Assembly: GCF_026625845.1 (NCBI RefSeq)
Contig: NZ_CP113066.1
Coordinates: 1,302,001 to 1,366,000 of the forward strand
Direction of reading: 5' to 3'
Length of the DNA: 64,000 nt
Source: Agrococcus sp. SL85
GTDB lineage: Bacteria > Actinomycetota > Actinomycetes > Actinomycetales > Microbacteriaceae
Part shown: one piece after another, positions 1-64,000 of the stretch
How the letters are laid out: each line of letters opens with the position of its first letter
Numbering within the stretch: position 1 is the stretch's first letter
Notes under the pieces: generated by a model
Seen by the model: only the letters and a program-made list of their open reading frames with translations
Told to the model about the DNA's origin: nothing
Databases searched by the model: none
Translations under genes and position numbers: made by a program

Positions 1-864
1 GCCGCGGTCCTGCCGCCCTCGTCCTCGCGCTCGAGCGCGAGCACGGGCACGATCCCGTCGATGTAGTCGAGCGCGTCCTGCGCGGCGCCGGCCGAGACGA
101 GGCCGTGCACGACGTGGAGGCGCGTGCCGAACTCGTGCGACTGCTCGCGCAGCGCCCCCGCGATCCGCCGCGTCTGCTCGTGCTCGGCCGCGAGGTCGTC
201 GGCGCGACGCAGGCGGCGCTCGACGGCCGCAGCGATCGCGGAGCCTCGCGAGCGTGCCCACCACGAGCGCGCCGAGCGCCCACGGCAGCAGCTGCGCCAG
301 CGCGGCGTCGCGGTCGTCCGAGAGGCTCGACTCGAGCACGCCGACGGCGACCATGCCGACCACGCGGCCGTCGTCGCCCTGCACGGGCAGCTTCGCGCGC
401 AGCGAAGCGCCGGAGGCGCCGGTCTCGGTGCCGACGAAGGGCTCGCCCGCGAGCACCGAGGCGTTCGTCGTCGACACCTGCACGCCGCGCTCGCGCTCGT
501 CGGGGTGCGTGATCCGCACGCCCTCGTCGTCGGTGATGACGACGTAGTACACGCCGGAGGTGCCCTCGGCGAGGTCGGCGAGGGGCTGCAGCGCCTCGGT
601 CGCCGGGGCGAGGGCGGCCGCGTCGGCGAGCGCGCCCGGCCGCCCCGCGTCGACGACGTCGGCGAGCGCGGCGCGCACCTCGCGCAGGCCCGCGAGGCTC
701 GAGGCGACCTGCAGCACCCGCTCGGCCGCGGCCTCCCGGATCGCCCGCTCCTGCAGCGAGGCGGCGAGCAGCGCGGTGCCGCCGACGGCCAGGAGCACCA
801 CGAGCGTCGGGAGCACGAGCAGCGCGCGGCGGACGGTCCGCGCCGCGCGGTCGGCTGAGGGCAT
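1..864 (-). pseudogene. CitA/DcuS-type sensor histidine kinase, partial (runs off left edge) and frame-disrupted
   Basis: Reading leftward from ATG 864, the protein has a first membrane segment at about residues 12-34, a periplasmic PAS-like sensor region (GVYYVVITDDEG, then THPDERERG and GTETG motifs typical of dicarboxylate/citrate sensors), a second membrane segment, and then LREQSHEFGTRLHVVHGL, the H-box of the DcuS/CitA family with the phospho-accepting His in SHEF. The kinase ATPase domain lies beyond the window. The frame breaks near 241-250: the second membrane segment is in one frame and VERRLRRADDLAAEH in the next. One extra base (GAGGCTC where GAGCTC would restore the frame) explains it. 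It is divergent from tctCBA, the expected arrangement for a kinase sensing a carboxylate imported by that transporter; a response regulator should lie further left. Whether the break is real or a read error cannot be told here. Confidence 0.82.
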
Positions 865-922
865 GCAGGGCTCCGAGGGTCGTGGCGGCCGTGAGCATCT
901 ATGAGCACAAGCCCGCGAGGGG

Positions 923-969
923 CGTCGCCGCCGCCGGTCGGCCACCAGGGTAGTGCTTCGGCGGCGACG
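923..969. promoter_or_regulatory. Inverted repeat upstream of tctC
   Basis: A perfect 11-bp inverted repeat (CGTCGCCGCCG at 923-933, complement at 959-969) lies in the intergenic region between the sensor kinase and tctC, just before the tctC ribosome binding site (GGAGGAG near 984). It could be an operator for the cognate response regulator or a 5' UTR hairpin. In this GC-rich DNA such a repeat is only suggestive. Confidence 0.35.
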
Positions 970-992
970 ACGGAGTCCGCCTCGGAGGAGCG

Positions 993-2018
993 ATGATGAC
1001 GACCGATGCACCCCACGGCGACGCCCAGGGCGGCCGCTCCCGGAGGCGGCTCGCCGCGCGGATCGCGGGCGGCGCGATCGCCGCGGCCGCGATCGGGGTC
1101 GCGGGCTGGGGCTCCGCCACCTCCGCCGCCACCGGCTCCGACATCCACGCCTCGATGACGATCGTCGCGCCCGCGGCCGCGGGCGGCGGCTGGGACGGCG
1201 TCGCGCGCGAGCTGCAGCAGGCGCAGAAGGCGAACGGCCTCGTCAACACCGTGCAGGTCGTCAACATGCCGGGCGCGGGCGGCACGATCGCCCTGGGCAA
1301 CGTCGCGACCCTCGCGGGCCAGCCCGGCACCATGCTCGTGGGCGGCACGGGGCTCCTCGCCGCGACGATCCAGTTCGGCTCGGCGGCGACCCTCGACGAC
1401 GTGACGCCGCTCGCGGTGATGGTCGAGGAGTACGACGTCATCGTCGTGCCGGCCGACTCCCCGCACGAGACCCTCGACGACCTCGTGGAGGCCTGGCGGG
1501 CGGATCCCGGCGCGGTGCCGTGGACCGGCGGCGGCTCCTTCGACCAGCTCGTCGTCACCGACCTGGCGCTCGCGGCCGGCATCGACCCCGTCGACACGAC
1601 CTACATCAGCTCCGACGGCGGCGGCGAGGCGATCCAGGCGCTCCTGAACGGCACCGCGCAGGCGGCGGCCGGCGGCTACCCGGACAACATCGACCAGATC
1701 GAGTCGGGCCGCCTGCGCGCGCTCGCGCTCGTCGCGGCCGAGCCCGTCGAGGGCATCGACCTGCCGACCGCGGCCGAGCAGGGCTACGACGTGACCCTCA
1801 CGAACTGGCGCTCGCTCTCGGCGCCCCCGGGGCTCGAGGAGGACGAGGTGGCGGCCCTCCGCGAGCTCGTGCTCGAGTCGATCGCGACGCCGCAGTGGGC
1901 CGACGCGATGGAGCGCTACCGCTGGACGGAGCGGGTCATCACGGGCGACGAGCTCGACCGGTTCCTCGCCGACGAGCACGAGCGCATCGAGCGCCTGTAC
2001 GAGGAGATGGGGCTGTGA
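993..2018 (+). CDS. tctC: Tripartite tricarboxylate transporter substrate-binding protein (TctC/Bug family)
   Basis: A 341-residue extracytoplasmic solute-binding protein of the Bug/TctC family. After a basic N-terminus with SRRRLAA (possibly Tat-like), residues about 24-45 form a signal or anchor segment, with no lipobox Cys. Family hallmarks follow: an APAAAGGGWDGVAREL ligand-binding loop, NMPGAGGTIALGNVA, and a GGGSFDQLV segment. It should capture a di- or tricarboxylate for TctAB; the exact ligand is unknown. ATG 993 follows GGAGGAG at a good distance; ATG 996 is possible. The stop overlaps the GTG of tctB. Confidence 0.92.
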   Translation: MMTTDAPHGDAQGGRSRRRLAARIAGGAIAAAAIGVAGWGSATSAATGSDIHASMTIVAPAAAGGGWDGVARELQQAQKANGLVNTVQVVNMPGAGGTIALGNVATLAGQPGTMLVGGTGLLAATIQFGSAATLDDVTPLAVMVEEYDVIVVPADSPHETLDDLVEAWRADPGAVPWTGGGSFDQLVVTDLALAAGIDPVDTTYISSDGGGEAIQALLNGTAQAAAGGYPDNIDQIESGRLRALALVAAEPVEGIDLPTAAEQGYDVTLTNWRSLSAPPGLEEDEVAALRELVLESIATPQWADAMERYRWTERVITGDELDRFLADEHERIERLYEEMGL

Positions 2019-2665
2019 GGTCGATGGCGAACCCGACCTCGGCGTCGGCGGTGCTCGGCGAGGACCTCGAGCTGCGGGCGGGGCGCTCGCGCGCCGCCCG
2101 GCTCGCCGCGGGGCTGCTCATGCCCGCGCTGCTCGCGGCCTTCGCCGCCTACCTGCTCGTCGGCATGGCCACGATGCAGGTGCCGCCGAGCGCGGCGTTC
2201 CCCGGTCCGCGCTTCTTCCCCGGCATCATCGCCGCCGCGCTGCTCCTCCTCGCCACGCTGCTCGCGGTCGAGGCGATCCGCGGCGCGCGGCGTGCGGAGC
2301 CCGCGACGGGCGCCGTGCAGGTCGCGGCGTCCGGGCAGCCGGGCGAGGCCGACATCGCCGAGGCCGGCATCGCCGAGGCCGACGCCGCCGAGCCGGCGGC
2401 GCAGCCCGCCCGGCGCGTCCGCGTCGACTGGGCCTCGTTCGCGTGGGTGGTCGGCTCGTTCCTGGCCTTCGTGCCGCTGCTCGAGCTGCTCGGCTGGGTC
2501 ATCGCCGGCGGCCTGCTCTTCTGGGGCGTCTCGCGCGGCTTCGGCGCCGCCCGGCCGCTCCAGTCGCTCGTGGCGGGCCTCGCCGTGAGCTCGATCGCCT
2601 ACATCGCCTTCGACATGCTGCTCGGCATGTCGCTGCCGTCGGGCCTGTTCGGATGGGGGTCCTGA
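2015..2665 (+). CDS. tctB: Tripartite tricarboxylate transporter small membrane subunit TctB
   Basis: A protein of about 216 residues with four hydrophobic segments, the size and topology of TctB. The PPSAAFPGPRFFPGIIAAAL stretch after the first helix is typical of the family. The GTG at 2015 overlaps the tctC stop (GTGA) and has GAGGAG 8 nt upstream, so I prefer it to ATG 2024. The loop between helices 2 and 3 carries an Ala/Glu-rich imperfect repeat (ADIAEAGIAEADAAE). One base separates it from tctA, so the three subunits are translationally coupled. Confidence 0.87.
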   Translation: MRSMANPTSASAVLGEDLELRAGRSRAARLAAGLLMPALLAAFAAYLLVGMATMQVPPSAAFPGPRFFPGIIAAALLLLATLLAVEAIRGARRAEPATGAVQVAASGQPGEADIAEAGIAEADAAEPAAQPARRVRVDWASFAWVVGSFLAFVPLLELLGWVIAGGLLFWGVSRGFGAARPLQSLVAGLAVSSIAYIAFDMLLGMSLPSGLFGWGS

Positions 2666-2666
2666 G

Positions 2667-4202
2667 ATGGATGCGCTGCAGCTGCTGGGCGAGGGCTTCG
2701 CCTCGGCCCTGACGTGGCAGAACATGCTCTTCGTCGTCATCGGCTGCCTGCTCGGCACCGCGGTCGGCGTCATGCCGGGCCTCGGCTCGTCGATGGCGGT
2801 GGCGCTGCTGCTGCCCGTCACGTTCTCGCTCGACCCGACGGCGGCGTTCATCATGTTCGCGGGCGTCTACTTCGGCGGGCTCTTCGGCGACTCGACGATG
2901 GGCATCCTCATGAACACGCCGGGGCAGGCCTCGGCGATCGCCTCGACCTTCGAGGGCCATCGCATGGCGCTCGGCGGCCGCGCCGCGCAGGCGCTCGCGA
3001 CCGCCGCGATCGGCGCCTTCGTCGGCGGCTTCGTCGCCTCGATCGCGGTCGTCTTCCTCGCGCCGCTGCTCGCCGACCTCTCGAGCAGCTTCGGGCCCGC
3101 GGAGTTCTTCGCGCTCGCGGTCTTCGCGTTCGCCGCCACCTCCTCGGTCGTCACCGACGACGCGCGGCGCGGCCTCGCCTCGCTGTGCCTCGGCCTCGGC
3201 ATCGCGGTCATCGGGATCGACGGCGTCTCGGGCGCCCCGCGGTTCACGATGGGCTCGCCGCAGCTCTTCGACGGCATCTCGCTCGTGACCGTGACCGTCG
3301 CGATCCTCGCGCTCGGCGAGGTCATCCACGTCGCGAGCCTCGAGCGGCACCTCGGCACGAAGCCCATGCTGCGCCCCTCCGGCCGTCCGTGGCTCTCGCG
3401 GAAGGAGTTCCGCGAGGCCGCGCCCGCCTGGGCGCGCGGCACGGCGGTCGGCCTGCCCTTCGGCATCGTGCCCGCCGGCGGCTCCGAGATCCCCACGTTC
3501 CTCGCCTTCGGCCTCGAGAAGCGGCTCGACCGGCGTCGCACGGATCCGCAGTTCGGCAAGGGCGCGATCCGGGGCCTCGCGGCGCCGGAGGCCGCGGGCA
3601 ACGCCACGACCGGCATGGCGATGGGCTCGCTGCTCGCGCTCGGCCTGCCCATCTCTGCGACGGCGGCCATCATGCTCGCCGCCTTCCGCCAGTACGGCCT
3701 GCAGCCGGGGCCGCTGCTCTTCGAGCGCTCCCAGGAGCTCGTGTGGGCGCTCCTCGCGAGCTTCTTCATCGCGATGGTCGTGCTGCTGGTGCTCAACCTG
3801 CCCTTCGCGATGCTGTGGGCGAAGCTGCTGCTCATCCCGCGGCCCTACCTCTACGCGGGCATCACGGTCTTCTGCGCCCTGGGCGCCTACGCCTCCTCGG
3901 GCTCGACGTTCGACCTGCTGCTGCTGCTCGGCATCGGCGTGCTGGGCTTCGTCATGCGGGCGCTCGACTACCCGCTCGCGCCGCTCATCATCGGCATGGT
4001 GCTCGGGCCGCTCGCCGAGACGAGCCTCCGCGACGCGACGATGAGCGCGAACGGCGACTTCGGGGTGCTCGTGCAGGGGCCCATCCCCATCGTGCTCTAC
4101 GGCCTCCTGGTGGTCGTCCTGGTCGTCGCGGTGCGGCAGCGGATCGTCGCCCGCCGCGCCGCCGCGGCCCCCGCCCCGCGCGAGGAGGTCGCGGCGCGCT
4201 GA
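2667..4202 (+). CDS. tctA: Tripartite tricarboxylate transporter large permease TctA
   Basis: A 511-residue integral membrane protein with about 12 hydrophobic segments and full family length. It shows the TctA signatures GVMPGLGSSMAVALLLPVTF near the N-terminus, FAGVYFGGLFGDSTMGILMN, and GIVPAGGSEIPTFLAFGLEK in the middle. With TctC and TctB it forms the secondary, binding-protein-dependent TTT carboxylate importer. Gene order here is C-B-A. A 12-bp-stem hairpin follows the stop. Confidence 0.95.
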   Translation: MDALQLLGEGFASALTWQNMLFVVIGCLLGTAVGVMPGLGSSMAVALLLPVTFSLDPTAAFIMFAGVYFGGLFGDSTMGILMNTPGQASAIASTFEGHRMALGGRAAQALATAAIGAFVGGFVASIAVVFLAPLLADLSSSFGPAEFFALAVFAFAATSSVVTDDARRGLASLCLGLGIAVIGIDGVSGAPRFTMGSPQLFDGISLVTVTVAILALGEVIHVASLERHLGTKPMLRPSGRPWLSRKEFREAAPAWARGTAVGLPFGIVPAGGSEIPTFLAFGLEKRLDRRRTDPQFGKGAIRGLAAPEAAGNATTGMAMGSLLALGLPISATAAIMLAAFRQYGLQPGPLLFERSQELVWALLASFFIAMVVLLVLNLPFAMLWAKLLLIPRPYLYAGITVFCALGAYASSGSTFDLLLLLGIGVLGFVMRALDYPLAPLIIGMVLGPLAETSLRDATMSANGDFGVLVQGPIPIVLYGLLVVVLVVAVRQRIVARRAAAAPAPREEVAAR

Positions 4203-4211
4203 GCCGGCCGT

Positions 4212-4240
4212 CGCCCGCGCCGCGATGGGCGGCGCGGGCG
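4212..4240 (+). terminator. Hairpin terminator after tctA
   Basis: Perfect 12-bp stem CGCCCGCGCCGC with loop GATGG and its complement, starting 10 nt after the tctA stop. There is no poly-T tail, as with other putative terminators in this window. Confidence 0.6.
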
Positions 4241-4263
4241 TCGCCGTCCATAGACGTCGCGTC

Positions 4264-4269
4264 TAGCAT
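4264..4269 (+). promoter_or_regulatory. -10 box of menA (leaderless type)
   Basis: TAGCAT ends 8 nt before ATG 4278, so transcription is expected to begin at or next to the start codon. It follows the tctA hairpin, indicating that menA has its own promoter. Confidence 0.5.
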
Positions 4270-4277
4270 CGGAGGCG

Positions 4278-5249
4278 ATGGCAGCGCAGAGGACCAACCA
4301 GCGATCCGGCAACCCCGCACGGCGGGCGCAGGTGGCGGGCACCGCCCCGGCCCCAGCGACCTGGCGCGACTGGATCGCGGCCTCCCGGCCGCGCACCCTC
4401 TCGATGGCGATCGCGCCCGTCGCGCTCGGCACCGCGGCGGCGTTCAACGCCGAGGGCTACCACCTGGGCATCGCGCTCGCCTGCCTCGCGCTCGCGCTCT
4501 GCATGCAGATCGGCGTCAACTACGCCAACGACTACGCCGACGGCGTGCGCGGCACCGACGCGCTCCGGGTCGGCCCCGGCCGCCTCGTCGGCGCAGGCAG
4601 GGCCTCGGCGAGGGCGGTGCGGAACGTCGCGATCGGCTTCCTCGCGGCGGGCGCCGTCGCCGGCGTCGTCGTCGTGCTGCTGTCGCAGCGCTGGTGGCTG
4701 CTGCTCGTCGGCGCGGTGTGCATCGTGGCGGCGTGGACGTACACGGGCGGCAAGCGCCCCTACGGCTACCTCGCCCTCGGCGAGCTCGTGTCGTTCCTCT
4801 TCTTCGGCCCGGTCGCCGTGGTCGGCACGACCTACGCGCTCATCGGGCGCGCCACCGACGACGCGATCACCCTCGGCATCGCGATGGGCTGCTTCTCGGC
4901 GGCGCTCATGCTCACGAACAACCTGCGCGACATCGACACGGATCGCGCCGCGGGCAAGCGCACCGTACCGACGCTCATCGGCCGCCGCGCCTCGAAGGCG
5001 CTGTACGCGGTGCTGATGCTCGTGCCCTTCGGCATCCTCTGGGTCTACTCGTACGCGCTCGCGTACGGCGCGGTCGTGCTCATCGTGCTGCTCGTCGCGG
5101 CGCCCGCGATCGTCATCGTGGCCCTCTCGCGCTCCGCGCGCGACCTCATCATCGCGCTCGGCCTCACGGGCCTCACGGCGCTGCTCTACGGTCTCGGCCT
5201 CGCGGTCGCCATCTGGGGCGGTCCGGCCGGCTTCGTGCCGGCGCCGTAG
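4278..5249 (+). CDS. menA: 1,4-dihydroxy-2-naphthoate polyprenyltransferase MenA
   Basis: A 323-residue UbiA-superfamily prenyltransferase that attaches the polyprenyl chain to DHNA in menaquinone synthesis at the membrane. The first Asp-rich motif NYANDYADGVRGTD lies at residues 81-94 and the second, NNLRDIDTDRAAGKRT, near residue 214. About eight membrane helices are evident. The N-terminus before WRDWIAASRPRTL is a Gln/Arg/Ala-rich extension of about 28 residues. menD, menF, menG and a polyprenyl diphosphate synthase lie within the next 10 kb, supporting the assignment over other UbiA members. Confidence 0.93.
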   Translation: MAAQRTNQRSGNPARRAQVAGTAPAPATWRDWIAASRPRTLSMAIAPVALGTAAAFNAEGYHLGIALACLALALCMQIGVNYANDYADGVRGTDALRVGPGRLVGAGRASARAVRNVAIGFLAAGAVAGVVVVLLSQRWWLLLVGAVCIVAAWTYTGGKRPYGYLALGELVSFLFFGPVAVVGTTYALIGRATDDAITLGIAMGCFSAALMLTNNLRDIDTDRAAGKRTVPTLIGRRASKALYAVLMLVPFGILWVYSYALAYGAVVLIVLLVAAPAIVIVALSRSARDLIIALGLTGLTALLYGLGLAVAIWGGPAGFVPAP

Positions 5250-5298
5250 CGCCGAGCCGCATCGCGGTCGCCCGCGCGGGCTCGGTCTCCGCGGCGGC

Positions 5299-5658
5299 TC
5301 AGCGCCCCGTCGTGCCGCCCGCGCGGCCGTCGTCGGCGCGGTCGTCCGCGCGGTGGCCGTCGGCGCGGTCGTCGGCGGGCGCGTCGCGCTCGCCCGCATC
5401 GCCGTCGCCGAGCGCCTCGTCCTCGACGTCGCCGTCGTCGGCCCGCGCGCCCTCGCGCCGCCTGCCCTCCCGCATCCGCTGGAGGTCGGCCGCGGCGTCC
5501 TGCCGGAGGCGGCCGAAGAAGACGATGCTCGCGGCGAACGCGAACGCGAGCGACACGAGCAGCGACAGCCACCAGGGCACGCTCGCGACCATGAGCAGGG
5601 CGAACGGCACCAGGAACAGGAGCGTGCGCACGACGAGGTATCGCAACGAGGGGGCCAT
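5299..5658 (-). CDS. DUF4229 domain membrane protein
   Basis: A 119-residue protein: MAPSLRYLVVRTLLFLVPF begins two closely spaced membrane helices (about residues 8-27 and 30-48), then FFGRLRQDAAADLQRMREG and a long charged, Asp/Arg-rich low-complexity tail. This matches DUF4229 proteins commonly found beside menaquinone genes in Microbacteriaceae; their function is unknown. TAGGAT lies 6 nt upstream of ATG 5658, supporting this start. It is divergent from the PLD-nuclease N-terminal protein. Confidence 0.8.
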   Translation of the reverse strand: MAPSLRYLVVRTLLFLVPFALLMVASVPWWLSLLVSLAFAFAASIVFFGRLRQDAAADLQRMREGRRREGARADDGDVEDEALGDGDAGERDAPADDRADGHRADDRADDGRAGGTTGR

Positions 5659-5707
5659 GCATCAATCCTATGAGCGGCGCATAGGTCGGCGTCGTAGTGT
5701 GATCCCT
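5659..5707. promoter_or_regulatory. Divergent leaderless promoter pair
   Basis: The 49-nt gap carries TAGGAT on the minus strand (5670-5665, 6 nt before ATG 5658) and TAGTGT on the plus strand (5695-5700, 7 nt before ATG 5708). Both are placed for transcripts that start at the initiation codon. Confidence 0.55.
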
Positions 5708-6187
5708 ATGAGGTGGCTCATCATCGGCGCGATCCTGGCCCTCGTGGTCATGGTGTACGCGCTCGTCGACCTCACCGTGACGGACGACCGTCGCATCCGT
5801 CGCCTGAACCGCGTGCTCTGGGTCGTGCTCATCGTGCTCGTCCCCGTGCTCGGCGCGATCGCGTGGCTCGTGTGGGGCAAGGGCCCGCGCACCGCCGCGC
5901 GCCCCATGGCGCCCGACGACGACCCCGCGTTCGGCCGCTCGAAGGACGTCACCGACGCCGAGGCCGACCGCCGCATCGCCGAGCTCGAGGCGCAGCTCGC
6001 CGCGCTCGACGCCGAGGAGATCGTGCGGCCGCAGCGCCCCGTCCCCGAGCAGGGCGCGGCCGACGACGATGCCGCCGCCGAGGCCGAGCCCGACGCCGCG
6101 GACGAGCAGCCCGAGGCCGCGTCGGACGACGAGTCCGACGAGAGCGACCGCACGACGCCGGGCGACGGCCCCGCGGCGCGTGCCTGA
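5708..6187 (+). CDS. PLD-nuclease N-terminal (PLDc_N) domain membrane protein
   Basis: A 159-residue protein with two N-terminal membrane helices (about residues 2-22 and 36-56) separated by [16 protein letters not shown] and ending in LVWGKGP, the PLDc_N domain normally found at the N-terminus of cardiolipin synthases. No HKD catalytic domain follows; instead there is a helical stretch ([18 protein letters not shown]) and an acidic Asp/Glu/Ala tail. Such stand-alone proteins commonly accompany menaquinone genes in this family; function unknown. The last 8 nt overlap the GTG start of menD. Confidence 0.82.
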
Positions 6188-7881
6188 GGCGCAGCCGCCC
6201 GAGGCCCCTGCCACCGGGCAGCCGCTGCAGGCCGCCGCCTACGCCGACCGCCTCGTCGCAGCGCTCGCCGCCGCGGGCGTCGCCGACATCGTCGTCTGCC
6301 CCGGCTCGCGCTCCCAGGCGATCGCCCTCGCCGCGGCCCGTGCCGCGCGCTCCGGCGGTGCCGCCCTCCACGTCCGCATCGACGAGCGCAGCGCTGCCTT
6401 CCTCGCGCTCGGCCTCGCGCGCGAGACCGGCGCACCGGCCGCGGTCGTCGTCACGAGCGGCACGGCCGTCGCCAACCTCGCGCCCGCGTTCCTCGAGGCG
6501 CACCACGCCGACGTGCCGCTGCTCGCGATCACGGCCGACCGGCCCGCCGAGCTGCAGGGCATCCGCGCCAACCAGACCACGCGGCAGCCGGGCGCGCTCG
6601 GCGAGGGCGCCCGCGTCGTGCTCGACATCGCCGCCGAGGCGCTCGTCGACCCCGAGGCCGACGCGGTCGCCGCGGTGCGCGCGGCGCTCGGGTGGCGCGA
6701 GGGCGGAGCGCACACCGAGGCGGGCCCCGTGCAGCCTGAACCTCGCGCTCCGCGAGCCGCTCTCCGGCGGACCCGTCGCCGCGGGGCCCGCGGTCGCGCG
6801 CGTGGAGCGGCCGCCGCTGCCGCAGTCGGCGCTGCGGGCCGCCGCGCGCACCGTCGTCATCGCGGGCGCCGACGCCGGCGCGGCCGCGGTCGATCTCGCC
6901 GAGGCGCTCGGCGCTCCGCTCGTCGCCGAGCCCACCTCGTGCGCGCGCTTCGGGCCGCACCTCGTGCAGCACGGCAGGGAGGTCGTGGCGCGGCTCGCGG
7001 GCGAGGTGCGCCGCGCGGTGGTCGTCGGCCACCCGACGCTCTCGCGGTCGGTCACGGCGCTCCTCCGCGATCCCGCCGTCGAGGTCGTGGTGCTCGGTCG
7101 AGAGGGCCAGGACAACGTGCGCGGCACGGGCACGACGACCGTGCTCACGGGCCGCATCCGGGTCGAGGAGGCCGAGGAGGTCGACCGCGCCTGGATCGAC
7201 CGCTGGGTCTCGGCGGGGCGCGAGCTCGCGGCCGCCGCAGACGCCGAGGCCGCGCCCGACTCCGGGCTCGCCCGCGCGGCGTACGCGCGCGCCGAGCTCG
7301 CGGAGGGCCGCACCCCGCTCTCGCGGCGCGACCTCGTCACCGCGGTCTGGGACCGCACGTGGCCCCACGACCGCCTGGTCGTCGCGGCCTCCCGCCTCAT
7401 CCGCGAGCTCGACGACCACGCGGGACCCAAGGCGGTCACGGCGCGCGCCAACCGCGGCCTCGCGGGCATCGACGGCACCGTGTCGACCGCCGCGGGCGTC
7501 GCGATCGCGCACGAGCGCGAGCAGCCCGGCGGCCTGACGCGCCTCCTGATCGGCGACCTCGCGCTGCTCCACGACGCGGGCGGGCTGCTCGTGCCGCCGG
7601 GGGAGGAGCGGCCCCGGCTGCAGATCGTCGTCGGCAACGACCGGGGCGGCTCGCTCTTCGAGCTGCTGGAGGTGGCGGGCACCGCCGACCCCGACGACTT
7701 CCGGCGCGTGCAGCGCACCCCGCACGACGTCGACCTCGAGCACCTCGCGGCCGCCTACGGCTGGCCGTTCGAGCGCGTCACCGACCGCGCGGGCCTCCGC
7801 CGGGCCCTCTCGCAGTCGCGGCCTGGCATCGTGGAGGCGGTCCTGGAAGGGGGCACGGATGCCGAGCAGCAGCACGCCTGA
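6180..7881 (+). pseudogene. menD: 2-succinyl-5-enolpyruvyl-6-hydroxy-3-cyclohexene-1-carboxylate synthase MenD, frame interrupted at 6735
   Basis: MenD is the ThDP-dependent enzyme joining isochorismate and 2-oxoglutarate in menaquinone synthesis. The first 185 codons (GTG 6180) contain [14 protein letters not shown], the catalytic-Glu segment [15 protein letters not shown] and [17 protein letters not shown]. The remainder ([12 protein letters not shown] to the C-terminus) lies one frame over. GPVQ ends one frame exactly where LNLAL begins the next: CAGCCTGAAC at 6732-6741 should read CAGCTGAAC, one extra C. Deleting it gives an uninterrupted 566-residue protein of normal length. Actinobacteria generally depend on menaquinone as their only quinone, so a true knockout would probably be lethal; a read error is the likelier explanation. 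Confidence 0.9.
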
Positions 7882-8770
7882 GCGCGGCGGCGCCGACCGA
7901 CGCGCGCGGCGAGGCCGCGCGCCCGTCCTGGCGCTCGGGTCGGGCTCCGTCGTCGTCGTCACGGGCGGCGGCTCCGGCATCGGCAGGCTCGTGGCGCTCG
8001 GCGCGGCGCGGAAGGGCGCGCACGTGGTGCTCTGGGACCGCGACGAGGCGGCGGCGCTGCGCGTCGCGGTCGAGGCCGAGGCGGTCGGCGGCCGGGGCAC
8101 CGCGATCGGGGTCGACCTCGCCGACGCCGACGCGATCGCCGAGGCGGCGCGGCGCACGCTCGAGCTCGGCGGCGTCGACGTGCTCGTGAACAACGCGGGC
8201 GTCGTCTCCGGCCGCCCGCTCGCCGAGCTCGAGGTCGCGCAGATCGAGCGCACGATGCGCGTCAACGCCATCGCCCCCATCCTCGTCACGCGCGCGCTGC
8301 TGCCCGCGATGGAGTCGCGCGGCGCCGGCCGCGTCGTCACCGTCGCGAGCGCCGCGGGCTTCATCGGGGTCGCGGGCCAGACCGACTACGCGGCGTCGAA
8401 GTTCGCCGCGGTCGGCTTCATGGAGTCGCTGCGCGCCGAGCTGCGGCGCTCCGGATCGCCCGTCACGGCCCTCACCGTCGCGCCGTACTACATCGACACC
8501 GGCATGTTCGACGGCGTCACCACCAAGGTGCCCGCGCTGCTGCCGATCCTCTCGGCCGCCGCCGTCGCGACGCGCATCCTCGCCGCGATCGAGTCGCGCC
8601 GGGCGCTCCTGGCGCTGCCGCCGCTCGTGCGGGCGGTGCCGGCGCTGCGTGCGCTGCCCGTCGCCGTGGTCGACCGGCTGGCCGACGCGCTCGGGCTGCA
8701 GGAGGGCATGGCCGGCTTCCGGGGTCGCGCGTCCGCGGCCCCCGCGCCCCTCGACGGGGCGGTGCGCTGA
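7859..8770 (+). CDS. Short-chain dehydrogenase/reductase (SDR)
   Basis: A 303-residue classical-type SDR. The NAD(P)-binding TGGGSGIG lies at residues 35-42, NNAG near 111, a Ser in VASAAG as the catalytic serine, and YAASK near 177 with catalytic Tyr and Lys. The segment DRDEAAALR after beta-2 suggests NAD preference. The C-terminal third, with a Leu/Pro-rich helix, resembles membrane-associated retinol-dehydrogenase-like SDRs; the substrate is unknown. Its ATG lies inside the end of menD and its stop overlaps the next ATG (TGATG). Confidence 0.85.
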
Positions 8771-9945
8771 TGCGCTGGCCGTGGCAGCGCCGCAGGCCCG
8801 AGCCGCCGCTCGTGCAGGTCACCGAGGAGCAGGACCGCCGCTGGGCGCTGCCGCGCGCGCTCATCGTGCTGCTGTCGATCATCGCCGTGATCGCCACGCT
8901 CATCCTGCTCAGCCAGGTGGCGTCGTTCGTCGCCCCAGTGTTCCTGGGGTTCAACCTCGTCATCGCCGTCATGCCGCTGCAGCAGTGGCTGCTGCGGATC
9001 GGCGCGCCGCGGGCGGTGGCGGCGCTCGTGGCGATGCTGACCGTCTTCGCGTTCCTCATCGCGCTCTTCTGGTCGCTCTACTGGTCGGTGCAGTCGCTCG
9101 TGCAGGAGCTGCCGGGCTACTCGGCCGAGTTCAACGCGCTCTACCGCGAGACCCTCTCGTGGCTCGAGGGCTTCGGCATCTCGCAGGACGAGGCGCTGCA
9201 CCAGCTGCAGGCGGCGCTCAGCCCGAGCGCGATCACCTCGGCGCTCACGAGCATCCTCTCGAACGCGGGCTCGGCGCTCGGCTTCCTCGCGACGCTGTTC
9301 GTCGTCGTGTTCTTCCTCGCGTGGGACTCGATGCAGCTGCCCGCGCGCATGCAGCGCATCGCGGCCACCAACCCGGGCCTCGTGCGCGGCATCGACCGCT
9401 TCGCCTCGGGCGTGCAGCGCTACTGGGTGGTCGCGACGCTCTTCGGCCTCATCGTCTCGGCCCTCGACCTCGTCGCGCTCACGCTGCTCGGCGTGCCGCT
9501 CGCGCTCGTGTGGGCGGTCTTCGCCTTCGTCACGAACTACATCCCGAACGTCGGCTTCGTCATCGGCGTCATCCCGCCGACGCTCATGGCGCTGCTCGCC
9601 AACGGGGCGCTGAACGCGCTGCTCACCGCGATCCTCTTCAGCGTCATCAACTTCGTGATGCAGTCGCTCATCCAGCCGAAGGTGGCGGGCGACGCCGTGG
9701 GCGTCACGCCCGCGACCTCGTTCCTGTCGCTGCTCGTGTGGGCCTATGCGCTCGGGCCCGTCGGCGCGCTGCTCGCGCTGCCGGCGACGCTCGCGGTGAA
9801 GACGATGCTCGTGGATCGGGATCCGCGGCTCGCGTGGATCAGCCAGATCATCGCCTCGAAGCCCGCGGGGCACGCCGACGGGCGCATCGGCAAGGCGCTC
9901 GCGCCCGGCGTGGGGCCCCGCACCGAGCCGCCGGAGCAGCGCTGA
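8770..9945 (+). CDS. AI-2E family transporter (PerM-like)
   Basis: A 391-residue membrane protein with paired N-terminal helices (residues about 28-75), a long amphipathic region (VQELPGYSAEFNALYRETLS) and a C-terminal helix cluster containing FVTNYIPNVGFVIGVIPPTL and INFVMQSLIQPKVAGDAVGV, the conserved AI-2E/PerM signature. Members export diverse compounds or act as Na+/H+ antiporters; real autoinducer-2 transport is not implied. It is coupled to the SDR by a TGATG overlap. Confidence 0.88.
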   Translation: MRWPWQRRRPEPPLVQVTEEQDRRWALPRALIVLLSIIAVIATLILLSQVASFVAPVFLGFNLVIAVMPLQQWLLRIGAPRAVAALVAMLTVFAFLIALFWSLYWSVQSLVQELPGYSAEFNALYRETLSWLEGFGISQDEALHQLQAALSPSAITSALTSILSNAGSALGFLATLFVVVFFLAWDSMQLPARMQRIAATNPGLVRGIDRFASGVQRYWVVATLFGLIVSALDLVALTLLGVPLALVWAVFAFVTNYIPNVGFVIGVIPPTLMALLANGALNALLTAILFSVINFVMQSLIQPKVAGDAVGVTPATSFLSLLVWAYALGPVGALLALPATLAVKTMLVDRDPRLAWISQIIASKPAGHADGRIGKALAPGVGPRTEPPEQR

Positions 9946-9988
9946 GGCCTCCCGACGGCCGCGCGGCGGGCAGGGCTATGCTCCGCGC

Positions 9989-10822
9989 ATGAGCGAGTTC
10001 ACCGACGCCCTGCGCGTCTCGGGCGCCGTGCGCCTCGCCGACATCGACCCCGCGGCGACGCCCGGCTCGGCCGGCTCGAAGCGCGAGGGTGCCGCCGCGC
10101 TCGAGGAGGGCGGCGCGAGGCTCGCAGCGCTGCAGGAGCGCCTCTTCGCCGCGAGCCGCGGCGGCGGCACGCGCGCCGCGCTGCTGATCGTGCAGGGCAT
10201 GGACACCTCCGGCAAGGGCGGCATCATGCGCCACGTGGTCGGCCAGGTCGATCCGCAGGGCGTCGCGATCCGGGCCTTCAAGGCCCCCACCGAGGAGGAG
10301 CGCGCGCACGACTTCCTGTGGCGCATCGAGCGCGCCCTGCCCGGGCCGGGCATGCTCGGCGTCTTCGACCGCTCGCACTACGAGGACGTCCTCATCCATC
10401 GGGTGCGCGGGCTCTCGGCACCTGCGGAGGTCGAGTCGCGCTACGGCCGGATCGTCGCCTTCGAGCAGGGCCTCCTCGATCGCGGCATCGAGGTCGTGAA
10501 GGTCATGCTCCACATCTCGCGCGAGGAGCAGGGCGCCCGGCTGCTCGAGCGGCTCGACCGGCCCGAGAAGCACTGGAAGTACAACCCGGGCGACGTCGAC
10601 GAGCGGCAGGAGTGGGACGCCTACATGGAGGCCTACGAGGTCGCGATCGAGCGCACGGGCATCGCGGTGCCCTGGCACGTCGTGCCCGCCGACCGCAAGT
10701 GGTTCGCGCGGCTCGCGGTGCAGGAGCTGCTCATCGAGGCGCTCGAGCGCATCGACCCCCGCTGGCCCGAGGCGGACTTCGACGTGGCGGCCGAGCGCGA
10801 GCGGCTGCTCGCGACGGGCTAG
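9989..10822 (+). CDS. Polyphosphate kinase 2 family protein (polyP:nucleotide phosphotransferase)
   Basis: A 277-residue PPK2 enzyme transferring phosphate between polyphosphate and a nucleotide. The Walker A-like loop GMDTSGKGGIMRHV starts near residue 69 and the Walker B/lid region GVFDRSHYEDVLIHRV near residue 123; the conserved RPEKHWKYNPGDVDER lid follows. Class I, II or III (NDP or NMP as acceptor) cannot be assigned by eye. TATGCT at 9977-9982 lies 6 nt before ATG 9989, a leaderless-type promoter, so it is transcribed apart from the AI-2E gene. Confidence 0.9.
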   Translation: MSEFTDALRVSGAVRLADIDPAATPGSAGSKREGAAALEEGGARLAALQERLFAASRGGGTRAALLIVQGMDTSGKGGIMRHVVGQVDPQGVAIRAFKAPTEEERAHDFLWRIERALPGPGMLGVFDRSHYEDVLIHRVRGLSAPAEVESRYGRIVAFEQGLLDRGIEVVKVMLHISREEQGARLLERLDRPEKHWKYNPGDVDERQEWDAYMEAYEVAIERTGIAVPWHVVPADRKWFARLAVQELLIEALERIDPRWPEADFDVAAERERLLATG

Positions 10823-10843
10823 CGCGCGGCGGCCTGCTCCGTC

Positions 10844-10942
10844 GGTCGAGGAGCGCGCGGCGGAGCCGCTCGCGTCACGAGACCCGAGCCGCCTGCGGGG
10901 CCTCGTGCCGGCAGCGGCTGCGCCGCGGCCTCCTCGACCAGC
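10844..10942. repeat. Dispersed palindromic intergenic repeat, copy A
   Basis: Between convergent PPK2 and menF. It opens with GGTCGAGGAGCGCGCGG, contains GCGTCACGAGACC, then the inverted partners GGGGCCTCGTG and CCTCCTCGACCAGCG. The ends match the copies at 15436-15519 and 45802-45944. It fills almost the whole gene-free stretch and may double as a bidirectional terminator. Confidence 0.65.
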
Positions 10943-10947
10943 GGGGC

Positions 10948-12168
10948 CTACGGCAGCGGGTCCGCGAGGGCGTCGGTGATGGGTCGCAGCTTCACGGCCG
11001 TCTCCGCGAGCTCGGCCTCGGGGTCGGAGCCCGCGACGACGCCGGCGCCTGCGAAGGCGCGGATCGCGCCGTCGGCGGCGATCTCGGCGCCGCGCAGCGC
11101 GATCACCCACTCGCCGCCGCCCTCGCCGTCGACCCAGCCGACCGGTCCCGCGTACCGGCCGCGGTCGATGCCCTCGAGCTCGCGGATGATCCGCAGCGAG
11201 GCCTCGCGCGGCGTGCCGGCGACGGCGGCGGTCGGGTGCAGGAGCGCGAGCACGTCGAGCGTCGAGCGCGCCCCGAGCGTGCCGGTGATGTCGGTCGCGA
11301 GGTGCCAGAGGTTCGGCAGCCGCAGCGGGAACGGCTCGGAGGCGCTCGCGTCGGGCGCGATGGCGCGCAGCACCTCGATCGCGGAGTCGGCGGCGAAGCG
11401 GTGCTCGCGGAGGTCCTTGTCGCCCGTCGCGAGCGCCTCGGCGATCTCGGCGTCGAGCGCGGGCGTCGCGCCGCGCGCGGCGGTGCCCGCGAGCACGCGC
11501 GAGAAGAAGTGGCCGCGGTGCGCGGCCACGAGCGTCTCGGGGCTCGCGCCCACGAGCCCGTCGACCGCGTAGGCCACGGCGTCCGGGTAGCGGCGCCCGA
11601 GGCCCACGATCACCGAGCGCACGTCGCCGCCCTCGGGCAGCGCGCCCACGCGGTCGCGCGCGACCACGAGCTTCTCGGCCTCGCCGGCGCGGATGCGCGC
11701 CACGGCCTCGGCGACGATCGCGCGGTAGCGCTTGCGCCCGATCGCGCCGTCGGCGAGGCCCACGCGCACCTCGTCGATCGCGGTCTCGTGCATCGGCAGG
11801 TCGTCGTCGCCCTCGGCGCCGATCCGCGTGATCCACTCGTCGTCGCCGCGTCGGCCCACGACCAGGCGCGGCACGACGAGCACGCTCTCGGCGGCGGAGG
11901 CGTCGTCGAAGGCGAAGGCGCCGAAGGCGACGAGGCCCGAGCCCGGCACGCCGACGGCGTCGTCGACCTCGGCGGCCGCGGCGACCTCGCGCCACGCGGC
12001 GGCGGCGTCGGCGAAGCGACCGGCGCCGCGGAAGGTGAGGCGCAGCGCCTCGCCGCGGCCCACGATGCCGTCGGCGCCGCGGCGGATCGCGAGCGGCGAG
12101 CGAGGGCTCGCGTGCTCCAGCAGGCGCCCGAGCTCCGCGCGCTCCGAGCGCGCCCGCAGGCCTCCCAT
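10948..12168 (-). CDS. menF: Isochorismate synthase MenF
   Basis: A chorismate-binding-family enzyme of about 406 residues converting chorismate to isochorismate, the entry to menaquinone synthesis. Seen: KLVVARDRVGALPEG, SPETLVAAHRGHFFSRVLAG followed by TAARG, LRLPNLWHLATDITG and LHPTAAVAGTPREASL, typical of isochorismate rather than anthranilate synthases. ATG 12168 (MGGLRARSERAE) is preferred because TAGGCT sits 7 nt upstream; an upstream in-frame ATG at 12309 would cover the divergent menG promoter and start. Confidence 0.9.
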   Translation of the reverse strand: MGGLRARSERAELGRLLEHASPRSPLAIRRGADGIVGRGEALRLTFRGAGRFADAAAAWREVAAAAEVDDAVGVPGSGLVAFGAFAFDDASAAESVLVVPRLVVGRRGDDEWITRIGAEGDDDLPMHETAIDEVRVGLADGAIGRKRYRAIVAEAVARIRAGEAEKLVVARDRVGALPEGGDVRSVIVGLGRRYPDAVAYAVDGLVGASPETLVAAHRGHFFSRVLAGTAARGATPALDAEIAEALATGDKDLREHRFAADSAIEVLRAIAPDASASEPFPLRLPNLWHLATDITGTLGARSTLDVLALLHPTAAVAGTPREASLRIIRELEGIDRGRYAGPVGWVDGEGGGEWVIALRGAEIAADGAIRAFAGAGVVAGSDPEAELAETAVKLRPITDALADPLP

Positions 12169-12175
12169 GGCTGCC

Positions 12176-12237
12176 AGCCTACGCCCGCCGAACCCTGGAC
12201 GACCGCCCGGCGGCGCGCACGCGCGGACGCCTAGGAT
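12176..12237. promoter_or_regulatory. Divergent leaderless promoters of menF and menG
   Basis: TAGGCT on the minus strand (12181-12176) is 7 nt before menF ATG 12168; TAGGAT on the plus strand (12232-12237) is 7 nt before menG GTG 12245. Confidence 0.55.
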
Positions 12238-12244
12238 GGAGGGC

Positions 12245-12997
12245 GTGAGCAGGGCAGACATGCAGAAGGATCCGAGCGAGATCGCGGGCATGTTCGACGC
12301 GACCGCCAAGCGCTATGACCTCCTCAACTCGCTGCTCTCCGGCGGCAACGACCGCCTGTGGCGCATCCACATGCAGCGGGCCGTGCGGCCGCAGCCGGGG
12401 GAGCGCATCCTCGACGTGGCCGCGGGCACGGGTGCCTCGGCGGCGCCGATGGCGAAGGCCGGCGCGCTCGTGACCGCCCTCGACCTCAGCGCCGGCATGG
12501 TCGAGGAGGGCCGCCGCCGCCACCCCGACATCGAGTTCGTGCTCGGCTCGGCCGAGGAGCTGCCCTTCCGGGCCGACACCTTCGACGCGGTCACGATCTC
12601 CTTCGGCCTCCGCAACGTGCAGCACCCGCGCCAGGCGCTCTCGGAGTTCCTGCGCGTGCTGAAGCCCGGCGGCCGACTGTTCGTGTGCGAGTTCTCGCAG
12701 CCGCCCGTCGACGTCGTGCGGCGCTCGTACGAGGCCTACCTCGGCACGGTGCTGCCGGGCCTCGCCCGCGTCGCCTCCTCGAACCCCGAGGCCTACCGCT
12801 ACCTCGTCGAGTCGATCCGCTCGTGGCCGGAGCAGCAGACGCTCTCGCAGTGGATCCGCACGGCGGGCTTCACGCGAGTCGCGCACCGCAACCTCACGAT
12901 GGGCGTCGTCGCGCTGCACCGCGGCCGGAAGCCCACGGAGGCGACCGCGGCCATGCGGATCCCCCGCCACGCCCTCCCGGAGGACCAGGACGCCTGA
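12245..12997 (+). CDS. menG: Demethylmenaquinone methyltransferase MenG/UbiE
   Basis: A class I SAM-dependent methyltransferase of about 250 residues carrying out the last step of menaquinone synthesis. It has the family N-terminal FDATAKRYDLLNSLLSGG, motif I ILDVAAGTGASAAPMAKAG, and the diagnostic TISFGLRNVQHPRQAL and LRVLKPGGRLFVCEFS. GTG 12245 is chosen because TAGGAT lies 7 nt upstream; ATG 12260 is the alternative. The stop overlaps the ATG of the polyprenyl synthase (TGATG), coupling ring methylation with side-chain synthesis. Confidence 0.92.
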   Translation: MSRADMQKDPSEIAGMFDATAKRYDLLNSLLSGGNDRLWRIHMQRAVRPQPGERILDVAAGTGASAAPMAKAGALVTALDLSAGMVEEGRRRHPDIEFVLGSAEELPFRADTFDAVTISFGLRNVQHPRQALSEFLRVLKPGGRLFVCEFSQPPVDVVRRSYEAYLGTVLPGLARVASSNPEAYRYLVESIRSWPEQQTLSQWIRTAGFTRVAHRNLTMGVVALHRGRKPTEATAAMRIPRHALPEDQDA

Positions 12998-14007
12998 TGG
13001 CATCGACCGTCTCGGCCTTCGGGCTCACCGGCGCGCGCTTCGCGACGCCGGCCGACAAGCGCGTCGTCGACGCGGTCGACCGCGGGCTCGCCTCGCTCGA
13101 GGAGCGCCTCGAGCGGCACCTGCGCATCACCGACCCCGTGGTCGACGCCGTCACCCGCTACCTGCTCGAGGCGGGCGGCAAGCGCGCCCGGCCGCTGCTG
13201 CTGCTGCTCGCCGCGCACCTGGGCGACGGCATCGACGACGACGTGCTGACGGCCGCCGAGGTGGTCGAGCTCACCCACCTCGCGAGCCTGTACCACGACG
13301 ACGTCATGGACGAGGCCGACACCCGCCGCGGGGTGCCCTCGGCGCACACCGTGTGGGGCAACTCGGTCGCGATCCTCGCGGGCGACCTCCTGTTCGCGCG
13401 CGCGGGCGCGCTCACCGCGCCGCTCGGCTCGGAGGTCGCGGCGCTGCAGTCGCGCACCTTCGAGCGGCTGTGCCTCGGCCAGCTGCACGAGACCCTCGGC
13501 CCCCGCGACGGCGATCCCGTGCAGCACTACCTGCAGGTGCTCGCCGACAAGACGGGCTCGCTCATCGCGGCCGCGGGCGAGCTCGGCGTGCTCGTGAGCG
13601 GCGCCGACGCCGCCTACCGGGAGCCGGTGCGCGAGTTCGGCGAGCGGATCGGCGTCGCCTTCCAGCTCGTCGACGACGTCATCGACCTCTCGAGCGACCC
13701 CGACACCGGCAAGGATGCCGGCACCGACGTGCGCGCGGGCGTCGTGACCCTGCCGACGCTGCTGCTCGCGGCCCGTACCGACGACGCCTCCGTGGCGCTC
13801 CGGGCGCGCCTGGCCGAGCCCGCCGACGAGGCCGACCTCGCCGCGGCGGTCGCCGAGCTCGCCGCGCACCCCGTGGTCGCCGAGACCGTCGCCGAGGCCG
13901 AGCGCTGGCAGCGCGACGCCCTGGCCGCGCTCGAGGCGCTCCCGCAGGGCACCGTGCGCCGCGGACTCGTCGCGTTCGCCGAGCACGTCGTCGCCCGCAC
14001 CCGCTAG
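12997..14007 (+). CDS. Polyprenyl diphosphate synthase (menaquinone side chain)
   Basis: A 336-residue trans-isoprenyl diphosphate synthase. GGKRARPLLLLLAA, the first Asp-rich motif DDVMDEADTRRG near residue 102 and the second, FQLVDDVIDLSSD, near 225, with KTGSLIAAAGELG between them, are all in place. The residues before the first Asp motif that set chain length (THLASLYH) are small-to-medium, consistent with a long-chain product; exact length is not predictable by eye. Coupling to menG points to the menaquinone side chain. Confidence 0.9.
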   Translation: MASTVSAFGLTGARFATPADKRVVDAVDRGLASLEERLERHLRITDPVVDAVTRYLLEAGGKRARPLLLLLAAHLGDGIDDDVLTAAEVVELTHLASLYHDDVMDEADTRRGVPSAHTVWGNSVAILAGDLLFARAGALTAPLGSEVAALQSRTFERLCLGQLHETLGPRDGDPVQHYLQVLADKTGSLIAAAGELGVLVSGADAAYREPVREFGERIGVAFQLVDDVIDLSSDPDTGKDAGTDVRAGVVTLPTLLLAARTDDASVALRARLAEPADEADLAAAVAELAAHPVVAETVAEAERWQRDALAALEALPQGTVRRGLVAFAEHVVARTR

Positions 14008-14047
14008 CCAGACCGGGCGCACGCGCGCCCCGCACCCGAGGAGGACC

Positions 14048-15403
14048 GTGAGCGAGACGCTCCGCATCGCCGTGGTCGGCGCCGGCCCCGCCGGCATCTA
14101 CGCAGCCGACATCCTGAAGAAGGAGGTCGCCGCGCGCGGTGGCGAGGTGCTCATCGACCTGTTCGAGCACCTGCCCGCGCCGTACGGCCTCGTCCGCTAC
14201 GGCGTCGCCCCCGACCACCCCCGCATCACGGGCATCATCCGGGCGCTCCGCGAGGTGCTGGAGTCGGGCGTCGTGCGGCTGTTCGGCAACGTGCGCTTCG
14301 GCGAGGACGTGACGCTCGAGGACCTCCAGCAGCACTACCACGGCGTCATCTTCGCCACCGGCGCCACGAAGGACGCGCCGCTCGACATCCCCGGCATCGA
14401 CCTCGAGGGCTCCTACGGCGCCGCCGACGTCGTCTCCTGGTACGACGGCCACCCCGACGTGCCGCGCGAGTGGCCGCTCGAGGCGAAGGAGATCGCGGTC
14501 ATCGGCGTCGGCAACGTGGCGCTCGACGTCGCGCGCGTGCTCGTGAAGCACCCGGAGGACCTGCTGCCGACCGAGGTGCCGGCCAACGTCTACGAGGGCC
14601 TCCGGGCCTCGCCGGTCACCGACGTGCACGTCTTCGGCCGCCGCGGGCCGCTCGGCGTGAAGTTCACGCCGCTCGAGCTGCGGGAGCTCGGCGAGCTGCG
14701 CGACGTCGACATGATCGTCCACGACGAGGACTTCGGGATCGACCCGAACGAGGAGCAGCAGAAGCAGAACAAGCAGATCCTCGTCATCTCGCGCACGCTC
14801 GAGCAGTGGCGCACGCGCGAGGTCGGCCAGGCCTCCCGCCGCCTGCACCTGCACTTCTGGTCGCGGCCGGACGCCGTGCTCGGCGACGGCAGGGTCGAGG
14901 CGCTCCGCATCGAGCGCACGCAGCCGACGGAGGACGGCACGGGCGTCGAGGGCACGGGCGAGCTGCGCGAGTTCCCGGTGCAGGCGGTCTACCGCGCCGT
15001 CGGCTACTTCTCGTCGCCGCTGCCCGGCGTGCCCTTCGACGAGCTGCGCGGCGTCATCCCGAACGAGGCGGGCCGCGTGATGGACGGGATGCGCCCGGTG
15101 CCCGGCCTCTACGCGACCGGCTGGATCAAGCGCGGACCGGTGGGCCTCATCGGCCACACGAAGTCCGACGCGAAGGAGACGATCGAGCAGCTGCTCGCCG
15201 ACGACAACAGCCGCTGGGAGCCGCAGCCGTACGACGCCGACGCGGTGCCCGCGCTGCTGGCGGAGCGCGGCGTCGCGTGGACCGACATCGCGGGCTGGAT
15301 CCGCCTCGACGAGCACGAGATGTCGCTGGGCGAGCCCGAGGGCCGCGCACGCATCAAGGTCGTGCCGCGCGACGAGATGGTGCGCGTCTCGCGCGCCGAG
15401 TGA
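14048..15403 (+). CDS. fprA: Ferredoxin/adrenodoxin-type NADP reductase (FprA-like)
   Basis: A 451-residue FAD-dependent reductase of the adrenodoxin reductase family passing electrons between NADP(H) and ferredoxin. The FAD-binding VVGAGPAGIYAADILKKE starts near residue 9, followed by FEHLPAPYGLVRYGVAPDHP, highly diagnostic; the NADP-binding VIGVGNVALDVARVLVKHPE is near residue 152; the C-terminal YATGWIKRGPVGLIGHTKSD binds FAD. GTG 14048 has AGGAGG close upstream. The stop overlaps the GTG of the next frame. Confidence 0.93.
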   Translation: MSETLRIAVVGAGPAGIYAADILKKEVAARGGEVLIDLFEHLPAPYGLVRYGVAPDHPRITGIIRALREVLESGVVRLFGNVRFGEDVTLEDLQQHYHGVIFATGATKDAPLDIPGIDLEGSYGAADVVSWYDGHPDVPREWPLEAKEIAVIGVGNVALDVARVLVKHPEDLLPTEVPANVYEGLRASPVTDVHVFGRRGPLGVKFTPLELRELGELRDVDMIVHDEDFGIDPNEEQQKQNKQILVISRTLEQWRTREVGQASRRLHLHFWSRPDAVLGDGRVEALRIERTQPTEDGTGVEGTGELREFPVQAVYRAVGYFSSPLPGVPFDELRGVIPNEAGRVMDGMRPVPGLYATGWIKRGPVGLIGHTKSDAKETIEQLLADDNSRWEPQPYDADAVPALLAERGVAWTDIAGWIRLDEHEMSLGEPEGRARIKVVPRDEMVRVSRAE

Positions 15404-16296
15404 CCCGCCCGTCGCGGCGGATCGCGTCGCCCCGGCTGGTCGAGGAGCGCGCGCCGCAGGCGCACGCGTCGTCCCCGCTGGTCGAGGAGCGCGCGCCGCA
15501 GGCGCACGCGTCACGAGGCCCCCGCGCACCGTGGAGCCTGAGCGGCGTCCTCCTCGTCGCGCTCGCGGCGGTCGTCGCGGGCGCGATGAACGCCGCGGCG
15601 GGCGGCGGCACGCTCATCACGTTCCCCGCGATGCTCGCGGCCGGCATGACGCCGCTCGCGGCGAACATCACCTCCTCCGTCGGCCTCCTCGCGGGCAGCG
15701 TCGGAGGCGCGCTCGCGTACCGCGACGAGCTGCGCGAGCGCCGTCGTCGGTTCCTCGTGAACGCGCCGTGGGCGGCGGTCGGCGGCGTGCTCGGCGCGGT
15801 GCTGCTGCTCGTGACGCCGTCCGACTCGTTCACCGCGATCGTGCCGTGGCTCGTGCTCGCCGCCGCGGGCCTGTTCGCGGTGCAGCCGCTCGTGACCCGC
15901 GTCGTCCAGCGGCGCGCCGAGGGCGAGCCGGACCCTGCGGCCGCGGGCGGCTGGGGCGTTCGGATCGCCTTCCTGGCGATCGGCGCCTACGGGGCCTACT
16001 TCGGCGCAGGGATCGGCATCATGATGCTCGCGCTGCTGGGCGTCGCGATCCACGACAGCCTGCAGCACCACAACGCGATCAAGAACCTCGTCTCGTTCGT
16101 CGTGAACGCCGCGGGCGTGCTCGTGCTGGCGTTCTCGCCGCTCGTCGAGTGGGGGCTCGTGGCCATCATGCTCGTCGGCTCGCTCGTGGGCGGCGTCGTG
16201 GGCGGCCGGCTCGCCCGGCGCGTGCCTGCATGGGTGCTGCGCACGATCGTCGTGGCCGTGGCGCTCGTGCTCGCGCTCTCGATGCTGCTCGGCTGA
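15400..16296 (+). CDS. TauE/SafE-family sulfite/sulfonate exporter-like permease with repeat-derived N-terminus
   Basis: A 298-residue membrane protein of about eight helices with the TauE hallmarks AGAMNAAAGGGTLITFPAML, ITSSVGLLAGSVGGALAYR and the second-half repeat YFGAGIGIMMLALLGV. The only in-frame start that preserves helix 1 is GTG 15400, overlapping the fprA stop (GTGA). The resulting N-terminus of about 45 residues is mostly the translation of two dispersed-repeat units (LVEERAPQAHAS twice, 14-codon period). The next in-frame ATG, 15586, lies inside helix 1. The transported anion is unknown. Confidence 0.8.
   Translation: MTRPSRRIASPRLVEERAPQAHASSPLVEERAPQAHASRGPRAPWSLSGVLLVALAAVVAGAMNAAAGGGTLITFPAMLAAGMTPLAANITSSVGLLAGSVGGALAYRDELRERRRRFLVNAPWAAVGGVLGAVLLLVTPSDSFTAIVPWLVLAAAGLFAVQPLVTRVVQRRAEGEPDPAAAGGWGVRIAFLAIGAYGAYFGAGIGIMMLALLGVAIHDSLQHHNAIKNLVSFVVNAAGVLVLAFSPLVEWGLVAIMLVGSLVGGVVGGRLARRVPAWVLRTIVVAVALVLALSMLLG
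15436..15519. repeat. Dispersed palindromic repeat, copy B: two tandem direct units inside a reading frame
   Basis: Two identical 35-nt units (15436-15470 and 15478-15512) begin CTGGTCGAGGAG and end GCGCACGCGTC; the second continues into ACGAGGCCCC. The 42-nt period equals 14 codons, so the frame of the TauE-like gene stays open. The unit ends match the copies near 10.9 and 45.9 kb. Confidence 0.75.
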
Positions 16297-16313
16297 GGCC
16301 GGGCCGGACCGGG

Positions 16314-17765
16314 CTACTGCAGCGCCGAGGTGAGCCGCGCGATCGAGTCGAAGATCTGCGCGATGCGCGGCCGCGCCATCCAGTCCTCGAGCGTGAGCGT
16401 CGTCGACTGCCGCCGGTAGCCCTCGGCGATGCCATCGAGCTGCGTGACCATGCCGCGGCCCTCGACGAGCATCGAGACCTCGAAGTTGAGGCTGAAGGAG
16501 CGCAGGTCGATGTTCGACGAGCCGATCACCGAGACCTGGTCGTCGAACACCATGAACTTCGAGTGCAGCACCGTGGGGGAGGAGAACAGCGTGATCGCCA
16601 CGCCCGCCTCCAGCAGCTCCTCGTAGTAGCTGCGCTGCGCGTGGTGGGTCCAGAACTGGTCGCCGATCTCGCTCGCGAAGAGCTCCACCTGCACGCCTCG
16701 CAGCGCCGCAGAGGTGATGGCGTAGCGCATGGAGTCGTCGGGCACGAAGTACGGCGAGACGATGATGATGCGCTCCTCGGCCGCGTGCACGAGCTCGAGG
16801 AAGACCCGCAGGTTCAGCTCGCCCTCGAAGCCGGGCCCCGAGGGCACGATCGATGCCAGCAGCTCGCCGCCGGGCGCCGGGTCGGTCGAGGCCAGCTCGA
16901 CGAGCTCGTTCGACTCCGCCCACCAGTCCGACCAGAACAGCACGTCGAGCTCGCGCACGGGCGGGCCGCTCAGCTCCACCCACGCGTCGCGCCACTGCAG
17001 CCCGCGTCGGATGTTCTTGCGCAGCAGGTAGGAGGGGTCGACGAGGTTGAGCGAGCCGGTGAAGCCGACCTGCCCGTCGATGACGACGAGCTTGCGGTGG
17101 TTGCGCAGGTCGGGCCGCTGCCACTGCCCGCGCCACGGCCGCAGCGGCAGCATGTCGCACAGCTCGGCGCCCATGGCCTCGAGCCGCGCCTTCGTCTCCC
17201 TGCGGCGCGGGTAGCGGATGCTCGTGAGGTGGTCGACGAGCACGCGGACGGTGACGCCGCGCGCCGCGGCGCGCTCGAGCGCGGCGAAGAACGGCTCGGT
17301 GCGCTCGGAGGCGACGATGAGGTAGAACTCGACGTGCACGAAGTGCTCGGCCTCGTCGATCCGGCGGGCCATCGCCTCGAGCTGCGTGTCGAACTCGCCC
17401 CACACGATCGCGTCCGCGGGGCCCGCGTGCGGCATCGACGAGAGCGCGCGGTTGAGCTCGAGCACGCCCGGCAGCCACTCGGGCCGATCGCGGCGCGCGG
17501 GCGCGTCGTCGATGTCGGCGGTCGACTCGGCGATGAGGTCGCGGATCGCCGCCATCTTCGCGAAGCGGCCGCGCGGCAGCCGGTTGTTGCCGAGCAGGCC
17601 GAACACGATCCAGCCGAGCACCGGCTGCAGCTGGATCACGAGCAGCCACGCGATCGCCGCCGCGGGCCGCCGGTTGTACGGCACGACGATGAGGGCGGCG
17701 ATGCGCAGGGCGACGTCGAGGACGATCCAGGGCCAGTACAGCGCCTGCAGCAGCTCCTGGATCAC
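16314..17765 (-). CDS. cls: Cardiolipin synthase (PLD family)
   Basis: A 483-residue phospholipase D-type cardiolipin synthase condensing phospholipids at the membrane. Two N-terminal helices (PLDc_N domain, residues about 8-65) precede two HKD domains: NHRKLVVIDGQVGFTGSLN and LHSKFMVFDDQVSVIGSSN, both complete with His, Lys and Asp. Length is normal. It starts with GTG at 17765, only 25 nt after the yajQ stop on the same strand, so the two are probably co-transcribed. Confidence 0.93.
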   Translation of the reverse strand: MIQELLQALYWPWIVLDVALRIAALIVVPYNRRPAAAIAWLLVIQLQPVLGWIVFGLLGNNRLPRGRFAKMAAIRDLIAESTADIDDAPARRDRPEWLPGVLELNRALSSMPHAGPADAIVWGEFDTQLEAMARRIDEAEHFVHVEFYLIVASERTEPFFAALERAAARGVTVRVLVDHLTSIRYPRRRETKARLEAMGAELCDMLPLRPWRGQWQRPDLRNHRKLVVIDGQVGFTGSLNLVDPSYLLRKNIRRGLQWRDAWVELSGPPVRELDVLFWSDWWAESNELVELASTDPAPGGELLASIVPSGPGFEGELNLRVFLELVHAAEERIIIVSPYFVPDDSMRYAITSAALRGVQVELFASEIGDQFWTHHAQRSYYEELLEAGVAITLFSSPTVLHSKFMVFDDQVSVIGSSNIDLRSFSLNFEVSMLVEGRGMVTQLDGIAEGYRRQSTTLTLEDWMARPRIAQIFDSIARLTSALQ

Positions 17766-17790
17766 GGCGCGTCGCGGGGGAGCGTCGGCG

Positions 17791-18279
17791 TCAGCGGAAG
17801 TTGACGAACTGCAGGTCGATGTCGAGGTCGGCGCCCTTGAGCATCGCGATCGTCGCCTGCAGGTCGTCGCGGCTCTTGGAGGTGACGCGCACCTCGTCGC
17901 CCTGGATCTGGCTCTTCACCGTCTTGGGCGCCTCGTCGCGGATGAGCTTCGAGACCTTCTTCGCGTTCTCGCTCGAGATGCCGTCCTTGATGCCGACCTC
18001 GATGCGGTACTCCTTGCCCGAGGGGTAGGGGTCGCCCTGGTCGAGCATCTTGAGGTCGATGCCGCGCTTGATGAACTTGGTCTGCAGCACGTCGAGCACG
18101 GCCTTCACGCGCTCCTCGGTGCTGGCCTTCAGCAGCACCTTCTCGCCGCTCCAGGAGACGTCCGCGCCCACGCCCTTGAAGTCGTAGCGCTGCTCGACCT
18201 CCTTGCGGGCCTGGTTGACCGCGTTGTCGGCCTCCATCTTGTCGACCTTGCTGACCACGTCGAAGCTGGAATCTGCCAT
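17791..18279 (-). CDS. yajQ: YajQ family nucleotide-binding protein
   Basis: A 162-residue UPF0234/YajQ protein. The N-terminal [20 protein letters not shown] and [13 protein letters not shown] are diagnostic, and the C-terminus DLQFVNFR is the usual family end. YajQ homologues bind cyclic di-GMP in some proteobacteria; no such role is shown in actinobacteria. TAGGAT lies 6 nt before ATG 18279. Confidence 0.93.
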
Positions 18280-18285
18280 GCGCAG

Positions 18286-18322
18286 ATCCTATGCGCCCCG
18301 CCTGCGCGCCGCTCCCTAGGCT
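18286..18322. promoter_or_regulatory. Divergent leaderless promoters of yajQ and the small kinase
   Basis: Minus-strand TAGGAT (18291-18286) is 6 nt from ATG 18279; plus-strand TAGGCT (18317-18322) is 7 nt from ATG 18330. Confidence 0.55.
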
Positions 18323-18329
18323 CGGTCGC

Positions 18330-18848
18330 ATGCTCATCGTGATGGCGGGGCTCCCCGGGAGCGGCAAGAGCACGATCGCCGCTGCGCTCGCGCGCCGCAT
18401 CGGCTGCGCGGTCGTGGCCGCCGACCCCATCGAGGCGGCCATGCTCCGCGCCGGCATCGCGCCCGACCAGCCCACGGGCCTCGCGGCCTACGTCGCCGCC
18501 GAGATGGTCGCGCGCGAGCAGCTGCGGCTCGGCCACGACGTCATCGTCGACGCCGTGAACGACGCACCGGAGGCGCGGCAGCAGTGGCGCGACCTCGCGG
18601 CGGCCGAGGGCGTCGACCTCCGCTTCGTCGAGGTGCTCGCGCCGGATCGCGGCGCCCACCGCGAGCGCCTCGAGGGTCGCGCCCGCGACCTCCCGGGCAT
18701 CCCGGAGCCCACCTGGGCGTCGGTCCAGGCCCGCCGCGAGGGCTGCGCGACGTGGGACGAGGATCGGATCCGCCTCGTCGCCGATCGCGATCCTGCGCAC
18801 GCCGCCGCCGCGATCGAGCGCGGGCTGCGCGCCCGATCGCGCCCCTGA
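18330..18848 (+). CDS. Small P-loop (AAA_33-type) kinase-like protein
   Basis: A 172-residue P-loop NTPase: MLIVMAGLPGSGKSTIAAA carries the Walker A motif at residues 8-15, and VIVDAVNDAPEARQQW the Walker B region. It resembles AAA_33 / zeta-toxin-like small kinases of unknown substrate common in actinobacteria. There is no antitoxin-like partner, so a toxin role is not supported. ATG 18330 is set by TAGGCT 7 nt upstream. A short hairpin follows. Confidence 0.78.
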   Translation: MLIVMAGLPGSGKSTIAAALARRIGCAVVAADPIEAAMLRAGIAPDQPTGLAAYVAAEMVAREQLRLGHDVIVDAVNDAPEARQQWRDLAAAEGVDLRFVEVLAPDRGAHRERLEGRARDLPGIPEPTWASVQARREGCATWDEDRIRLVADRDPAHAAAAIERGLRARSRP

Positions 18849-18855
18849 GACGCCG

Positions 18856-18879
18856 GAAGCCCCGCCGAGGCGGGGCTTC
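18856..18879. terminator. Bidirectional hairpin between kinase gene and tRNA-Tyr
   Basis: GAAGCCCCGCC and its complement form an 11-bp stem around a very small loop, 5 nt before the 3' end of the minus-strand tRNA-Tyr and 7 nt after the kinase stop, so it can serve both. Confidence 0.7.
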
Positions 18880-18883
18880 GCGA

Positions 18884-18968
18884 TGGTGGCGAGTGAGGGA
18901 TTCGAACCCCCGAAGTCGATGACAGCTGATTTACAGTCAGATCCCTTTGGCCGCTTGGGTAACTCGCC
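18884..18968 (-). tRNA. tRNA-Tyr (anticodon GTA)
   Basis: On the minus strand the acceptor GGCGAGT pairs with ACTCGCC, followed by A73 and an encoded CCA (18886-18884). The anticodon loop CTGTAAA with GTA is at 18934-18932. A long variable arm (about 13 nt, typical of class II Tyr tRNA) and a T-loop TTCGAAT are present. TAGGAT about 25 nt upstream on the same strand is a plausible -10 box. Confidence 0.95.
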
Positions 18969-19109
18969 GTGGCCCGAAAGCCGAGGACGATCCTAACATC
19001 CGCCGCCGACCGCCTCCGACGACCGCGCGTCTCGGCCTCCGGGCGGCGTCGTCCACCGCCGCTCGACGCCCCGACGACGGGGCGCCCGCGCGCGCGGTAG
19101 GTTCGGAGC

Positions 19110-19913
19110 ATGCGCGAGCTCCACGACCTCGTCGTCGGCCTGGCGGTCGAGGCCGCCGACCTGGCGCGCACCCGCCGGGCCGAGGGCGTCGACGTCGCCG
19201 CCAGCAAGACGAGCCTCGTCGACATCGTCACGGAGGCCGACCGCGAGGTCGAGCGGCTCGTGGTCGACCGCATCCTCGCCGCCCGCCCTGACGACGGCAT
19301 CCTCGGCGAGGAGGGTACGAGCGTCGCGGGCACGAGCGGCCTCACGTGGGTCATCGACCCGATCGACGGCACGGTCAACTACTTCTACGACATCCCGGCC
19401 TATGCGGTCTCGATCGCGCTCGTCGAGGGCGAGCCGGATCCCACCACCTGGCGCGCGCTCTCGGGCGCGGTGGTCAACGGCGCCACGGGGGAGCGCTTCG
19501 AGGCGCTCCGCGGGGGCGGCGCGCGGCTCGACGGGCGCCCCATCCGCGTCGCGGAGGCCGTGGCGCCCGAGGTCGCGCTCGTCGGCACCGGCTTCGGCTA
19601 CGACGCGGAGCGGCGCATGCGGCAGGGTGCGGTGCTCGCGGGCCTGCTGGGCGAGGTGCGCGACGTGCGCCGTGGCGGCTCGGCCGCGCTCGACCTCTGC
19701 TGGGTGGCCACCGGGCGGCTGAACGCGTACTACGAGCGGGGCCTCAACCCGTGGGACATGGCCGCCGGCGCGCTCGTGGTCCAGGAGGCGGGCGGCGTCG
19801 TGCAGGGGCTCGGCGGCGGCCCTGCGAGCTCGGGCTTCCTGCTCGCCGCGGCGCCCGGGCTCGTCGACGAGCTCGACGCGCGCCTCGGCGCCCTCGGGGC
19901 CGATCGGGTGTGA
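19110..19913 (+). CDS. Inositol monophosphatase family protein
   Basis: A 267-residue Mg-dependent phosphatase of the IMPase/SuhB family. Metal ligands are visible in ILGEEGT, WVIDPIDGTVNYFYDIP and NPWDMAAGALVVQEAGG, the three family motifs. The substrate could be inositol-1-phosphate, histidinol phosphate or another sugar phosphate; context does not decide. TAGGTT at 19098-19103 is 6 nt before ATG 19110. Confidence 0.88.
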   Translation: MRELHDLVVGLAVEAADLARTRRAEGVDVAASKTSLVDIVTEADREVERLVVDRILAARPDDGILGEEGTSVAGTSGLTWVIDPIDGTVNYFYDIPAYAVSIALVEGEPDPTTWRALSGAVVNGATGERFEALRGGGARLDGRPIRVAEAVAPEVALVGTGFGYDAERRMRQGAVLAGLLGEVRDVRRGGSAALDLCWVATGRLNAYYERGLNPWDMAAGALVVQEAGGVVQGLGGGPASSGFLLAAAPGLVDELDARLGALGADRV

Positions 19914-19928
19914 CACCCTTGCGACGCC

Positions 19929-19944
19929 GTTACCATTCCGTTAC
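19929..19944. promoter_or_regulatory. MtrA-like direct repeat upstream of the M23 peptidase
   Basis: GTTAC occurs twice 11 bp apart (GTTACCATTCCGTTAC), i.e. GTAAC-N6-GTAAC on the other strand, one helical turn apart. Actinobacterial MtrA sites have this GTAAC/GTTAC direct-repeat form and occur before cell-wall peptidase genes. It lies 144 nt upstream of the M23 start in an AT-rich patch that stands out from its surroundings. MtrA itself is not in the window. Confidence 0.5.
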
Positions 19945-20087
19945 ATTGGGTGGCTGGATCGGCCAGGACGTCCCCGCGCGCCGTTGCCTCCGTGCACGGC
20001 GCCATGCGACGATCGGACGCACGCATCGCGACTCCAGCTCCTGGCCGCGCGAGAGCACGCCGAGCTGACGAAGGAACCGACATCACC

Positions 20088-21284
20088 GTGACGCACCCCA
20101 CACGACGCGCCCTGCGCGCGTCCGCTGCGGGTGCCGAGCGACCCCACGAGTCGGGTCCCACCCGTCGGCAGCTGCGCGAGCGGGAGCGGGCCGCCGAGGC
20201 GATCGTCGAGACCGCGACCGAGGCGGATGCAGCCGAGGCCGTGCACGTCAGCCCCGACTCCGCGCCCCTCTACACGAGCCGCCGCGCCATGCGCGAGGCC
20301 GCGACCCAGGTCGCCGAGGAGCTCCCCGTGCAGATGGCGGAGGCCGCCTTCGAGGCGCCCGTCATCACGGTCGACGCCCCCTCGCTCGGGGCAGGCGAGG
20401 CCGCGCAGATCCCGCCGCTCGTCGTGCGCCAGCCGCGGTCGCTCGCGCCCCGCACGCTGTCCTCGGCGCCCGCCGCCCCGCCCCGCGGCCGCTCCTCCCG
20501 CCGCGCGCGCCGGCTCGCGCAGCGGATCACCGCCGCGGGCTCCCTGCTCTTCATCGGCTCGCTCGTCGTCGTCACCTCGCTGCCCGCGCAGGCCGTGCAA
20601 GCCCCGGGCGGCATCGACCCGACGGTCGCGCAGATCGAGTCCGGCGAGCAGACGCTCGAGGGCGTCGCGAACGGGCAGCCGCAGTTCCTCGCGCGCGACG
20701 ACGTCGTCGTCCACGACCAGATCGCGGCCGCGCGCATGTCGCCGGGCGAGCTCGCCGCCTACCAGGCCGTCGCCGACGGGGAGGCGGCCGGCCCCTCCTA
20801 CACGGGCGACCCCGCCTTCCCGCAGGTGTGGGGCATGCTGCAGACGAGCTACGTGCAGACGCCCCTCCCGCACATGGACCAGGTGCCCGTCTCGAGCGGC
20901 TTCGGCTACCGACCGGGCGGCTTCCACGGCGGCTCCGACTTCACCCCCGGCCTCGGCACCGAGATCCGGCCGATCGCGAACGGCGTCGTCTCGGCCGTCT
21001 GGCAGGGCAACAACCCGGGCGGCGGCGGCTACGCGGTCTTCATCGACCACAACATCGACGGCGAGTTCGTGCAGTCCTGGTACGCGCACATGCTGCCCGG
21101 CTCCATCCAGGTGGAGGTCGGCCAGGTCGTCGACATCACGACCGTCATCGGCCAGGTCGGCAACTCCGGCCGCTCCACGGGCCCGCACCTGCACCTCGAG
21201 CTGAAGAACAGCGACTACGTCTCGTTCGACCCCGTGCTCTGGCTGCAGACGCGCGAGCAGAACCTCGAGTACCGCGGCTACTGA
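20088..21284 (+). CDS. M23 (LytM-type) metallopeptidase, membrane-anchored
   Basis: A protein of about 398 residues: a basic, Glu/Ala-rich cytoplasmic N-terminal region of about 150 residues, one membrane segment or signal (AAGSLLFIGSLVVVTSLPAQA), then a C-terminal M23 domain with SSGFGYRPGGFHGGSDFTPG (His and Asp zinc ligands) and GNSGRSTGPHLHLEL (HxH zinc ligand), all catalytic motifs present. It should cleave peptidoglycan cross-links outside the membrane. GTG 20088 with AAGGA upstream is the likely start, after a 174-nt leader containing the MtrA-like site. Confidence 0.85.
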   Translation: MTHPTRRALRASAAGAERPHESGPTRRQLRERERAAEAIVETATEADAAEAVHVSPDSAPLYTSRRAMREAATQVAEELPVQMAEAAFEAPVITVDAPSLGAGEAAQIPPLVVRQPRSLAPRTLSSAPAAPPRGRSSRRARRLAQRITAAGSLLFIGSLVVVTSLPAQAVQAPGGIDPTVAQIESGEQTLEGVANGQPQFLARDDVVVHDQIAAARMSPGELAAYQAVADGEAAGPSYTGDPAFPQVWGMLQTSYVQTPLPHMDQVPVSSGFGYRPGGFHGGSDFTPGLGTEIRPIANGVVSAVWQGNNPGGGGYAVFIDHNIDGEFVQSWYAHMLPGSIQVEVGQVVDITTVIGQVGNSGRSTGPHLHLELKNSDYVSFDPVLWLQTREQNLEYRGY

Positions 21285-21297
21285 GCCTCCGGCACGA

Positions 21298-21328
21298 CGA
21301 AGGGCCCCGCCAGCGGCGGGGCCCTTCG
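21298..21328. terminator. Convergent terminator, M23 peptidase / GH13
   Basis: Perfect 14-bp stem CGAAGGGCCCCGCC with loop AGC between two converging stop codons (21284 and 21338), so probably bidirectional. The tail on + is TGCAT rather than poly-T. Confidence 0.8.
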
Positions 21329-21337
21329 TGCATCCGG

Positions 21338-22996
21338 TCAGCGCGTGCGCACCCAGACCACCTCGTCGGCGGCGAGCGAGGCCGAGTCGAGCGACGACGA
21401 GGCGAGCAGGATCTCGCCGCGCGGCACGTCGACCGCGTCGTGGCCGAGGTTCGCGACGACCGTCACGTCGCCGTTGCGGAACGCGAGCGCCGTGCGGCCC
21501 ACGTCGAGCCACTCCACCGAGCCCGAGCCGAGCCCGTGCTCGGCGCGCAGCGCGAGCGCGCGGCGGTAGAGCTCGAGCGTCGAGCCGGCGTCGCCCTCCT
21601 GGCGGTCGCGCGCGAGCTCCGCCCACGCGGGCGGCTGCGGCAGCCAGCTCTCGCCCGTGCCGCTGAAGCCGTAGGCCGGGGCGTCGGCCTCCCACGGGAT
21701 CGGCACGCGGCAGCCGTCGCGGCCCCACAGCTCGCCCGCGGTGCGCGCGAAGGTCGGGTCCTGGCGCTGGTGGGCCTCGATGGCCGTCACCTCCGGCAGG
21801 CCCAGCTCCTCGCCCTGGTAGACGTAGGCGCTGCCGGGCAGCGCGAGCATGAGCGCGGTGGCGGCGCGGCCGCGGCGGAGCGAGACGGTCGGGTCGGCCT
21901 TCGACGCCGAGGTCGGGCCGATGCCCGCGCCGTGGGGCGGCGGCGGCACGAGCGCGAGGCGCGTGCGGTGGCGGATCGTGTCGTGGTTCGAGAGCACCCA
22001 GGTGCTCGGCGCACCCACCTCGCCGAAGGCGCGCAGCGAGCGGTCGATGACCTCGCGCAGGCGCGCGGCGTCCCAGGGGGTCTCGAGGTAGACGAAGTTG
22101 AAGGCCTGGTGCATCTCGTCGGGCCGCACGTAGCGCGCCATCTTCTCGAGCGGCGAGACCCACGCCTCCGCGCACAGCACGCGGTCGCCCTCGTACTCGG
22201 CGAGCACGCGGTGCCAGCGGCGGTAGATCTCGTGCACGTCCTCCTGGCCGAAGAACGGCGACTCCATCGACCCGGCCTCGACCATCTCGGCGTCGATGTC
22301 GGGCAGGCCCGGCGCCTTCACGTTGCCGTGGGCGACGTCGACGCGGAAGCCGTCGACGCCCCGGTCGAGCCAGAAGCGCAGCACGTCGACGAACATCTCG
22401 CCGACCTCCGGGTCCAGCCAGTCGAAGTCGGGCTGCGAGGAGTCGAACAGGTGCAGGTACCACTGGCCGTCGGGCACGCGGGTCCACGCGGGGCCGCCGA
22501 AGATCGACTGCCAGTTGTTCGGCGGCAGCGAGCCCTCGGGGCCCGTGCCGTCGCGGAAGATGTAGCGCGAGCGCTCGGGGCTGCCGGGCGCGGCCGCGAG
22601 CGCCGCCTGGAACCACTCGTGCTGGTCGGAGGAGTGGTTCGGCACGAGGTCGACGATCACCTTGAGGCCCAGCTCGTGGGCCGTCGCGAGCATCGCGTCG
22701 AAGTCATCGAGGGTGCCGAAGAGCGGGTCGACGTCGCGGTAGTCGGCGACGTCGTAGCCGGCGTCCTTCTGCGGCGAGGTGTAGAACGGGCTCAGCCAGA
22801 TCGCGTCGACCCCGAGCGCCGCCACCTGCGGCAGGCGCGCGGCGATGCCGGCGAGGTCGCCGACGCCGTCGCCCGAGGCGTCGGCGAAGGAGCGGGGGTA
22901 GATCTGGTAGATCACGGCGGTGCGCCACCACTCGCCGCCGGGGCTCTGGTGGCCGGCGGGCGCGGGCGCCGCGGAGTGCGTCGAGGCGTCGGTCAT
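21338..22996 (-). CDS. GH13 alpha-glucosidase / oligo-1,6-glucosidase-like enzyme
   Basis: A 552-residue cytoplasmic GH13 enzyme hydrolysing alpha-glucosidic bonds in imported malto- or isomalto-oligosaccharides. WRTAVIYQIYPRSFADASGD and AIWLSPFYTSP open the barrel; the nucleophile Asp lies in GFRVDVAHG, the acid/base Glu in CAEAW and the third Asp in LSNHDT. There is no signal peptide. ATG 22996 has TAGCCT 6 nt upstream. It is divergent from the sugar importer whose product it likely degrades. Confidence 0.92.
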   Translation of the reverse strand: MTDASTHSAAPAPAGHQSPGGEWWRTAVIYQIYPRSFADASGDGVGDLAGIAARLPQVAALGVDAIWLSPFYTSPQKDAGYDVADYRDVDPLFGTLDDFDAMLATAHELGLKVIVDLVPNHSSDQHEWFQAALAAAPGSPERSRYIFRDGTGPEGSLPPNNWQSIFGGPAWTRVPDGQWYLHLFDSSQPDFDWLDPEVGEMFVDVLRFWLDRGVDGFRVDVAHGNVKAPGLPDIDAEMVEAGSMESPFFGQEDVHEIYRRWHRVLAEYEGDRVLCAEAWVSPLEKMARYVRPDEMHQAFNFVYLETPWDAARLREVIDRSLRAFGEVGAPSTWVLSNHDTIRHRTRLALVPPPPHGAGIGPTSASKADPTVSLRRGRAATALMLALPGSAYVYQGEELGLPEVTAIEAHQRQDPTFARTAGELWGRDGCRVPIPWEADAPAYGFSGTGESWLPQPPAWAELARDRQEGDAGSTLELYRRALALRAEHGLGSGSVEWLDVGRTALAFRNGDVTVVANLGHDAVDVPRGEILLASSSLDSASLAADEVVWVRTR

Positions 22997-23160
22997 GCTC
23001 CAAGGCTATGGGTGCTCGACAGCCAAGGTCACGAATTCGGAACGATCCATGTCTGGACCCTCGTTCGACTTGCACGGATGGGGGACCGGCCCCCACGATG
23101 TGCCAGGCCCCGCCGACGATGGCCGTCGGCAGACGGGGCCGTGCAACGAGAGAAGGCACC
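22997..23160. promoter_or_regulatory. Divergent control region between GH13 and the sugar importer
   Basis: A 164-nt gap. TAGCCT (23008-23003, minus) drives the GH13 gene. On the malE side there is an inverted repeat TGGGGG-ACCGG-CCCCCA (23089-23105) and a palindrome CGAATTCG (23032-23039), either of which could be a LacI-type operator. No regulator gene is adjacent. AGAAGG just before ATG 23161 is the malE ribosome binding site. Confidence 0.45.
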
Positions 23161-24414
23161 ATGCAGCACAGGAGCTTCATGACGGCCGCGGGGGTGGGCG
23201 CGCTCGCGCTCACGCTCACCGCGTGCGCCGGCGGCGGGACCCCCGCGCCGGCGGAGACCGAGACGCAGGCCGCAGGCGGCGGCGCGCTCACCATCTGGAT
23301 GGACCAGAACCGCGCCGACGCCCTCGAGGGCGTCATCGCCACCTTCGAGGAGGAGACCGGCACGACCGTCGAGGTCGTCGTCAAGGACTTCGGCACCATC
23401 CGGGACGACCTCACCACCCAGGCGCCCTCGGGTGAGGGCCCCGACATCGTCGTCGGCGCGCACGACTGGATCGGCAAGCTCGTGCAGAACGGCGTCGTCG
23501 CGCCCGTCGAGCTCGGCGACGGCGCGGCCGACTTCGAGGACGTCTCGGTGCAGGCCATGACGTACGAGGGCAGCGTCTACGGCGTGCCCGTCTCGATCGA
23601 GAACATCGCGCTCGTGCGCAACACCGCGCTCGCGCCCGAGGCCCCGGCCACGTGGGACGACCTCGTCGCCACCGGGCAGGCCGCGGTCGAGTCCGGCGAC
23701 GCCGAGTACCCGATGCTCGTCGGCATCGACCCGAACAACGCCGACCCCTACCACCTGTACCCGATGCAGGCCTCCTTCGGCGGCCCCGTCTTCGGCCTCA
23801 ACGAGGACGGCTCGTACGACGCGGCCGACCTGCAGCTCGGCAACGAGGGCAACGTCGAGTTCGCCTCGGCGCTCGCCGAGTGGGGCTCGCAGGGCATCGT
23901 GAACCTCAACATCTCGCAGGACATCGCCAAGGAGCAGTTCGCGAACGGCGCCTCGCCGTACACGATCACGGGCCCCTGGAACCTGCAGACGTTCCAGGAG
24001 GCGGGCATCGAGTACGCGATCGACCCGATCCCCTCGGCCGGCGGCCAGCCCGCCACGCCGTTCGTGGGCGTGCAGGGCTTCATGCTCTCGGCCTACTCCG
24101 AGAACCCGATCGTCGCGACGCAGTTCCTCACGGAGTATGTGGCGAGCGAGGAGGCCCAGACGGCCATCTTCGAGTCGGGCCAGCGCGCGCCCGCGCTCTC
24201 GGCGGCCTTCGAGGCGGCGCAGTCGAACGCCGACGTCGCCGGCTTCGGCGCGGTCGGCGCCGAGGGCGTCCCGATGCCGAACATCCCCGAGATGGACGCG
24301 CTGTGGGCCGACTGGGGCACCACCGAGGCGCAGATCATCGGCGGCCAGGCCTCCGACCCGGGTGCTGCCTGGACCCAGATGGCCGACAAGATCCAGTCCA
24401 CGCTCGAGGGCTGA
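23161..24414 (+). CDS. malE: Maltose-type ABC transporter substrate-binding lipoprotein
   Basis: A 417-residue lipoprotein: a signal peptide ends in LTLTAC with the lipidated Cys at residue 22, followed by a Gly/Ala/Glu linker. The mature part has LTIWMDQNRADALEGVIATF, SGEGPDIVVGAHDWIGKLVQ, FANGASPYTITGPWNLQ and the C-terminal PNIPEMDALW, all typical of MalE-like proteins. With the following permeases it should import maltose or maltodextrin. The ATPase gene (MsmX/MalK-like) is not here and may be shared. A double hairpin follows the stop. Confidence 0.9.
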   Translation: MQHRSFMTAAGVGALALTLTACAGGGTPAPAETETQAAGGGALTIWMDQNRADALEGVIATFEEETGTTVEVVVKDFGTIRDDLTTQAPSGEGPDIVVGAHDWIGKLVQNGVVAPVELGDGAADFEDVSVQAMTYEGSVYGVPVSIENIALVRNTALAPEAPATWDDLVATGQAAVESGDAEYPMLVGIDPNNADPYHLYPMQASFGGPVFGLNEDGSYDAADLQLGNEGNVEFASALAEWGSQGIVNLNISQDIAKEQFANGASPYTITGPWNLQTFQEAGIEYAIDPIPSAGGQPATPFVGVQGFMLSAYSENPIVATQFLTEYVASEEAQTAIFESGQRAPALSAAFEAAQSNADVAGFGAVGAEGVPMPNIPEMDALWADWGTTEAQIIGGQASDPGAAWTQMADKIQSTLEG

Positions 24415-24420
24415 TCGCCC

Positions 24421-24467
24421 GCCGCGGCGGCTCCGCGACGACGCGCTCGTCGTGGGGCCGCCGCGGC
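24421..24467 (+). promoter_or_regulatory. Intercistronic hairpin between malE and malF
   Basis: An 11-bp outer stem (GCCGCGGCGGC at 24421-24431 with 24457-24467) encloses a 6-bp inner stem CGACGA/TCGTCG. It is followed by an unusual C/A-rich run of CACCCAGCAC-like repeats up to GGAG before malF. It would protect the malE mRNA 3' end or attenuate read-through, giving more binding protein than permease. Confidence 0.6.
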
Positions 24468-24525
24468 TCCCGCGCTCCCGCGCACCACGCACCCAGCACG
24501 CACCACCCAGCACCCAGGAGCCCGC

Positions 24526-26158
24526 GTGACGACGACGTCCGCCCCCGAACGACCCGACGCGCCCCGCGCAGGCCGCCGCGGCGCCGCGCCGCGCCGCGGC
24601 ATCCACCACCAGCCGCCCAGCATGCGCGTGCTCGCGGTCAAGATCGCATTCCTCGCGATCGTCGACGCGATCGCGGTCTTCGCGATGTCGGCCCTCTTCT
24701 TCCGCGAGGACTGGCTCGTGCTCGGCATCGTCGCCGCCGTCACGCTGCTCGTCAACGTCGTCTACCTGAACCCGGGCTTCCTGCCCGCGAAGTACCTCGT
24801 GCCGGGCCTCATCTTCCTGGCGATGTTCCAGCTGTTCGTCATCGTCTACTCGCTCTACATCGCGTTCACGAACTACGGCGACGGCCACAACTCCACGAAG
24901 GAGGACGCGGTCGCCGCGATCGTGCTGCAGAACACGCAGCGCGTCGAGGGCTCGCCCGCCTACCGCGTGCAGGTGGTGGAGGGCCCCGGCGGCCTCGGCC
25001 TGCTCGCCACGAGCCCGGAGGGCGAGGCGCTGCTCGGCACCGCCGAGGAGCCGCTCGAGCCCGTCGACCCGGGCACCGTGACGCTCGAGGGCGGCCGCGC
25101 GACGGCCGTCGAGGGCTGGACGAGCCTGGGCCTCCAGGACATCCTGCAGCGCCAGCAGGAGATCGCGAGCCTCCAGGTGCCGCTCGGCGAGGAGCTCTCC
25201 GAGGGCTTCCTCCGCACGACCGACGCCACGAACGGCTTCGAGTTCCGCTCGATCTTCGTCTACGACGAGGAGGCGGGCACCATGACCGACTCCGAGACCG
25301 GCACCGTCTACCGCGACCTCGGCGCCGGGCAGTTCGAGTCGGAGGACGGCCAGGTGCTCGGCACCGGCTGGCAGATCGTCGTCGGCTTCGAGAACTTCCT
25401 CTACCCGTTCCAGAACCAGCAGTTCGGCAGCGCGCTCGTCTCGGTGACCATCTGGACCTTCGCGTTCGCGGTCCTGTCGGTCGGCATCTCGTTCTTCCTC
25501 GGCCTGTTCCTCGCGATCACGCTGAACGACCCGCGGATGCGCTCGCGCAAGGTCTACCGGATCCTCGCGATCCTGCCCTACGCGTTCCCGTCGTTCCTCT
25601 CGGCGCTCGTGTGGCTCGGCCTGTTCAACACCGAGTTCGGCTTCATCAACGAGGTGCTGTTCGGCTCGGCGAACATCCCGTGGCTCACGGATCCCGTGCT
25701 CGCGAAGATCTCGGTGCTCATCGTGAACGTCTGGCTGGGCTTCCCCTACATGTTCCTGGTCTGCATGGGCGCCCTGCAGTCGATCCCCGAGGAGCTGACC
25801 GAGGCGGCGACGGTCGACGGCGCGAGCGCCTTCTCGATCTTCCGCCTCATCAAGTTCCCGCTGCTGCTCGTCTCGACGGCGCCGCTGCTGATCTCGTCGT
25901 TCGCGTTCAACTTCAACAACTTCAACATCATCTACATGCTCACCCGAGGCGGGCCGCGCATGGCCGCGCATGCAGGGGGTCGACGAGAACGTCGGCCACA
26001 CCGACCTCCTCATCACGCTCGTCTACAAGACGGCGTTCGAGGCGGGCACCCGCGACTACGGCCTCGCGGCCGCGCTCGCGATCATCATCTTCGTCATCGT
26101 GGCCGTGGTCTCGGCGGTGTCCTTCCGCCAGACGCGTGCGCTGGAGGACCTCAACTGA
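24526..26158 (+). pseudogene. malF: MalF-type sugar ABC permease, frame interrupted by a 10-bp tandem duplication
   Basis: MalF-like permease: several N-terminal helices, a large extracytoplasmic domain (about residues 130-285) and the permease core with the EAA loop ELTEAATVDGASAFSIFRLI. At 25953-25972 the decamer GCCGCGCATG occurs twice in tandem. Upstream the frame reads LTRGGPRM; the true end MQGVDENVGHTDLLITLVYK and AVSFRQTRALEDLN lies one frame over. Removing one decamer gives a continuous 540-residue protein ending at TGA 26156-26158, overlapping malG. As written, the original frame misses that stop and continues into malG, encoding an 857-residue MalF-MalG chain lacking MalF's last helix. 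A real slippage mutation, a mixed population or an assembly error are all possible. Confidence 0.88.
25953..25972. repeat. 10-bp tandem duplication in malF
   Basis: GCCGCGCATG twice, head to tail and perfect. Ten bases shift the frame by +1; deletion of either copy restores MalF to its normal end. Confidence 0.92.
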
Positions 26159-27099
26159 TGAGCATCGACATCGACCCCCAGAACGTCGACCCGCAGGCGA
26201 TGCGCGAGGGCGCGCCGCCGCTGCGCACCATCCGGCAGCCGCGCATGGGCTTCGGCCGCTGGATGCGCGAGCTCGGCTGGCGCCACGTCATCGGCGTGGC
26301 CGTCGTGATCTTCGCGACCTTCCCGATCATCTACGTCATCAGCGCCTCGCTGAACCCGAACGGCACGCTCACGGGCTCGAACCAGCTGTTCCAGTCGGTC
26401 TCGGGCCAGAACTACGTCGACCTCTTCTCGGACCCGCGGCGGCCCTTCGCCAACTGGTTCGCGAACACGATGATCGTCGGCATCGTCACCTCGGTCGGCA
26501 CGGTCTTCCTCGGCGCGCTCGCCGCGTACGCGTTCAGCCGGATGCGCTTCGCGGGCCGCCGCGGCGGGCTGCTGAGCCTCATCCTCGTGCAGATGTTCCC
26601 GCAGCTGCTCGCGGTCGTGGCGATCTACCTGCTCATGCGCGGCATCAGCGAGATCTTCCCCGCGATCGGCCTCGACAGCCTCATCGGCCTCATCATGGTC
26701 TACCTCGGCGGCGCGCTCGGCGTGAACACCTACCTCATGTACGGCTTCTTCAACACGGTGCCGTCGTCGATCGACGAGGCCGCGAAGCTCGACGGCGCGG
26801 GCCACGCGCGCATCTTCTTCACGATCATCCTGCGGCTCGTCGCGCCCATCCTCGCGGTCGTCGGCCTGCTCTCGTTCATCGGCACGACGAGCGAGTTCGT
26901 CATCGCGTCGACCCTCATGACGAGCCCTGAGAACCTCACGCTCGCGGTGGGGCTGTTCCGCTACGTGTCGGAGGAGACGAACTCCAACTACCCGATCTTC
27001 GCGGCGGGCGCGGTGCTCTCGGCCATCCCGGTCGTGGCCCTCTTCCTCTACCTGCAGAAGTACATCGTGGGCGGGCTGACGGCGGGCGCCGTCAAGTAG
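26158..27099 (+). CDS. malG: MalG-type sugar ABC transporter permease
   Basis: A 313-residue permease with six helices. The EAA loop PSSIDEAAKLDGAGHARIFF contacts the ATPase, and the C-terminus LYLQKYIVGGLTAGAVK closely resembles the MalG end that docks into the transporter. ATG 26158 overlaps the malF stop (TGATG). In the sequence as given it is also read through from the upstream malF frame. Confidence 0.93.
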   Translation: MSIDIDPQNVDPQAMREGAPPLRTIRQPRMGFGRWMRELGWRHVIGVAVVIFATFPIIYVISASLNPNGTLTGSNQLFQSVSGQNYVDLFSDPRRPFANWFANTMIVGIVTSVGTVFLGALAAYAFSRMRFAGRRGGLLSLILVQMFPQLLAVVAIYLLMRGISEIFPAIGLDSLIGLIMVYLGGALGVNTYLMYGFFNTVPSSIDEAAKLDGAGHARIFFTIILRLVAPILAVVGLLSFIGTTSEFVIASTLMTSPENLTLAVGLFRYVSEETNSNYPIFAAGAVLSAIPVVALFLYLQKYIVGGLTAGAVK

Positions 27100-27115
27100 C
27101 CGGACGCGCGCGCGA

Positions 27116-27148
27116 GGACGGGCTGTGGGAGGTTCCCGCGGCCCGTCC
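27116..27148 (+). terminator. Terminator of the malEFG-type operon
   Basis: GGACGGGC at 27116-27123 pairs with GCCCGTCC at 27141-27148, with an inner GGGA/TCCC continuing the stem. It lies 17 nt after the malG stop. TAGGGT at 27161-27166 just beyond is a plausible promoter for the next operon. Confidence 0.65.
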
Positions 27149-27224
27149 GTCGTTCGCGGCTAGGGTGGCGGGACTTCGACGGTGAAGCAGGCGCAGCGTC
27201 GCGCCTGGGAAGAGGAGCAGCACG

Positions 27225-27566
27225 ATGCCCGAGCCCGATCCGATCGCCGAGCGCAGCGCCGAGATGCAGCGCTCGCCCGAGTTCCAGCGCCTGCGGCGCA
27301 CCTTCATGGCCTTCATCGTGCCGCTGGTGGTGGTCTTCCTCGCCTGGTACCTCGCCTACGTGCTCATCGCGGGCTTCGCGCCGGGCTTCTTCGCCACCCC
27401 CATCGGCGACTCGAACATCAACGTCGGGCTGCTGTTCGGGCTGGGCCAGTTCGTGACGACCTTCGCCATCACCATGCTCTACAGCCGCTGGGCGAACCGC
27501 ACCTACGACCCGATCGCCGAGCCGCTCGCGCACGAGATGGAGCGCGCGGCGGGGGCCGCACGATGA
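27225..27566 (+). CDS. DUF485 membrane protein, partner of acetate symporter
   Basis: A 113-residue two-helix protein with SPEFQRLRRTFMAFIVPLV and FVTTFAITMLYSRWANRTYD, the DUF485 (YjcH) pattern. In many bacteria it is encoded directly before ActP and is thought to assist it. GAGGAGC precedes ATG 27225. The ATG of actP overlaps its stop (ATGA). Confidence 0.9.
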   Translation: MPEPDPIAERSAEMQRSPEFQRLRRTFMAFIVPLVVVFLAWYLAYVLIAGFAPGFFATPIGDSNINVGLLFGLGQFVTTFAITMLYSRWANRTYDPIAEPLAHEMERAAGAAR

Positions 27567-29191
27567 GCGCCGCGCTCGCGGCCGCGCCGCTCGGCGCCGC
27601 GGCGGCGCCCGAGCTGCAGCAGGTCGACCCCGTCATCAACATGGTGGTGTTCGCGGCGTTCGTCGCGGTCACCCTCTTCATCGTCTTCCGCGTCTCGCGC
27701 CGCAAGGCCTCCGAGAACGAGTTCTACGCGGCGGGCCGATCGTTCTCGGGCCGCCAGAACGGCATCGCCATCGCGGGCGACTACCTCTCGGCCGCGAGCT
27801 TCCTCGGCATCTGCGGCGCGATCGCCGTCGCCGGCTACGACGGCTTCCTCTACTCGATCGGCTTCCTCGTGGCGTGGCTCGTCGCGCTGCTGCTCGTCGC
27901 CGAGCTGCTGCGCAACACGGGCCGCTTCACGATGGCCGACGTGCTGAGCTTCCGGCTCAAGCAGCGTCCCGTGCGCATGGCCGCGGCGCTCGCGACCCTC
28001 GCGGTGTGCTTCTTCTACCTGGTCGCGCAGATGGCGGGCGCGGGCAACCTCGTCGCCCTGCTCATGGGCTTCACCGACCCGATCGCGAAGGACGTCACGA
28101 TCGCGCTCGTCGGCGGCCTCATGATCGTCTACGTCATCTTCGGCGGCATGAAGGGCACCACCTGGGTGCAGATCATCAAGGCCGTGCTGCTCATCGCCGG
28201 CGCGGGCATCCTCACGCTCATGGTGCTCTTCATCGTGCAGTTCGACTTCGACGAGCTGCTCGCGCGGGCGATCGAGATGTCGCCCGACGGCGAGGCGATC
28301 CTCGTGCCGGGCCTGAAGTACACGAACCCCGTCGACTTCCTCTCGCTCGGCCTCGCGCTCGTGCTCGGCACCGCGGGCCTGCCGCACGTGCTCATGCGCT
28401 TCTACACCGTGCCGAGCGCCAAGGAGGCGCGACGGAGCGTCGTGTGGGCCATCTGGCTCATCGGCATCTTCTACCTCTTCACGCTCGTGCTCGGCTTCGG
28501 CGCCGGCGCGCTCGTGGGGCCGGAGACGATCCGCGCCGCGGCCGGCGGCGAGAACTCGGCGGCGCCGCTGCTGGCGCTCGCGCTCGGCGGGCCGATCCTC
28601 ATGGCGGTCATCTCGGCGATCGCGTTCGCGACGATCCTCGCGGTCGTCGCGGGCCTGGCGATCACGGCGGCGACCTCGTTCGCGCACGACATCTACGCCT
28701 CGGTCATCAAGCGCGGCGACGTCGCGCCGGGTGCCGAGGTGCGGGTGGCGCGCATCACGGTGGTCGTCATCGGCATCATCGCGATCGTCGGCGGCATCAT
28801 CGCCCAGAACCAGAACGTGGCGTTCCTCGTCGCGCTCGCCTTCGCGGTCGCGGCGTCGGCGAACCTGCCGACGATCCTCTACTCGCTGTTCTGGCGCCGC
28901 TTCAACACCGGCGGCGCGCTGTGGTCGATGTACGGCGGGCTCGTCTCGTGCGTGCTGCTCATCGTGCTCTCGCCCGCCGTCTCCGGCCGCGAGACGTCGA
29001 TGTTCCCCGAGGCCGACTTCGCGGTCTTCCCGCTCTCGAACCCGGGCATCGTCTCGATCCCGCTCGCGTTCGTGCTCGGCATCGTCGGCACGCTCGTCAC
29101 GAAGCCCTCCGCCGACCACGCCGCGAAGCAGGCCGAGATGGAGGTGCGCTCGTTCACGGGCGCGGGGGCCGAGAAGGCCAGCGAGCACTGA
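27563..29191 (+). CDS. actP: Cation/acetate symporter (solute:sodium symporter family)
   Basis: A 542-residue SSS-family symporter with about 13 helices. It has the ActP signatures ENEFYAAGRSFSGRQNGIAI, AGDYLSAASFLGICG, FGGMKGTTWVQIIKAVLL and TAGLPHVLMRFYTVPSAKEA. Pairing with a DUF485 gene argues for acetate or another short-chain monocarboxylate as substrate. Its neighbours on both sides are sugar-utilisation genes. Confidence 0.92.
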   Translation: MSAALAAAPLGAAAAPELQQVDPVINMVVFAAFVAVTLFIVFRVSRRKASENEFYAAGRSFSGRQNGIAIAGDYLSAASFLGICGAIAVAGYDGFLYSIGFLVAWLVALLLVAELLRNTGRFTMADVLSFRLKQRPVRMAAALATLAVCFFYLVAQMAGAGNLVALLMGFTDPIAKDVTIALVGGLMIVYVIFGGMKGTTWVQIIKAVLLIAGAGILTLMVLFIVQFDFDELLARAIEMSPDGEAILVPGLKYTNPVDFLSLGLALVLGTAGLPHVLMRFYTVPSAKEARRSVVWAIWLIGIFYLFTLVLGFGAGALVGPETIRAAAGGENSAAPLLALALGGPILMAVISAIAFATILAVVAGLAITAATSFAHDIYASVIKRGDVAPGAEVRVARITVVVIGIIAIVGGIIAQNQNVAFLVALAFAVAASANLPTILYSLFWRRFNTGGALWSMYGGLVSCVLLIVLSPAVSGRETSMFPEADFAVFPLSNPGIVSIPLAFVLGIVGTLVTKPSADHAAKQAEMEVRSFTGAGAEKASEH

Positions 29192-29209
29192 CCTCACGCG
29201 GAACCTGCC

Positions 29210-29248
29210 GAGGGCCGTCCGGCCGCCATCAGGCGCCGGGCGGCCCTC
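29210..29248 (+). terminator. Hairpin after actP
   Basis: GAGGGCCG at 29210-29217 pairs with CGGCCCTC at 29241-29248; CCGG/CCGG continues the stem with one mismatch. It lies 18 nt after the actP stop. Confidence 0.6.
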
Positions 29249-29286
29249 GCGGATACCGTGGCGGCACACGACGAGGGGAGCGCAGG

Positions 29287-29802
29287 ATGGGCGAGCAGGG
29301 CGAGCGGGGCGTGTCGGCAGGGCAGGCGGCGGAGGGTCGACCGGCGGTCGGGCAGGTCGCCGTTCGACCGGTCACGGCCGACGACGAGGCCGCCTGGAAG
29401 GCGCTCTACCGGGGCTACCGCGACTTCTACCGGCTGACGCCCGACGACGCGGTCATCGATCGCGTCTGGGCGTGGATCCAGGACCCGGCGACGGTCGTCG
29501 AGGGGCTCGTCGCCGAGCTCGAGGGCGAGCTCGTGGGCCTCGCCAACCACCGCGCGTTCCACCGCCCATCGACGGGCACGATCGGCACCTTCCTCGACGA
29601 CCTGTTCGTCGACCCCTCGCGCCGCCGCACGGGCGCCGCCACGGCGCTGCTCGCGCGGCTCGGCGAGGATGCGGCGGCGCAGGGCCGCTCGGTCGTGCGC
29701 TGGATCACGGCGGGCGACAACGCCGATGCGCGGGCGCTCTACGACCGCGTGGCGACGGCCACGCCGTGGGTCACCTACGACCTCTCGCCCCGCGCGCGCT
29801 GA
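29287..29802 (+). CDS. GNAT family N-acetyltransferase
   Basis: A 171-residue GNAT protein. VRPVTADDEAAWKALYRGY opens the fold; LDDLFVDPSRRRTGAATALL is beta-4 plus the acetyl-CoA pyrophosphate-binding loop (R-R-x-G-x-A); DNADARALYDRVA is the usual C-terminal motif. The acceptor is unknown. The first 25 residues are Gly/Glu-rich and may not be translated if a later start is used; GGGGAG upstream of ATG 29287 supports the longer form. Confidence 0.85.
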   Translation: MGEQGERGVSAGQAAEGRPAVGQVAVRPVTADDEAAWKALYRGYRDFYRLTPDDAVIDRVWAWIQDPATVVEGLVAELEGELVGLANHRAFHRPSTGTIGTFLDDLFVDPSRRRTGAATALLARLGEDAAAQGRSVVRWITAGDNADARALYDRVATATPWVTYDLSPRAR

Positions 29803-29830
29803 GGGCCGCGGCATGCCCTAGCGTTGCCTC

Positions 29831-31801
29831 GTGCTCCAGCCCCATCACGACGGCTCCGCCCTCCACGTCTCCACCCTCGAGCCGCGGCTCGGCGACACCG
29901 TGCGGGTGCGCCTGCGCATCCCCGTGGGCGCCGACGCCCCCCTCGAGGTGCTCGTGCGGTCGAACCCGGACCGCGAGCCCTTCTTCAACAAGGCGGTGCA
30001 CCTGGGCACCGCCGGCGGGCACGACTGGTGGGAGGCCGAGATCCGGGTGGCGAACCCCGTGCACCGCTACCGGTGGCTCGTGCACCACGAGTCGGGGCTC
30101 ACGCAGTGGATCAACCAGGAGGGCGTGCACCGCATCGAGACGCGCGACGACGCCGACTTCGCGCTCGTCGCGCACGAGCCGCCGCCCGCCTGGGCGACCG
30201 ACGCCGTGCTCTACCAGGTGTTCCCGGACCGCTTCGCGCGCTCCGCGGAGGCGGATGCGCGATCCACGCCCGCGTGGGCGGTGGCGGCCGGATGGGACGA
30301 GCCGGTCGTGGGCTCGGGCCCCGGCGTCTCGGAGCAGTACTACGGCGGCGACCTCGCGGGCGCCGAGGCGCACCTCGACCACCTCGTCGACCTCGGCGCC
30401 ACGGTGCTCTACCTCACGCCCGTCTTCCCGGGCGAGTCGAACCACCGCTACAACGCCTCGACCTTCGACGAGGTCGACCCGCTGCTCGGCGGTGACGAGG
30501 CGCTCATCTCGCTCGTCGAGGCGGCCCACGCGAAGGGCCTGAAGGTGCTCGGCGATCTCACGAGCAACCACACGGGCGACACGCACGCGTGGTTCCTCGC
30601 GGCGCAGGCCTCGGAGGACGCCCCGGAGCGCGCCTTCTACTACTTCCACGAGGGCGGCACCTACGCGTCGTGGCTCGGGCACGCCTCGCTGCCGAAGCTC
30701 AACTGGAACAGCCAGGAGCTGCGCGACCGCTTCATCGAGGGCCCCGACTCGGTCGTGGGGCGCTGGCTGCGGCCGCCGTACTCGCTCGACGGCTGGCGCA
30801 TCGACGTCGCCAACATGACGGGCCGCTACGAGGACGACGACCTGAACGCCGAGGTGCGGCAGATCATCCGCCGCACGATGGTCGAGATCGACCCCGACAC
30901 GCTGCTGCTCGGCGAGTCGACGAACGACGCGACCGACGACTTCCAGGGCGACGCCTGGCACGGCGCGATGACCTACGCCAACTTCACGCGTCCGGTGTGG
31001 GGCTGGCTGTCGGTGCCGGGCTCGGCGGCCTTCGGCGGCCTCGGCATGGCGCGCTCGGTCATCCCCTCGTACACGGGTGTCGACGTGCACGCGCAGCACC
31101 AGCGCTTCGTGGCCGGCATCCCGTGGCGCACGCGCCTGCACAACATGAACGCGCTCGACACCCACGACACCCCGCGCTTCGCGACGAACGCGCTGCCGGG
31201 GGCCGTGCCGGTCGCGCTCGGCATGGCGGTCTCGCTGCCGGGCATCCCCGTGGTGTGGGCGGGCGACGAGCTGGGCCTCACGGGCGTCAACGGCGAGGAC
31301 TCGCGCACGCCGATGCCGTGGGCGTCGTTGGGCGAGCACGAGGCGACGATCGCCGTCCACCGCGAGCTGCTGGCGCTGCGGGCGGCGCAGCCGGCGCTCC
31401 GCGGCGGCGGCATGCGCTGGCTGCACGTGGGCGAGGAGGTGCTCGTGTGGGTGCGCGAGACCGCCGCGTCGTCGGTGCTCTGCGTCGCGGCGCGCGGCTT
31501 CTACGACGTGGTCGTCGAGGAGGGCGACGTCGTGCTCGAGGGCGCCGAGCCCGCGCCGCTGTGGGGCGATGGCGGCGCCGCGGTGTTCGGCGAGGGCGGC
31601 CTGCGGCTCACGGGATCGGGCCCGTCGTTCACGGCGTGGGCGCTGCCGGGCGTGGCGGTGCCGGTCGCCGACGAGCCGGAGGAGCTCGCGGAGCGCGAGC
31701 TGCTCGACCAGAACGCCGCGCAGGACGCCGCGCTCGCCCACGGCGAGCCGGCGGCGCCGACGGAGACGGCCGCCTGGAGCAAGGACACGCTGGCCGACTG
31801 A
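29831..31801 (+). CDS. GH13 neopullulanase / cyclomaltodextrinase-like amylase
   Basis: A 656-residue enzyme: an N-terminal beta-sandwich of about 120 residues (CBM34-like position), then the GH13 barrel with VLYQVFPDRFARS, GWRIDVANMTG (nucleophile Asp), LLLGESTNDA (acid/base Glu) and LDTHDTPRF. The Glu-Ser-Thr and Gln-rich active-site context resembles maltogenic amylases. There is no signal peptide, so it should act on imported dextrins. GTG 29831 is preceded by TAGCGT at 6 nt. The C-terminal 45 residues are an acidic extension. Confidence 0.88.
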   Translation: MLQPHHDGSALHVSTLEPRLGDTVRVRLRIPVGADAPLEVLVRSNPDREPFFNKAVHLGTAGGHDWWEAEIRVANPVHRYRWLVHHESGLTQWINQEGVHRIETRDDADFALVAHEPPPAWATDAVLYQVFPDRFARSAEADARSTPAWAVAAGWDEPVVGSGPGVSEQYYGGDLAGAEAHLDHLVDLGATVLYLTPVFPGESNHRYNASTFDEVDPLLGGDEALISLVEAAHAKGLKVLGDLTSNHTGDTHAWFLAAQASEDAPERAFYYFHEGGTYASWLGHASLPKLNWNSQELRDRFIEGPDSVVGRWLRPPYSLDGWRIDVANMTGRYEDDDLNAEVRQIIRRTMVEIDPDTLLLGESTNDATDDFQGDAWHGAMTYANFTRPVWGWLSVPGSAAFGGLGMARSVIPSYTGVDVHAQHQRFVAGIPWRTRLHNMNALDTHDTPRFATNALPGAVPVALGMAVSLPGIPVVWAGDELGLTGVNGEDSRTPMPWASLGEHEATIAVHRELLALRAAQPALRGGGMRWLHVGEEVLVWVRETAASSVLCVAARGFYDVVVEEGDVVLEGAEPAPLWGDGGAAVFGEGGLRLTGSGPSFTAWALPGVAVPVADEPEELAERELLDQNAAQDAALAHGEPAAPTETAAWSKDTLAD

Positions 31802-31867
31802 GCGGCCGCTCGTCCGCGGGTCGGGCCGGCTCGCCCGCCTCCGCTGATCCCGCGGGTGGGCGACCGC

Positions 31868-32867
31868 TCAGCGCGCCCCGACGATCCCGATCGGTTCCGT
31901 GCCGGCCCTGGGCTCTGCGTCCGGCTCCTCGAGCGGCGCGGGCTCGACCAGGTCGGCCTCCGGCTCGACCGTGCGCCGCCGCCCGAGCGGCACCGCGCCC
32001 GAGCCCAGGAGCACGCCGAGCACCACGACAGCCGCGCCCGCGACCTCGCCCGCCGTCAGCGTCTCGCCCAGCACGATCCACGCGGTCAGCAGCCCGACGA
32101 CGGGCACGAGCATCGAGAACGGCGCGACGCGCGAGGAGGGGTGGTTGCGCAGCAGCCAGGTCCAGATGCCGCTGCCCACGACCGTGCCGAACAGCATCGT
32201 GTAGCCGAGGCCCGCGAGGGCCCAGAGCCCGGTGGGCTCGCCGAGGCCGACGAACGAGGCGCCGATCGCCGCGGGGCCCTCGACGGCGAGCGAGACGCCG
32301 AGCATCGGCAGCACGGGCACGACCGACATCCAGAGCGTCAGGTGCAGGGGCTTCGAGGGGCGCGCGAGGCGGCTGGAGAGGTTGCCGAGCGCCCAGCCGA
32401 GCGCCGCGAGCAGGGTCAGCAGGAACGGCCCGAGCGCCGCGGTGCCCAGCCTGCTGCCCGCCGATCGCGGTGAGGCCCGCGACGGCGAGCACGATGCCGA
32501 TCACCTGGCCGCGGTCGAGGCGCTCGCGCAGCAGCGTCGCGCCGAGCAGCACCGTCATGGGCGCCGACGACTGCAGCACGAGCGAGGCGAGGCCCGTGGG
32601 CATGCCGGTGGCCATCGCCCAGTAGAGGAAGAGGAACTGCAGCGTGCCGAAGCCGAGCCCGTAGCCGAGGAGCCAGCGCAGCGGCACGTCCGGGCGGGGG
32701 ATGAGCAGCATCGTCGGGATCGCGAGGAGGGCGAAGCGCAGCGCCACGAGGAAGAAGGGTGGGAACTGCTCGAGCGAGAGGTGGATGGCCAGGAAGTTCA
32801 GCCCCCACAGCACCGCCACCAGGATCGCCGCGAGCCGCTCGGTCGTGGTCATCGCGCGCTGGATCAT
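31868..32867 (-). pseudogene. EamA/DMT-family exporter, frame interrupted near 32450
   Basis: Ten-helix drug/metabolite transporter in two frames. The first half starts MTTTERLAAILVAVLWGLN (ATG 32852; an earlier in-frame ATG is 32867) and runs to VAGLTAIGGQQ; the second half, LGTAALGPFLLTLLAALGW to the acidic C-terminus, is one frame over. CAGGCTGGGC on the minus strand would read through if it were CAGCTGGGC, one extra base. Corrected length is 332 residues, normal for the family. The divergent LysR gene is a typical regulator of such amino acid or metabolite exporters. Confidence 0.85.
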
Positions 32868-32900
32868 GGGGCTACCCGATCAGACAGCGATCCTGCAGCA

Positions 32901-32917
32901 CAAGCGAACGTCGCTTG
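32901..32917. promoter_or_regulatory. Candidate LysR operator
   Basis: CAAGCGAACGTCGCTTG: a 7-bp inverted repeat with a 3-bp centre, in the 72-nt gap between the EamA gene and the divergent LysR gene. A second, wider inverted pair TGCAGCA (32894-32900) / TGCTGCA (32934-32940) flanks it. The lysR -10 box TAGCGT is at 32928-32933. Confidence 0.5.
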
Positions 32918-32939
32918 ACCGTCTGTGTAGCGTTGCTGC

Positions 32940-33851
32940 ATGGAACTGCGTGACCTCTCGCTGCTCCGCGAGCTCGACGAGCGCGGCAGCCTCACCGCCG
33001 TCGCTCGCGCCCTGTCGGTGACGCCCTCCGCCGTCTCGCAGCGGCTGCGCGCGCTCGAGCGCTCGCTCGGCCTCGCGCTCACCGAGCCGCAGGGCCGAGG
33101 CGTGCGGCTCACGGAGCCCGGGCGCCTGCTCGCCTCCGGCGCGGTGGAGGTCGCGGCGGTCGTCGCGAGCGTCGAGGCGCGGCTCGCCGCGTTCCAGGGC
33201 GGCATCGGCGGCCGCATCGAGATCGCCGCGCTGCCGAGCGCCGGCGTCGTGCTGCTGCCGGCGCTGCTCGAGGCGCTCGACGATGAGGTGGAGGTGCGCC
33301 TCCACGACCACGACGTCGCGGAGGCCGACTACGCGGCCCTCGCGCGCGACCACGACCTCGTGATCGGCCACCGCATGTCGGCGGCGCCGCTCCGGCAGTG
33401 GCAGCGCCTGCGCGTCGTCGACCTGCTGCGCGAGCCGCTCGACATCGCGCTGCCCGCCGCGCATCCGCTCGCCCAGCGCGATCGCATCGCGCCCGGCGAC
33501 ATCGCGGGGGAGCGCTGGATCGGCGTGCCGGAGGGCTACCCCTTCGACGACCTGCGCGTCGCGATCGAGGCGGCCGCGGGCGAGCCCTTCCGCGTCGTGC
33601 AGCGCGTGCGCGACAACCGGCTCGTCGAGGCGCTCGTGGAGGCGGGGCGCGGCATCGGCATCCTGCCGCGGCTGAGCACCCGGCCGTCGGCGGCGATGCG
33701 GCTCCTGCCGCTCGCGGGGGTGCCGACGGGCCGCGTCATCAGCGCGCTCGCGCGCCCCGAGGTGGCCGAGCGCGCGGTCGTCCGGCACGTGCTCGAGGCG
33801 CTCCACGGGTGCGCCGCGGTCATCGCGCCGGAGCCGCCCCGCCGAGTGTGA
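32940..33851 (+). CDS. LysR family transcriptional regulator
   Basis: A 303-residue LysR protein: N-terminal winged HTH MELRDLSLLRELDERGSLTA and LSVTPSAVSQRLRALERSLG, then a periplasmic-binding-like effector domain. Divergence from an EamA exporter suggests it controls export of a metabolite it senses. TAGCGT ends 6 nt before ATG 32940, so transcripts are likely leaderless and the 17-bp palindrome just upstream would overlap the promoter. Confidence 0.92.
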   Translation: MELRDLSLLRELDERGSLTAVARALSVTPSAVSQRLRALERSLGLALTEPQGRGVRLTEPGRLLASGAVEVAAVVASVEARLAAFQGGIGGRIEIAALPSAGVVLLPALLEALDDEVEVRLHDHDVAEADYAALARDHDLVIGHRMSAAPLRQWQRLRVVDLLREPLDIALPAAHPLAQRDRIAPGDIAGERWIGVPEGYPFDDLRVAIEAAAGEPFRVVQRVRDNRLVEALVEAGRGIGILPRLSTRPSAAMRLLPLAGVPTGRVISALARPEVAERAVVRHVLEALHGCAAVIAPEPPRRV

Positions 33852-33901
33852 GCGAGGCTCTGCGCGGTGCTATGATCGTCCGGTTGCCGTCGCACGGCAG
33901 C

Positions 33902-33973
<72 letters not shown>

Positions 33974-34011
33974 CTCGTCCGCTTGGTGCCTCGCGCCTGG
34001 GCGGGCGTCGC

Positions 34012-34085
34012 GGCGGGGTAGCTCAGCTGGTCAGAGCGCACGACTCATAATCGTGAGGTCGCGGGTTCGAGCCCCGCCCTCGCTA
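34012..34085 (+). tRNA. tRNA-Met (anticodon CAT, elongator type)
   Basis: D-arm AGCTCAGCTGGTCAGAGC, anticodon stem CACGA/TCGTG with loop CTCATAA, T-loop TTCGAGC. The acceptor pairs with G1-U72 and G5-U68 wobbles. The anticodon stem lacks the three G-C pairs of initiator tRNA, so elongator Met is favoured; a lysidine-modified Ile tRNA also has CAT and cannot be fully excluded. CCA is not encoded. Confidence 0.9.
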
Positions 34086-34093
34086 CCGCCGCA

Positions 34094-34125
34094 GGACCCC
34101 CGGTCGCTCACGCCTCCGGGGGTCC
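34094..34125 (+). terminator. Hairpin after tRNA-Met
   Basis: GGACCCCCGG at 34094-34103 pairs perfectly with CCGGGGGTCC at 34116-34125 around a 12-nt loop, starting 8 nt after the tRNA. From here to 34284 I see no gene. Confidence 0.65.
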
Positions 34126-34284
34126 GTCGCATCTCCGGGCCGCTCGCAGCCGGGGCGCGACGCGCAGGCTCCGTCCAGGGCGGCCTGCCATGCTGAGCCA
34201 GCGGTGGTTCGCGCGCCGCAGATCCAGCTTCGAGGTGTGGAGCGTCCACCGCAGCGACGGCACGACCGTCGCGGAGGGAACCCC

Positions 34285-34401
34285 ATGGTCCTCGACCTGT
34301 TCGGCGACATCTGTCCTCGATGCCGCAGCCTGCTCACGATCGCCGAGCGGCGATGCCCCTCGTGCGGCTTCGTCATGCCCGAGGAGGACGGCGACCGATG
34401 A
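34285..34401 (+). CDS. 38-residue double-CxxC zinc-ribbon miniprotein
   Basis: A 38-residue open frame, MVLDLFGDICPRCRSLLTI continuing to CPSCGFVMPEEDGDR, with cysteine pairs at residues 10/13 and 24/27 spaced as in a zinc ribbon. GGAGGG lies about 7 nt upstream of ATG 34285. The next gene starts inside its stop codon (ATGA), an argument that it is really translated. Function unknown; possibly a regulatory or ribosome-associated mini zinc finger. Confidence 0.6.
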   Translation: MVLDLFGDICPRCRSLLTIAERRCPSCGFVMPEEDGDR

Positions 34402-34664
34402 CGGATCCGACGCCGGGACGGCCGGAGCACCCCACCCGCCGCCTGCTGCTGCGCGACGCCGACGTCGACGAGATCCTCGCCGAGCTGCAGGAGCAGGCGC
34501 CCGATCCCCAGGCGCTCCGCCGATGGGCCGCCGGGCGCGGGGTGCGCACCGCGCTCGTGCGCGCCGGGGCGCACGGCATGTCGGTGCGCCTCGTCGGCCG
34601 CACGCCGGGCGGCGCGTGGGTCGAGCTGGCATCCGTCGACGGCACCTGGCGCCGCACCCGGTGA
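34398..34664 (+). CDS. Hypothetical 88-residue protein
   Basis: An 88-residue protein beginning MTDPTPGRPEHPTRRLLLRD, with an acidic helix DADVDEILAELQEQAPDPQA followed by a predicted beta-rich region ending VELASVDGTWRRTR. I do not recognise the family. It is coupled by a 4-nt overlap to the zinc-ribbon miniprotein, suggesting joint function. No membrane segment or catalytic motif is visible. Confidence 0.6.
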   Translation: MTDPTPGRPEHPTRRLLLRDADVDEILAELQEQAPDPQALRRWAAGRGVRTALVRAGAHGMSVRLVGRTPGGAWVELASVDGTWRRTR

Positions 34665-34711
34665 GGTCCGCGCGCCGACCGCGCGGCCGCGCCCCGCACT
34701 AGGCTCGGCGT

Positions 34712-35158
34712 GTGCCAGTGAACCCCGAGATCCAGGGCCGTCAGTACCCGCCGACGGCCCCCTACCTGGTGGGCCGCGAGAAGGTGCGCGAGTTCGCGCG
34801 CGCCGTGCAGGCCACGCACCCCGAGCATCACGACGTCGAGGCCGCGCGCGCCGCCGGCCACGCCGACGTCGTCGCGCCGCCGACCTTCCCGATCGTCATC
34901 CAGCAGCTCACCTGGAACCAGCTGCTCGACGACCCCGAGGCGGGCATCGTGCTCTCGCGCATCGTCCACGGCGACCAGCGCTTCACGGCCACCCGGCCGA
35001 TCGTCGCGGGCGACGAGCTCACGGCGCAGCTGACGGTGACCCGGGTGCGCTCGCTCGGCGGCAACGACATGGTGACCTGCGAGACGGTCGTGACGGATGC
35101 GGACGGCGCGCACGTGGTCACGGCCACGTCCTCGCTCGTCGTGGGAGGGGACGCCTGA
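34712..35158 (+). CDS. HadA-like MaoC/hot-dog dehydratase subunit (FAS1_DH N-terminal type)
   Basis: A 148-residue single hot-dog protein, VPVNPEIQGRQYPPTAPYLV onwards, with APPTFPIVIQQLTWNQLL and VHGDQRFTATRPIVAGDEL, the pattern of the HadA/HadC (UPF0336) subunits of mycobacterial (3R)-hydroxyacyl-ACP dehydratase. It lacks the catalytic DFNPIH motif, supplied by HadB. GTG 34712 follows TAGGCT by 6 nt. Its stop overlaps the ATG of the HadB-like gene. Probable role: fatty acid synthesis or an acyl dehydratase side reaction. Confidence 0.85.
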   Translation: MPVNPEIQGRQYPPTAPYLVGREKVREFARAVQATHPEHHDVEAARAAGHADVVAPPTFPIVIQQLTWNQLLDDPEAGIVLSRIVHGDQRFTATRPIVAGDELTAQLTVTRVRSLGGNDMVTCETVVTDADGAHVVTATSSLVVGGDA

Positions 35159-35586
35159 TGGCCGATCTGCAGGAGTTCGACGGCGGCCCGCTCGAGGTCG
35201 GCCAGGTCGTCGCGGAGCGCGAGCTCGCGTTCACGCGCGAGTCGCTCGTGCGCTACGCGGGCGCCTCGGGCGACTTCAACCCCATCCACTACCGCGACGA
35301 CGTCGCCGAGGCCGTGGGCCTCCCCGGCGTGCTCGCGCACGGCATGCTCACGATGGGAGCCGCGGTGCAGCCCGTCGTCGACTGGGCCGGCCCCGGTCGC
35401 GTGCTCGACTACCAGGTGCGCTTCACGCGCCCCGTCGTCGTCGACCCCGCGGAGGGCGCCGCGCTGCGCGTCGTCGCGACGGTCGGCAGGGCCGAGGAGG
35501 GCTCGGCGCGCATCGACCTCACGGTGACGGTCGGCGAGCAGGCGGTGCTGGGCAAGGCCCAGGTCGTCGTCGCGACCGGGTCGTAG
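35158..35586 (+). CDS. HadB-like MaoC-family dehydratase, catalytic subunit
   Basis: A 142-residue hot-dog dehydratase with the catalytic YAGASGDFNPIHYRDDVAEA motif (Asp and His of hydratase 2) and GVLAHGMLTMGAAV. It pairs with the preceding HadA-like subunit through a TGATG overlap, which implies heterodimer formation as in mycobacterial HadAB. murB follows after only 9 nt, a conserved neighbourhood in actinobacteria. Confidence 0.88.
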   Translation: MADLQEFDGGPLEVGQVVAERELAFTRESLVRYAGASGDFNPIHYRDDVAEAVGLPGVLAHGMLTMGAAVQPVVDWAGPGRVLDYQVRFTRPVVVDPAEGAALRVVATVGRAEEGSARIDLTVTVGEQAVLGKAQVVVATGS

Positions 35587-35595
35587 GGACGAGCC

Positions 35596-36768
35596 GTGAC
35601 CGCCGCAGCGGCCGAGCCGCGCACCCTCGCCGACGCGACGACGATGCGCGTCGGCGGCGCACCTTCGCGCTGGATCGAGGCGACGACGCGCGACGAGGTC
35701 GTCGCCGCGTACGCCGAGCTGCTCGCGCAGGACGAGCCGCACATCCTGCTCGGCGGCGGCTCGAACACGGTCGCCTCCAGCGAGCCCTACGAGGGCACGG
35801 TGCTGCGCATCGCGACGCGCGGCATCGAGGCCCTGCCCGTGGCGGCCGCGCCGCACCGCCCGGCCGGCGAGGAGCCGCCCGCCGACGACGCGGTCGTGCT
35901 CCGCGTCGAGGCGGGCGAGGGCTGGGATGCGCTCGTCGAGCGCACCGTCGCCGACGGCCTCGCGGGCCTCGAGGCGCTCAGCGGCATCCCCGGCTCCGTC
36001 GGGGCCGCGCCCATCCAGAACATCGGCGCCTACGGCCAGGAGGTCGCCTCGACGCTGCAGGCCATCGAGCTGCTGTGCGTGGATGAGCACAGCGCCGAGA
36101 CGCTCGCGGTGCGCCGCATCCCCGCCTCCGAGCTGCGGCTCGGCTACCGCGACTCCGCGCTGAAGCGCGGCGACCTGCAGGGCGTGGTGCTCTCGGTCGA
36201 CCTGCGCCTGCGCCGCAGCCCCGACGGCCGCAGCCAGCCCGTCGCCTACCAGCAGCTCGCGACCGCCCTCGGCGTCGAGCTCGGCACGCGCGTGCCGCTC
36301 GAGGACGTCCGCGCCTCCGTGCTCGCGCTGCGGTCGTCGAAGGGCATGGTGCTCTCGGACGACCCCGACTCCGTGAGCGCCGGCTCGTTCTTCACGAACC
36401 CCGTCGTCTCCGCGCGCTTCGCCGCCGGGCTGCCGAAGGACGCCCCCCGCTGGTCGGTGGCGCCCGAGCCCTCGGCCACCGTGCTGCCGCTCGACGCCGA
36501 CACGCCGCTGCCCTCGCTCGACCGGCCCGTGCCGCGCGTGAAGCTCTCGGCCGCGTGGCTCATCGAGCAGGCGGGCATCGAGCGCGGCTTCGCGCTGCCG
36601 GGCTCCCGCGCTGCCGTCTCCTCGAAGCACACGCTCGCGCTCACGAACCGCGGCGGCGCCACGGGCGAGCAGGTGGCCGAGCTCGCGCGCTTCGTGCAGG
36701 CGCGCGTCGAGAACCAGTTCGGCGTGCACCTGGTGCCGGAGCCGGTGCTCGTGGGCCTGCACCTCTAG
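35596..36768 (+). CDS. murB: UDP-N-acetylenolpyruvoylglucosamine reductase MurB
   Basis: A 390-residue type I MurB, the FAD enzyme reducing UDP-GlcNAc-enolpyruvate to UDP-MurNAc. FAD-binding MRVGGAPSRWIEATTRDE, LLGGGSNTVASSEPYEG and LSGIPGSVGAAPIQNIGAYG are present; the catalytic Ser is in VSAGSFFTNPVV and the C-terminal Glu in VPEPVLVG. Actinobacterial MurBs carry the extended middle region seen here. GTG 35596 follows the hadB-like stop by 9 nt. Confidence 0.94.
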   Translation: MTAAAAEPRTLADATTMRVGGAPSRWIEATTRDEVVAAYAELLAQDEPHILLGGGSNTVASSEPYEGTVLRIATRGIEALPVAAAPHRPAGEEPPADDAVVLRVEAGEGWDALVERTVADGLAGLEALSGIPGSVGAAPIQNIGAYGQEVASTLQAIELLCVDEHSAETLAVRRIPASELRLGYRDSALKRGDLQGVVLSVDLRLRRSPDGRSQPVAYQQLATALGVELGTRVPLEDVRASVLALRSSKGMVLSDDPDSVSAGSFFTNPVVSARFAAGLPKDAPRWSVAPEPSATVLPLDADTPLPSLDRPVPRVKLSAAWLIEQAGIERGFALPGSRAAVSSKHTLALTNRGGATGEQVAELARFVQARVENQFGVHLVPEPVLVGLHL

Positions 36769-36837
36769 CGGGCCGGATCGCGCCGCTCGCGGGCGGCGTG
36801 CGAGGATCGGGGCAGGTGCGGGACATCCGCTCCTCCG

Positions 36838-36857
36838 GGATGCGACGATGCGCATCC
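36838..36857. promoter_or_regulatory. Inverted repeat upstream of the SAH-hydrolase-like gene
   Basis: GGATGCG-ACGATG-CGCATCC, a perfect 7-bp inverted repeat 72 nt before ATG 36930. It could be an operator. No clear -10 box is seen near the start codon, so this gene probably has a leader. Confidence 0.35.
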
Positions 36858-36929
36858 GTCGCGGCCGCGAGGCACGAGCCCCGCTGCGACGACCCGAGCG
36901 CCGCGCTCGCGGCGGAAGGGCCACCTCCC

Positions 36930-38114
36930 ATGCACGACCTCACCTCCGACGCGCCCGCGGACCTCGCGGCCGAGGGCGCGGCCCGCATCGCCTGGATCCG
37001 GTCGCGGATGCCGCTGCTCGCGTCGCTCCGCGACGAGCTCGCCGTCACCCGTCCGTTCGCGGGGCGCACCATCGGCGTCTCGCTGCACCTCGAGCCCAAG
37101 ACGGCCGTGCTCGTCGAGACCCTCGCGGCAGGCGGCGCCGGCGTCGTCGGCACCGGCAACCACGGCTCCACGCAGGACGACGTCGTCGCCGCGCTCCGCG
37201 CCTCCGGCGTCGATCTCTTCGGCCGCCGCGACGACACGCTCGACGACCATCGCGCCAACCTCGAGCGCACCCTCGCCGCGCGCCCCGACATGCTGCTCGA
37301 CAACGGCGCCGACCTCGCGCTCGGCGCGGTCGAGCACGGCTTCGCGCACGAGGTCGTCGGCGGCACCGAGGAGACCACCTCCGGCGGCTTCCGCCTGCGC
37401 GAGGACGGGGTGGCCGTGCCGTTCCCGGTGATCGTCATCAACGACTCCCGCATCAAGGCGATCGGCGAGAACCGGCACGCGGTGGGCCAGAGCGCCGTCG
37501 AGTCGCTCATGCGCATCACGAACCTGCAGGTGCCGGGCAGCCGGTTCGTCGTCATCGGCTACGGCTGGTGCGGCCGAGGGGTCGCGCAGTACCTCGCGGC
37601 GCTCGGCGGCAAGGTGGGCGTCGTCGAGCGGGATCCCGTGACGGCGCTCGAGGCGGCCTTCGACGGCCACCGCGTCGGCTCGCTCGACGAGCTCGTGCCC
37701 TGGGCGGAGGTCGTGGTCACCGCGACGGGGCGCCCGGACGCCCTGCCGGCCGCCGCGCTGCCGCTCCTCGCCGACGGTGCCGTGCTCGCCAACATCGGCC
37801 ACTTCCCGTGGGAGATCGACGTCGACGCGCTGCGCGAGGGAGCCCGCACCACGCAGGTGGCGCCCGGCATCGAGCGCGTCGAGCGCGACGGCAGGCGCGC
37901 GATCCTGCTCACCGAGGGGCGCATGGTCAACCTCGCCGGGCCGAACCCCAAGGGCAACTCGATCCAGTCGATGGATCTCGGCTTCCTGCTGCAGGCGCGC
38001 TCGCTCGAGCGCGTCGTCGCGGGCGGTCTCGCGGCCGGGCCGCAGGGCGTCCCGCGCGAGATCGAGCGGGGCGTGGCCGCAGCGATGCTCGCGGCGATGG
38101 GGGCGGCGCGCTAG
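36930..38114 (+). CDS. Divergent adenosylhomocysteinase (SAHH)-family protein
   Basis: A 394-residue protein aligning with archaeal-type S-adenosylhomocysteine hydrolases: GVSLHLEPKTAVLVETLAAG, GNHGSTQDDVVAAL near residue 77, GGTEETTSG, and the NAD-binding VVIGYGWCGRGVAQYLAALG. The C-terminus lacks the usual KPxxYRY ending. By eye two active-site acids differ: the DDG-type pair is Asp-Asn at 124-125, and the catalytic region INDSRIKAIGENRHAVGQS keeps Lys176 and Asn181 but has Glu180 where Asp is normal. It may act on a related nucleoside thioether rather than SAH. GGAAGGG lies about 11 nt before ATG 36930. Confidence 0.75.
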   Translation: MHDLTSDAPADLAAEGAARIAWIRSRMPLLASLRDELAVTRPFAGRTIGVSLHLEPKTAVLVETLAAGGAGVVGTGNHGSTQDDVVAALRASGVDLFGRRDDTLDDHRANLERTLAARPDMLLDNGADLALGAVEHGFAHEVVGGTEETTSGGFRLREDGVAVPFPVIVINDSRIKAIGENRHAVGQSAVESLMRITNLQVPGSRFVVIGYGWCGRGVAQYLAALGGKVGVVERDPVTALEAAFDGHRVGSLDELVPWAEVVVTATGRPDALPAAALPLLADGAVLANIGHFPWEIDVDALREGARTTQVAPGIERVERDGRRAILLTEGRMVNLAGPNPKGNSIQSMDLGFLLQARSLERVVAGGLAAGPQGVPREIERGVAAAMLAAMGAAR

Positions 38115-38163
38115 CGGGACGGCCGTCAGGAATGGCCTCCGGGCGGGCGGCGTTCTGCTCCCC

Positions 38164-38577
38164 ATGGCAGCAGACGCCCCCGTCCAGCTCCGCCTCGTCG
38201 TCGAGGCCGAGGACTTCGAGGCCGCGCTCGCGTTCTACCGCGACGCGCTGGGCCTGCCGGAGCAGGAGGCCTACGAGGGCGAGAGCGACGCGCGCGTCGT
38301 GATCCTCGACGCGGGCCGCGCCACGCTCGAGCTCGCGAACCCCGCGCAGGTCGCGCTCATCGACCGGGTCGAGACGGACGGCCTCCGCAGCCCGCGGCTC
38401 CGCGTCGCCTTCGAGGTGTCCGACGCCGAAGGCACGACCCGCCGGCTCGAGGGTGCCGGCGCGACCGTTGTCGCGGAGCCGCGCGAGACGCCGTGGCGCT
38501 CGCGGAACGCGCGGCTCGAGGCGCCCGCGGGACTCACTCTCACCCTCTTCCAGGAGCTCGACGCGTCCGGTTCCTGA
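38164..38577 (+). CDS. VOC (glyoxalase/bleomycin-resistance) family protein
   Basis: A 137-residue two-module VOC protein: LRLVVEAEDFEAALAFYRDA begins module 1, ILDAGRATLELANP and the second module LRVAFEVSDAEGTTRRLEGA follow, ending LTLTLFQEL. Metal-ligand positions are partly retained (Glu in the last strand); the substrate is unknown. It is followed immediately by an SRPBCC gene, but spacing gives no clear operon. Confidence 0.82.
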   Translation: MAADAPVQLRLVVEAEDFEAALAFYRDALGLPEQEAYEGESDARVVILDAGRATLELANPAQVALIDRVETDGLRSPRLRVAFEVSDAEGTTRRLEGAGATVVAEPRETPWRSRNARLEAPAGLTLTLFQELDASGS

Positions 38578-38612
38578 ACCCCCGCCTGTTGCCGGGCTCG
38601 CGCCGGCGTGGG

Positions 38613-39134
38613 ATGGTCGAGGCGATGGGGGACATGATGGACGACCAGTCACAGACCGACCCGCAGGCGCCGCTCGCGGCGCACGACGCGCAGGGCTCAG
38701 GGGAGCAGGGCGATCCGCGCGGCCCCGTGGAGCACGTCCTCGACGTGCCCGTCAGCCGCACCCGCGCCTACGACGCCTACGTGCTGGGCCTGACGGAGTG
38801 GTGGCATCCGGGCTGGACGTCCAGCGGCTCCGGCCTCGACCGCATCGACGTCGAGCCCCACGAGGGCGGCCGCATCGTCGAGCATGCGCGGGACGGCAGC
38901 GAGGCCGAGTGGGGCGAAGTGACGGAGGCCGAGCCGGGCGCCCGCTTCGCCCACACGATCTCGCTGCGGCGGGGCGACGCGCCCTCGACCGTCATGGTCA
39001 CCTTCGCCGATCTGCCGCACGGCGGCACGCGCGTGCTGCTCCAGCACAGCGCACCGGCAGCCGGAGGTGCCGCGCGCCTCCCGGACTGGCCGCTGCTGCT
39101 CGATCGCTACCGCGCCTACGCCACGCACGTCTGA
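38613..39134 (+). CDS. SRPBCC (AHSA1-like) domain protein
   Basis: A protein of up to 173 residues. After a disordered Gln/Asp-rich N-terminus, VEHVLDVPVSRTRAYDAYVL, ITEWW-type LTEWWHPGWTSSGSG and VEPHEGGRIVEHARDGSEA form an AHSA1/START-like hydrophobic ligand fold. Start is uncertain: ATG 38613 or 38625, neither with a good ribosome binding site. The stretch 38578-38612 is gene-free. Confidence 0.72.
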   Translation: MVEAMGDMMDDQSQTDPQAPLAAHDAQGSGEQGDPRGPVEHVLDVPVSRTRAYDAYVLGLTEWWHPGWTSSGSGLDRIDVEPHEGGRIVEHARDGSEAEWGEVTEAEPGARFAHTISLRRGDAPSTVMVTFADLPHGGTRVLLQHSAPAAGGAARLPDWPLLLDRYRAYATHV

Positions 39135-39145
39135 CGCCCGTCCCG

Positions 39146-39185
39146 CGCTCGCGCCGCGAGCGTCCGCCGCGGGTGACTCCCGCGG
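39146..39185. terminator. Two hairpins in the 190-nt gap after the SRPBCC gene
   Basis: CGCTCGC-GCC-GCGAGCG (39146-39162) and CCGCGGG-TGACT-CCCGCGG (39167-39185) lie between the convergent SRPBCC and aminotransferase genes. The rest of 39135-39325 holds GC-rich sequence with a CGAGCGGTC/GACCGCTCG inverted pair and no gene that I can support. Confidence 0.5.
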
Positions 39186-39325
39186 GGAGGTGACGGCATC
39201 GAGCGGTCGCCAGTGGCGGTCTCGAGGACCGTCTTGCCGCCGCACGTGACCGCTCGGCGCCCATCCGAGGCACGCGCCGCGCGCCACCGCTGCGCGAGCG
39301 ACCGCTCGGGGAGCGGCGCGAGCGG

Positions 39326-40522
39326 CTAGTGCGTGCCGAAGAGGCGCTGCAGGCGCTGGATGCCCTCGAGCAGCTGGTCGTCGCCGAGCGCGTACGAGAA
39401 GCGCAGGTAGCCGGAGGGCCCGAAGGCCTCGCCGGGCACCGCTGCGACCTCCGCCTGCTCGAGGATGAGGTCGGCGAGCTCGAGGCTCGTGGTCGGCGTC
39501 ACGCCGCCCCACTCGCGGCCCAGGAGGCCCGTGACGTCGGGGTAGGCGTAGAACGCGCCCCGCGGCGTCGGCACCGAGACGCCGGGGATGCGCGAGAGCT
39601 CCTCGACGATCGTGCGTCGGCGGCGGTCGAACGCCGCGAGCATCTCGCCCACCGCGTCCTGCGGGCCGGTGAGCGCCTCGATGGCGCCGCGCTGCGCGAC
39701 GTTGTTCACGTTGCTCGTGAGGTGCGACTGGAGGTTGCCGGCGGCCTTGATGACGTCGGCGGGGCCGACCATCCACCCCACGCGCCAGCCGGTCATCGCG
39801 TAGGTCTTCGCGACGCCGTTCACGAGGATCGTGCGGTCGGCGAGGCCCGGCACGGCCTCGGTCACCGACACCGCGCGGGCGCCGTCGTAGACGAGGTTCT
39901 GGTAGATCTCGTCGCTGATCACCCAGAGGCCGTTCGCGTCGGCCCACTCGGCGATCTCGCGGATCTGCTCGGCGGAGTAGACGGCGCCCGTGGGGTTCGA
40001 GGGGCTCACCATGAGGAGCGCCTTCGTGCGGTCGGTGCGCGCGGCCTCGAGCTGGTCGACCGTCACGAGGTAGCCCTGGTCGGCGCCCGCGAACACGTCG
40101 ACCTGGCGGGCGCCCGTGAGGCCGATCGCCTCGGGGTAGGTGGTCCAGTACGGCGTCGGCACGAGCACCTCGTCGCCCGGGTCGAGGATCGTCTGGAAGG
40201 CCTGGTACACCGACTGCTTGCCGCCGTTCGTGACGAGCACCTGCGAGGGCTCGACCTCGAGGTGCGAGTCGCGGAGCGTCTTCGCGGCGATCGCCTCGCG
40301 CAGCTCGGGCAGGCCGGCGGCGGGCGTGTAGCGGTAGTTCCTCGCGTCGGCGAGGGCGCGCTGCGCCGCCTCGACGATGTTCGCGGGCGTCGCGAAGTCG
40401 GGCTCGCCCGCGGCGTAGGAGATCACGTCGCGGCCCGCGGCCTTCAGCGCCTTGGCCTTGGCGTCGACCTTCAGGGTGGCGGACTCGTTGATGGCAGCGA
40501 TGCGAGCGGCGATGCGGTTCAC
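39326..40522 (-). CDS. aspB: Pyridoxal-phosphate aspartate aminotransferase (class I, AspB type)
   Basis: A 398-residue class I/II aminotransferase. [64 protein letters not shown] and the PLP-lysine segment [17 protein letters not shown] are all in place, followed by the substrate Arg in GYLRFSYAL. The start is GTG 40522 with TAGGCT 7 nt upstream. Its place next to tRNA-Trp/secE/nusG is conserved in related actinobacteria. Confidence 0.92.
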
Positions 40523-40599
40523 GGCACACAGCCTAGGCCGCGGGCCTGCGCGCGTGCGGCACGCTCGCCCGGCCCGTCGCGGACGAGGCGCCACGGGCC

Positions 40600-41064
40600 T
40601 CAGCGCTCGACGACGACGCCGTCCTCGTCGGCCCAGAGCATCGCGCCCGGCCGGAACGCGACGCCGCCGAACGCGACCACCGCGTCCACCTCGCCGGCCC
40701 CGTCCTTCGCGCTCTTGCGGGGGTTCGAGCCGAGCGCCTTCACGCCGAGCGGCAGCACGCCGAGCGCAGCCCGGTCCCGCACGGCACCGTGGACGACGAC
40801 GCCCGCCCAGCCGTGCTCGACGGCGGAGGCCGCGATCATGTCGCCCATGAGCGCGCTCGCGAGCGAGCCATCCCCGTCGACGACGAGCACCGCGCCCTCG
40901 CCGGGCGTCGCGAGCACCTGCTTCACGAGGCCGTTGTCGCGATGGCAGCGCACCGTGCGGACGGGGCCGGAGAACCGCGTGCGGCCCCCGACGTCCTGCA
41001 GCTGCAGGTCGAGCGACTGCAGCGCGTCGCCCAGCTCGTCGACCAGGTCCGCGGTGCTCTGCAT
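40600..41064 (-). CDS. rraA: RraA family protein
   Basis: A 154-residue RraA/HMG-aldolase-like trimer protein: [53 protein letters not shown] and [20 protein letters not shown] match the family. It may be an RNase E inhibitor-like protein or a 4-hydroxy-4-methyl-2-oxoglutarate aldolase; GD-rich metal motifs suit either. TACGGT lies 6 nt before ATG 41064. Confidence 0.88.
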
Positions 41065-41094
41065 GCCTGCACCGTAGCGGGACGCGCCGCCAAG

Positions 41095-41164
41095 TGGACA
41101 GCAGGTGCCTCCACGACGTAGTCTGTTCCCTTGGTGGTTGACAACCGCCATGCTGACGTATGCC
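41095..41164 (+). promoter_or_regulatory. Promoter region of tRNA-Trp / secE-nusG
   Basis: Two candidates: TGGACA (41095-41100) with TAGTCT (41119-41124) at 18-bp spacing, and TTGACA (41138-41143) with TATGCC (41159-41164) at 15-bp spacing. Unlike most genes here, this stable-RNA promoter has recognisable -35 boxes. Confidence 0.55.
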
Positions 41165-41199
41165 CATGACGGGTGCGTCGGGATGGCTTCCACCCGCCG

Positions 41200-41272
41200 A
41201 GGGCGGTGGCGCAATTGGTAGCGCAGCGGTCTCCAAAACCGCAGGTTGCAGGTTCGAGTCCTGTCCGCCCTG
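41200..41272 (+). tRNA. tRNA-Trp (anticodon CCA)
   Basis: Acceptor AGGGCGG pairs with CCGCCCT, then G73. The anticodon stem GCGGT/ACCGC encloses loop CTCCAAA; T-loop TTCGAGT. CCA is not encoded. It precedes secE by 69 nt, the usual actinobacterial tRNA-Trp - secE - nusG order. Confidence 0.96.
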
Positions 41273-41341
41273 CTCGGGGCGCCCGCGAGGGCGCCTGACG
41301 GGCCCTGGCACACGCCGGGCCGAACGAATCGAAGGGTCACC

Positions 41342-41611
41342 GTGGCTGAGAACGCGATCGAGGAGGCACCCCGCACGCGCGAGGGTGCGTCTCGCAACCC
41401 GTTCGTGCGGCTCATGACGTTCTTCCGCGAGGTGCTCGTCGAGCTCCGCAAGGTCGTCACGCCGACGCGCCGCGAGCTCATCCGCTACACGCTGGTCGTG
41501 CTCGTGTTCGTCGTGATCATGATGCTGCTGGTGTCCGGCCTCGACCTCCTGTTCGGCTCGTTCGTGGGCTGGGTCTTCGGCGACCTGCCGATGTTCGGCC
41601 TCGGCGGCTGA
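41342..41611 (+). CDS. secE: Preprotein translocase subunit SecE
   Basis: An 89-residue single-helix Sec[21 protein letters not shown] followed by [20 protein letters not shown] is the diagnostic amphipathic helix plus membrane segment. It clamps SecY in the Sec translocon. It starts with GTG 41342. The frame remains open upstream through the tRNA, but the GTG start gives normal family length. Confidence 0.93.
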
Positions 41612-41644
41612 GCCCGACCCGGCGACTGAAGGAGAAGGTGGACT

Positions 41645-42337
41645 GTGTCTGACGTCAACGACCTCGACATCGAGCTGAACGAGGCGCTCGACAAGCTCGT
41701 GCCTGCCGACGAGACGGCCGACGAGCCGACGGCCGACCCCTACGAGGACTTCAAGCGCGAGCTGCGCGCGAAGCCCGGCCGCTGGTACGTCATCCACTCC
41801 TACGCCGGCTACGAGAAGAAGGTCAAGGCGAACATCGCCTCCCGTGCCGAGAACATGCAGGTCGACGGCATCTACGAGATCCAGGTGCCGACCGAGGACG
41901 TGCTCGAGACGAAGAACGGCCAGGCCAAGCGCGTGAACCGCGTGCGCGTGCCCGGCTACGTGCTCGTGCGCATGCACCTCGACGAGGACACCTGGTCGGT
42001 CGTGCGCCACACGCCCGGCGTCACCGGCTTCGTCGGCAACGCCCACAACCCCGCGCCGCTCCGCTTCGACGAGGCCTTCACGATGCTGAAGCCCATCGCC
42101 GACGAGCAGCTCGCCGAGGCGCAGAAGACCTCCGCGTCGCCGCAGCCCAACCAGGTCGCGGTCGAGGTCGACTTCGAGGTCGGCGAGACCATCACGATCA
42201 CCGAGGGCTCGTTCGCCGGCTTCCCGGGCACGATCAGCGAGATCCAGCCCGCGAGCCGCAAGCTCACCGTGCTCGTGAGCCTGTTCGAGCGCGAGACCCC
42301 CGTGGAGCTCGGCTTCGGGCAGGTCAGCAAGCTCTAG
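41645..42337 (+). CDS. nusG: Transcription elongation/termination factor NusG
   Basis: A 230-residue NusG. A 45-residue acidic N-terminal extension typical of actinobacteria precedes the NGN domain ([39 protein letters not shown] with PGVTGFVG) and the C-terminal KOW domain ([20 protein letters not shown]). It binds RNA polymerase and couples to Rho and ribosomal S10. GTG 41645 with GGAGAAGG upstream. Confidence 0.95.
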
Positions 42338-42403
42338 TCCCCGCCAGGGACCGGAAGCGGCAGCGCGTCCGTCGCGCGCCGCACACATCGAGAAGGAAGA
42401 GAC

Positions 42404-42835
42404 ATGGCACCCAAGAAGAAGGTCACGGGTCTGATCAAGCTGCAGATCCAGGCCGGCGCCGCAAACCCCGCCCCGCCCGTCGGCCCGGCGCTCGGTCAGC
42501 ACGGCGTCAACATCATGGAGTTCTGCAAGGCGTACAACGCGGCGACCGAGTCGCAGCGCGGCAACGTCATCCCGGTCGAGATCACCGTCTACGAGGACCG
42601 CTCGTTCGACTTCGTGCTCAAGACCCCGCCGGCTGCGGAGCTCATCAAGAAGGCCGCAGGCGTCAAGAAGGGCTCCGGCGTCCCGCACACGACGAAGGTC
42701 GGCAAGCTCTCGATGGCGCAGGTCGAGGAGATCGCGCAGCAGAAGATGCCCGACCTCAACGCGAACGACATCGACGGCGCGAAGAAGATCATCGCCGGCA
42801 CCGCCCGCTCCATGGGCATCACCGTCGAGGCCTGA
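42404..42835 (+). CDS. rplK: 50S ribosomal protein L11
   Basis: A 143-residue L11, with [20 protein letters not shown] and [20 protein letters not shown], and the C-terminal 23S-binding [12 protein letters not shown]. It forms the GTPase-associated centre and the thiopeptide site. GAAGGAAGAG precedes ATG 42404. It is followed 79 nt later by rplA. Confidence 0.97.
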
Positions 42836-42914
42836 CCTCGGCACCCGAGCCGCTCGGCTCACCAGTGGGAGCGTCGGCCAGGCGCGCACCACGACCCTGA
42901 ACAAGGAGAACCTC

Positions 42915-43604
42915 ATGGCACAGAAGTCCAAGGCATACCGCGCCGCAGCTGAGAAGCTCGAGGCCGGCAAGCAGTACACCCCCGCAGAGGCCGTCGCGCT
43001 CGCGCGCGAGACCGGCTCGACCAAGACCGACGCCACGGTCGAGGTCGCGCTGAAGCTCGGCGTGGACCCCCGCAAGGCTGACCAGATGGTCCGCGGTACC
43101 GTTTCTCTTCCTCACGGCACCGGCAAGACCGCTCGCGTCATCGTCTTCGCGCAGGGCCCCGCGGCCGAGGCCGCCATCGCGGCGGGCGCCGACGAGGTCG
43201 GCTCGGACGAGCTCATCGAGAAGGTGGCCGCCGGCTGGACCCAGTTCGACGCCGCCGTCGCGAGCCCGGAGCTCATGGGCAAGGTCGGCCGCCTCGGCAA
43301 GGTGCTCGGCCCGCGCGGCCTCATGCCCAACCCGAAGACCGGCACGGTCACCCCGAACGTCGCGCAGGCCGTGACGGACATCAAGGGCGGCCGCATCGAG
43401 TTCCGCGTCGACAAGCACGCCAACGTGCACTTCATCGTGGGCAAGGCCTCGTTCTCGGCCGAGCAGCTGGGCGACAACATCCAGGCCGCGCTCGACGAGA
43501 TCGTGCGCCTCAAGCCGTCGTCGTCGAAGGGCCGCTACGTGCAGAAGGCCACGGTCTCGACGACCTTCGGTCCCGGCATCCCGGTCGACGTCACCGCGAT
43601 CTGA
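42915..43604 (+). CDS. rplA: 50S ribosomal protein L1
   Basis: A 229-residue L1 with [18 protein letters not shown] [40 protein letters not shown] and [20 protein letters not shown]. It binds the L1 stalk and in many bacteria represses its own operon. A 14-bp-stem terminator follows, so transcription ends here rather than continuing into rplJL. Confidence 0.97.
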
Positions 43605-43618
43605 GACCCGTCTCACCA

Positions 43619-43648
43619 CGAAGGCCCCGCCGCTCGGCGGGGCCTTCG
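43619..43648 (+). terminator. Terminator after rplA
   Basis: CGAAGGCCCCGCC with complement GGCGGGGCCTTCG around a short GCTC loop, 14 nt after the stop, with the tail CGTCGCAT. Same style as the terminator at 21298-21328. Confidence 0.85.
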
Positions 43649-43769
43649 TCGCATCCGGGCGGATGTCGCAGCGTGTTCATCCGGATCGCTTGTCCGTGTC
43701 ACCGGGATCGGCTTGGCTGGGAGGCGGTGCGCCACGAGCGCAGCCGCATCCGACACCGAGAGAGATCCC

Positions 43770-45782
43770 ATGCACCACCGCAGACGCTCCACCCTGGCCG
43801 GCGCCGCAGCCGTCGCCGCCGTCGCGCTGATCGCCCCGGCGACCGCCGCCTCCGCCGCCCCCGGCGACCCGATCGAGCTCACGCTCCTCAGCACCACCGA
43901 CATCCACGGGCACGTCCTGAACTGGGACTACTTCGCGGATGCGCCCTACGAGGCGGGCGAGGAGCTGGGCCTCGCCCGCGCCGGCACCATCATCGACGAG
44001 GTGCGCGCCGAGCGGGGGGCCGAGTCGGTGCTGCTCATGGACAACGGCGACGCCATCCAGGGCACGCCGCTCACCTACCTCACGGGCGTGCGCGAGCCCA
44101 TCTCCGAGACCGGAGACACCCACCCGATCGCTGCGGGGTTCAACGAGCTCGGCTACGACGCCGCCGTCGTCGGCAACCACGAGTACAACTACGGCCTCGA
44201 GCTGCTCGACGCCTACGACGCCCAGCTCGAGGCGCCGCTGCTCGGCGCGAACGCCGTCGACGCGACGACCGGCGAGCCGGTGCTGCCGCCCACGACGATG
44301 CTCGAGCGCACCATCGACGGCCAGACCGTGCAGATCGGCGTCGTCGGCGTCGTCACGCCGGGCGTGCGCGTCTGGGACCGCCAGATCGTCGAGGGCGTCC
44401 TCCGGTTCGAGGACCAGGTGCAGACGGTCGAGCGCTACGTCCCCGAGCTCGAGGCGGCGGGCGCCGACCTCGTGGTGGTGCTCGCCCACACGGGCCTCGA
44501 CCCGGAGGCGCAGACCTACGACCCGACGGCGCTGCAGGAGAACCTCGCGACCTCGGTCGCCGAGGTGCCCGGCGTCGACGTCGTGGTGGCGGGCCACTCG
44601 CACCAGGACGAGCCCCAGACGATCGTCGAGCAGGCGGACGGCGGCCGCGCGATCGTCACGCAGCCCTACTACTGGGGCCGCGGCGTCTCCGACCTGCAGC
44701 TCACGCTCGTGCCCTCGGGCGACGGCTTCGAGGTCGACTGGAGCGCGGGCGCGGCGCCCACCGCGGTGCAGCGCTACACCTCGGGCGACGTCGAGGAGCA
44801 CCCGGGCGTCGTCGCCGCGGTGCAGGCGCAGCACGACGCGACGGTCGCGTACGTGAACACCGAGATCGCGAGCGCCACCGAGACGATGTCGGGCGCGACG
44901 AGCCGCTACGAGGACACCGCGCTCATCGACTTCGTGAACGCCGTGCAGACCGAGACGGTGCGCGCGGGGCTCGTGGGCACCGAGTGGGAGGACGCGACCG
45001 TCATCTCGCAGGCCTCGCCGTTCAACCGCGCCGTCGTGGTCGAGGAGGGTCCGGTCACCGTGCGCGACATGGCCGCGCTCTACATCTACGAGAACACGCT
45101 GCTGGCGGTCGAGCTCACGGGCGCGGAGCTCCGCGACTACCTCGAGCACTCGGCGCGCTACTTCATCCAGCAGGAGGAGGGCGCGCCGATCACCGCGGAC
45201 GTCGCGGGCGCCTTCGACCCGGCGGCGAACCGGCCGATCCCCGACTACTCGTACGACGTGGTCGACGGCATCCGGTACGCGTTCGACATCTCGCAGCCCG
45301 TGGGGGAGCGCCTCGTGCGCTTCGAGCAGGCCGACGGCACCCCGATCGCCGACGACGACACGTTCGTCATGGGCATCAACAACTATCGCCAGTCGGGCGG
45401 CTCCGGCTACCCGCACGTTGCCGACGCGCCCGTGGTGTGGAACGGCCTGCTCGAGCTGCGGCAGCTGCTCATCGACTGGTCGGTGGAGCGCGGGGAGCTC
45501 GACCCGGCCGACTTCGCGGCGGTGAACTGGACGCTCACCACGACGCCGCTCGCGGCCTCGCCCGAGCCCACGGCGCCCGGCGAGGAGACCGCCGAGCCCA
45601 CGCCCACCGACGGAGGCCCGGGCGCGACCGCCCCGGGGTCGAGCGAGGAGGCCGGTGCCGGCGCGGGCGAGGGCTCGCTGCCCGAGACCGGCCAGTCGCC
45701 GGCGCTGTGGCTGCTGGCGCTCGCGCTCGCACTCGTGGGCGGCGGCGCGCTCGTCGCCGTGCGCGCGCGACGGCGGGCCTAG
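43770..45782 (+). CDS. Sortase-anchored 5'-nucleotidase / UDP-sugar hydrolase
   Basis: A 670-residue secreted phosphoesterase. A signal peptide (residues 1-30, ending ATAASAAP) is followed by a calcineurin-like domain with TTDIHGHVLNWDYF, MDNGDAIQG, GNHEYNYG and VVAGHSHQDEP, a 5'-nucleotidase C-terminal domain (INNYRQSGGSGYPHVADAP), a Thr/Pro/Glu/Gly-rich wall spacer and LPETG at residues 637-641, then a hydrophobic segment and ARRRA. It should dephosphorylate external nucleotides and be linked to peptidoglycan by sortase. Residues 14-28 of the signal are unusually Ala-rich. Confidence 0.92.
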   Translation: MHHRRRSTLAGAAAVAAVALIAPATAASAAPGDPIELTLLSTTDIHGHVLNWDYFADAPYEAGEELGLARAGTIIDEVRAERGAESVLLMDNGDAIQGTPLTYLTGVREPISETGDTHPIAAGFNELGYDAAVVGNHEYNYGLELLDAYDAQLEAPLLGANAVDATTGEPVLPPTTMLERTIDGQTVQIGVVGVVTPGVRVWDRQIVEGVLRFEDQVQTVERYVPELEAAGADLVVVLAHTGLDPEAQTYDPTALQENLATSVAEVPGVDVVVAGHSHQDEPQTIVEQADGGRAIVTQPYYWGRGVSDLQLTLVPSGDGFEVDWSAGAAPTAVQRYTSGDVEEHPGVVAAVQAQHDATVAYVNTEIASATETMSGATSRYEDTALIDFVNAVQTETVRAGLVGTEWEDATVISQASPFNRAVVVEEGPVTVRDMAALYIYENTLLAVELTGAELRDYLEHSARYFIQQEEGAPITADVAGAFDPAANRPIPDYSYDVVDGIRYAFDISQPVGERLVRFEQADGTPIADDDTFVMGINNYRQSGGSGYPHVADAPVVWNGLLELRQLLIDWSVERGELDPADFAAVNWTLTTTPLAASPEPTAPGEETAEPTPTDGGPGATAPGSSEEAGAGAGEGSLPETGQSPALWLLALALALVGGGALVAVRARRRA

Positions 45783-45801
45783 GCGCCCGCCGCCCCGCCC
45801 T

Positions 45802-45944
45802 CTGGTCGAGGAGGCCGCGCCCTGGCCTCGGCGCCCTCCGCTGGTCGAGGAGGCCGCGCCCGGAGGGCGCAGCCGTCACGAGACCCCACGCGCGCACGGG
45901 GTCTCGTGACGCGAGCGGCCTGCGGCCGCGCGCGCCTCGACCAG
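45802..45944. repeat. Dispersed palindromic repeat, copy C (extended)
   Basis: CTGGTCGAGGAGGCCGCGCC occurs at 45802 and 45841. The second copy leads to CGTCACGAGACCCC (45874-45887), which pairs over 14 bp with GGGGTCTCGTGACG (45898-45911); the outer CTGGTCGAGG (45841-45850) pairs with CCTCGACCAG (45935-45944). A long cruciform between two convergent genes; it fills most of the 191-nt gap. Confidence 0.75.
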
Positions 45945-45973
45945 CGGGAGGCTCGACGAGGAGGTCGCCGCGC

Positions 45974-46621
45974 TCAGTCGAGCAGGCGGTGCTCGTGCGC
46001 GAGCGCGATGAGCTGCACGCGGGAGGCGGCGCCGAGCTTCGCGAGGATCGCGCGCATGTGGGTCTTCACCGTCGTCTCCGCGAGCCACAGCCGCCGCGCG
46101 ATCTCGGCGTTGGGGAGGCCGCGCGCGGCGAGGTCGAAGAGCTCCCGCTCGCGCTCCGTGAGCGGCTCGAGCAGCGAGCGGTCGGGCGCGGGGCGCACGG
46201 GCGCGAAGGCCCGCAGCAGGTCGAAGGTCTCGGCCGGCGCGATCACCTGCTGGCCGTCGACGACGGCGCGGATCGACTGCACGAGGAACTCCGGGCGCGC
46301 GTCCTTCAGCAGGAAGCCGCTCGCGCCCGCGCGGAGCGCGTCGACGACCGCGCGGTCCTGCCGGATGGTCGTGAGCACCACGACGTGCGGCGGCGGCCCG
46401 GGCAGCTCGCGCCGGATGGCTGCGGTCGCGGCGACGCCGTCGACGCGGGGCATCCGGATGTCCATGAGCACGACGTCGGGTGCGGACTCGCGCACGAGAC
46501 CCACCGCCTCGGCGCCGTCGAGCGCGGTGCCGACGACCTCGATGCCGTCCTGCGCCTCGAGGATCATCGCGAGCCCCTCGAGGAACAGCGGCTGGTCGTC
46601 GACCAGCGCGACCCGGATCAT
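45974..46621 (-). CDS. NarL/LuxR-family response regulator
   Basis: A 215-residue response regulator. The receiver domain has acidic residues in ALVDDQ, phospho-Asp in DVVLMDIRMPRVDGVAAT and Lys in FLLKDARPE; the C-terminal LuxR-type HTH has LTERERELFDLAARGLPNAE and TVKTHMRAILAKL. Its ATG overlaps the end of the kinase gene (ATGA), so the two form one operon. Confidence 0.93.
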   Translation of the reverse strand: MIRVALVDDQPLFLEGLAMILEAQDGIEVVGTALDGAEAVGLVRESAPDVVLMDIRMPRVDGVAATAAIRRELPGPPPHVVVLTTIRQDRAVVDALRAGASGFLLKDARPEFLVQSIRAVVDGQQVIAPAETFDLLRAFAPVRPAPDRSLLEPLTERERELFDLAARGLPNAEIARRLWLAETTVKTHMRAILAKLGAASRVQLIALAHEHRLLD

Positions 46622-48039
46622 GGCCGCCCGTCGGGCGCGGTCGGGTTCGGCACGCGGCCGTCGGGCGCGGGCGCCGAGACGCGGCGGCCGTTCGGGAGCC
46701 CCGGCCCCAGGTCGATCGTCGTCGCCGTCGACCAGTCCTCGGGGGCGGCCTGGCGCGCCCGCCTGCGCCCCTCGGCGCGGCGGGTCGCCTCGACGATCCA
46801 CGGCGCCACGACGGCCTCAGGCGCTGCCCGCTGCAGCGGCACGGGCAGCGTCGCGAGCTGGTCCTCGCCGAGCGGCGGCGTCGGCCCCTCGTGCACGGGG
46901 GAGTACGGCAGGTGCGCGCTCACGACGAAGCGGTCGCCCTCCGCGTCGACCTCGAGCGCGCCGCCCGCGAGCCGCGCGCGCTCGTGCATGCCGGCGATGC
47001 CGCGGCCGGCGGGCCGCAGCGTCTCGCGGTCGCGGATGGGGGAGGACACCGCGATCGCGAGCCCGGGCCCCGTCCAGGTGAGCCAGACGGCGACGTCGAC
47101 GTCGGGCCCGCCGTGGCGGAGCGCGTTCGTGAGGCTCTCCTGCACGATCCGGTAGGCGGCGATGTCGGCGATGCGCGAGAGGTGCCCGTGCCGGCCGGAG
47201 TCCTGGAGCGACACCGCGGGCCCCGCGGAGCGCAGCTGCGCGACGAGGCCGGGGATGTCGGCGCTCGTGGGCTGCGGGCGGCGCTCGTCGTCGTCGACGC
47301 GCTCGAGCAGCTGCCGCAGCTCCACGAGCGCGAGCCGCGCCGTGTCGGAGATGGTGGTGAGCACCGGTCCGATCCGCTCGGGGTGCTGCTCGTACGAGAG
47401 GCGGAGGCCCTCCGCCTGCGCGGCGAGCACCGCGAGCGAGTGCGCCATGACGTCGTGGAAGTCGTGGGTGAGGTCGGCGCGCAGGCGCTCGTCGCGCAGC
47501 TCCGACTCGACGACGCTCGTGCGGGCGACCGCGACCTCCACGTGCTGCTCGGCGCGGGCCGCGTCGAGCAGGGCGCGCAGGCCCAGCACGGCCCCCCAGC
47601 CGACCATCACGAGGATCCAGACGACGAGCCCTTGCGTGTTCTGGAAGGCGCTGCCGAACGGGCTGCGCTCCTGCGTCGTCGAGTAGACGACCAGCACGAT
47701 CGCGACGAGGATCGCGACGGGCACGATGCTCAGCGCGCGCGCCAGCGCCGGCTCGAAGCGCCAGGTCGCGATGAGCAGTGCCGCGTAGGCGACGAGCAGC
47801 AGCAGCCAGGTCGGGTCGCCCTCGGAGGCGGCCGAGACGAGCGCCCCGAGCGCCGCGACGCCCGCCGCGTGGAGGGGGAACCGCACGGAGATCGCCAGCG
47901 CGGTGCCCACGGTCGCGAGCGCGATCAGCACGAGCCAGGTGTAGATCGGCAGCACGGTGAGCAGCACGAGCGTCACGGCCACCGCGAGGGCCGCGGGCCA
48001 CCAGACGCGGAGGATCCGGGCGGACGACGTGGAGGTCAT
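46618..48039 (-). CDS. DesK/NarX-type sensor histidine kinase
   Basis: A 473-residue kinase with five or six N-terminal helices (no large extracytoplasmic domain), a HisKA_3 dimerisation domain (LTHDFHDVMAHSLAVLAAQA with the phospho-His) and an HATPase domain (IVQESLTNALRHGGPDVDV; GRGIAGMHERARLAGG). A C-terminal tail of about 90 residues (PTPPLGEDQLATLPVPL onwards) is unusual and of unknown role. TAGCCT lies 7 nt before ATG 48039. The kinase and regulator are divergent from the peptide importer; the signal is probably membrane-associated. Confidence 0.9.
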   Translation of the reverse strand: MTSTSSARILRVWWPAALAVAVTLVLLTVLPIYTWLVLIALATVGTALAISVRFPLHAAGVAALGALVSAASEGDPTWLLLLVAYAALLIATWRFEPALARALSIVPVAILVAIVLVVYSTTQERSPFGSAFQNTQGLVVWILVMVGWGAVLGLRALLDAARAEQHVEVAVARTSVVESELRDERLRADLTHDFHDVMAHSLAVLAAQAEGLRLSYEQHPERIGPVLTTISDTARLALVELRQLLERVDDDERRPQPTSADIPGLVAQLRSAGPAVSLQDSGRHGHLSRIADIAAYRIVQESLTNALRHGGPDVDVAVWLTWTGPGLAIAVSSPIRDRETLRPAGRGIAGMHERARLAGGALEVDAEGDRFVVSAHLPYSPVHEGPTPPLGEDQLATLPVPLQRAAPEAVVAPWIVEATRRAEGRRRARQAAPEDWSTATTIDLGPGLPNGRRVSAPAPDGRVPNPTAPDGRP

Positions 48040-48262
48040 GCTCCGGAGGCTAGCTCCGCAGCCTCCGGATCCTGGCCGTGACCGGGCGGATCTCCTCCCG
48101 GGGGAGGAGGCCCGGCGCCCGACGGGAGGAGCCATCGCAACACATCCGTAACCCTGTCGAAGCAACCCCGCCTCAAGGAAGTCGCTAGGTTGTCCCTACG
48201 CAGCCTCACGGTCGAGCCGCGCGGCGTGCGTCCTTGCTCCCAGAAGGAAAGGTCACAGCACC
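48040..48262. promoter_or_regulatory. Divergent promoter region, kinase / peptide-binding protein
   Basis: TAGCCT (48052-48047, minus) serves the kinase. On the plus strand TAGGTT at 48186-48191 is a plausible -10 for the importer, giving a leader of about 65 nt with AGAAGGAAAGG before GTG 48263. No further gene in this 223-nt stretch. Confidence 0.45.
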
Positions 48263-49927
48263 GTGAACACCTCAGCACGACGGCGCTTGCTCGTCGGCGT
48301 CGCGGCGGCCTCCGCCGCCACGCTCGCCCTCACCGGCTGCATCCAGAGCCAGCGGGGCGACGGCGACGAGTCCGCCGCTCCGAGCGACGTGGACTCGACG
48401 TTCGTCTTCGCCTCGTCCTCCGACCCGGCGGGCCTCGACCCGGCGTTCGCGTCGGACGGCGAGACGTTCCGCATCTCGCGGCAGATCTTCGAGGGCCTCG
48501 TCGGCGTCGAGCCCGGCACGGCCGACCCGGCCCCGCTGCTCGCGACGGAGTGGACCTCGAACGACGAGGGCACGTCGTACACGTTCACCCTGCAGGAGGG
48601 CGTGCAGTTCCACGACGGCACGGCGTTCGACGCCGAGGCCGTGTGCGCCAACTTCGACCGCTGGTACAACTGGACCGGCCTCACCGCGACCGAGAGCCTC
48701 TCGTACTACTACGGCTCGCTCTTCGGCGGCTTCGCCGGCGACGACGGCGCGCTCTACGAGTCGTGCTCGGCCGACGACGCGGGCACCGCGACCATCGACC
48801 TCACGCGCCCGTTCTCCGGCTTCATCGCCGCGCTGTCGCTCCCGGCCTTCGCGATGCAGTCGCCCACGGCCCTCGAGGAGTACGGCGCCGACGACGTCGG
48901 CGGCAGCGAGGAGGCCCCCGAGTACAGCGAGTACGGCGAGGCCCACCCGACCGGCACGGGCCCCTTCGTCTTCGAGTCGTGGTCGCCCGGCAGCGAGGTC
49001 GTCCTGACGGCGAACGCCGACTACTGGGGCGAGCAGGGCCAGGTGCAGGAGATCGTGTTCCGCGTGATCGACGAGCCCACCGCGCGCCGCCAGGCGCTCG
49101 AGGCGGGCGACATCGACGGCTACGACCTCGTCGCCCCCGCCGACACCGCCGCCCTCGAGGAGGCCGGCTTCAACGTCATGCAGCGCGACCCCTTCACGAT
49201 CCTCTACCTCGGCATGAACCAGACGGTGCCGGAGCTGCAGGACCCGCTCGTGCGCGAGGCGATCGCGCACGCGATCGACCGCGAGGCGCTCGTCACGCAG
49301 GTGCTCCCCGAGGGCACCGAGGTCGCGTCGCAGTTCATCCCGCCGGTCGTCAACGGCTACAACGACAGCGTCACCGACTACGCCTACGACCCCGAGCGCG
49401 CGCGCGAGCTGCTCGCCGAGGCCGGCTACGAGGACGGCCTGGAGCTGCAGTTCAACTACCCGGTGAACGTGTCGCGCCCCTACATGCCGAACCCGGAGCA
49501 GATCTTCACCGCGCTGTCGTCGCAGCTCGAGGAGGTCGGCATCACCGTGACGCCCGTCGCCGACGAGTGGACGGACTACCTCGACCGCATGCGCGGCACG
49601 GACGACCACGGCATCCACCTGCTCGGCTGGACCGGCGACTACAACGACACCGACAACTTCGTCGGCGTCTTCTTCAACGGCTACTCGAACGAGTGGGGCT
49701 TCGAGAACGAGGAGCTGTTCTCGGCGCTGACCGAGGCGCGCCAGATCCCCGACCCCGAGGAGGCCGCCACGGCCTACGAGGCCATCAACGAGCAGATCGC
49801 CGAGTTCATCCCCGGCGTGCCGCTCGCGCACCCCGCGCCCTCGCTGGCGTTCGACCCCCGCGTCACGTCCTACCCGGCCAGCCCGGTGAACGACGAGACG
49901 TTCAACATGATCGAGCTGAGCGAGTAG
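48263..49927 (+). CDS. Peptide/nickel-type ABC transporter substrate-binding lipoprotein (DppA-like)
   Basis: A 554-residue family 5 extracytoplasmic binding protein. The lipobox LALTGC gives Cys26. Typical features: PAGLDPAFASDGETFRISRQ, IFEGLVGVEPG, QEGVQFHDGTAFDAEAVCAN, HPTGTGPFVFESW and VREAIAHAIDREALVTQVLP. It should deliver oligopeptides or a similar ligand to the permeases downstream. A 16-bp-stem hairpin separates it from the first permease. Confidence 0.92.
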   Translation: MNTSARRRLLVGVAAASAATLALTGCIQSQRGDGDESAAPSDVDSTFVFASSSDPAGLDPAFASDGETFRISRQIFEGLVGVEPGTADPAPLLATEWTSNDEGTSYTFTLQEGVQFHDGTAFDAEAVCANFDRWYNWTGLTATESLSYYYGSLFGGFAGDDGALYESCSADDAGTATIDLTRPFSGFIAALSLPAFAMQSPTALEEYGADDVGGSEEAPEYSEYGEAHPTGTGPFVFESWSPGSEVVLTANADYWGEQGQVQEIVFRVIDEPTARRQALEAGDIDGYDLVAPADTAALEEAGFNVMQRDPFTILYLGMNQTVPELQDPLVREAIAHAIDREALVTQVLPEGTEVASQFIPPVVNGYNDSVTDYAYDPERARELLAEAGYEDGLELQFNYPVNVSRPYMPNPEQIFTALSSQLEEVGITVTPVADEWTDYLDRMRGTDDHGIHLLGWTGDYNDTDNFVGVFFNGYSNEWGFENEELFSALTEARQIPDPEEAATAYEAINEQIAEFIPGVPLAHPAPSLAFDPRVTSYPASPVNDETFNMIELSE

Positions 49928-49943
49928 CCTCCTCGATCGCCAC

Positions 49944-49980
49944 CCGGATGCCGCGGGCCGACCAGGCCCGCGGCATCCGG
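49944..49980 (+). promoter_or_regulatory. Intercistronic hairpin between binding-protein and permease genes
   Basis: CCGGATGCCGCGGGCC (49944-49959) pairs perfectly with 49965-49980 around loop GACCA. It lies 17 nt after the binding-protein stop and 67 nt before the permease start. No promoter-like box is obvious between it and GTG 50048, so it probably works as a partial terminator or mRNA-end stabiliser within one operon. Confidence 0.65.
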
Positions 49981-50047
49981 CCCGCCCGGACCCCGGCGCG
50001 AGCGCGACCCGCGCGCGACCGACACGAGACGACCTGAGAGACACCAC

Positions 50048-51052
50048 GTGCTGCGAACCATCGGCAGGCGGCTGCTGCTGCTGATCCCGACCCTGTTCGG
50101 CTTGACCGTCCTCCTCTTCTTCTGGGTGCGCGCGCTCCCGGGAGGTCCCGCCGCCGCCCTGCTGGGCGAGCGCGCGACGCCGGAGGCGATCGAGCGCATC
50201 AACGAGGCCTACGGCTTCAACCGGCCGCTGCCCGAGCAGTACATCACCTGGCTCGGCCGCCTCCTCCAGGGCGACTTCGGCAACTCGATCGAGACCCGCC
50301 GCCCGGTGCTCGAGGAGTTCGCCAACCGCTTCCCGGCGACGGTCGAGCTCGCGCTCATGGCGCTCATCATCGCCGTCGGCATCGGCATCCCGCTCGGCTA
50401 CTGGGCGGCGCGCAACCACGGCCGCCTCATCGACCACCTCTCGGTCGGCGGCAGCCTCGTCGGCATCACGATCCCCGTCTTCTTCCTCGCCTTCATGCTG
50501 AAGTACGTCTTCGCGGTGCAGCTGGGCTGGCTGCCGACGACGGGCAGGCAGGACCGGAGCATCGACGCGACCCACGCGACGGGCTTCTACGTGCTCGACG
50601 GCCTCCTGACGGGCGAGCTCGACGCGTCGCTCGACGCGATCGTGCACCTCATCCTCCCGGCGCTCGCGCTCTCGACCATCCCGCTCGCGATCATCGTGCG
50701 CATCACGCGCGCCTCGGTGCTCGAGGTCGTGAACGCCGACTACGTGCGCACCGGCCGGGCGAAGGGCGTCTCGACGGGCGTCATCCGCAACCGCTTCGTG
50801 CTGCGGAACGCCATGCTCCCCGTCGTCACCACCATCGGCCTGCAGGCCGGCCTGCTGATCTCCGGCGCCGTGCTCACCGAGACGGTGTTCGCGTTCCCGG
50901 GCATCGGCGCGTTCCTCGCCGGCGCGATCTTCGCGCGCGACTTCCCCGTGCTGCAGGGCTTCGTGCTCTTCATCGCGCTCGCGTACGCGCTCATCAACCT
51001 GCTCGTCGACATCTCGTACTCCTTCATCGACCCGAGGGTGAGGATCCAGTGA
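50048..51052 (+). CDS. Peptide-type ABC transporter permease (DppB-like)
   Basis: A 334-residue permease. MLRTIGRRLLLLIPTLFGLT and the loop YGFNRPLPEQYITWLGRLLQ are characteristic of DppB; the EAA loop region ADYVRTGRAKGVSTGVIRNR and LISGAVLTETVFAFPGIG follow. About six helices. It starts with GTG 50048 and its stop overlaps the next GTG (GTGA). Confidence 0.94.
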   Translation: MLRTIGRRLLLLIPTLFGLTVLLFFWVRALPGGPAAALLGERATPEAIERINEAYGFNRPLPEQYITWLGRLLQGDFGNSIETRRPVLEEFANRFPATVELALMALIIAVGIGIPLGYWAARNHGRLIDHLSVGGSLVGITIPVFFLAFMLKYVFAVQLGWLPTTGRQDRSIDATHATGFYVLDGLLTGELDASLDAIVHLILPALALSTIPLAIIVRITRASVLEVVNADYVRTGRAKGVSTGVIRNRFVLRNAMLPVVTTIGLQAGLLISGAVLTETVFAFPGIGAFLAGAIFARDFPVLQGFVLFIALAYALINLLVDISYSFIDPRVRIQ

Positions 51053-51993
51053 CCGCCGCAGACGTCCTCCCTCCCGCCTCCGGCCCGGGAGACGCGAACC
51101 AGAGCCCCACCGCCGCGCCGCGCTCCGGCTCCTTCTGGGGCGACGTGCTCCGGCGCCTCCGCCGCAACCCCGCGGCATGGGTGGGTGCCGTCGTCATCGC
51201 CGGCTTCGTGCTCGTGGCGCTGCTGGCGCCCTGGATCGCGCCCTACCCCGAGCTCGCCACCCCGGGCCGCGAGTTCCTGCGCCCGACGGCGCTGCCCGGC
51301 ATCGGCGAGCTCGCGCAGTTCCCGCTCGGCATCGACCGCTTCGGCGGCGACGTCGTCTCGAAGCTCATCTGGGGCGCCCGCGCCTCGCTCGTCATCGGCA
51401 TCGTCTCGACGATGTTCGGCCTGCTCGGCGGCATGCTGCTGGGTGCGCTCGCCGGCGCGTTCGGCGGCTGGGTCGACACCGTCATCATGCGCGTGGTCGA
51501 CATCCTGCTCTCGGTGCCGCACCTGCTGCTCGCGGTGTCGATCGCCGCGATCCTCGGCCGCGAGCCGATCGCCGTCATGCTCGCGATCGGCGTCGCGCAG
51601 ATCCCGATCTTCGCGCGCCTGCTGCGCTCGTCGATGCTGCAGCAGCGGGAGGCCGACTACGTGCTGGCCGCGCGCACGCTGGGCCTCGGCACGGGCCGCA
51701 TCACGATGTCGCACCTGTTGCCGAACTCGGTGGGCCCGGTCATCGTGCAGGGCACGCTGACGCTCGCGACGGCCGTGATCGACGCCGCGGCGCTGTCGTT
51801 CCTCGGCCTCGGCGGCGGCCGCCCGGAGACGGCCGAGTGGGGGCGCATGCTCACCTACGCGCAGCAGGAGCTCGCGATCGCGCCGCACCTCGCGTTCCTG
51901 CCGGGCATCTGCATCATGATCACCGCGCTCGGCTTCACGCTGCTCGGCGAGAGCCTCCGCGAGGCGATGGATCCTCGCACGCGGAAGCGCTGA
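51049..51993 (+). CDS. Peptide-type ABC transporter permease (DppC-like)
   Basis: A 314-residue permease with an extended cytoplasmic N-terminus, then VLRRLRRNPAAWVGAVVIAG, FPLGIDRFGGDVVSKLIWGA and the EAA loop ADYVLAARTLGLGTGRITMS, and LSFLGLGGGRPETAEWGRML near the end, all DppC hallmarks. It completes a permease pair with the preceding gene. Confidence 0.94.
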   Translation: MTAADVLPPASGPGDANQSPTAAPRSGSFWGDVLRRLRRNPAAWVGAVVIAGFVLVALLAPWIAPYPELATPGREFLRPTALPGIGELAQFPLGIDRFGGDVVSKLIWGARASLVIGIVSTMFGLLGGMLLGALAGAFGGWVDTVIMRVVDILLSVPHLLLAVSIAAILGREPIAVMLAIGVAQIPIFARLLRSSMLQQREADYVLAARTLGLGTGRITMSHLLPNSVGPVIVQGTLTLATAVIDAAALSFLGLGGGRPETAEWGRMLTYAQQELAIAPHLAFLPGICIMITALGFTLLGESLREAMDPRTRKR

Positions 51994-51995
51994 CG

Positions 51996-52041
51996 GCAGA
52001 CGAGCGGCCCCGGACCGACCGGTCCGGGGCCGCTCGTCTGC
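51996..52041. terminator. Very long convergent terminator hairpin
   Basis: A perfect 21-bp stem (51996-52016 with 52021-52041) and loop GACC between the + strand permease and the - strand ATPase gene that belong to the same transporter. The most stable hairpin that I see in the window; it should block read-through in both directions. Confidence 0.85.
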
Positions 52042-52053
52042 GCTCGCGCGCCG

Positions 52054-53700
52054 CTACGCGATCTTCAGCTCGTTGCCGGGGATCGACGCGAGGAGGGCCC
52101 GCGTGTACGGGTCGCGCGGGTTCGTGAAGATCTCCTCCGAGGTCGCGGCCTCGACGAGCCTGCCGTCCTTCATCACGCCGACGTAGTCGGAGATGAGGCG
52201 CACGACCGCGAGGTCGTGGGAGATGAAGAGGTACGAGAGGCCCAGCTCGCGCTGCAGGTCCCCCAGCAGCCGAAGGATCTGGTCCTGCACGAGCACGTCG
52301 AGCGCCGAGACGGGCTCGTCGCAGACGATGACGTCGGGGTTGAGCGCGAGGGCGCGGGCGATCGCGACGCGCTGGCGCTGACCGCCGGAGAGCTCGGAGG
52401 GGTAGCGGCGGGCCATGTCGGAGGGCAGCGCGACGTGGTCGAGCAGCTCGCGCACGCGCTTCGAGCGCTCGATCCGGGAGCCCTTGCCGTAGAACGCGAG
52501 CGGCTCCTCGATGATGCGCTCGATCGTGAACATCGGGTTGAGCGACGAGTAGGGGTCCTGGAAGACCGGCTGCACCTTCTGGCGGAACTCGCGCTGCTCG
52601 GCGCGCGAGAGCGCGAAGACGTCCTTGCCCTCCCAGCGCACCTGGCCGCTCGTGGGCTCCATCGCCTTCAGGAGCATCCGGGCCGTGGTGGTCTTGCCGG
52701 AGCCCGACTCGCCCACGATCGAGACCGTCGTGCCGCGCGGCACGGTGAGCGAGAGGTCGTCGACCGCGACGAACGGCTCCTTCTGCCCGCGCACGGGGAA
52801 GTGCTTCGTCACGTGGTCGAACTCGACGATCGCGTCGACCGCCGCGGGCTCCTCGCCCTCGGCGGGCTTCGCGGCGAAGTCCTCGGGGCGCAGGCGCGCC
52901 ATCGCGACCGAGGGGGCCGCCTTGACGAGCGACTGCGTGTACGGGTGCTGCGGCGCCTCGAGGATCTGCCGCGCGGGGCCCTGCTCGACGACCCGGCCGC
53001 GGTGCATGACGACGACCTGCTGCGCGCGCTCGGCGGCGAGGCCGAGGTCGTGCGTGATGAGGAGCACCGAGGTGCCGAGCTCCTGGGTCATCTGCTCGAG
53101 CTGGTCGAGGATCGTGCGCTGCACCGTGACGTCGAGGGCGCTCGTGGGCTCGTCGGCGATGAGCAGCTTCGGCCGGCACGCGAGGCCGATGGCGATGAGC
53201 GCCCGCTGGCGCATGCCGCCGGAGAACTCGTGCGGGTACTGCTTCGCGCGCCGGGCGGCGTCCGGCAGGCCCGCCGCCTCGAGCGTCGCGACGACCTTCT
53301 CGTCGACGTCCTTGCGGTCGGCGAGGCCGTGCGCGAGCAGCGTCTCGGCCACCTGGGTGCCGATGCGCGCGACGGGGTTGAGGTTCGACATCGGGTCCTG
53401 CGGCACGAGGCCGATCGACCGGCCGCGGATGCCGCGCATCGTCGCCTCGCTCGCGCCCACGAGCTCCTGCCCGTCGAGGCGGATGGAGCCGGCGGCGACG
53501 CGGCCGTTGCCCGGCAGCAGCCCGATGATCGACATCGCGGTCGTCGACTTGCCGGAGCCCGACTCGCCCACGATCGCGAGCGTCTCGCCCGCCCCGAGGG
53601 TCAGGCTGGCCTCGTGGACCGCGGTGACCGGTCCGTCCTGGGTGGTGAACGCCACCTGCAGGCCCGAGACCTCCAGGAGCGGCTTCGTCGCGTCGCTCAT
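52054..53700 (-). CDS. Double ABC ATPase for peptide transport (DppD-DppF fusion)
   Basis: A 548-residue protein containing two complete ABC ATPase domains. Domain 1 has Walker A GESGSGKSTT, signature EFSGGMRQRALIAIGLA and Walker B KLLIADEPTSALDVTVQ; domain 2 has GESGSGKTTTARML, ELSGGQRQRVAIARALA and DVIVCDEPVSALDVLVQ. Each domain ends in the OppD/F-type HPYT/DPYT region. It should energise the permeases on the opposite strand. ATG 53700 (MSDATKP) is chosen; ATG 53730, overlapping the upstream stop (ATGA), is equally possible. Confidence 0.92.
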   Translation of the reverse strand: MSDATKPLLEVSGLQVAFTTQDGPVTAVHEASLTLGAGETLAIVGESGSGKSTTAMSIIGLLPGNGRVAAGSIRLDGQELVGASEATMRGIRGRSIGLVPQDPMSNLNPVARIGTQVAETLLAHGLADRKDVDEKVVATLEAAGLPDAARRAKQYPHEFSGGMRQRALIAIGLACRPKLLIADEPTSALDVTVQRTILDQLEQMTQELGTSVLLITHDLGLAAERAQQVVVMHRGRVVEQGPARQILEAPQHPYTQSLVKAAPSVAMARLRPEDFAAKPAEGEEPAAVDAIVEFDHVTKHFPVRGQKEPFVAVDDLSLTVPRGTTVSIVGESGSGKTTTARMLLKAMEPTSGQVRWEGKDVFALSRAEQREFRQKVQPVFQDPYSSLNPMFTIERIIEEPLAFYGKGSRIERSKRVRELLDHVALPSDMARRYPSELSGGQRQRVAIARALALNPDVIVCDEPVSALDVLVQDQILRLLGDLQRELGLSYLFISHDLAVVRLISDYVGVMKDGRLVEAATSEEIFTNPRDPYTRALLASIPGNELKIA

Positions 53701-53726
53701 GCCGACATCCTGCACGACGCCGCCCG

Positions 53727-54680
53727 TCATCGCACCTTGAGCACGAGCTTGCCGCGCACGTGGCCGCCCCGCAGCTCGGCGAGGGCCTCGTGGACCTCGT
53801 CCATGCGGTACGCGTGCTGCAGCTCGACGCGCACGTCGCCCGCGTCGATGAGGCGCCCGATGATGCCGAGGTTCGAGCCGTCGGCCTCGACCTTCACGGC
53901 CGAGGAGCGCAGGCCCCGCTCGGCGCTCGCGGCCGCGTACTCGGGCCACGAGCCCGTGGGCACGTTGAGGTAGAGCCCGCCGTGCTTCAGCACGTCGAGC
54001 GAGCGCGTGCCGGTGTCGTGCGAGGCGTTGCCGACGAGGTCGACGACGACGTCGACCTTCTGCAGGGCGTCCTCGAAGCGGTCGCGCGTGTAGTCGACCA
54101 CCTCGTCGGCGCCGAGCGAGCGCGCGAAGTCGACGTTGCGCGAGGAGACCGTGGTGGCGACGTGCGCGCCGAAGTACTTCGCGAGCTGCACCGCGAAGTG
54201 GCCCACGCCGCCCGCACCCGCGTGGATCAGGATGCGCTGGCCGGCGCGCGCCTTCGCGATGCGCACGACGGCGTCCCAGGCGGTGAGCGCGGCGCACGGC
54301 ACGGCTGCCGCGAGCTCGAAGCTGAGCGACTCGGGCTTGGGGGCGAGCGCGAGGCTCGGCACCGACGCCTGCTCGGCGAAGGAGCCGTGGGTGCGCCAGT
54401 GGTTCGCGATGCCGTAGACCGCGTCGCCCGGCTGGAGGTCGTGCGCCTCGTAGGGCGCCTCCGCGACGACGCCGGCGACGTCGCCGCCGGGGATCCACGG
54501 CAGGAGCGGCGCGACGGCCGCGGCCGCACCCTTGCCGGCGATCGTCTTCCAGTCGATGGGGTTCATGCCCGCGGCGTGCACGTCGACGACCACCTCGGTG
54601 CCGAGCCGCAGCGGTGCCTCGGCCTCACCGACCTCGACGTCGTCCGTCGGGCCGAACGCCCTCACCAGCACAGCGCGCAT
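53727..54680 (-). CDS. Zinc-lacking quinone-oxidoreductase-type NADP-dependent dehydrogenase (MDR family)
   Basis: A 317-residue medium-chain reductase/dehydrogenase: MRAVLVRAFGPTDDVEVG, GMNPIDWKTIAGKG and the NADP-binding ILIHAGAGGVGHFAVQLAKY, followed by SLGADEVVDYTRD. There is no structural zinc Cys cluster, as in quinone oxidoreductases. GGAGG lies 5 nt before ATG 54680. It overlaps or abuts the transporter ATPase gene, so they may be co-transcribed. Confidence 0.9.
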   Translation of the reverse strand: MRAVLVRAFGPTDDVEVGEAEAPLRLGTEVVVDVHAAGMNPIDWKTIAGKGAAAAVAPLLPWIPGGDVAGVVAEAPYEAHDLQPGDAVYGIANHWRTHGSFAEQASVPSLALAPKPESLSFELAAAVPCAALTAWDAVVRIAKARAGQRILIHAGAGGVGHFAVQLAKYFGAHVATTVSSRNVDFARSLGADEVVDYTRDRFEDALQKVDVVVDLVGNASHDTGTRSLDVLKHGGLYLNVPTGSWPEYAAASAERGLRSSAVKVEADGSNLGIIGRLIDAGDVRVELQHAYRMDEVHEALAELRGGHVRGKLVLKVR

Positions 54681-54778
54681 GGGCACCTCCTCGTCGTGCT
54701 CGACGCTAGCAAGCGGATGTGACGGCGACGTGTCCGGCAGGAGTCGTGCGCGGCCGCGCGACCGGATAGCGTTCGCTG

Positions 54779-55483
54779 GTGCGCATGCGTCCCCGCCTCG
54801 CCGACGCCGTCGTCGGCGCCCTCGCCGTCGCGTGCCTCGTCGCCGGGGCCGTCCTCATCGGCCGGGCGCGCGCGATGGTCGACCGCTTCCTCTACATCTC
54901 GGAGCTCGGGGCGCAGTACATGCTCTCCGCGCCGCTCTTCCAGGTGGGCTTCTCGCTCGTCGTGGTCGGCATCCTGCTCGTCGCGGTCTCGGTGCGCGAG
55001 GTGCGCACGAGCCTGCCGGTGCTGCGCCGCTGGGCGCCCGCCGCCTCGCTCGTGGTGGCCGCCGCGCTGTTCGCGGTCGCGGCCGCGGTGCCGTGCTCGC
55101 CCGGGTGCCCCTCGCTCCTGACGGACGGCGCCGAGTGGCGCGACTGGACCCACATCGCCGCGGCGGTGCTCGCCTTCGTCGCCGGGTGCGTCGCGATGCT
55201 GCAGTTCGCCACGGCGCGCGACCGCTGGGTGGCGCGGCTGTCGACCGTCGGCGGGCTGCTCGTGGGCGTCATCGCCGCGACGGGCGGCATCATCTCGCTC
55301 GCGCGCGGCAACACCGACCTCGGCTCGACGCTCGAGTACGTGGCCGCCGCGATCGGCGTGCTCTGGATGATCGCGATGGTCGTCGTGCACGCGGTGCCTC
55401 GGCGCGCGCCCCTGCCGCGCCCCGGCGCGGCGACGCCCGTGGCGGCGTCGATCGGCCTCGCGCCGACCGTCGCCGAGGAGTGA
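54779..55483 (+). CDS. DUF998 family membrane protein
   Basis: A 234-residue protein with six helices; the conserved YISELGAQYMLSAPLFQVGF and HIAAAVLAFVAGCVAMLQFA, with His and a CSPGCP loop, match DUF998. Function unknown. GTG 54779 is preceded by TAGCGT at 6 nt (54767-54772). The tail after the last helix is Pro/Ala-rich. Confidence 0.82.
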   Translation: MRMRPRLADAVVGALAVACLVAGAVLIGRARAMVDRFLYISELGAQYMLSAPLFQVGFSLVVVGILLVAVSVREVRTSLPVLRRWAPAASLVVAAALFAVAAAVPCSPGCPSLLTDGAEWRDWTHIAAAVLAFVAGCVAMLQFATARDRWVARLSTVGGLLVGVIAATGGIISLARGNTDLGSTLEYVAAAIGVLWMIAMVVVHAVPRRAPLPRPGAATPVAASIGLAPTVAEE

Positions 55484-55529
55484 GCGCGGCGGCCCGGAGC
55501 CGGGGGCGAGGCCCGCGGTCGCGGCCGCG

Positions 55530-56273
55530 TCAGCGGATGCCGACGAGGAAGCTGCCGAGCTGCTGGCGGAACCACGCGTGCATCGCCTCCTCGCCGGCAT
55601 CGCGCGCGGGGGAGACGCGCATCGGCGCGCCCAGCTCGTCGCGCCACGCCTCGGCGACGTGCAGGGGGTGGATGGGGTCGCGCTCGCTCGCGAGCACGAC
55701 CGAGGGCACTGGGAGGCGCAGCTCGCCCGGCCGGTAGGCGGCGTTCCGCGGCGCCTCGAGCAGCCGGATCCTGCGCTCCGCGGCGCGCGGCTGCGTGAGC
55801 TGCAGCTCGAGGCCGCGGGCGTGCGCCGGCGAGACGTGCGCGATCGCGCGCCACGCGCCCGTGCGCTGCAGCTCCTCCCATGCCCGCGCGGGCGCGCGCT
55901 CGCCGAGCAGCCGCCCGATGACGGGGAAGACGCCCAGGTGCTCGGGGAGCGACCGATCGGTGAGCGCCGGGCGCACGAAGGCGACGCGGTCGAGCGGGAA
56001 GCGTCCCGAGCGAGCGATGGTGGCCCCGATGGCGGCACCCAGCGAGACGCCGACGATCGTGACGGGGCTGCCGTCGCCGACGCGCACGAGCTCGTCGGCC
56101 ACCTCGCGGGCGAGGGCCTCGAGCGCGAAGTCGTCGGCCTCGCCGACGAGCGGGCTCGCGCCGTGCGCGCGGAGGTCGGGCGCGAGGACCTGCACGCCCG
56201 GCGGCACCGCGCCCTCGAGGTAGGCGCGCATCGATCCGCGATCGCTCCCGAGGCCGTGGATCGCGAGCAGCAT
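55530..56273 (-). CDS. Alpha/beta hydrolase
   Basis: A 247-residue alpha/beta hydrolase: LLAIHGLGSDRGSMRAYLEG gives the oxyanion loop, VTIVGVSLGAAIGATIARSG the nucleophile elbow (Ser in GVSLG), LASERDPIHPLHVAEAW the acid; the His is not clear near the end (EEAMHAWFRQQ). Substrate unknown. Its ATG overlaps the stop of the YqaJ gene (TGATG). Confidence 0.85.
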   Translation of the reverse strand: MLLAIHGLGSDRGSMRAYLEGAVPPGVQVLAPDLRAHGASPLVGEADDFALEALAREVADELVRVGDGSPVTIVGVSLGAAIGATIARSGRFPLDRVAFVRPALTDRSLPEHLGVFPVIGRLLGERAPARAWEELQRTGAWRAIAHVSPAHARGLELQLTQPRAAERRIRLLEAPRNAAYRPGELRLPVPSVVLASERDPIHPLHVAEAWRDELGAPMRVSPARDAGEEAMHAWFRQQLGSFLVGIR

Positions 56274-56872
56274 CAGCGCGTGAGCAGCTCGAGCAGGCGG
56301 TCGGCGCGGCCGACGAGCGCCTCGATCTCACGCTCGTCGCGCTCGATCCACACGTGCTTCGGCGGCCCGACGGGCACGAAGTCGTCGTGCTGCTCCCACA
56401 CGAAGAGCGTGCGCTCGGCGCCCAGCACGTGCTGCTGCCACCAGATCTGCCGCAGGTAGTGCTTCGGCACGCCCGTGAAGGGCTTCGAGGTCGTCTTTAT
56501 CTCGGCGAGCGTTGCGCCGTCGTCGCTGATGCAGTCGGGCGTCGCGAGGTGCAGGCGCTGCGCGACGGAGTGGAAGAGCGCGTCGGAGGGCGAGAGCGAG
56601 AAGTGGTCGTGCACCCAGCTCGCGATGTGCGGCTCCCGCGCCCTGCCGTGGTCGGTGTACCGGTTGCCGGAGAAGAGGCGGCCGAAGCCGCGCTTCTCCT
56701 CCGCGACGGCGATGATCGAGCGCTGGGTGCCCAGGCGTGCGGCGTCGGTCGCGGTGACGCCCTGCGAGCGTGCGCGCAGCCACGCGACCCGGTCGCTCGA
56801 GCGGGCGACGATGCGGCTCGTGTGCGCCGTGCGCACCGCTTCGTCGCCGAAGATGTCGAGCTGCAGGTCCAC
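56273..56872 (-). CDS. YqaJ-type (lambda exonuclease-like) nuclease domain protein
   Basis: A 199-residue protein with VAWLRARSQGVTATDAARLG, GRAREPHIASWV, TPDCISDDGATLAEIKTTSK and LRQIWWQQHVLGAERTLFVW, the Glu, Asp and ExK residues of the YqaJ viral recombinase fold. Such nucleases are usually phage exonucleases, but here there is no recombinase or phage gene; comparable stand-alone genes occur in actinobacterial chromosomes. GTG 56872 is the best in-frame start. Confidence 0.85.
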   Translation of the reverse strand: MDLQLDIFGDEAVRTAHTSRIVARSSDRVAWLRARSQGVTATDAARLGTQRSIIAVAEEKRGFGRLFSGNRYTDHGRAREPHIASWVHDHFSLSPSDALFHSVAQRLHLATPDCISDDGATLAEIKTTSKPFTGVPKHYLRQIWWQQHVLGAERTLFVWEQHDDFVPVGPPKHVWIERDEREIEALVGRADRLLELLTR

Positions 56873-56965
56873 GCCCCCATCGTCCCACGCTCCGCCGACG
56901 CGGCGCGGCGCCGAGCCGCGCGTCGCCCCGCCGCCCGAGCGATGCTCGCGTGGTTCGATGGCCCG

Positions 56966-57958
56966 ATGGAGACCCCCTACGACGACCTGCCCGAGGCGGC
57001 GCAGGTCGAGGCGCTGCGGCCCGCCGCGCTCGCCGCGGCGACGGCCTTCGGCCTCGAGGTCGAGCGGCTCGAGGTCGTGCTCCACGGCTACAACACGACG
57101 TTCGCGGTCGACGGCGCCGACGGCGTCCGCCGGGCGCTCCGCCTCGGCACCAACTCGCAGAGCACGCGCGCGCACGCGATCGCGCAGCAGGCGTGGCAGC
57201 GCGCGATCGCGGCCGAGACCGAGGTGCGGGTGCCGGTGCCGCTCGCGACCCCCGGCGGCGAGTGGTGCGTCGAGGTCGACACCGCCGCGCTCGGCCGACC
57301 CCTCCTCGTGACCGTCTCCTCCTGGCTCGACGGCCCCGACGCCGAGCGGCTCGACCCCGACGCCGCGCGCGCCCTCGGCCGTGCCATGGCGATCCTCCAC
57401 GAGCATGCCGCCACCTGGCCGCTCCCCGAGGGCGGCGGGCTGCCCCGCTTCGTCGAGCCGCTGTTCGGCGACCGCGACGTGCTCGCGGAGGCGCCGCTCG
57501 ACGCCGCCGGGCGCGCCGTGCTCGCCGAGGCGCGCGAGCGGACGGGCGCAGCCTTCGCGCGCCTCCACGACGGCGCGGCCCTCCGCCCGCTGCACGCCGA
57601 CCTCCACGGCGGCAACCTCAAGTGGCACGAGGGCCGGCTCGCGATCTTCGACTTCGACGACGCGGGCCTCGGCATCCCCGCGCTCGACCTCGCGATCGCA
57701 TCCTTCTATGTCCGCTCGGCGGAGGGCGCGCCGCTCGAGGCGGCGCTCCTCGCGGGCTACGCCGAGGTCGCGCCGCTGCCCGACATCGCGTCCGCGGATC
57801 ACGAGGCGCTCGTCGCCGCGCGCCAGATCCTGCTGCTCAACGCCATCCTCGTCTCCTCCACGGCCGAGCTCCGCGGGCGGGCCGCCGAGTACGCGCCGCT
57901 CGCCGTGCGCCGGCTCGACGGCTGGCTCCGGTCCGGCACCTTCGCGCGCGACGCCTGA
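56966..57958 (+). CDS. Aminoglycoside phosphotransferase (APH) family kinase-like protein
   Basis: A 330-residue APH-fold protein. METPYDDLPEAAQVEALRPA begins the small lobe with LHGYNTTFAVDGADGVRRAL; the catalytic loop LRPLHADLHGGNLKWHEGRL contains H-x-D-x-x-x-x-N and LAIFDFDDAGLGIPALDLAI the metal-binding DFD. It resembles homoserine-kinase-type (SrkA-like) members rather than drug-resistance enzymes. ATG 56942 is an alternative start. Confidence 0.85.
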   Translation: METPYDDLPEAAQVEALRPAALAAATAFGLEVERLEVVLHGYNTTFAVDGADGVRRALRLGTNSQSTRAHAIAQQAWQRAIAAETEVRVPVPLATPGGEWCVEVDTAALGRPLLVTVSSWLDGPDAERLDPDAARALGRAMAILHEHAATWPLPEGGGLPRFVEPLFGDRDVLAEAPLDAAGRAVLAEARERTGAAFARLHDGAALRPLHADLHGGNLKWHEGRLAIFDFDDAGLGIPALDLAIASFYVRSAEGAPLEAALLAGYAEVAPLPDIASADHEALVAARQILLLNAILVSSTAELRGRAAEYAPLAVRRLDGWLRSGTFARDA

Positions 57959-58002
57959 GCCGTCGAGCAGCGGGTCGGAGGGCGCCTCGCTGTGGGACAG
58001 TG

Positions 58003-58023
58003 AGCGCACAGGAAGCGCAAAGG
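58003..58023 (+). promoter_or_regulatory. Tandem 11-bp direct repeat upstream of the response regulator
   Basis: AGCGCACAGGA immediately followed by AGCGCAAAGG: two half-sites 11 bp apart, the spacing used by OmpR/PhoP-type dimers. Located 37 nt before ATG 58060 and probably overlapping the promoter, it is a candidate autoregulatory site. Confidence 0.5.
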
Positions 58024-58059
58024 CTCGCTCGTGCTCCGCGCATAGGAGGCTCTGGCCGA

Positions 58060-58812
58060 ATGGATGGCATGACCGACACCGCTCAGCAGCAGCTGCGTGC
58101 GCAGCCCCGCCTCACGCGTCCGGACGGCTCGCCCATCCGGATCGTCGTCGTCGACGACGAGCAGAGCCTCGCAGACCTCGTGGCCATGGGCCTCAAGTAC
58201 GAGGGCTGGGAGGTCAAGACCGCCGCCAACGGGCAGCAGGCCCTGCAGGCGGTGCGCGAGTTCCGTCCCGACGCGGTCGTGCTCGACATCATGCTCCCCG
58301 ACTTCGACGGCCTCACCGTGCTGCAGCGCCTGCGCTCGGCCGGCTTCGACGTGCCCGTGCTCTTCCTCACGGCGAAGGACTCGCTCGACGACCGCGTCGC
58401 GGGCCTCACCGCCGGCGGCGACGACTACGTCACGAAGCCCTTCGGCCTCGAGGAGGTCGTGGCGCGCCTCCGCGGCCTCATCCGCCGCACCGCCGCTGCC
58501 GCCGAGGAGTCGAGCGTGCTCTGGGTGGGCGACCTCATGATGGACGAGGACTCCTACGAGGTGCGCCGCGGCGGCACGCAGGTCGACCTCACGGCGACCG
58601 AGTTCGAGCTGCTCCGCTACCTCATGCGCAACCCCCGCCGCGTGCTCTCGAAGGCGCAGATCCTCGACCGCGTGTGGTCGTACGACTTCGGCGGCCGCGC
58701 GAGCGTCGTCGAGCTCTACATCTCCTACCTGCGCAAGAAGATCGACACGCTCGGCCCCGCGATGATCCACACCGTCCGCGGCGTCGGCTACCAGCTGCGC
58801 GCCGCCGAGTAG
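58060..58812 (+). CDS. OmpR-family response regulator
   Basis: A 250-residue regulator: IRIVVVDDEQSLADLVAMGL, phospho-Asp in AVVLDIMLPDFDGLTVL, Thr and Lys in LFLTAKDS and YVTKPFGLEEV, and a winged HTH with TATEFELLRYLMRNPRRVLS and DFGGRASVVELYISYLRKKI. The N-terminal extension of about 25 residues precedes the receiver. AGGAGG lies upstream of ATG 58060. The histidine kinase follows after 11 nt. Related systems in this family (TcrRS/PrrAB/MprAB-like) control envelope or phosphate responses; the signal is not evident. Confidence 0.93.
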   Translation: MDGMTDTAQQQLRAQPRLTRPDGSPIRIVVVDDEQSLADLVAMGLKYEGWEVKTAANGQQALQAVREFRPDAVVLDIMLPDFDGLTVLQRLRSAGFDVPVLFLTAKDSLDDRVAGLTAGGDDYVTKPFGLEEVVARLRGLIRRTAAAAEESSVLWVGDLMMDEDSYEVRRGGTQVDLTATEFELLRYLMRNPRRVLSKAQILDRVWSYDFGGRASVVELYISYLRKKIDTLGPAMIHTVRGVGYQLRAAE

Positions 58813-58823
58813 GGCCCCGAGGG

Positions 58824-60296
58824 GTGACGCAGCAGATCCGCCGCATCCAGAAGCCGTCGACGTGGTCGCTCCGTCGGCGGCTCCTGGTCGTCGTGGCCGC
58901 GCTCTTCGCGCTGCTCACGGCGGCGGTCGCGATCGCGAGCGTCATGACCATGAAGGTCATCCTCGAGAGCCGCGTCGACGAGCAGCTCGCGCAGGTCGCG
59001 CAGCGCACGGTCGTCGCCGCGACCGGGGGCATGCGGATCGAGGCGCAGTCGCTGCCGACGGGCTCGCTCATCGCCGTCGAGCAGGAGGGCGAGCTGACCC
59101 AGGCCGCCATCCTCAACCACATCGGGCAGCAGCTCGCGCTGCCCGCGGGCGACGAGCGGGTGCTGCAGGAGGTCGTCTCGGGGGAGCGCACGAGCGTGAC
59201 GCTGCCCTCCTACGGCAGCTACCGCGTCGAGGCGGTCGACGTGCAGGGCGCGAGGATCATCGTCGGGCTCTCGCTCGGCGACACGAACCAGACGCTCGCG
59301 GCCCTCGCCTTCGTCATCGCCATCTCGGCGCTCGCGGCGGTGATCCTCGTCCTCATGCTGGGCGACACGATCATCCGGCGGGCGCTGCGGCCCCTCGTCG
59401 CGATGATCGCGACGACCGAGCGCATCTCGCAGCTGCCGCTCGCCTCCGGCGACGTGCAGCTCGCCAACCGCGTGCGCATCGAGGAGCCGGCCTCCGAGGT
59501 CGGTCGCGTGCAGGAGTCGATGAACCGCATGCTCGCGCACATCGAGGAGGCGTTCGAGGCCCGGGCGCTCAGCGAGCGGCGCGTGCGCCAGTTCGTCGCC
59601 GACGCCTCCCATGAGCTGCGCACGCCGCTCGCCGCGGTGCGGGGCTACGCCGAGGTCACGCGCAAGCACGACACCGCGCTGCAGCCGCAGACGCAGGAGT
59701 CGCTCGAGCGCATCGAGGCCGCCGCGCACCGCATGCAGGCGCTCGTCGACGACCTCCTGCTGCTCGCGCGGCTCGACGAGGGCCGCGACGTCGACCTGCG
59801 GGAGGTCGACCTGTCGCTCCTCGTCGTCGAGGCCGTCGCCGACGCGCAGGCCGCCGGCCGCGCGCACCCCATCGCGCTCGAGCTGCCCGAGGAGCCCGTC
59901 GTGGTGGCCGGCGACCAGCTGCGGCTGCAGCAGGTGGTCGCGAACCTGCTCGCGAACGCGCGCGTGCACACGCCCGACGGCACCGCGATCGACGTCGCGC
60001 TGCGCGCAGAGGGCGCGCAGGCGGTCATCGACGTCGTCGACGCGGGCCCCGGCATCCCGGAGGACCTGCAGCGCACCGTCTTCGAGCGGTTCGCCCGCGG
60101 CGACTCCTCGCGCTCGCGCGCGACCGGATCCTCGGGGCTCGGCCTCGCGATCGTGAAGGCGCTCGTCGAGGCGCACCAGGGCACGATCGCGCTCGAGAGC
60201 GCGCCGGGCCGGACGGCGTTCACCATCCGGCTGCCGCTGTGGGCGGAGGCCGACCGCGCGCCCTCGCCGGACGCGCAGGTGCCCTCGGTCGCGTAG
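58824..60296 (+). CDS. EnvZ-type sensor histidine kinase
   Basis: A 490-residue kinase: helix 1 (residues about 19-42), an extracytoplasmic domain of about 110 residues, helix 2, HAMP linker, H-box [21 protein letters not shown]-box [20 protein letters not shown]1 [20 protein letters not shown] and G2 [19 protein letters not shown]. Complete and normal length. GTG 58824. It forms an operon with the preceding regulator and ends just before the rplJ promoter. Confidence 0.93.
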
Positions 60297-60326
60297 TTGC
60301 GCGGCGGCGTGCGGCGCCGCTACAGT
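60297..60326 (+). promoter_or_regulatory. Promoter of rplJ-rplL
   Basis: TTGCGC (60297-60302), 18-bp spacer, TACAGT (60321-60326). The start point is expected near 60333, giving a leader of about 180 nt. The -35 box touches the stop codon of the histidine kinase gene. Confidence 0.6.
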
Positions 60327-60332
60327 GGGGGC

Positions 60333-60516
60333 ATACCAAAGACCGCTGGTCGTTGGCGTGCGCCCGAGAGGGAGCGCGGCAACCGAAGGTTCGCTCGAAG
60401 AGCGTCGTCCCGCGCAGGTGCCGAAGATCCGTCGAGATCCCAGAGCTCCGTGCGCGTGCGCCGGAGCTCTTTCCCATGTTCGGGCCGGGGCAGCCAGCAT
60501 TGAAGCAAGGAGCACC
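60333..60516 (+). promoter_or_regulatory. L10 leader RNA of rplJ-rplL
   Basis: A leader of about 184 nt between promoter and rplJ that codes for nothing obvious. It contains several potential helices, ending with AGAGCTCCG / CGGAGCTCT (60442-60450 with 60462-60470) followed by TTTCCC, which looks like an attenuator terminator. Position and size match the ribosomal protein L10 leader through which L10(L12)4 represses rplJL in many bacteria. Confidence 0.7.
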
Positions 60517-61035
60517 ATGGCGAACAAGGAAGCTGCGGTCGCCGAGCTCTCGAACCTCTTCGAGACCTCGAACGCCGTCCTGCTGACCGAGTACCGCGGT
60601 CTCACCGTCGGCCAGCTGAAGACGCTGCGCCGTTCGATCAGTGAGCACGCGACGTACGCCGTGGTGAAGAACACGCTCACCAAGATCGCCGCCAACAAGG
60701 CTGGCATCGACGCGTTCGACGACTCGCTCGTCGGCCCGTCGGCGATCGCATTCGTGCACGGCGACCCTGTCGCCGTCGCGAAGGAGCTGCGTGCCTTCGC
60801 CAAGGCGAACCCGGCGCTCGTGGTCAAGAACGGTTTCTTCGACGGGAACCCGCTCTCGACCGAGGACGTCAACAAGCTCGCCGATCTCGAGTCGCGGGAG
60901 GTGCTGCTGGCGAAGCTGGCCGGTGCCTTCAAGGCCTCGCTGTTCGGCGCTGCCTACATGTTCAACGCCCCGCTCGCCCAGGCCGCTCGCGCGGTCGACG
61001 CGCTGCGGGTCAAGCAGGAGTCCGCGGCCGAGTAA
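60517..61035 (+). CDS. rplJ: 50S ribosomal protein L10
   Basis: A 172-residue L10: [38 protein letters not shown] and [17 protein letters not shown], with the C-terminal helix [18 protein letters not shown] binding L7/L12 dimers. AAGGAG precedes ATG 60517. It forms the ribosome stalk base. Confidence 0.97.
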
Positions 61036-61068
61036 GGCCCGGTCGGTACCAGAAACAAGGAGAAGACG

Positions 61069-61455
61069 ATGGCAAAGCTGTCGACTGAGGAGCTGCTCGA
61101 GCAGTTCAAGGAGCTCACCCTCATCGAGCTCAGCGAGTTCGTGAAGGCCTTCGAGGAGACCTTCGAGGTCACCGCCGCCGCTCCGGTCGCGGTCGCCGCG
61201 GCCCCCGCCGCCGGTGGCGCTGCCGCCGAGGAGGTCGAGGAGAAGACGGAGTTCGACGTCGTCCTCGAGTCGGCCGGTTCCGCCAAGATCCAGGTCATCA
61301 AGGTCGTCCGCGCGCTCACGTCGCTCGGCCTCGGCGAGGCCAAGGCGCTCGTCGACGGCGCTCCCTCGAACGTGCTCGAGGGCGCGAAGAAGGAGGACGC
61401 CGAGAAGGCGAAGGCCGACCTCGAGGAGGCCGGCGCGACGGTGACGCTCAAGTAG
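61069..61455 (+). CDS. rplL: 50S ribosomal protein L7/L12
   Basis: A 128-residue L7/L12: N-terminal dimerisation part [20 protein letters not shown], an Ala/Pro hinge and the globular end [20 protein letters not shown]. It recruits translation factors. ACAAGGAGAAG precedes ATG 61069. A strong terminator follows, and rpoB, often next in bacteria, is not here. Confidence 0.97.
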
Positions 61456-61476
61456 CGTCCCCCGCCCCTGCACGTC

Positions 61477-61504
61477 GGGCCGCATCCCCTCGGGGATGCG
61501 GCCC
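61477..61504 (+). terminator. Terminator after rplL
   Basis: GGGCCGCATCCCC pairs with GGGGATGCGGCCC around a minimal loop, followed by TTCGTC; 22 nt after the stop. Confidence 0.82.
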
Positions 61505-61538
61505 TTCGTCATGCCCCGCTCCGTGCGATGCTCGGTCC

Positions 61539-61751
61539 ATGTCGACGAAGCACCTGCCCGAGCGCATCGGAGATCTCCCGGCGATCGGCCGACCCGCCAA
61601 CGGCGCGCTCCTCGCGCACGGCACGACGACGCTCGCGGGGGTGGCGGCGCTCGGCGAGCGGGGGCTGCTGGCGCTCCACGGCGTCGGCCCGCGGGTGGTG
61701 CGCCTCCTGCGCGAGGCGCTCGCCGAGCGGGGCGTGGAGCTCGCGCCGTGA
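61539..61751 (+). CDS. Helix-hairpin-helix mini-protein
   Basis: A 70-residue protein, DLPAIGRPANGALLAHGTTT then LAALGERGLLALHGVGPRV-like sequence (ALHGVGPRVVRLLREALAER), with the GxGxx hairpin of HhH / RNA polymerase alpha-CTD-like DNA-binding folds. Likely binds nucleic acid or another protein; precise role unknown. The GTG of the next gene overlaps its stop (GTGA). Confidence 0.72.
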   Translation: MSTKHLPERIGDLPAIGRPANGALLAHGTTTLAGVAALGERGLLALHGVGPRVVRLLREALAERGVELAP

Positions 61752-62419
61752 CGCTCGAGCGCATCGCTCCCGGCATCGACCGCTGGGTGATGGCCGAGGC
61801 GTCGATGAGCGCCGTGGTCGTCGCCGACGCTGGGGAGGCGCTCGTCGTGGACCCCGGCACGCTGCCCGAGCGGGCGGCGGAGCTGCGGGCGGCCGTGGAG
61901 GCGCGCGGGGACCGCGTCGTCGCCGTCGCGATCACGCACGCGCACTGGGACCACTGCTTCGCGCTGTCGGCGTTCGAGGGCGTGCCGATGCTCGCGCATC
62001 CGGTCGCGGTCGACGAGCTGCGCGAGCACGGGGAGGCCCAGCGGCAGGCGGTGCTGGGCTTCGCGCGCCCGGCGACCGCGGAGGGCGTGCGCGCGCTGCG
62101 CATCGTGCTGCCGGACGTCGCCGTGCCCGAGCGGCGCGCGCTGCGCGTGGGCGGCCTGGAGGTCGTGCTCGAGCCGCTCGGACCGGCCCACACGGGCGGC
62201 GACCTCGTGGTGCACGTGCCGAGCGCCGGCGCCTCGATCGTCGGCGACCTCGTCGAGACCGCCGACGATCCGCAGGCCGACGACTCCACCGACGTCGCGG
62301 GCTGGATCGCGGCGCTCGACGCGCTCGCGGCCGGCGCGCAGCCGCTGCTCGTGCCGGGGCACGGCGATCCGTGCGGCCACGAGCGGCTCGCGCACCACCG
62401 CGCGCTCCTCGGCGGCTAG
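61748..62419 (+). CDS. Metallo-beta-lactamase fold hydrolase
   Basis: A 223-residue MBL protein. The metal motif AITHAHWDHCF (HxHxDH) is near residue 63; GPAHTGGDLVVHVPSAGASI gives the next His, the bridging Asp lies in SIVGDLVE and the last His in LLVPGHGDPCG. Substrate unknown; the length suits glyoxalase II-like or quinoprotein relay hydrolases. Coupled to the HhH mini-protein. Its stop shares CTAG with the convergent downstream gene. Confidence 0.88.
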   Translation: MTLERIAPGIDRWVMAEASMSAVVVADAGEALVVDPGTLPERAAELRAAVEARGDRVVAVAITHAHWDHCFALSAFEGVPMLAHPVAVDELREHGEAQRQAVLGFARPATAEGVRALRIVLPDVAVPERRALRVGGLEVVLEPLGPAHTGGDLVVHVPSAGASIVGDLVETADDPQADDSTDVAGWIAALDALAAGAQPLLVPGHGDPCGHERLAHHRALLGG

Positions 62420-62886
62420 CGCTCCGGCCAGGCCGCCCCGCCCCGGCCGCGCACCCGCGAGAGCACCGCCTCGGCGAGCCCCTCGGCGGCGCGCTCGAGC
62501 GGCTCGTCGCAGGCGTCGCAGCCGCAGATGGGCGCGGCCGCCGGCACGTCGAGCCCCACCTCGGCGACGACGCCGGGGAAGTCGGTCCAGGCGATGCGCA
62601 CGGGTGCGGTGCCCGGCACCGAGGCGATGCGAACGGCGCGGAGCTCCTGCGCGCCCAGGTCGCGGGGAGGCTCCTCGACGGCCTCGCAGTCATAGGTCGC
62701 GAGCAGGTGCGCGACGAGCGCGTCGGCGACCTCGTGCAGCTGCGCGTAGCGCTCCGGGTGCGTGACGACCGAGTACGCCTCGGCAGGCGTCTCGGGCAGG
62801 TCGCTCCAGCGCTCGCCGAAGTGGATGGGCGCGCCGTCGTCGCCCTGGATCAGCACCGGCCGCAGCGCCGGCATCCACGCTCGCAT
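62416..62886 (-). CDS. DUF6226-like protein
   Basis: A 156-residue soluble protein: WMPALRPVLIQGDDGAPIHF, AYSVVTHPERYAQLHEVADA and a cysteine cluster PICGCDACDEPLERAAEGLA near residue 125. This pattern fits the DUF6226 family of actinobacteria; function unknown. The CxxC-type pair might bind a metal. It overlaps the convergent MBL gene by 4 nt. Confidence 0.7.
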   Translation of the reverse strand: MRAWMPALRPVLIQGDDGAPIHFGERWSDLPETPAEAYSVVTHPERYAQLHEVADALVAHLLATYDCEAVEEPPRDLGAQELRAVRIASVPGTAPVRIAWTDFPGVVAEVGLDVPAAAPICGCDACDEPLERAAEGLAEAVLSRVRGRGGAAWPER

Positions 62887-63130
62887 GCCGACATCGTGCC
62901 GGGGCAGGCTGAGCGGGCTCGGGGAGCGCGCTCGATCGGGCTGAGCGTGGCGCGAGGCGCATCATGCAGCCGGTGCGGCGCTGCGGCCGATCGAGCGCGG
63001 CGCAGGCCCGACGGAGGACCGCCCGCGGGCCCTCTGCGGGCGCGACGTGCGGGCCCCGGCGCGAGGCCGAGCGCGCGCCCTCGGCGAACGCGCGCGGCGC
63101 GGTGGGCGGCCGCCGCTAGCGTTGGTCCCG
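62887..63130. other. 244-nt gap upstream of the ABC exporter
   Basis: GC-rich sequence without a supportable gene. It ends with TAGCGT (63117-63122) 8 nt before ATG 63131, the leaderless-type promoter of the exporter. GCGCGGCGC-like short inverted repeats are present but unremarkable at this GC content. Confidence 0.5.
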
Positions 63131-64000
63131 ATGAGCATGATGGGCGGCGGCGCTCGCCGCGGGGGTCGGGTCGCGATGCGCGACGAGTCGGCGCAGCGCG
63201 CCGCGAACGAGGACGCGCCGGCGATCGAGGGCCTCGGCCGGCGCGTCGTCGCGCTCTTCGCGCCGCACCGCGCATCCATCGCGCTGACGATCGTGCTCGT
63301 GCTCGTGGAGGCCGCGATCGCGGTCGTGCCGCCGCTGCTCATCCAGCGCGTCTTCGACGAGGCGCTCTTCCCGCCCAGCGGCATGGCGAACCTCCAGCTG
63401 CTGTGGGTGCTCGTGCTCACGATGGTGGGCCTCTGGATCGTCGCGAACGCGCTGAGCGTGTGGCAGACGTGGCTCACCGCGAAGGTCGGCAACACCGTCA
63501 TGGGCGGCCTGCGCACGAAGCTGTTCGAGCGCCTGCAGGGCATGGAGCTCGCGTTCTTCACGCGCACGAAGACGGGCGTCATCCAGTCCCGCCTGCAGAA
63601 CGACGTCGGCGGCGTCGCGGGCGTGCTCTCGAACACCATCTCGTCGATCGTCGGCAACGTCGTCACGGTCATCGCGAGCCTCGTGACGATGCTCATCCTG
63701 TCGTGGCAGCTCACGATCGTCTCGGTGATCCTCGTGCCGCTGCTCGTCATCATGCAGCGCCGCGTCGGCCAGGTGCGCGCGCGCATCGCCACGCGCACGC
63801 AGGAGTCGCTGAGCGACATGACCGCGATCACGCAGGAGTCGCTCTCGGTCTCGGGCATCCTGCTCGCGAAGGCCTTCGGCCGGCAGGACGACGAGCTGCG
63901 CCGCTACGGCGTCGAGAACGACAAGCAGATCGACCTGCAGGTGCGGCTCACGATGAGCGGCCAGACGTTCTTCGCCGTCGTCTCGGTCTTCATCTCGATC
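63131..64000 (+). CDS. ABC exporter, fused permease-ATPase, partial (runs off right edge)
   Basis: The first 290 codons of a type IV ABC exporter half-transporter. After a 30-residue cytoplasmic extension, membrane helices start at ASIALTIVLVLVEAAIAVVP; LRTKLFERLQGMELAFFTRT, KTGVIQSRLQNDVGGV and LVIMQRRVGQVRARIATRTQ are the conserved intracellular coupling regions, and LSDMTAITQESLSVSGILLA follows. The ATPase domain lies beyond the window. Likely a multidrug or lipid exporter of the MsbA/LmrA type. TAGCGT is 8 nt before the ATG. Confidence 0.88.
   Translation, partial: MSMMGGGARRGGRVAMRDESAQRAANEDAPAIEGLGRRVVALFAPHRASIALTIVLVLVEAAIAVVPPLLIQRVFDEALFPPSGMANLQLLWVLVLTMVGLWIVANALSVWQTWLTAKVGNTVMGGLRTKLFERLQGMELAFFTRTKTGVIQSRLQNDVGGVAGVLSNTISSIVGNVVTVIASLVTMLILSWQLTIVSVILVPLLVIMQRRVGQVRARIATRTQESLSDMTAITQESLSVSGILLAKAFGRQDDELRRYGVENDKQIDLQVRLTMSGQTFFAVVSVFISI

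Follow-up and report, generated by a model that had tools for sequence, protein, structure and literature searches.

We examined a window of 64,000 nucleotides from Agrococcus sp. SL85 (contig NZ_CP113066.1, positions 1,302,001 to 1,366,000), in which a malE-malF-malG locus is found (Table 1). This locus resembles those of the maltose-type ABC importer permeases MalF and MalG in its Pfam domains and in the gene for a solute-binding protein that lies upstream. Indeed, Pfam assigns solute-binding domains to the product of the gene ahead of malF, and both TM_PBP2_N and BPD_transp_1 to the part of MalF that precedes the repeat described below, as is expected of a MalF-type permease. The likeness extends to the junction of the two permease genes, where the TGA of malF overlaps the ATG of malG at 26158-26160, giving the same TGATG as in 15 of 17 relatives. 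What is unlike a maltose-type MalF is the presence of ten extra bases near the end of the gene, which interrupt its frame.

Table 1. Coordinates of the features of the window discussed in the text (position 1 is its first letter)
Feature	Position	Strand	Basis and remarks
malE-type solute-binding protein gene, intact	23161..24414	+	ORF and Pfam; start codon is our choice within ORF 23008-24414
malF-type permease gene, frame broken at the repeat	24526..26158	+	Pfam TM_PBP2_N and BPD_transp_1
Continuous malF-malG frame, 857 codons	24526..27099	+	ORF
GCCGCGCATG, copy 1	25953..25962	+	Sequence, 20-mer search, TRF
GCCGCGCATG, copy 2	25963..25972	+	Pair faces a 10-base gap in relatives G023 and G016
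malF C-terminal segment, conserved, out of frame	25973..26158	+	Ends in a TGA overlapping malG
malG-type permease gene, intact, 313 aa	26158..27099	+	Pfam BPD_transp_1
AGCCT at a frameshift in gene 3-855	242..246	-	Codon HMM and word match
AGCCT against AGCT in G023, G016 and G017; breaks gene 6219-7845	6733..6737	+	Alignment
AGCCT against AGCT in G023 and G017; breaks EamA-family gene (31913-32867)	32448..32452	-	Alignment

The extra bases belong to a perfect duplication, two copies of GCCGCGCATG following each other head to tail at 25953-25972 of the forward strand. The 20-mer is unique in the window, and TRF reports a period of 10 with 100% matches over a span of 25952-25972. On the 3' side of the repeat, the normal MalF frame picks up again as MQGVDENVGHTDLLITLVYKTAFEAG...EDLN and ends with a TGA at 26156-26158, and by arithmetic a single copy of the decamer gives a MalF of 540 residues. 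The C-terminal segment, which runs in frame to the MalF stop in 17 of 17 full-length genus orthologues, does not do so as deposited, and the fused frame swaps this conserved C-terminus for some 60 residues of out-of-frame reading. No decay is seen in the MalF segment behind the repeat, nor otherwise in malE, malF or malG. The original prediction had described the repeat with its coordinates, worked out the frames and noted that MalF loses its C-terminus, and in all of these it was right (20-mer search, TRF, ORF 24526-27099 of 857 codons).

An exact 10-bp tandem repeat by itself is not rare in the GC-rich coding DNA of this genome. In the 646 frameshift-free genes (587 kb), one such repeat was observed, for a mean of 1.65 in codon-shuffled versions, and besides that of malF the window contains another exact one at 31022, where there is no frameshift. 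Elsewhere in the window, a 42-bp in-frame tandem repeat (15423-15512, 2.1 copies, 95% alike) lies at the start of a gene called by the codon HMM. What is beyond chance, judging from the alignments, is that the ten bases are missing at the malF site in every orthologue in which the site could be displayed. Twenty-three genus relatives were searched, which provided 17 full-length orthologues (67-83% identity) and, in 6 cases, distant paralogues only; in all 17 the ten bases are absent and the end of MalF is normal. A scan of named genomes then widened the comparison. Of its 449 loci the best 80 were used (10 of them Agrococcus, several repeated from the genus set), and in all 80 the frame reaches the MalF C-terminus and stops at the usual place. 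The site is displayed in 79 of them, all without the ten bases; the remaining one (L057) does not have the GGP word used for finding the site, yet it is in frame to the usual C-terminus. Thus, a duplicated tract at the site was found in 0 of 17 genus orthologues and in 0 of the 79 displayed loci among the best 80 of 449. The single decamer is present somewhere, on either strand, in the loci of 12 of the 17 relatives, and a search of plasmids with the malF site returned nothing closer than distant homologues, the best of them with 71.6% identity across the full query. On these alignments, the ten-base insertion is private to this assembly among all the genomes compared.

The same alignments bear on the continuous frame. 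Of the 15 relatives that have the TGATG overlap, 12 have a malG frame that stays open upstream beyond the site, and the same is true of 26 of 32 TGATG loci in the wider set, which shares Agrococcus genomes with the first. The continuous frame therefore carries no information of its own: an insertion of the same phase would join malF to malG in those relatives too, and the 857 codons are a by-product of high GC. The single malF-malG frame put forward in the original prediction is thus real, at 857 codons, and of little meaning. The prediction had also named homologues with a normally fused form as grounds for refuting it, and the comparison yielded no such case, none of the 17 genus orthologues being fused. 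A working MalF-MalG fusion protein, for which the continuous frame would speak, is extremely improbable in our view, given that the conserved MalF C-terminus would be replaced by out-of-frame residues, that most relatives with the TGATG overlap have an open malG frame beyond the site regardless, and that none of the 17 genus orthologues is fused, with all of the best 80 wider loci stopping at the usual place.

A second frameshift in the window, in the EamA-family gene, led to a survey of frameshifts across the assembly. For this, we used a home-made codon HMM, trained on the window and applied to the window and to 35 other 20-kb stretches (764 kb in total), in which it called 726 genes and 88 in-gene frameshifts affecting 80 genes. 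Before any junction check, 65 of these 88 lay at AGCCT, AGGCT or AGGCCT. All 88 calls were then checked for gene junctions, and five, one of them of the AGCT class, were found to resemble junctions between neighbouring genes. In particular, ftsW was rejected as a broken gene (L166:1608), since a normal gene end is followed there by the start of the next gene, and the calls at L106:5130, L112:426, L152:4464 and L157:13778 were rejected as resembling gene junctions misread by the HMM. Of the 83 frameshifts left, 64 belong to the AGCT class; the other 19, malF among them, may include further mistakes of the HMM. Five of the AGCT-class sites, that of holA included, are less secure, being under 15 codons away from the end of a gene. 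With 83 in 764 kb, the sample has roughly one in-gene frameshift every 9 kb. The same codon model, that of this genome, called 5 frameshifts in 360 kb of four relatives, counted before any junction check, and none of them was at AGCT-class words. The frameshifts of this assembly are many and cannot all be real.

What defines the AGCT class is that C, G or GC has been added within the word AGCT, and its 64 sites (in the window, where they include those at 242, 6733 and 32448, and in L102-L116 and L152-L171) amount to about 2% of coding AGCT, with 2859 intact. The inserted base follows the flanks: in the coding sense, GAG_CTG gained C in 18 of 18 cases and CAG_CTC gained G in 11 of 12, which are one event read on opposite strands. 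This pattern looks like a context-bound, motif-linked sequencing error. Relatives carry AGCT at 7 of the 9 AGCT-class sites with an alignment shown, L116:72 and L116:160 being not cleanly AGCT. Among the genes broken in this way are, by best NCBIfam family (the queries were gene pieces cut at 330 residues, and some scores fall below whole-protein cut-offs), murD (codon 77), murF (46 codons from its end), transketolase (in the middle of the gene), class II DAHP synthase (broken twice, close to its start), heme o synthase (codon 37) and radA (codon 32), with milder breaks in proC and holA (22 and 6 codons before the end, respectively). The murD and murF breaks are within 4 kb of each other (L166:2871-6817), and both genes are essential. 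A cell lacking the two is not credible, so we rejected the idea that the AGCT insertions are real in the cell.

The origin of these errors may be connected to DNA modification. Two C5-cytosine methyltransferase genes are found in the genome. The first (L184:5001-6461, minus strand) is itself broken at an AGCCT and is convergent with an adjacent ORF (L184:4232-5023, plus strand) that has no match in Pfam or NCBIfam, and the two may be a restriction-modification pair; the second (L185:5737-7467, 577 codons) has neighbours that look like prophage genes. The specificity of the C5-methyltransferase was sought in Pfam, NCBIfam, plasmids and the PDB, which gave the general family only, and no N6_N4_Mtase match was found in the genome itself. 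It is a fair guess that the AGCT errors come from methylated AGCT misread on a long-read platform. Modifications of native DNA are reported to be able to cause basecalling errors (PMC11649196), and another report describes an earlier Klebsiella assembly from long reads in which Dcm motifs held many errors, as opposed to that study's own genomes, and states that most long-read assemblies contain errors of tens to hundreds of bases (PMC8442456). Our AGCT class is similar to such motif-linked consensus errors, in that it accounts for 64 of the 83 frameshifts and that the context matches the inserted base, whereas the malF insertion is itself off-motif.

Indeed, the malF repeat was rejected as a member of the AGCT class, since none of the words AGCCT, AGGCT and AGGCCT occurs less than 40 bases away. 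Alignment to one or more of four relatives covered 88 kb of coding DNA and, with gaps in poor flanks dropped (for example at window position 6733), gave 10 clean out-of-frame gaps, of which nine are one-base AGCT-class insertions and the tenth is that of malF. Eight of the nine face AGCT in the relatives, the exception being the L116 site near 72. Breaks of other kinds are found outside this set: a gene matching aspartate kinase (L160:6201) has two extra bases compared with 6 of 6 relatives, and these are not at AGCT, which points to errors or mutations beyond the AGCT class in this assembly. One of the two 16S copies (L193, contig 3561-5084) is garbled beside an AGCT, in a stretch where the other own copy and 6 copies from 5 relatives agree, partial matches of G003 left out. 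Two further tandem duplications were rejected as gene breakers, one of 8 bp (L112:388) lying 38 bases from a called frameshift that resembles a gene junction, and one of 14 bp (L161:17515) lying at a gene edge. We also considered a seam left at malF by circularisation or by contig ends, since 5 of 22 Flye assemblies are reported to carry duplicated bases where their contigs end (PMC8442456). Both ends of the contig, however, fall between 5S and 23S. With dnaA at 895829 it has not been rotated to that gene, and a seam at malF finds no support.

The original prediction had offered three options for the repeat, namely an assembly error, a fixed mutation and a slippage switch; the first two are among the leading readings, and the third is left with no support. 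Such a switch would be a metastable one-copy or two-copy state turning the uptake of maltose or maltodextrin on and off in this strain. Head-to-tail copies can slip back to one, and by arithmetic the dropping of one copy would restore the malF frame; moreover, as in the simple-sequence contingency loci of phase variation, the tandem unit is not a multiple of three and lies inside a gene. Unlike those loci, malF has two copies only, no tract in the genus orthologues or in the displayed wider loci, and no sign of variation. Besides, the 764 kb contain no other perfect tandem duplication near a frameshift with a unit of at least ten that is not a multiple of three, and we regard a switch as very unlikely.

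The reading that we favour, to which we give about an even chance, is that the ten extra bases of malF are an error in the consensus of this assembly. In that case the cell would have a normal malF, ending on malG through the TGATG overlap, and the 857-codon MalF-MalG chain would be absent from it. This is supported by the contrast between the 83 frameshifts of the sample, mostly of the AGCT class, and the few of the relatives, by the aspartate kinase insertion off AGCT, by the garbled 16S copy and by the undecayed MalF segment. It is weakened by the position of the malF site away from AGCT, the only one of the ten clean gaps outside the class; a perfect 10-bp duplication is unusual as a consensus error and usual as a spontaneous mutation. 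That an insertion different in kind from the main class of errors is also an error is what we infer. That the sequenced clone did recently acquire a real 10-bp tandem duplication is a serious contender, falling somewhat short of an even chance. It would be an ordinary loss of function by slippage, leaving MalF non-functional, and neutral or favoured in laboratory culture. The exactness of the duplication in otherwise undecayed malE, malF and malG, its difference in kind from the AGCT class and the single copy in the relatives all agree with such an event. On the other hand, the assembly has many false frameshifts and at least one other that is off AGCT, so that one further frameshift needs no biology.

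As a finding, the malF duplication is thus of little weight; if real, it would say only that the sequenced clone lost a sugar importer. Of greater value for the users of this genome is its load of frameshifts, which lie mostly at AGCT and are so frequent that claims of pseudogenes, fusions or losses of function drawn from this assembly can be trusted only together with the reads.
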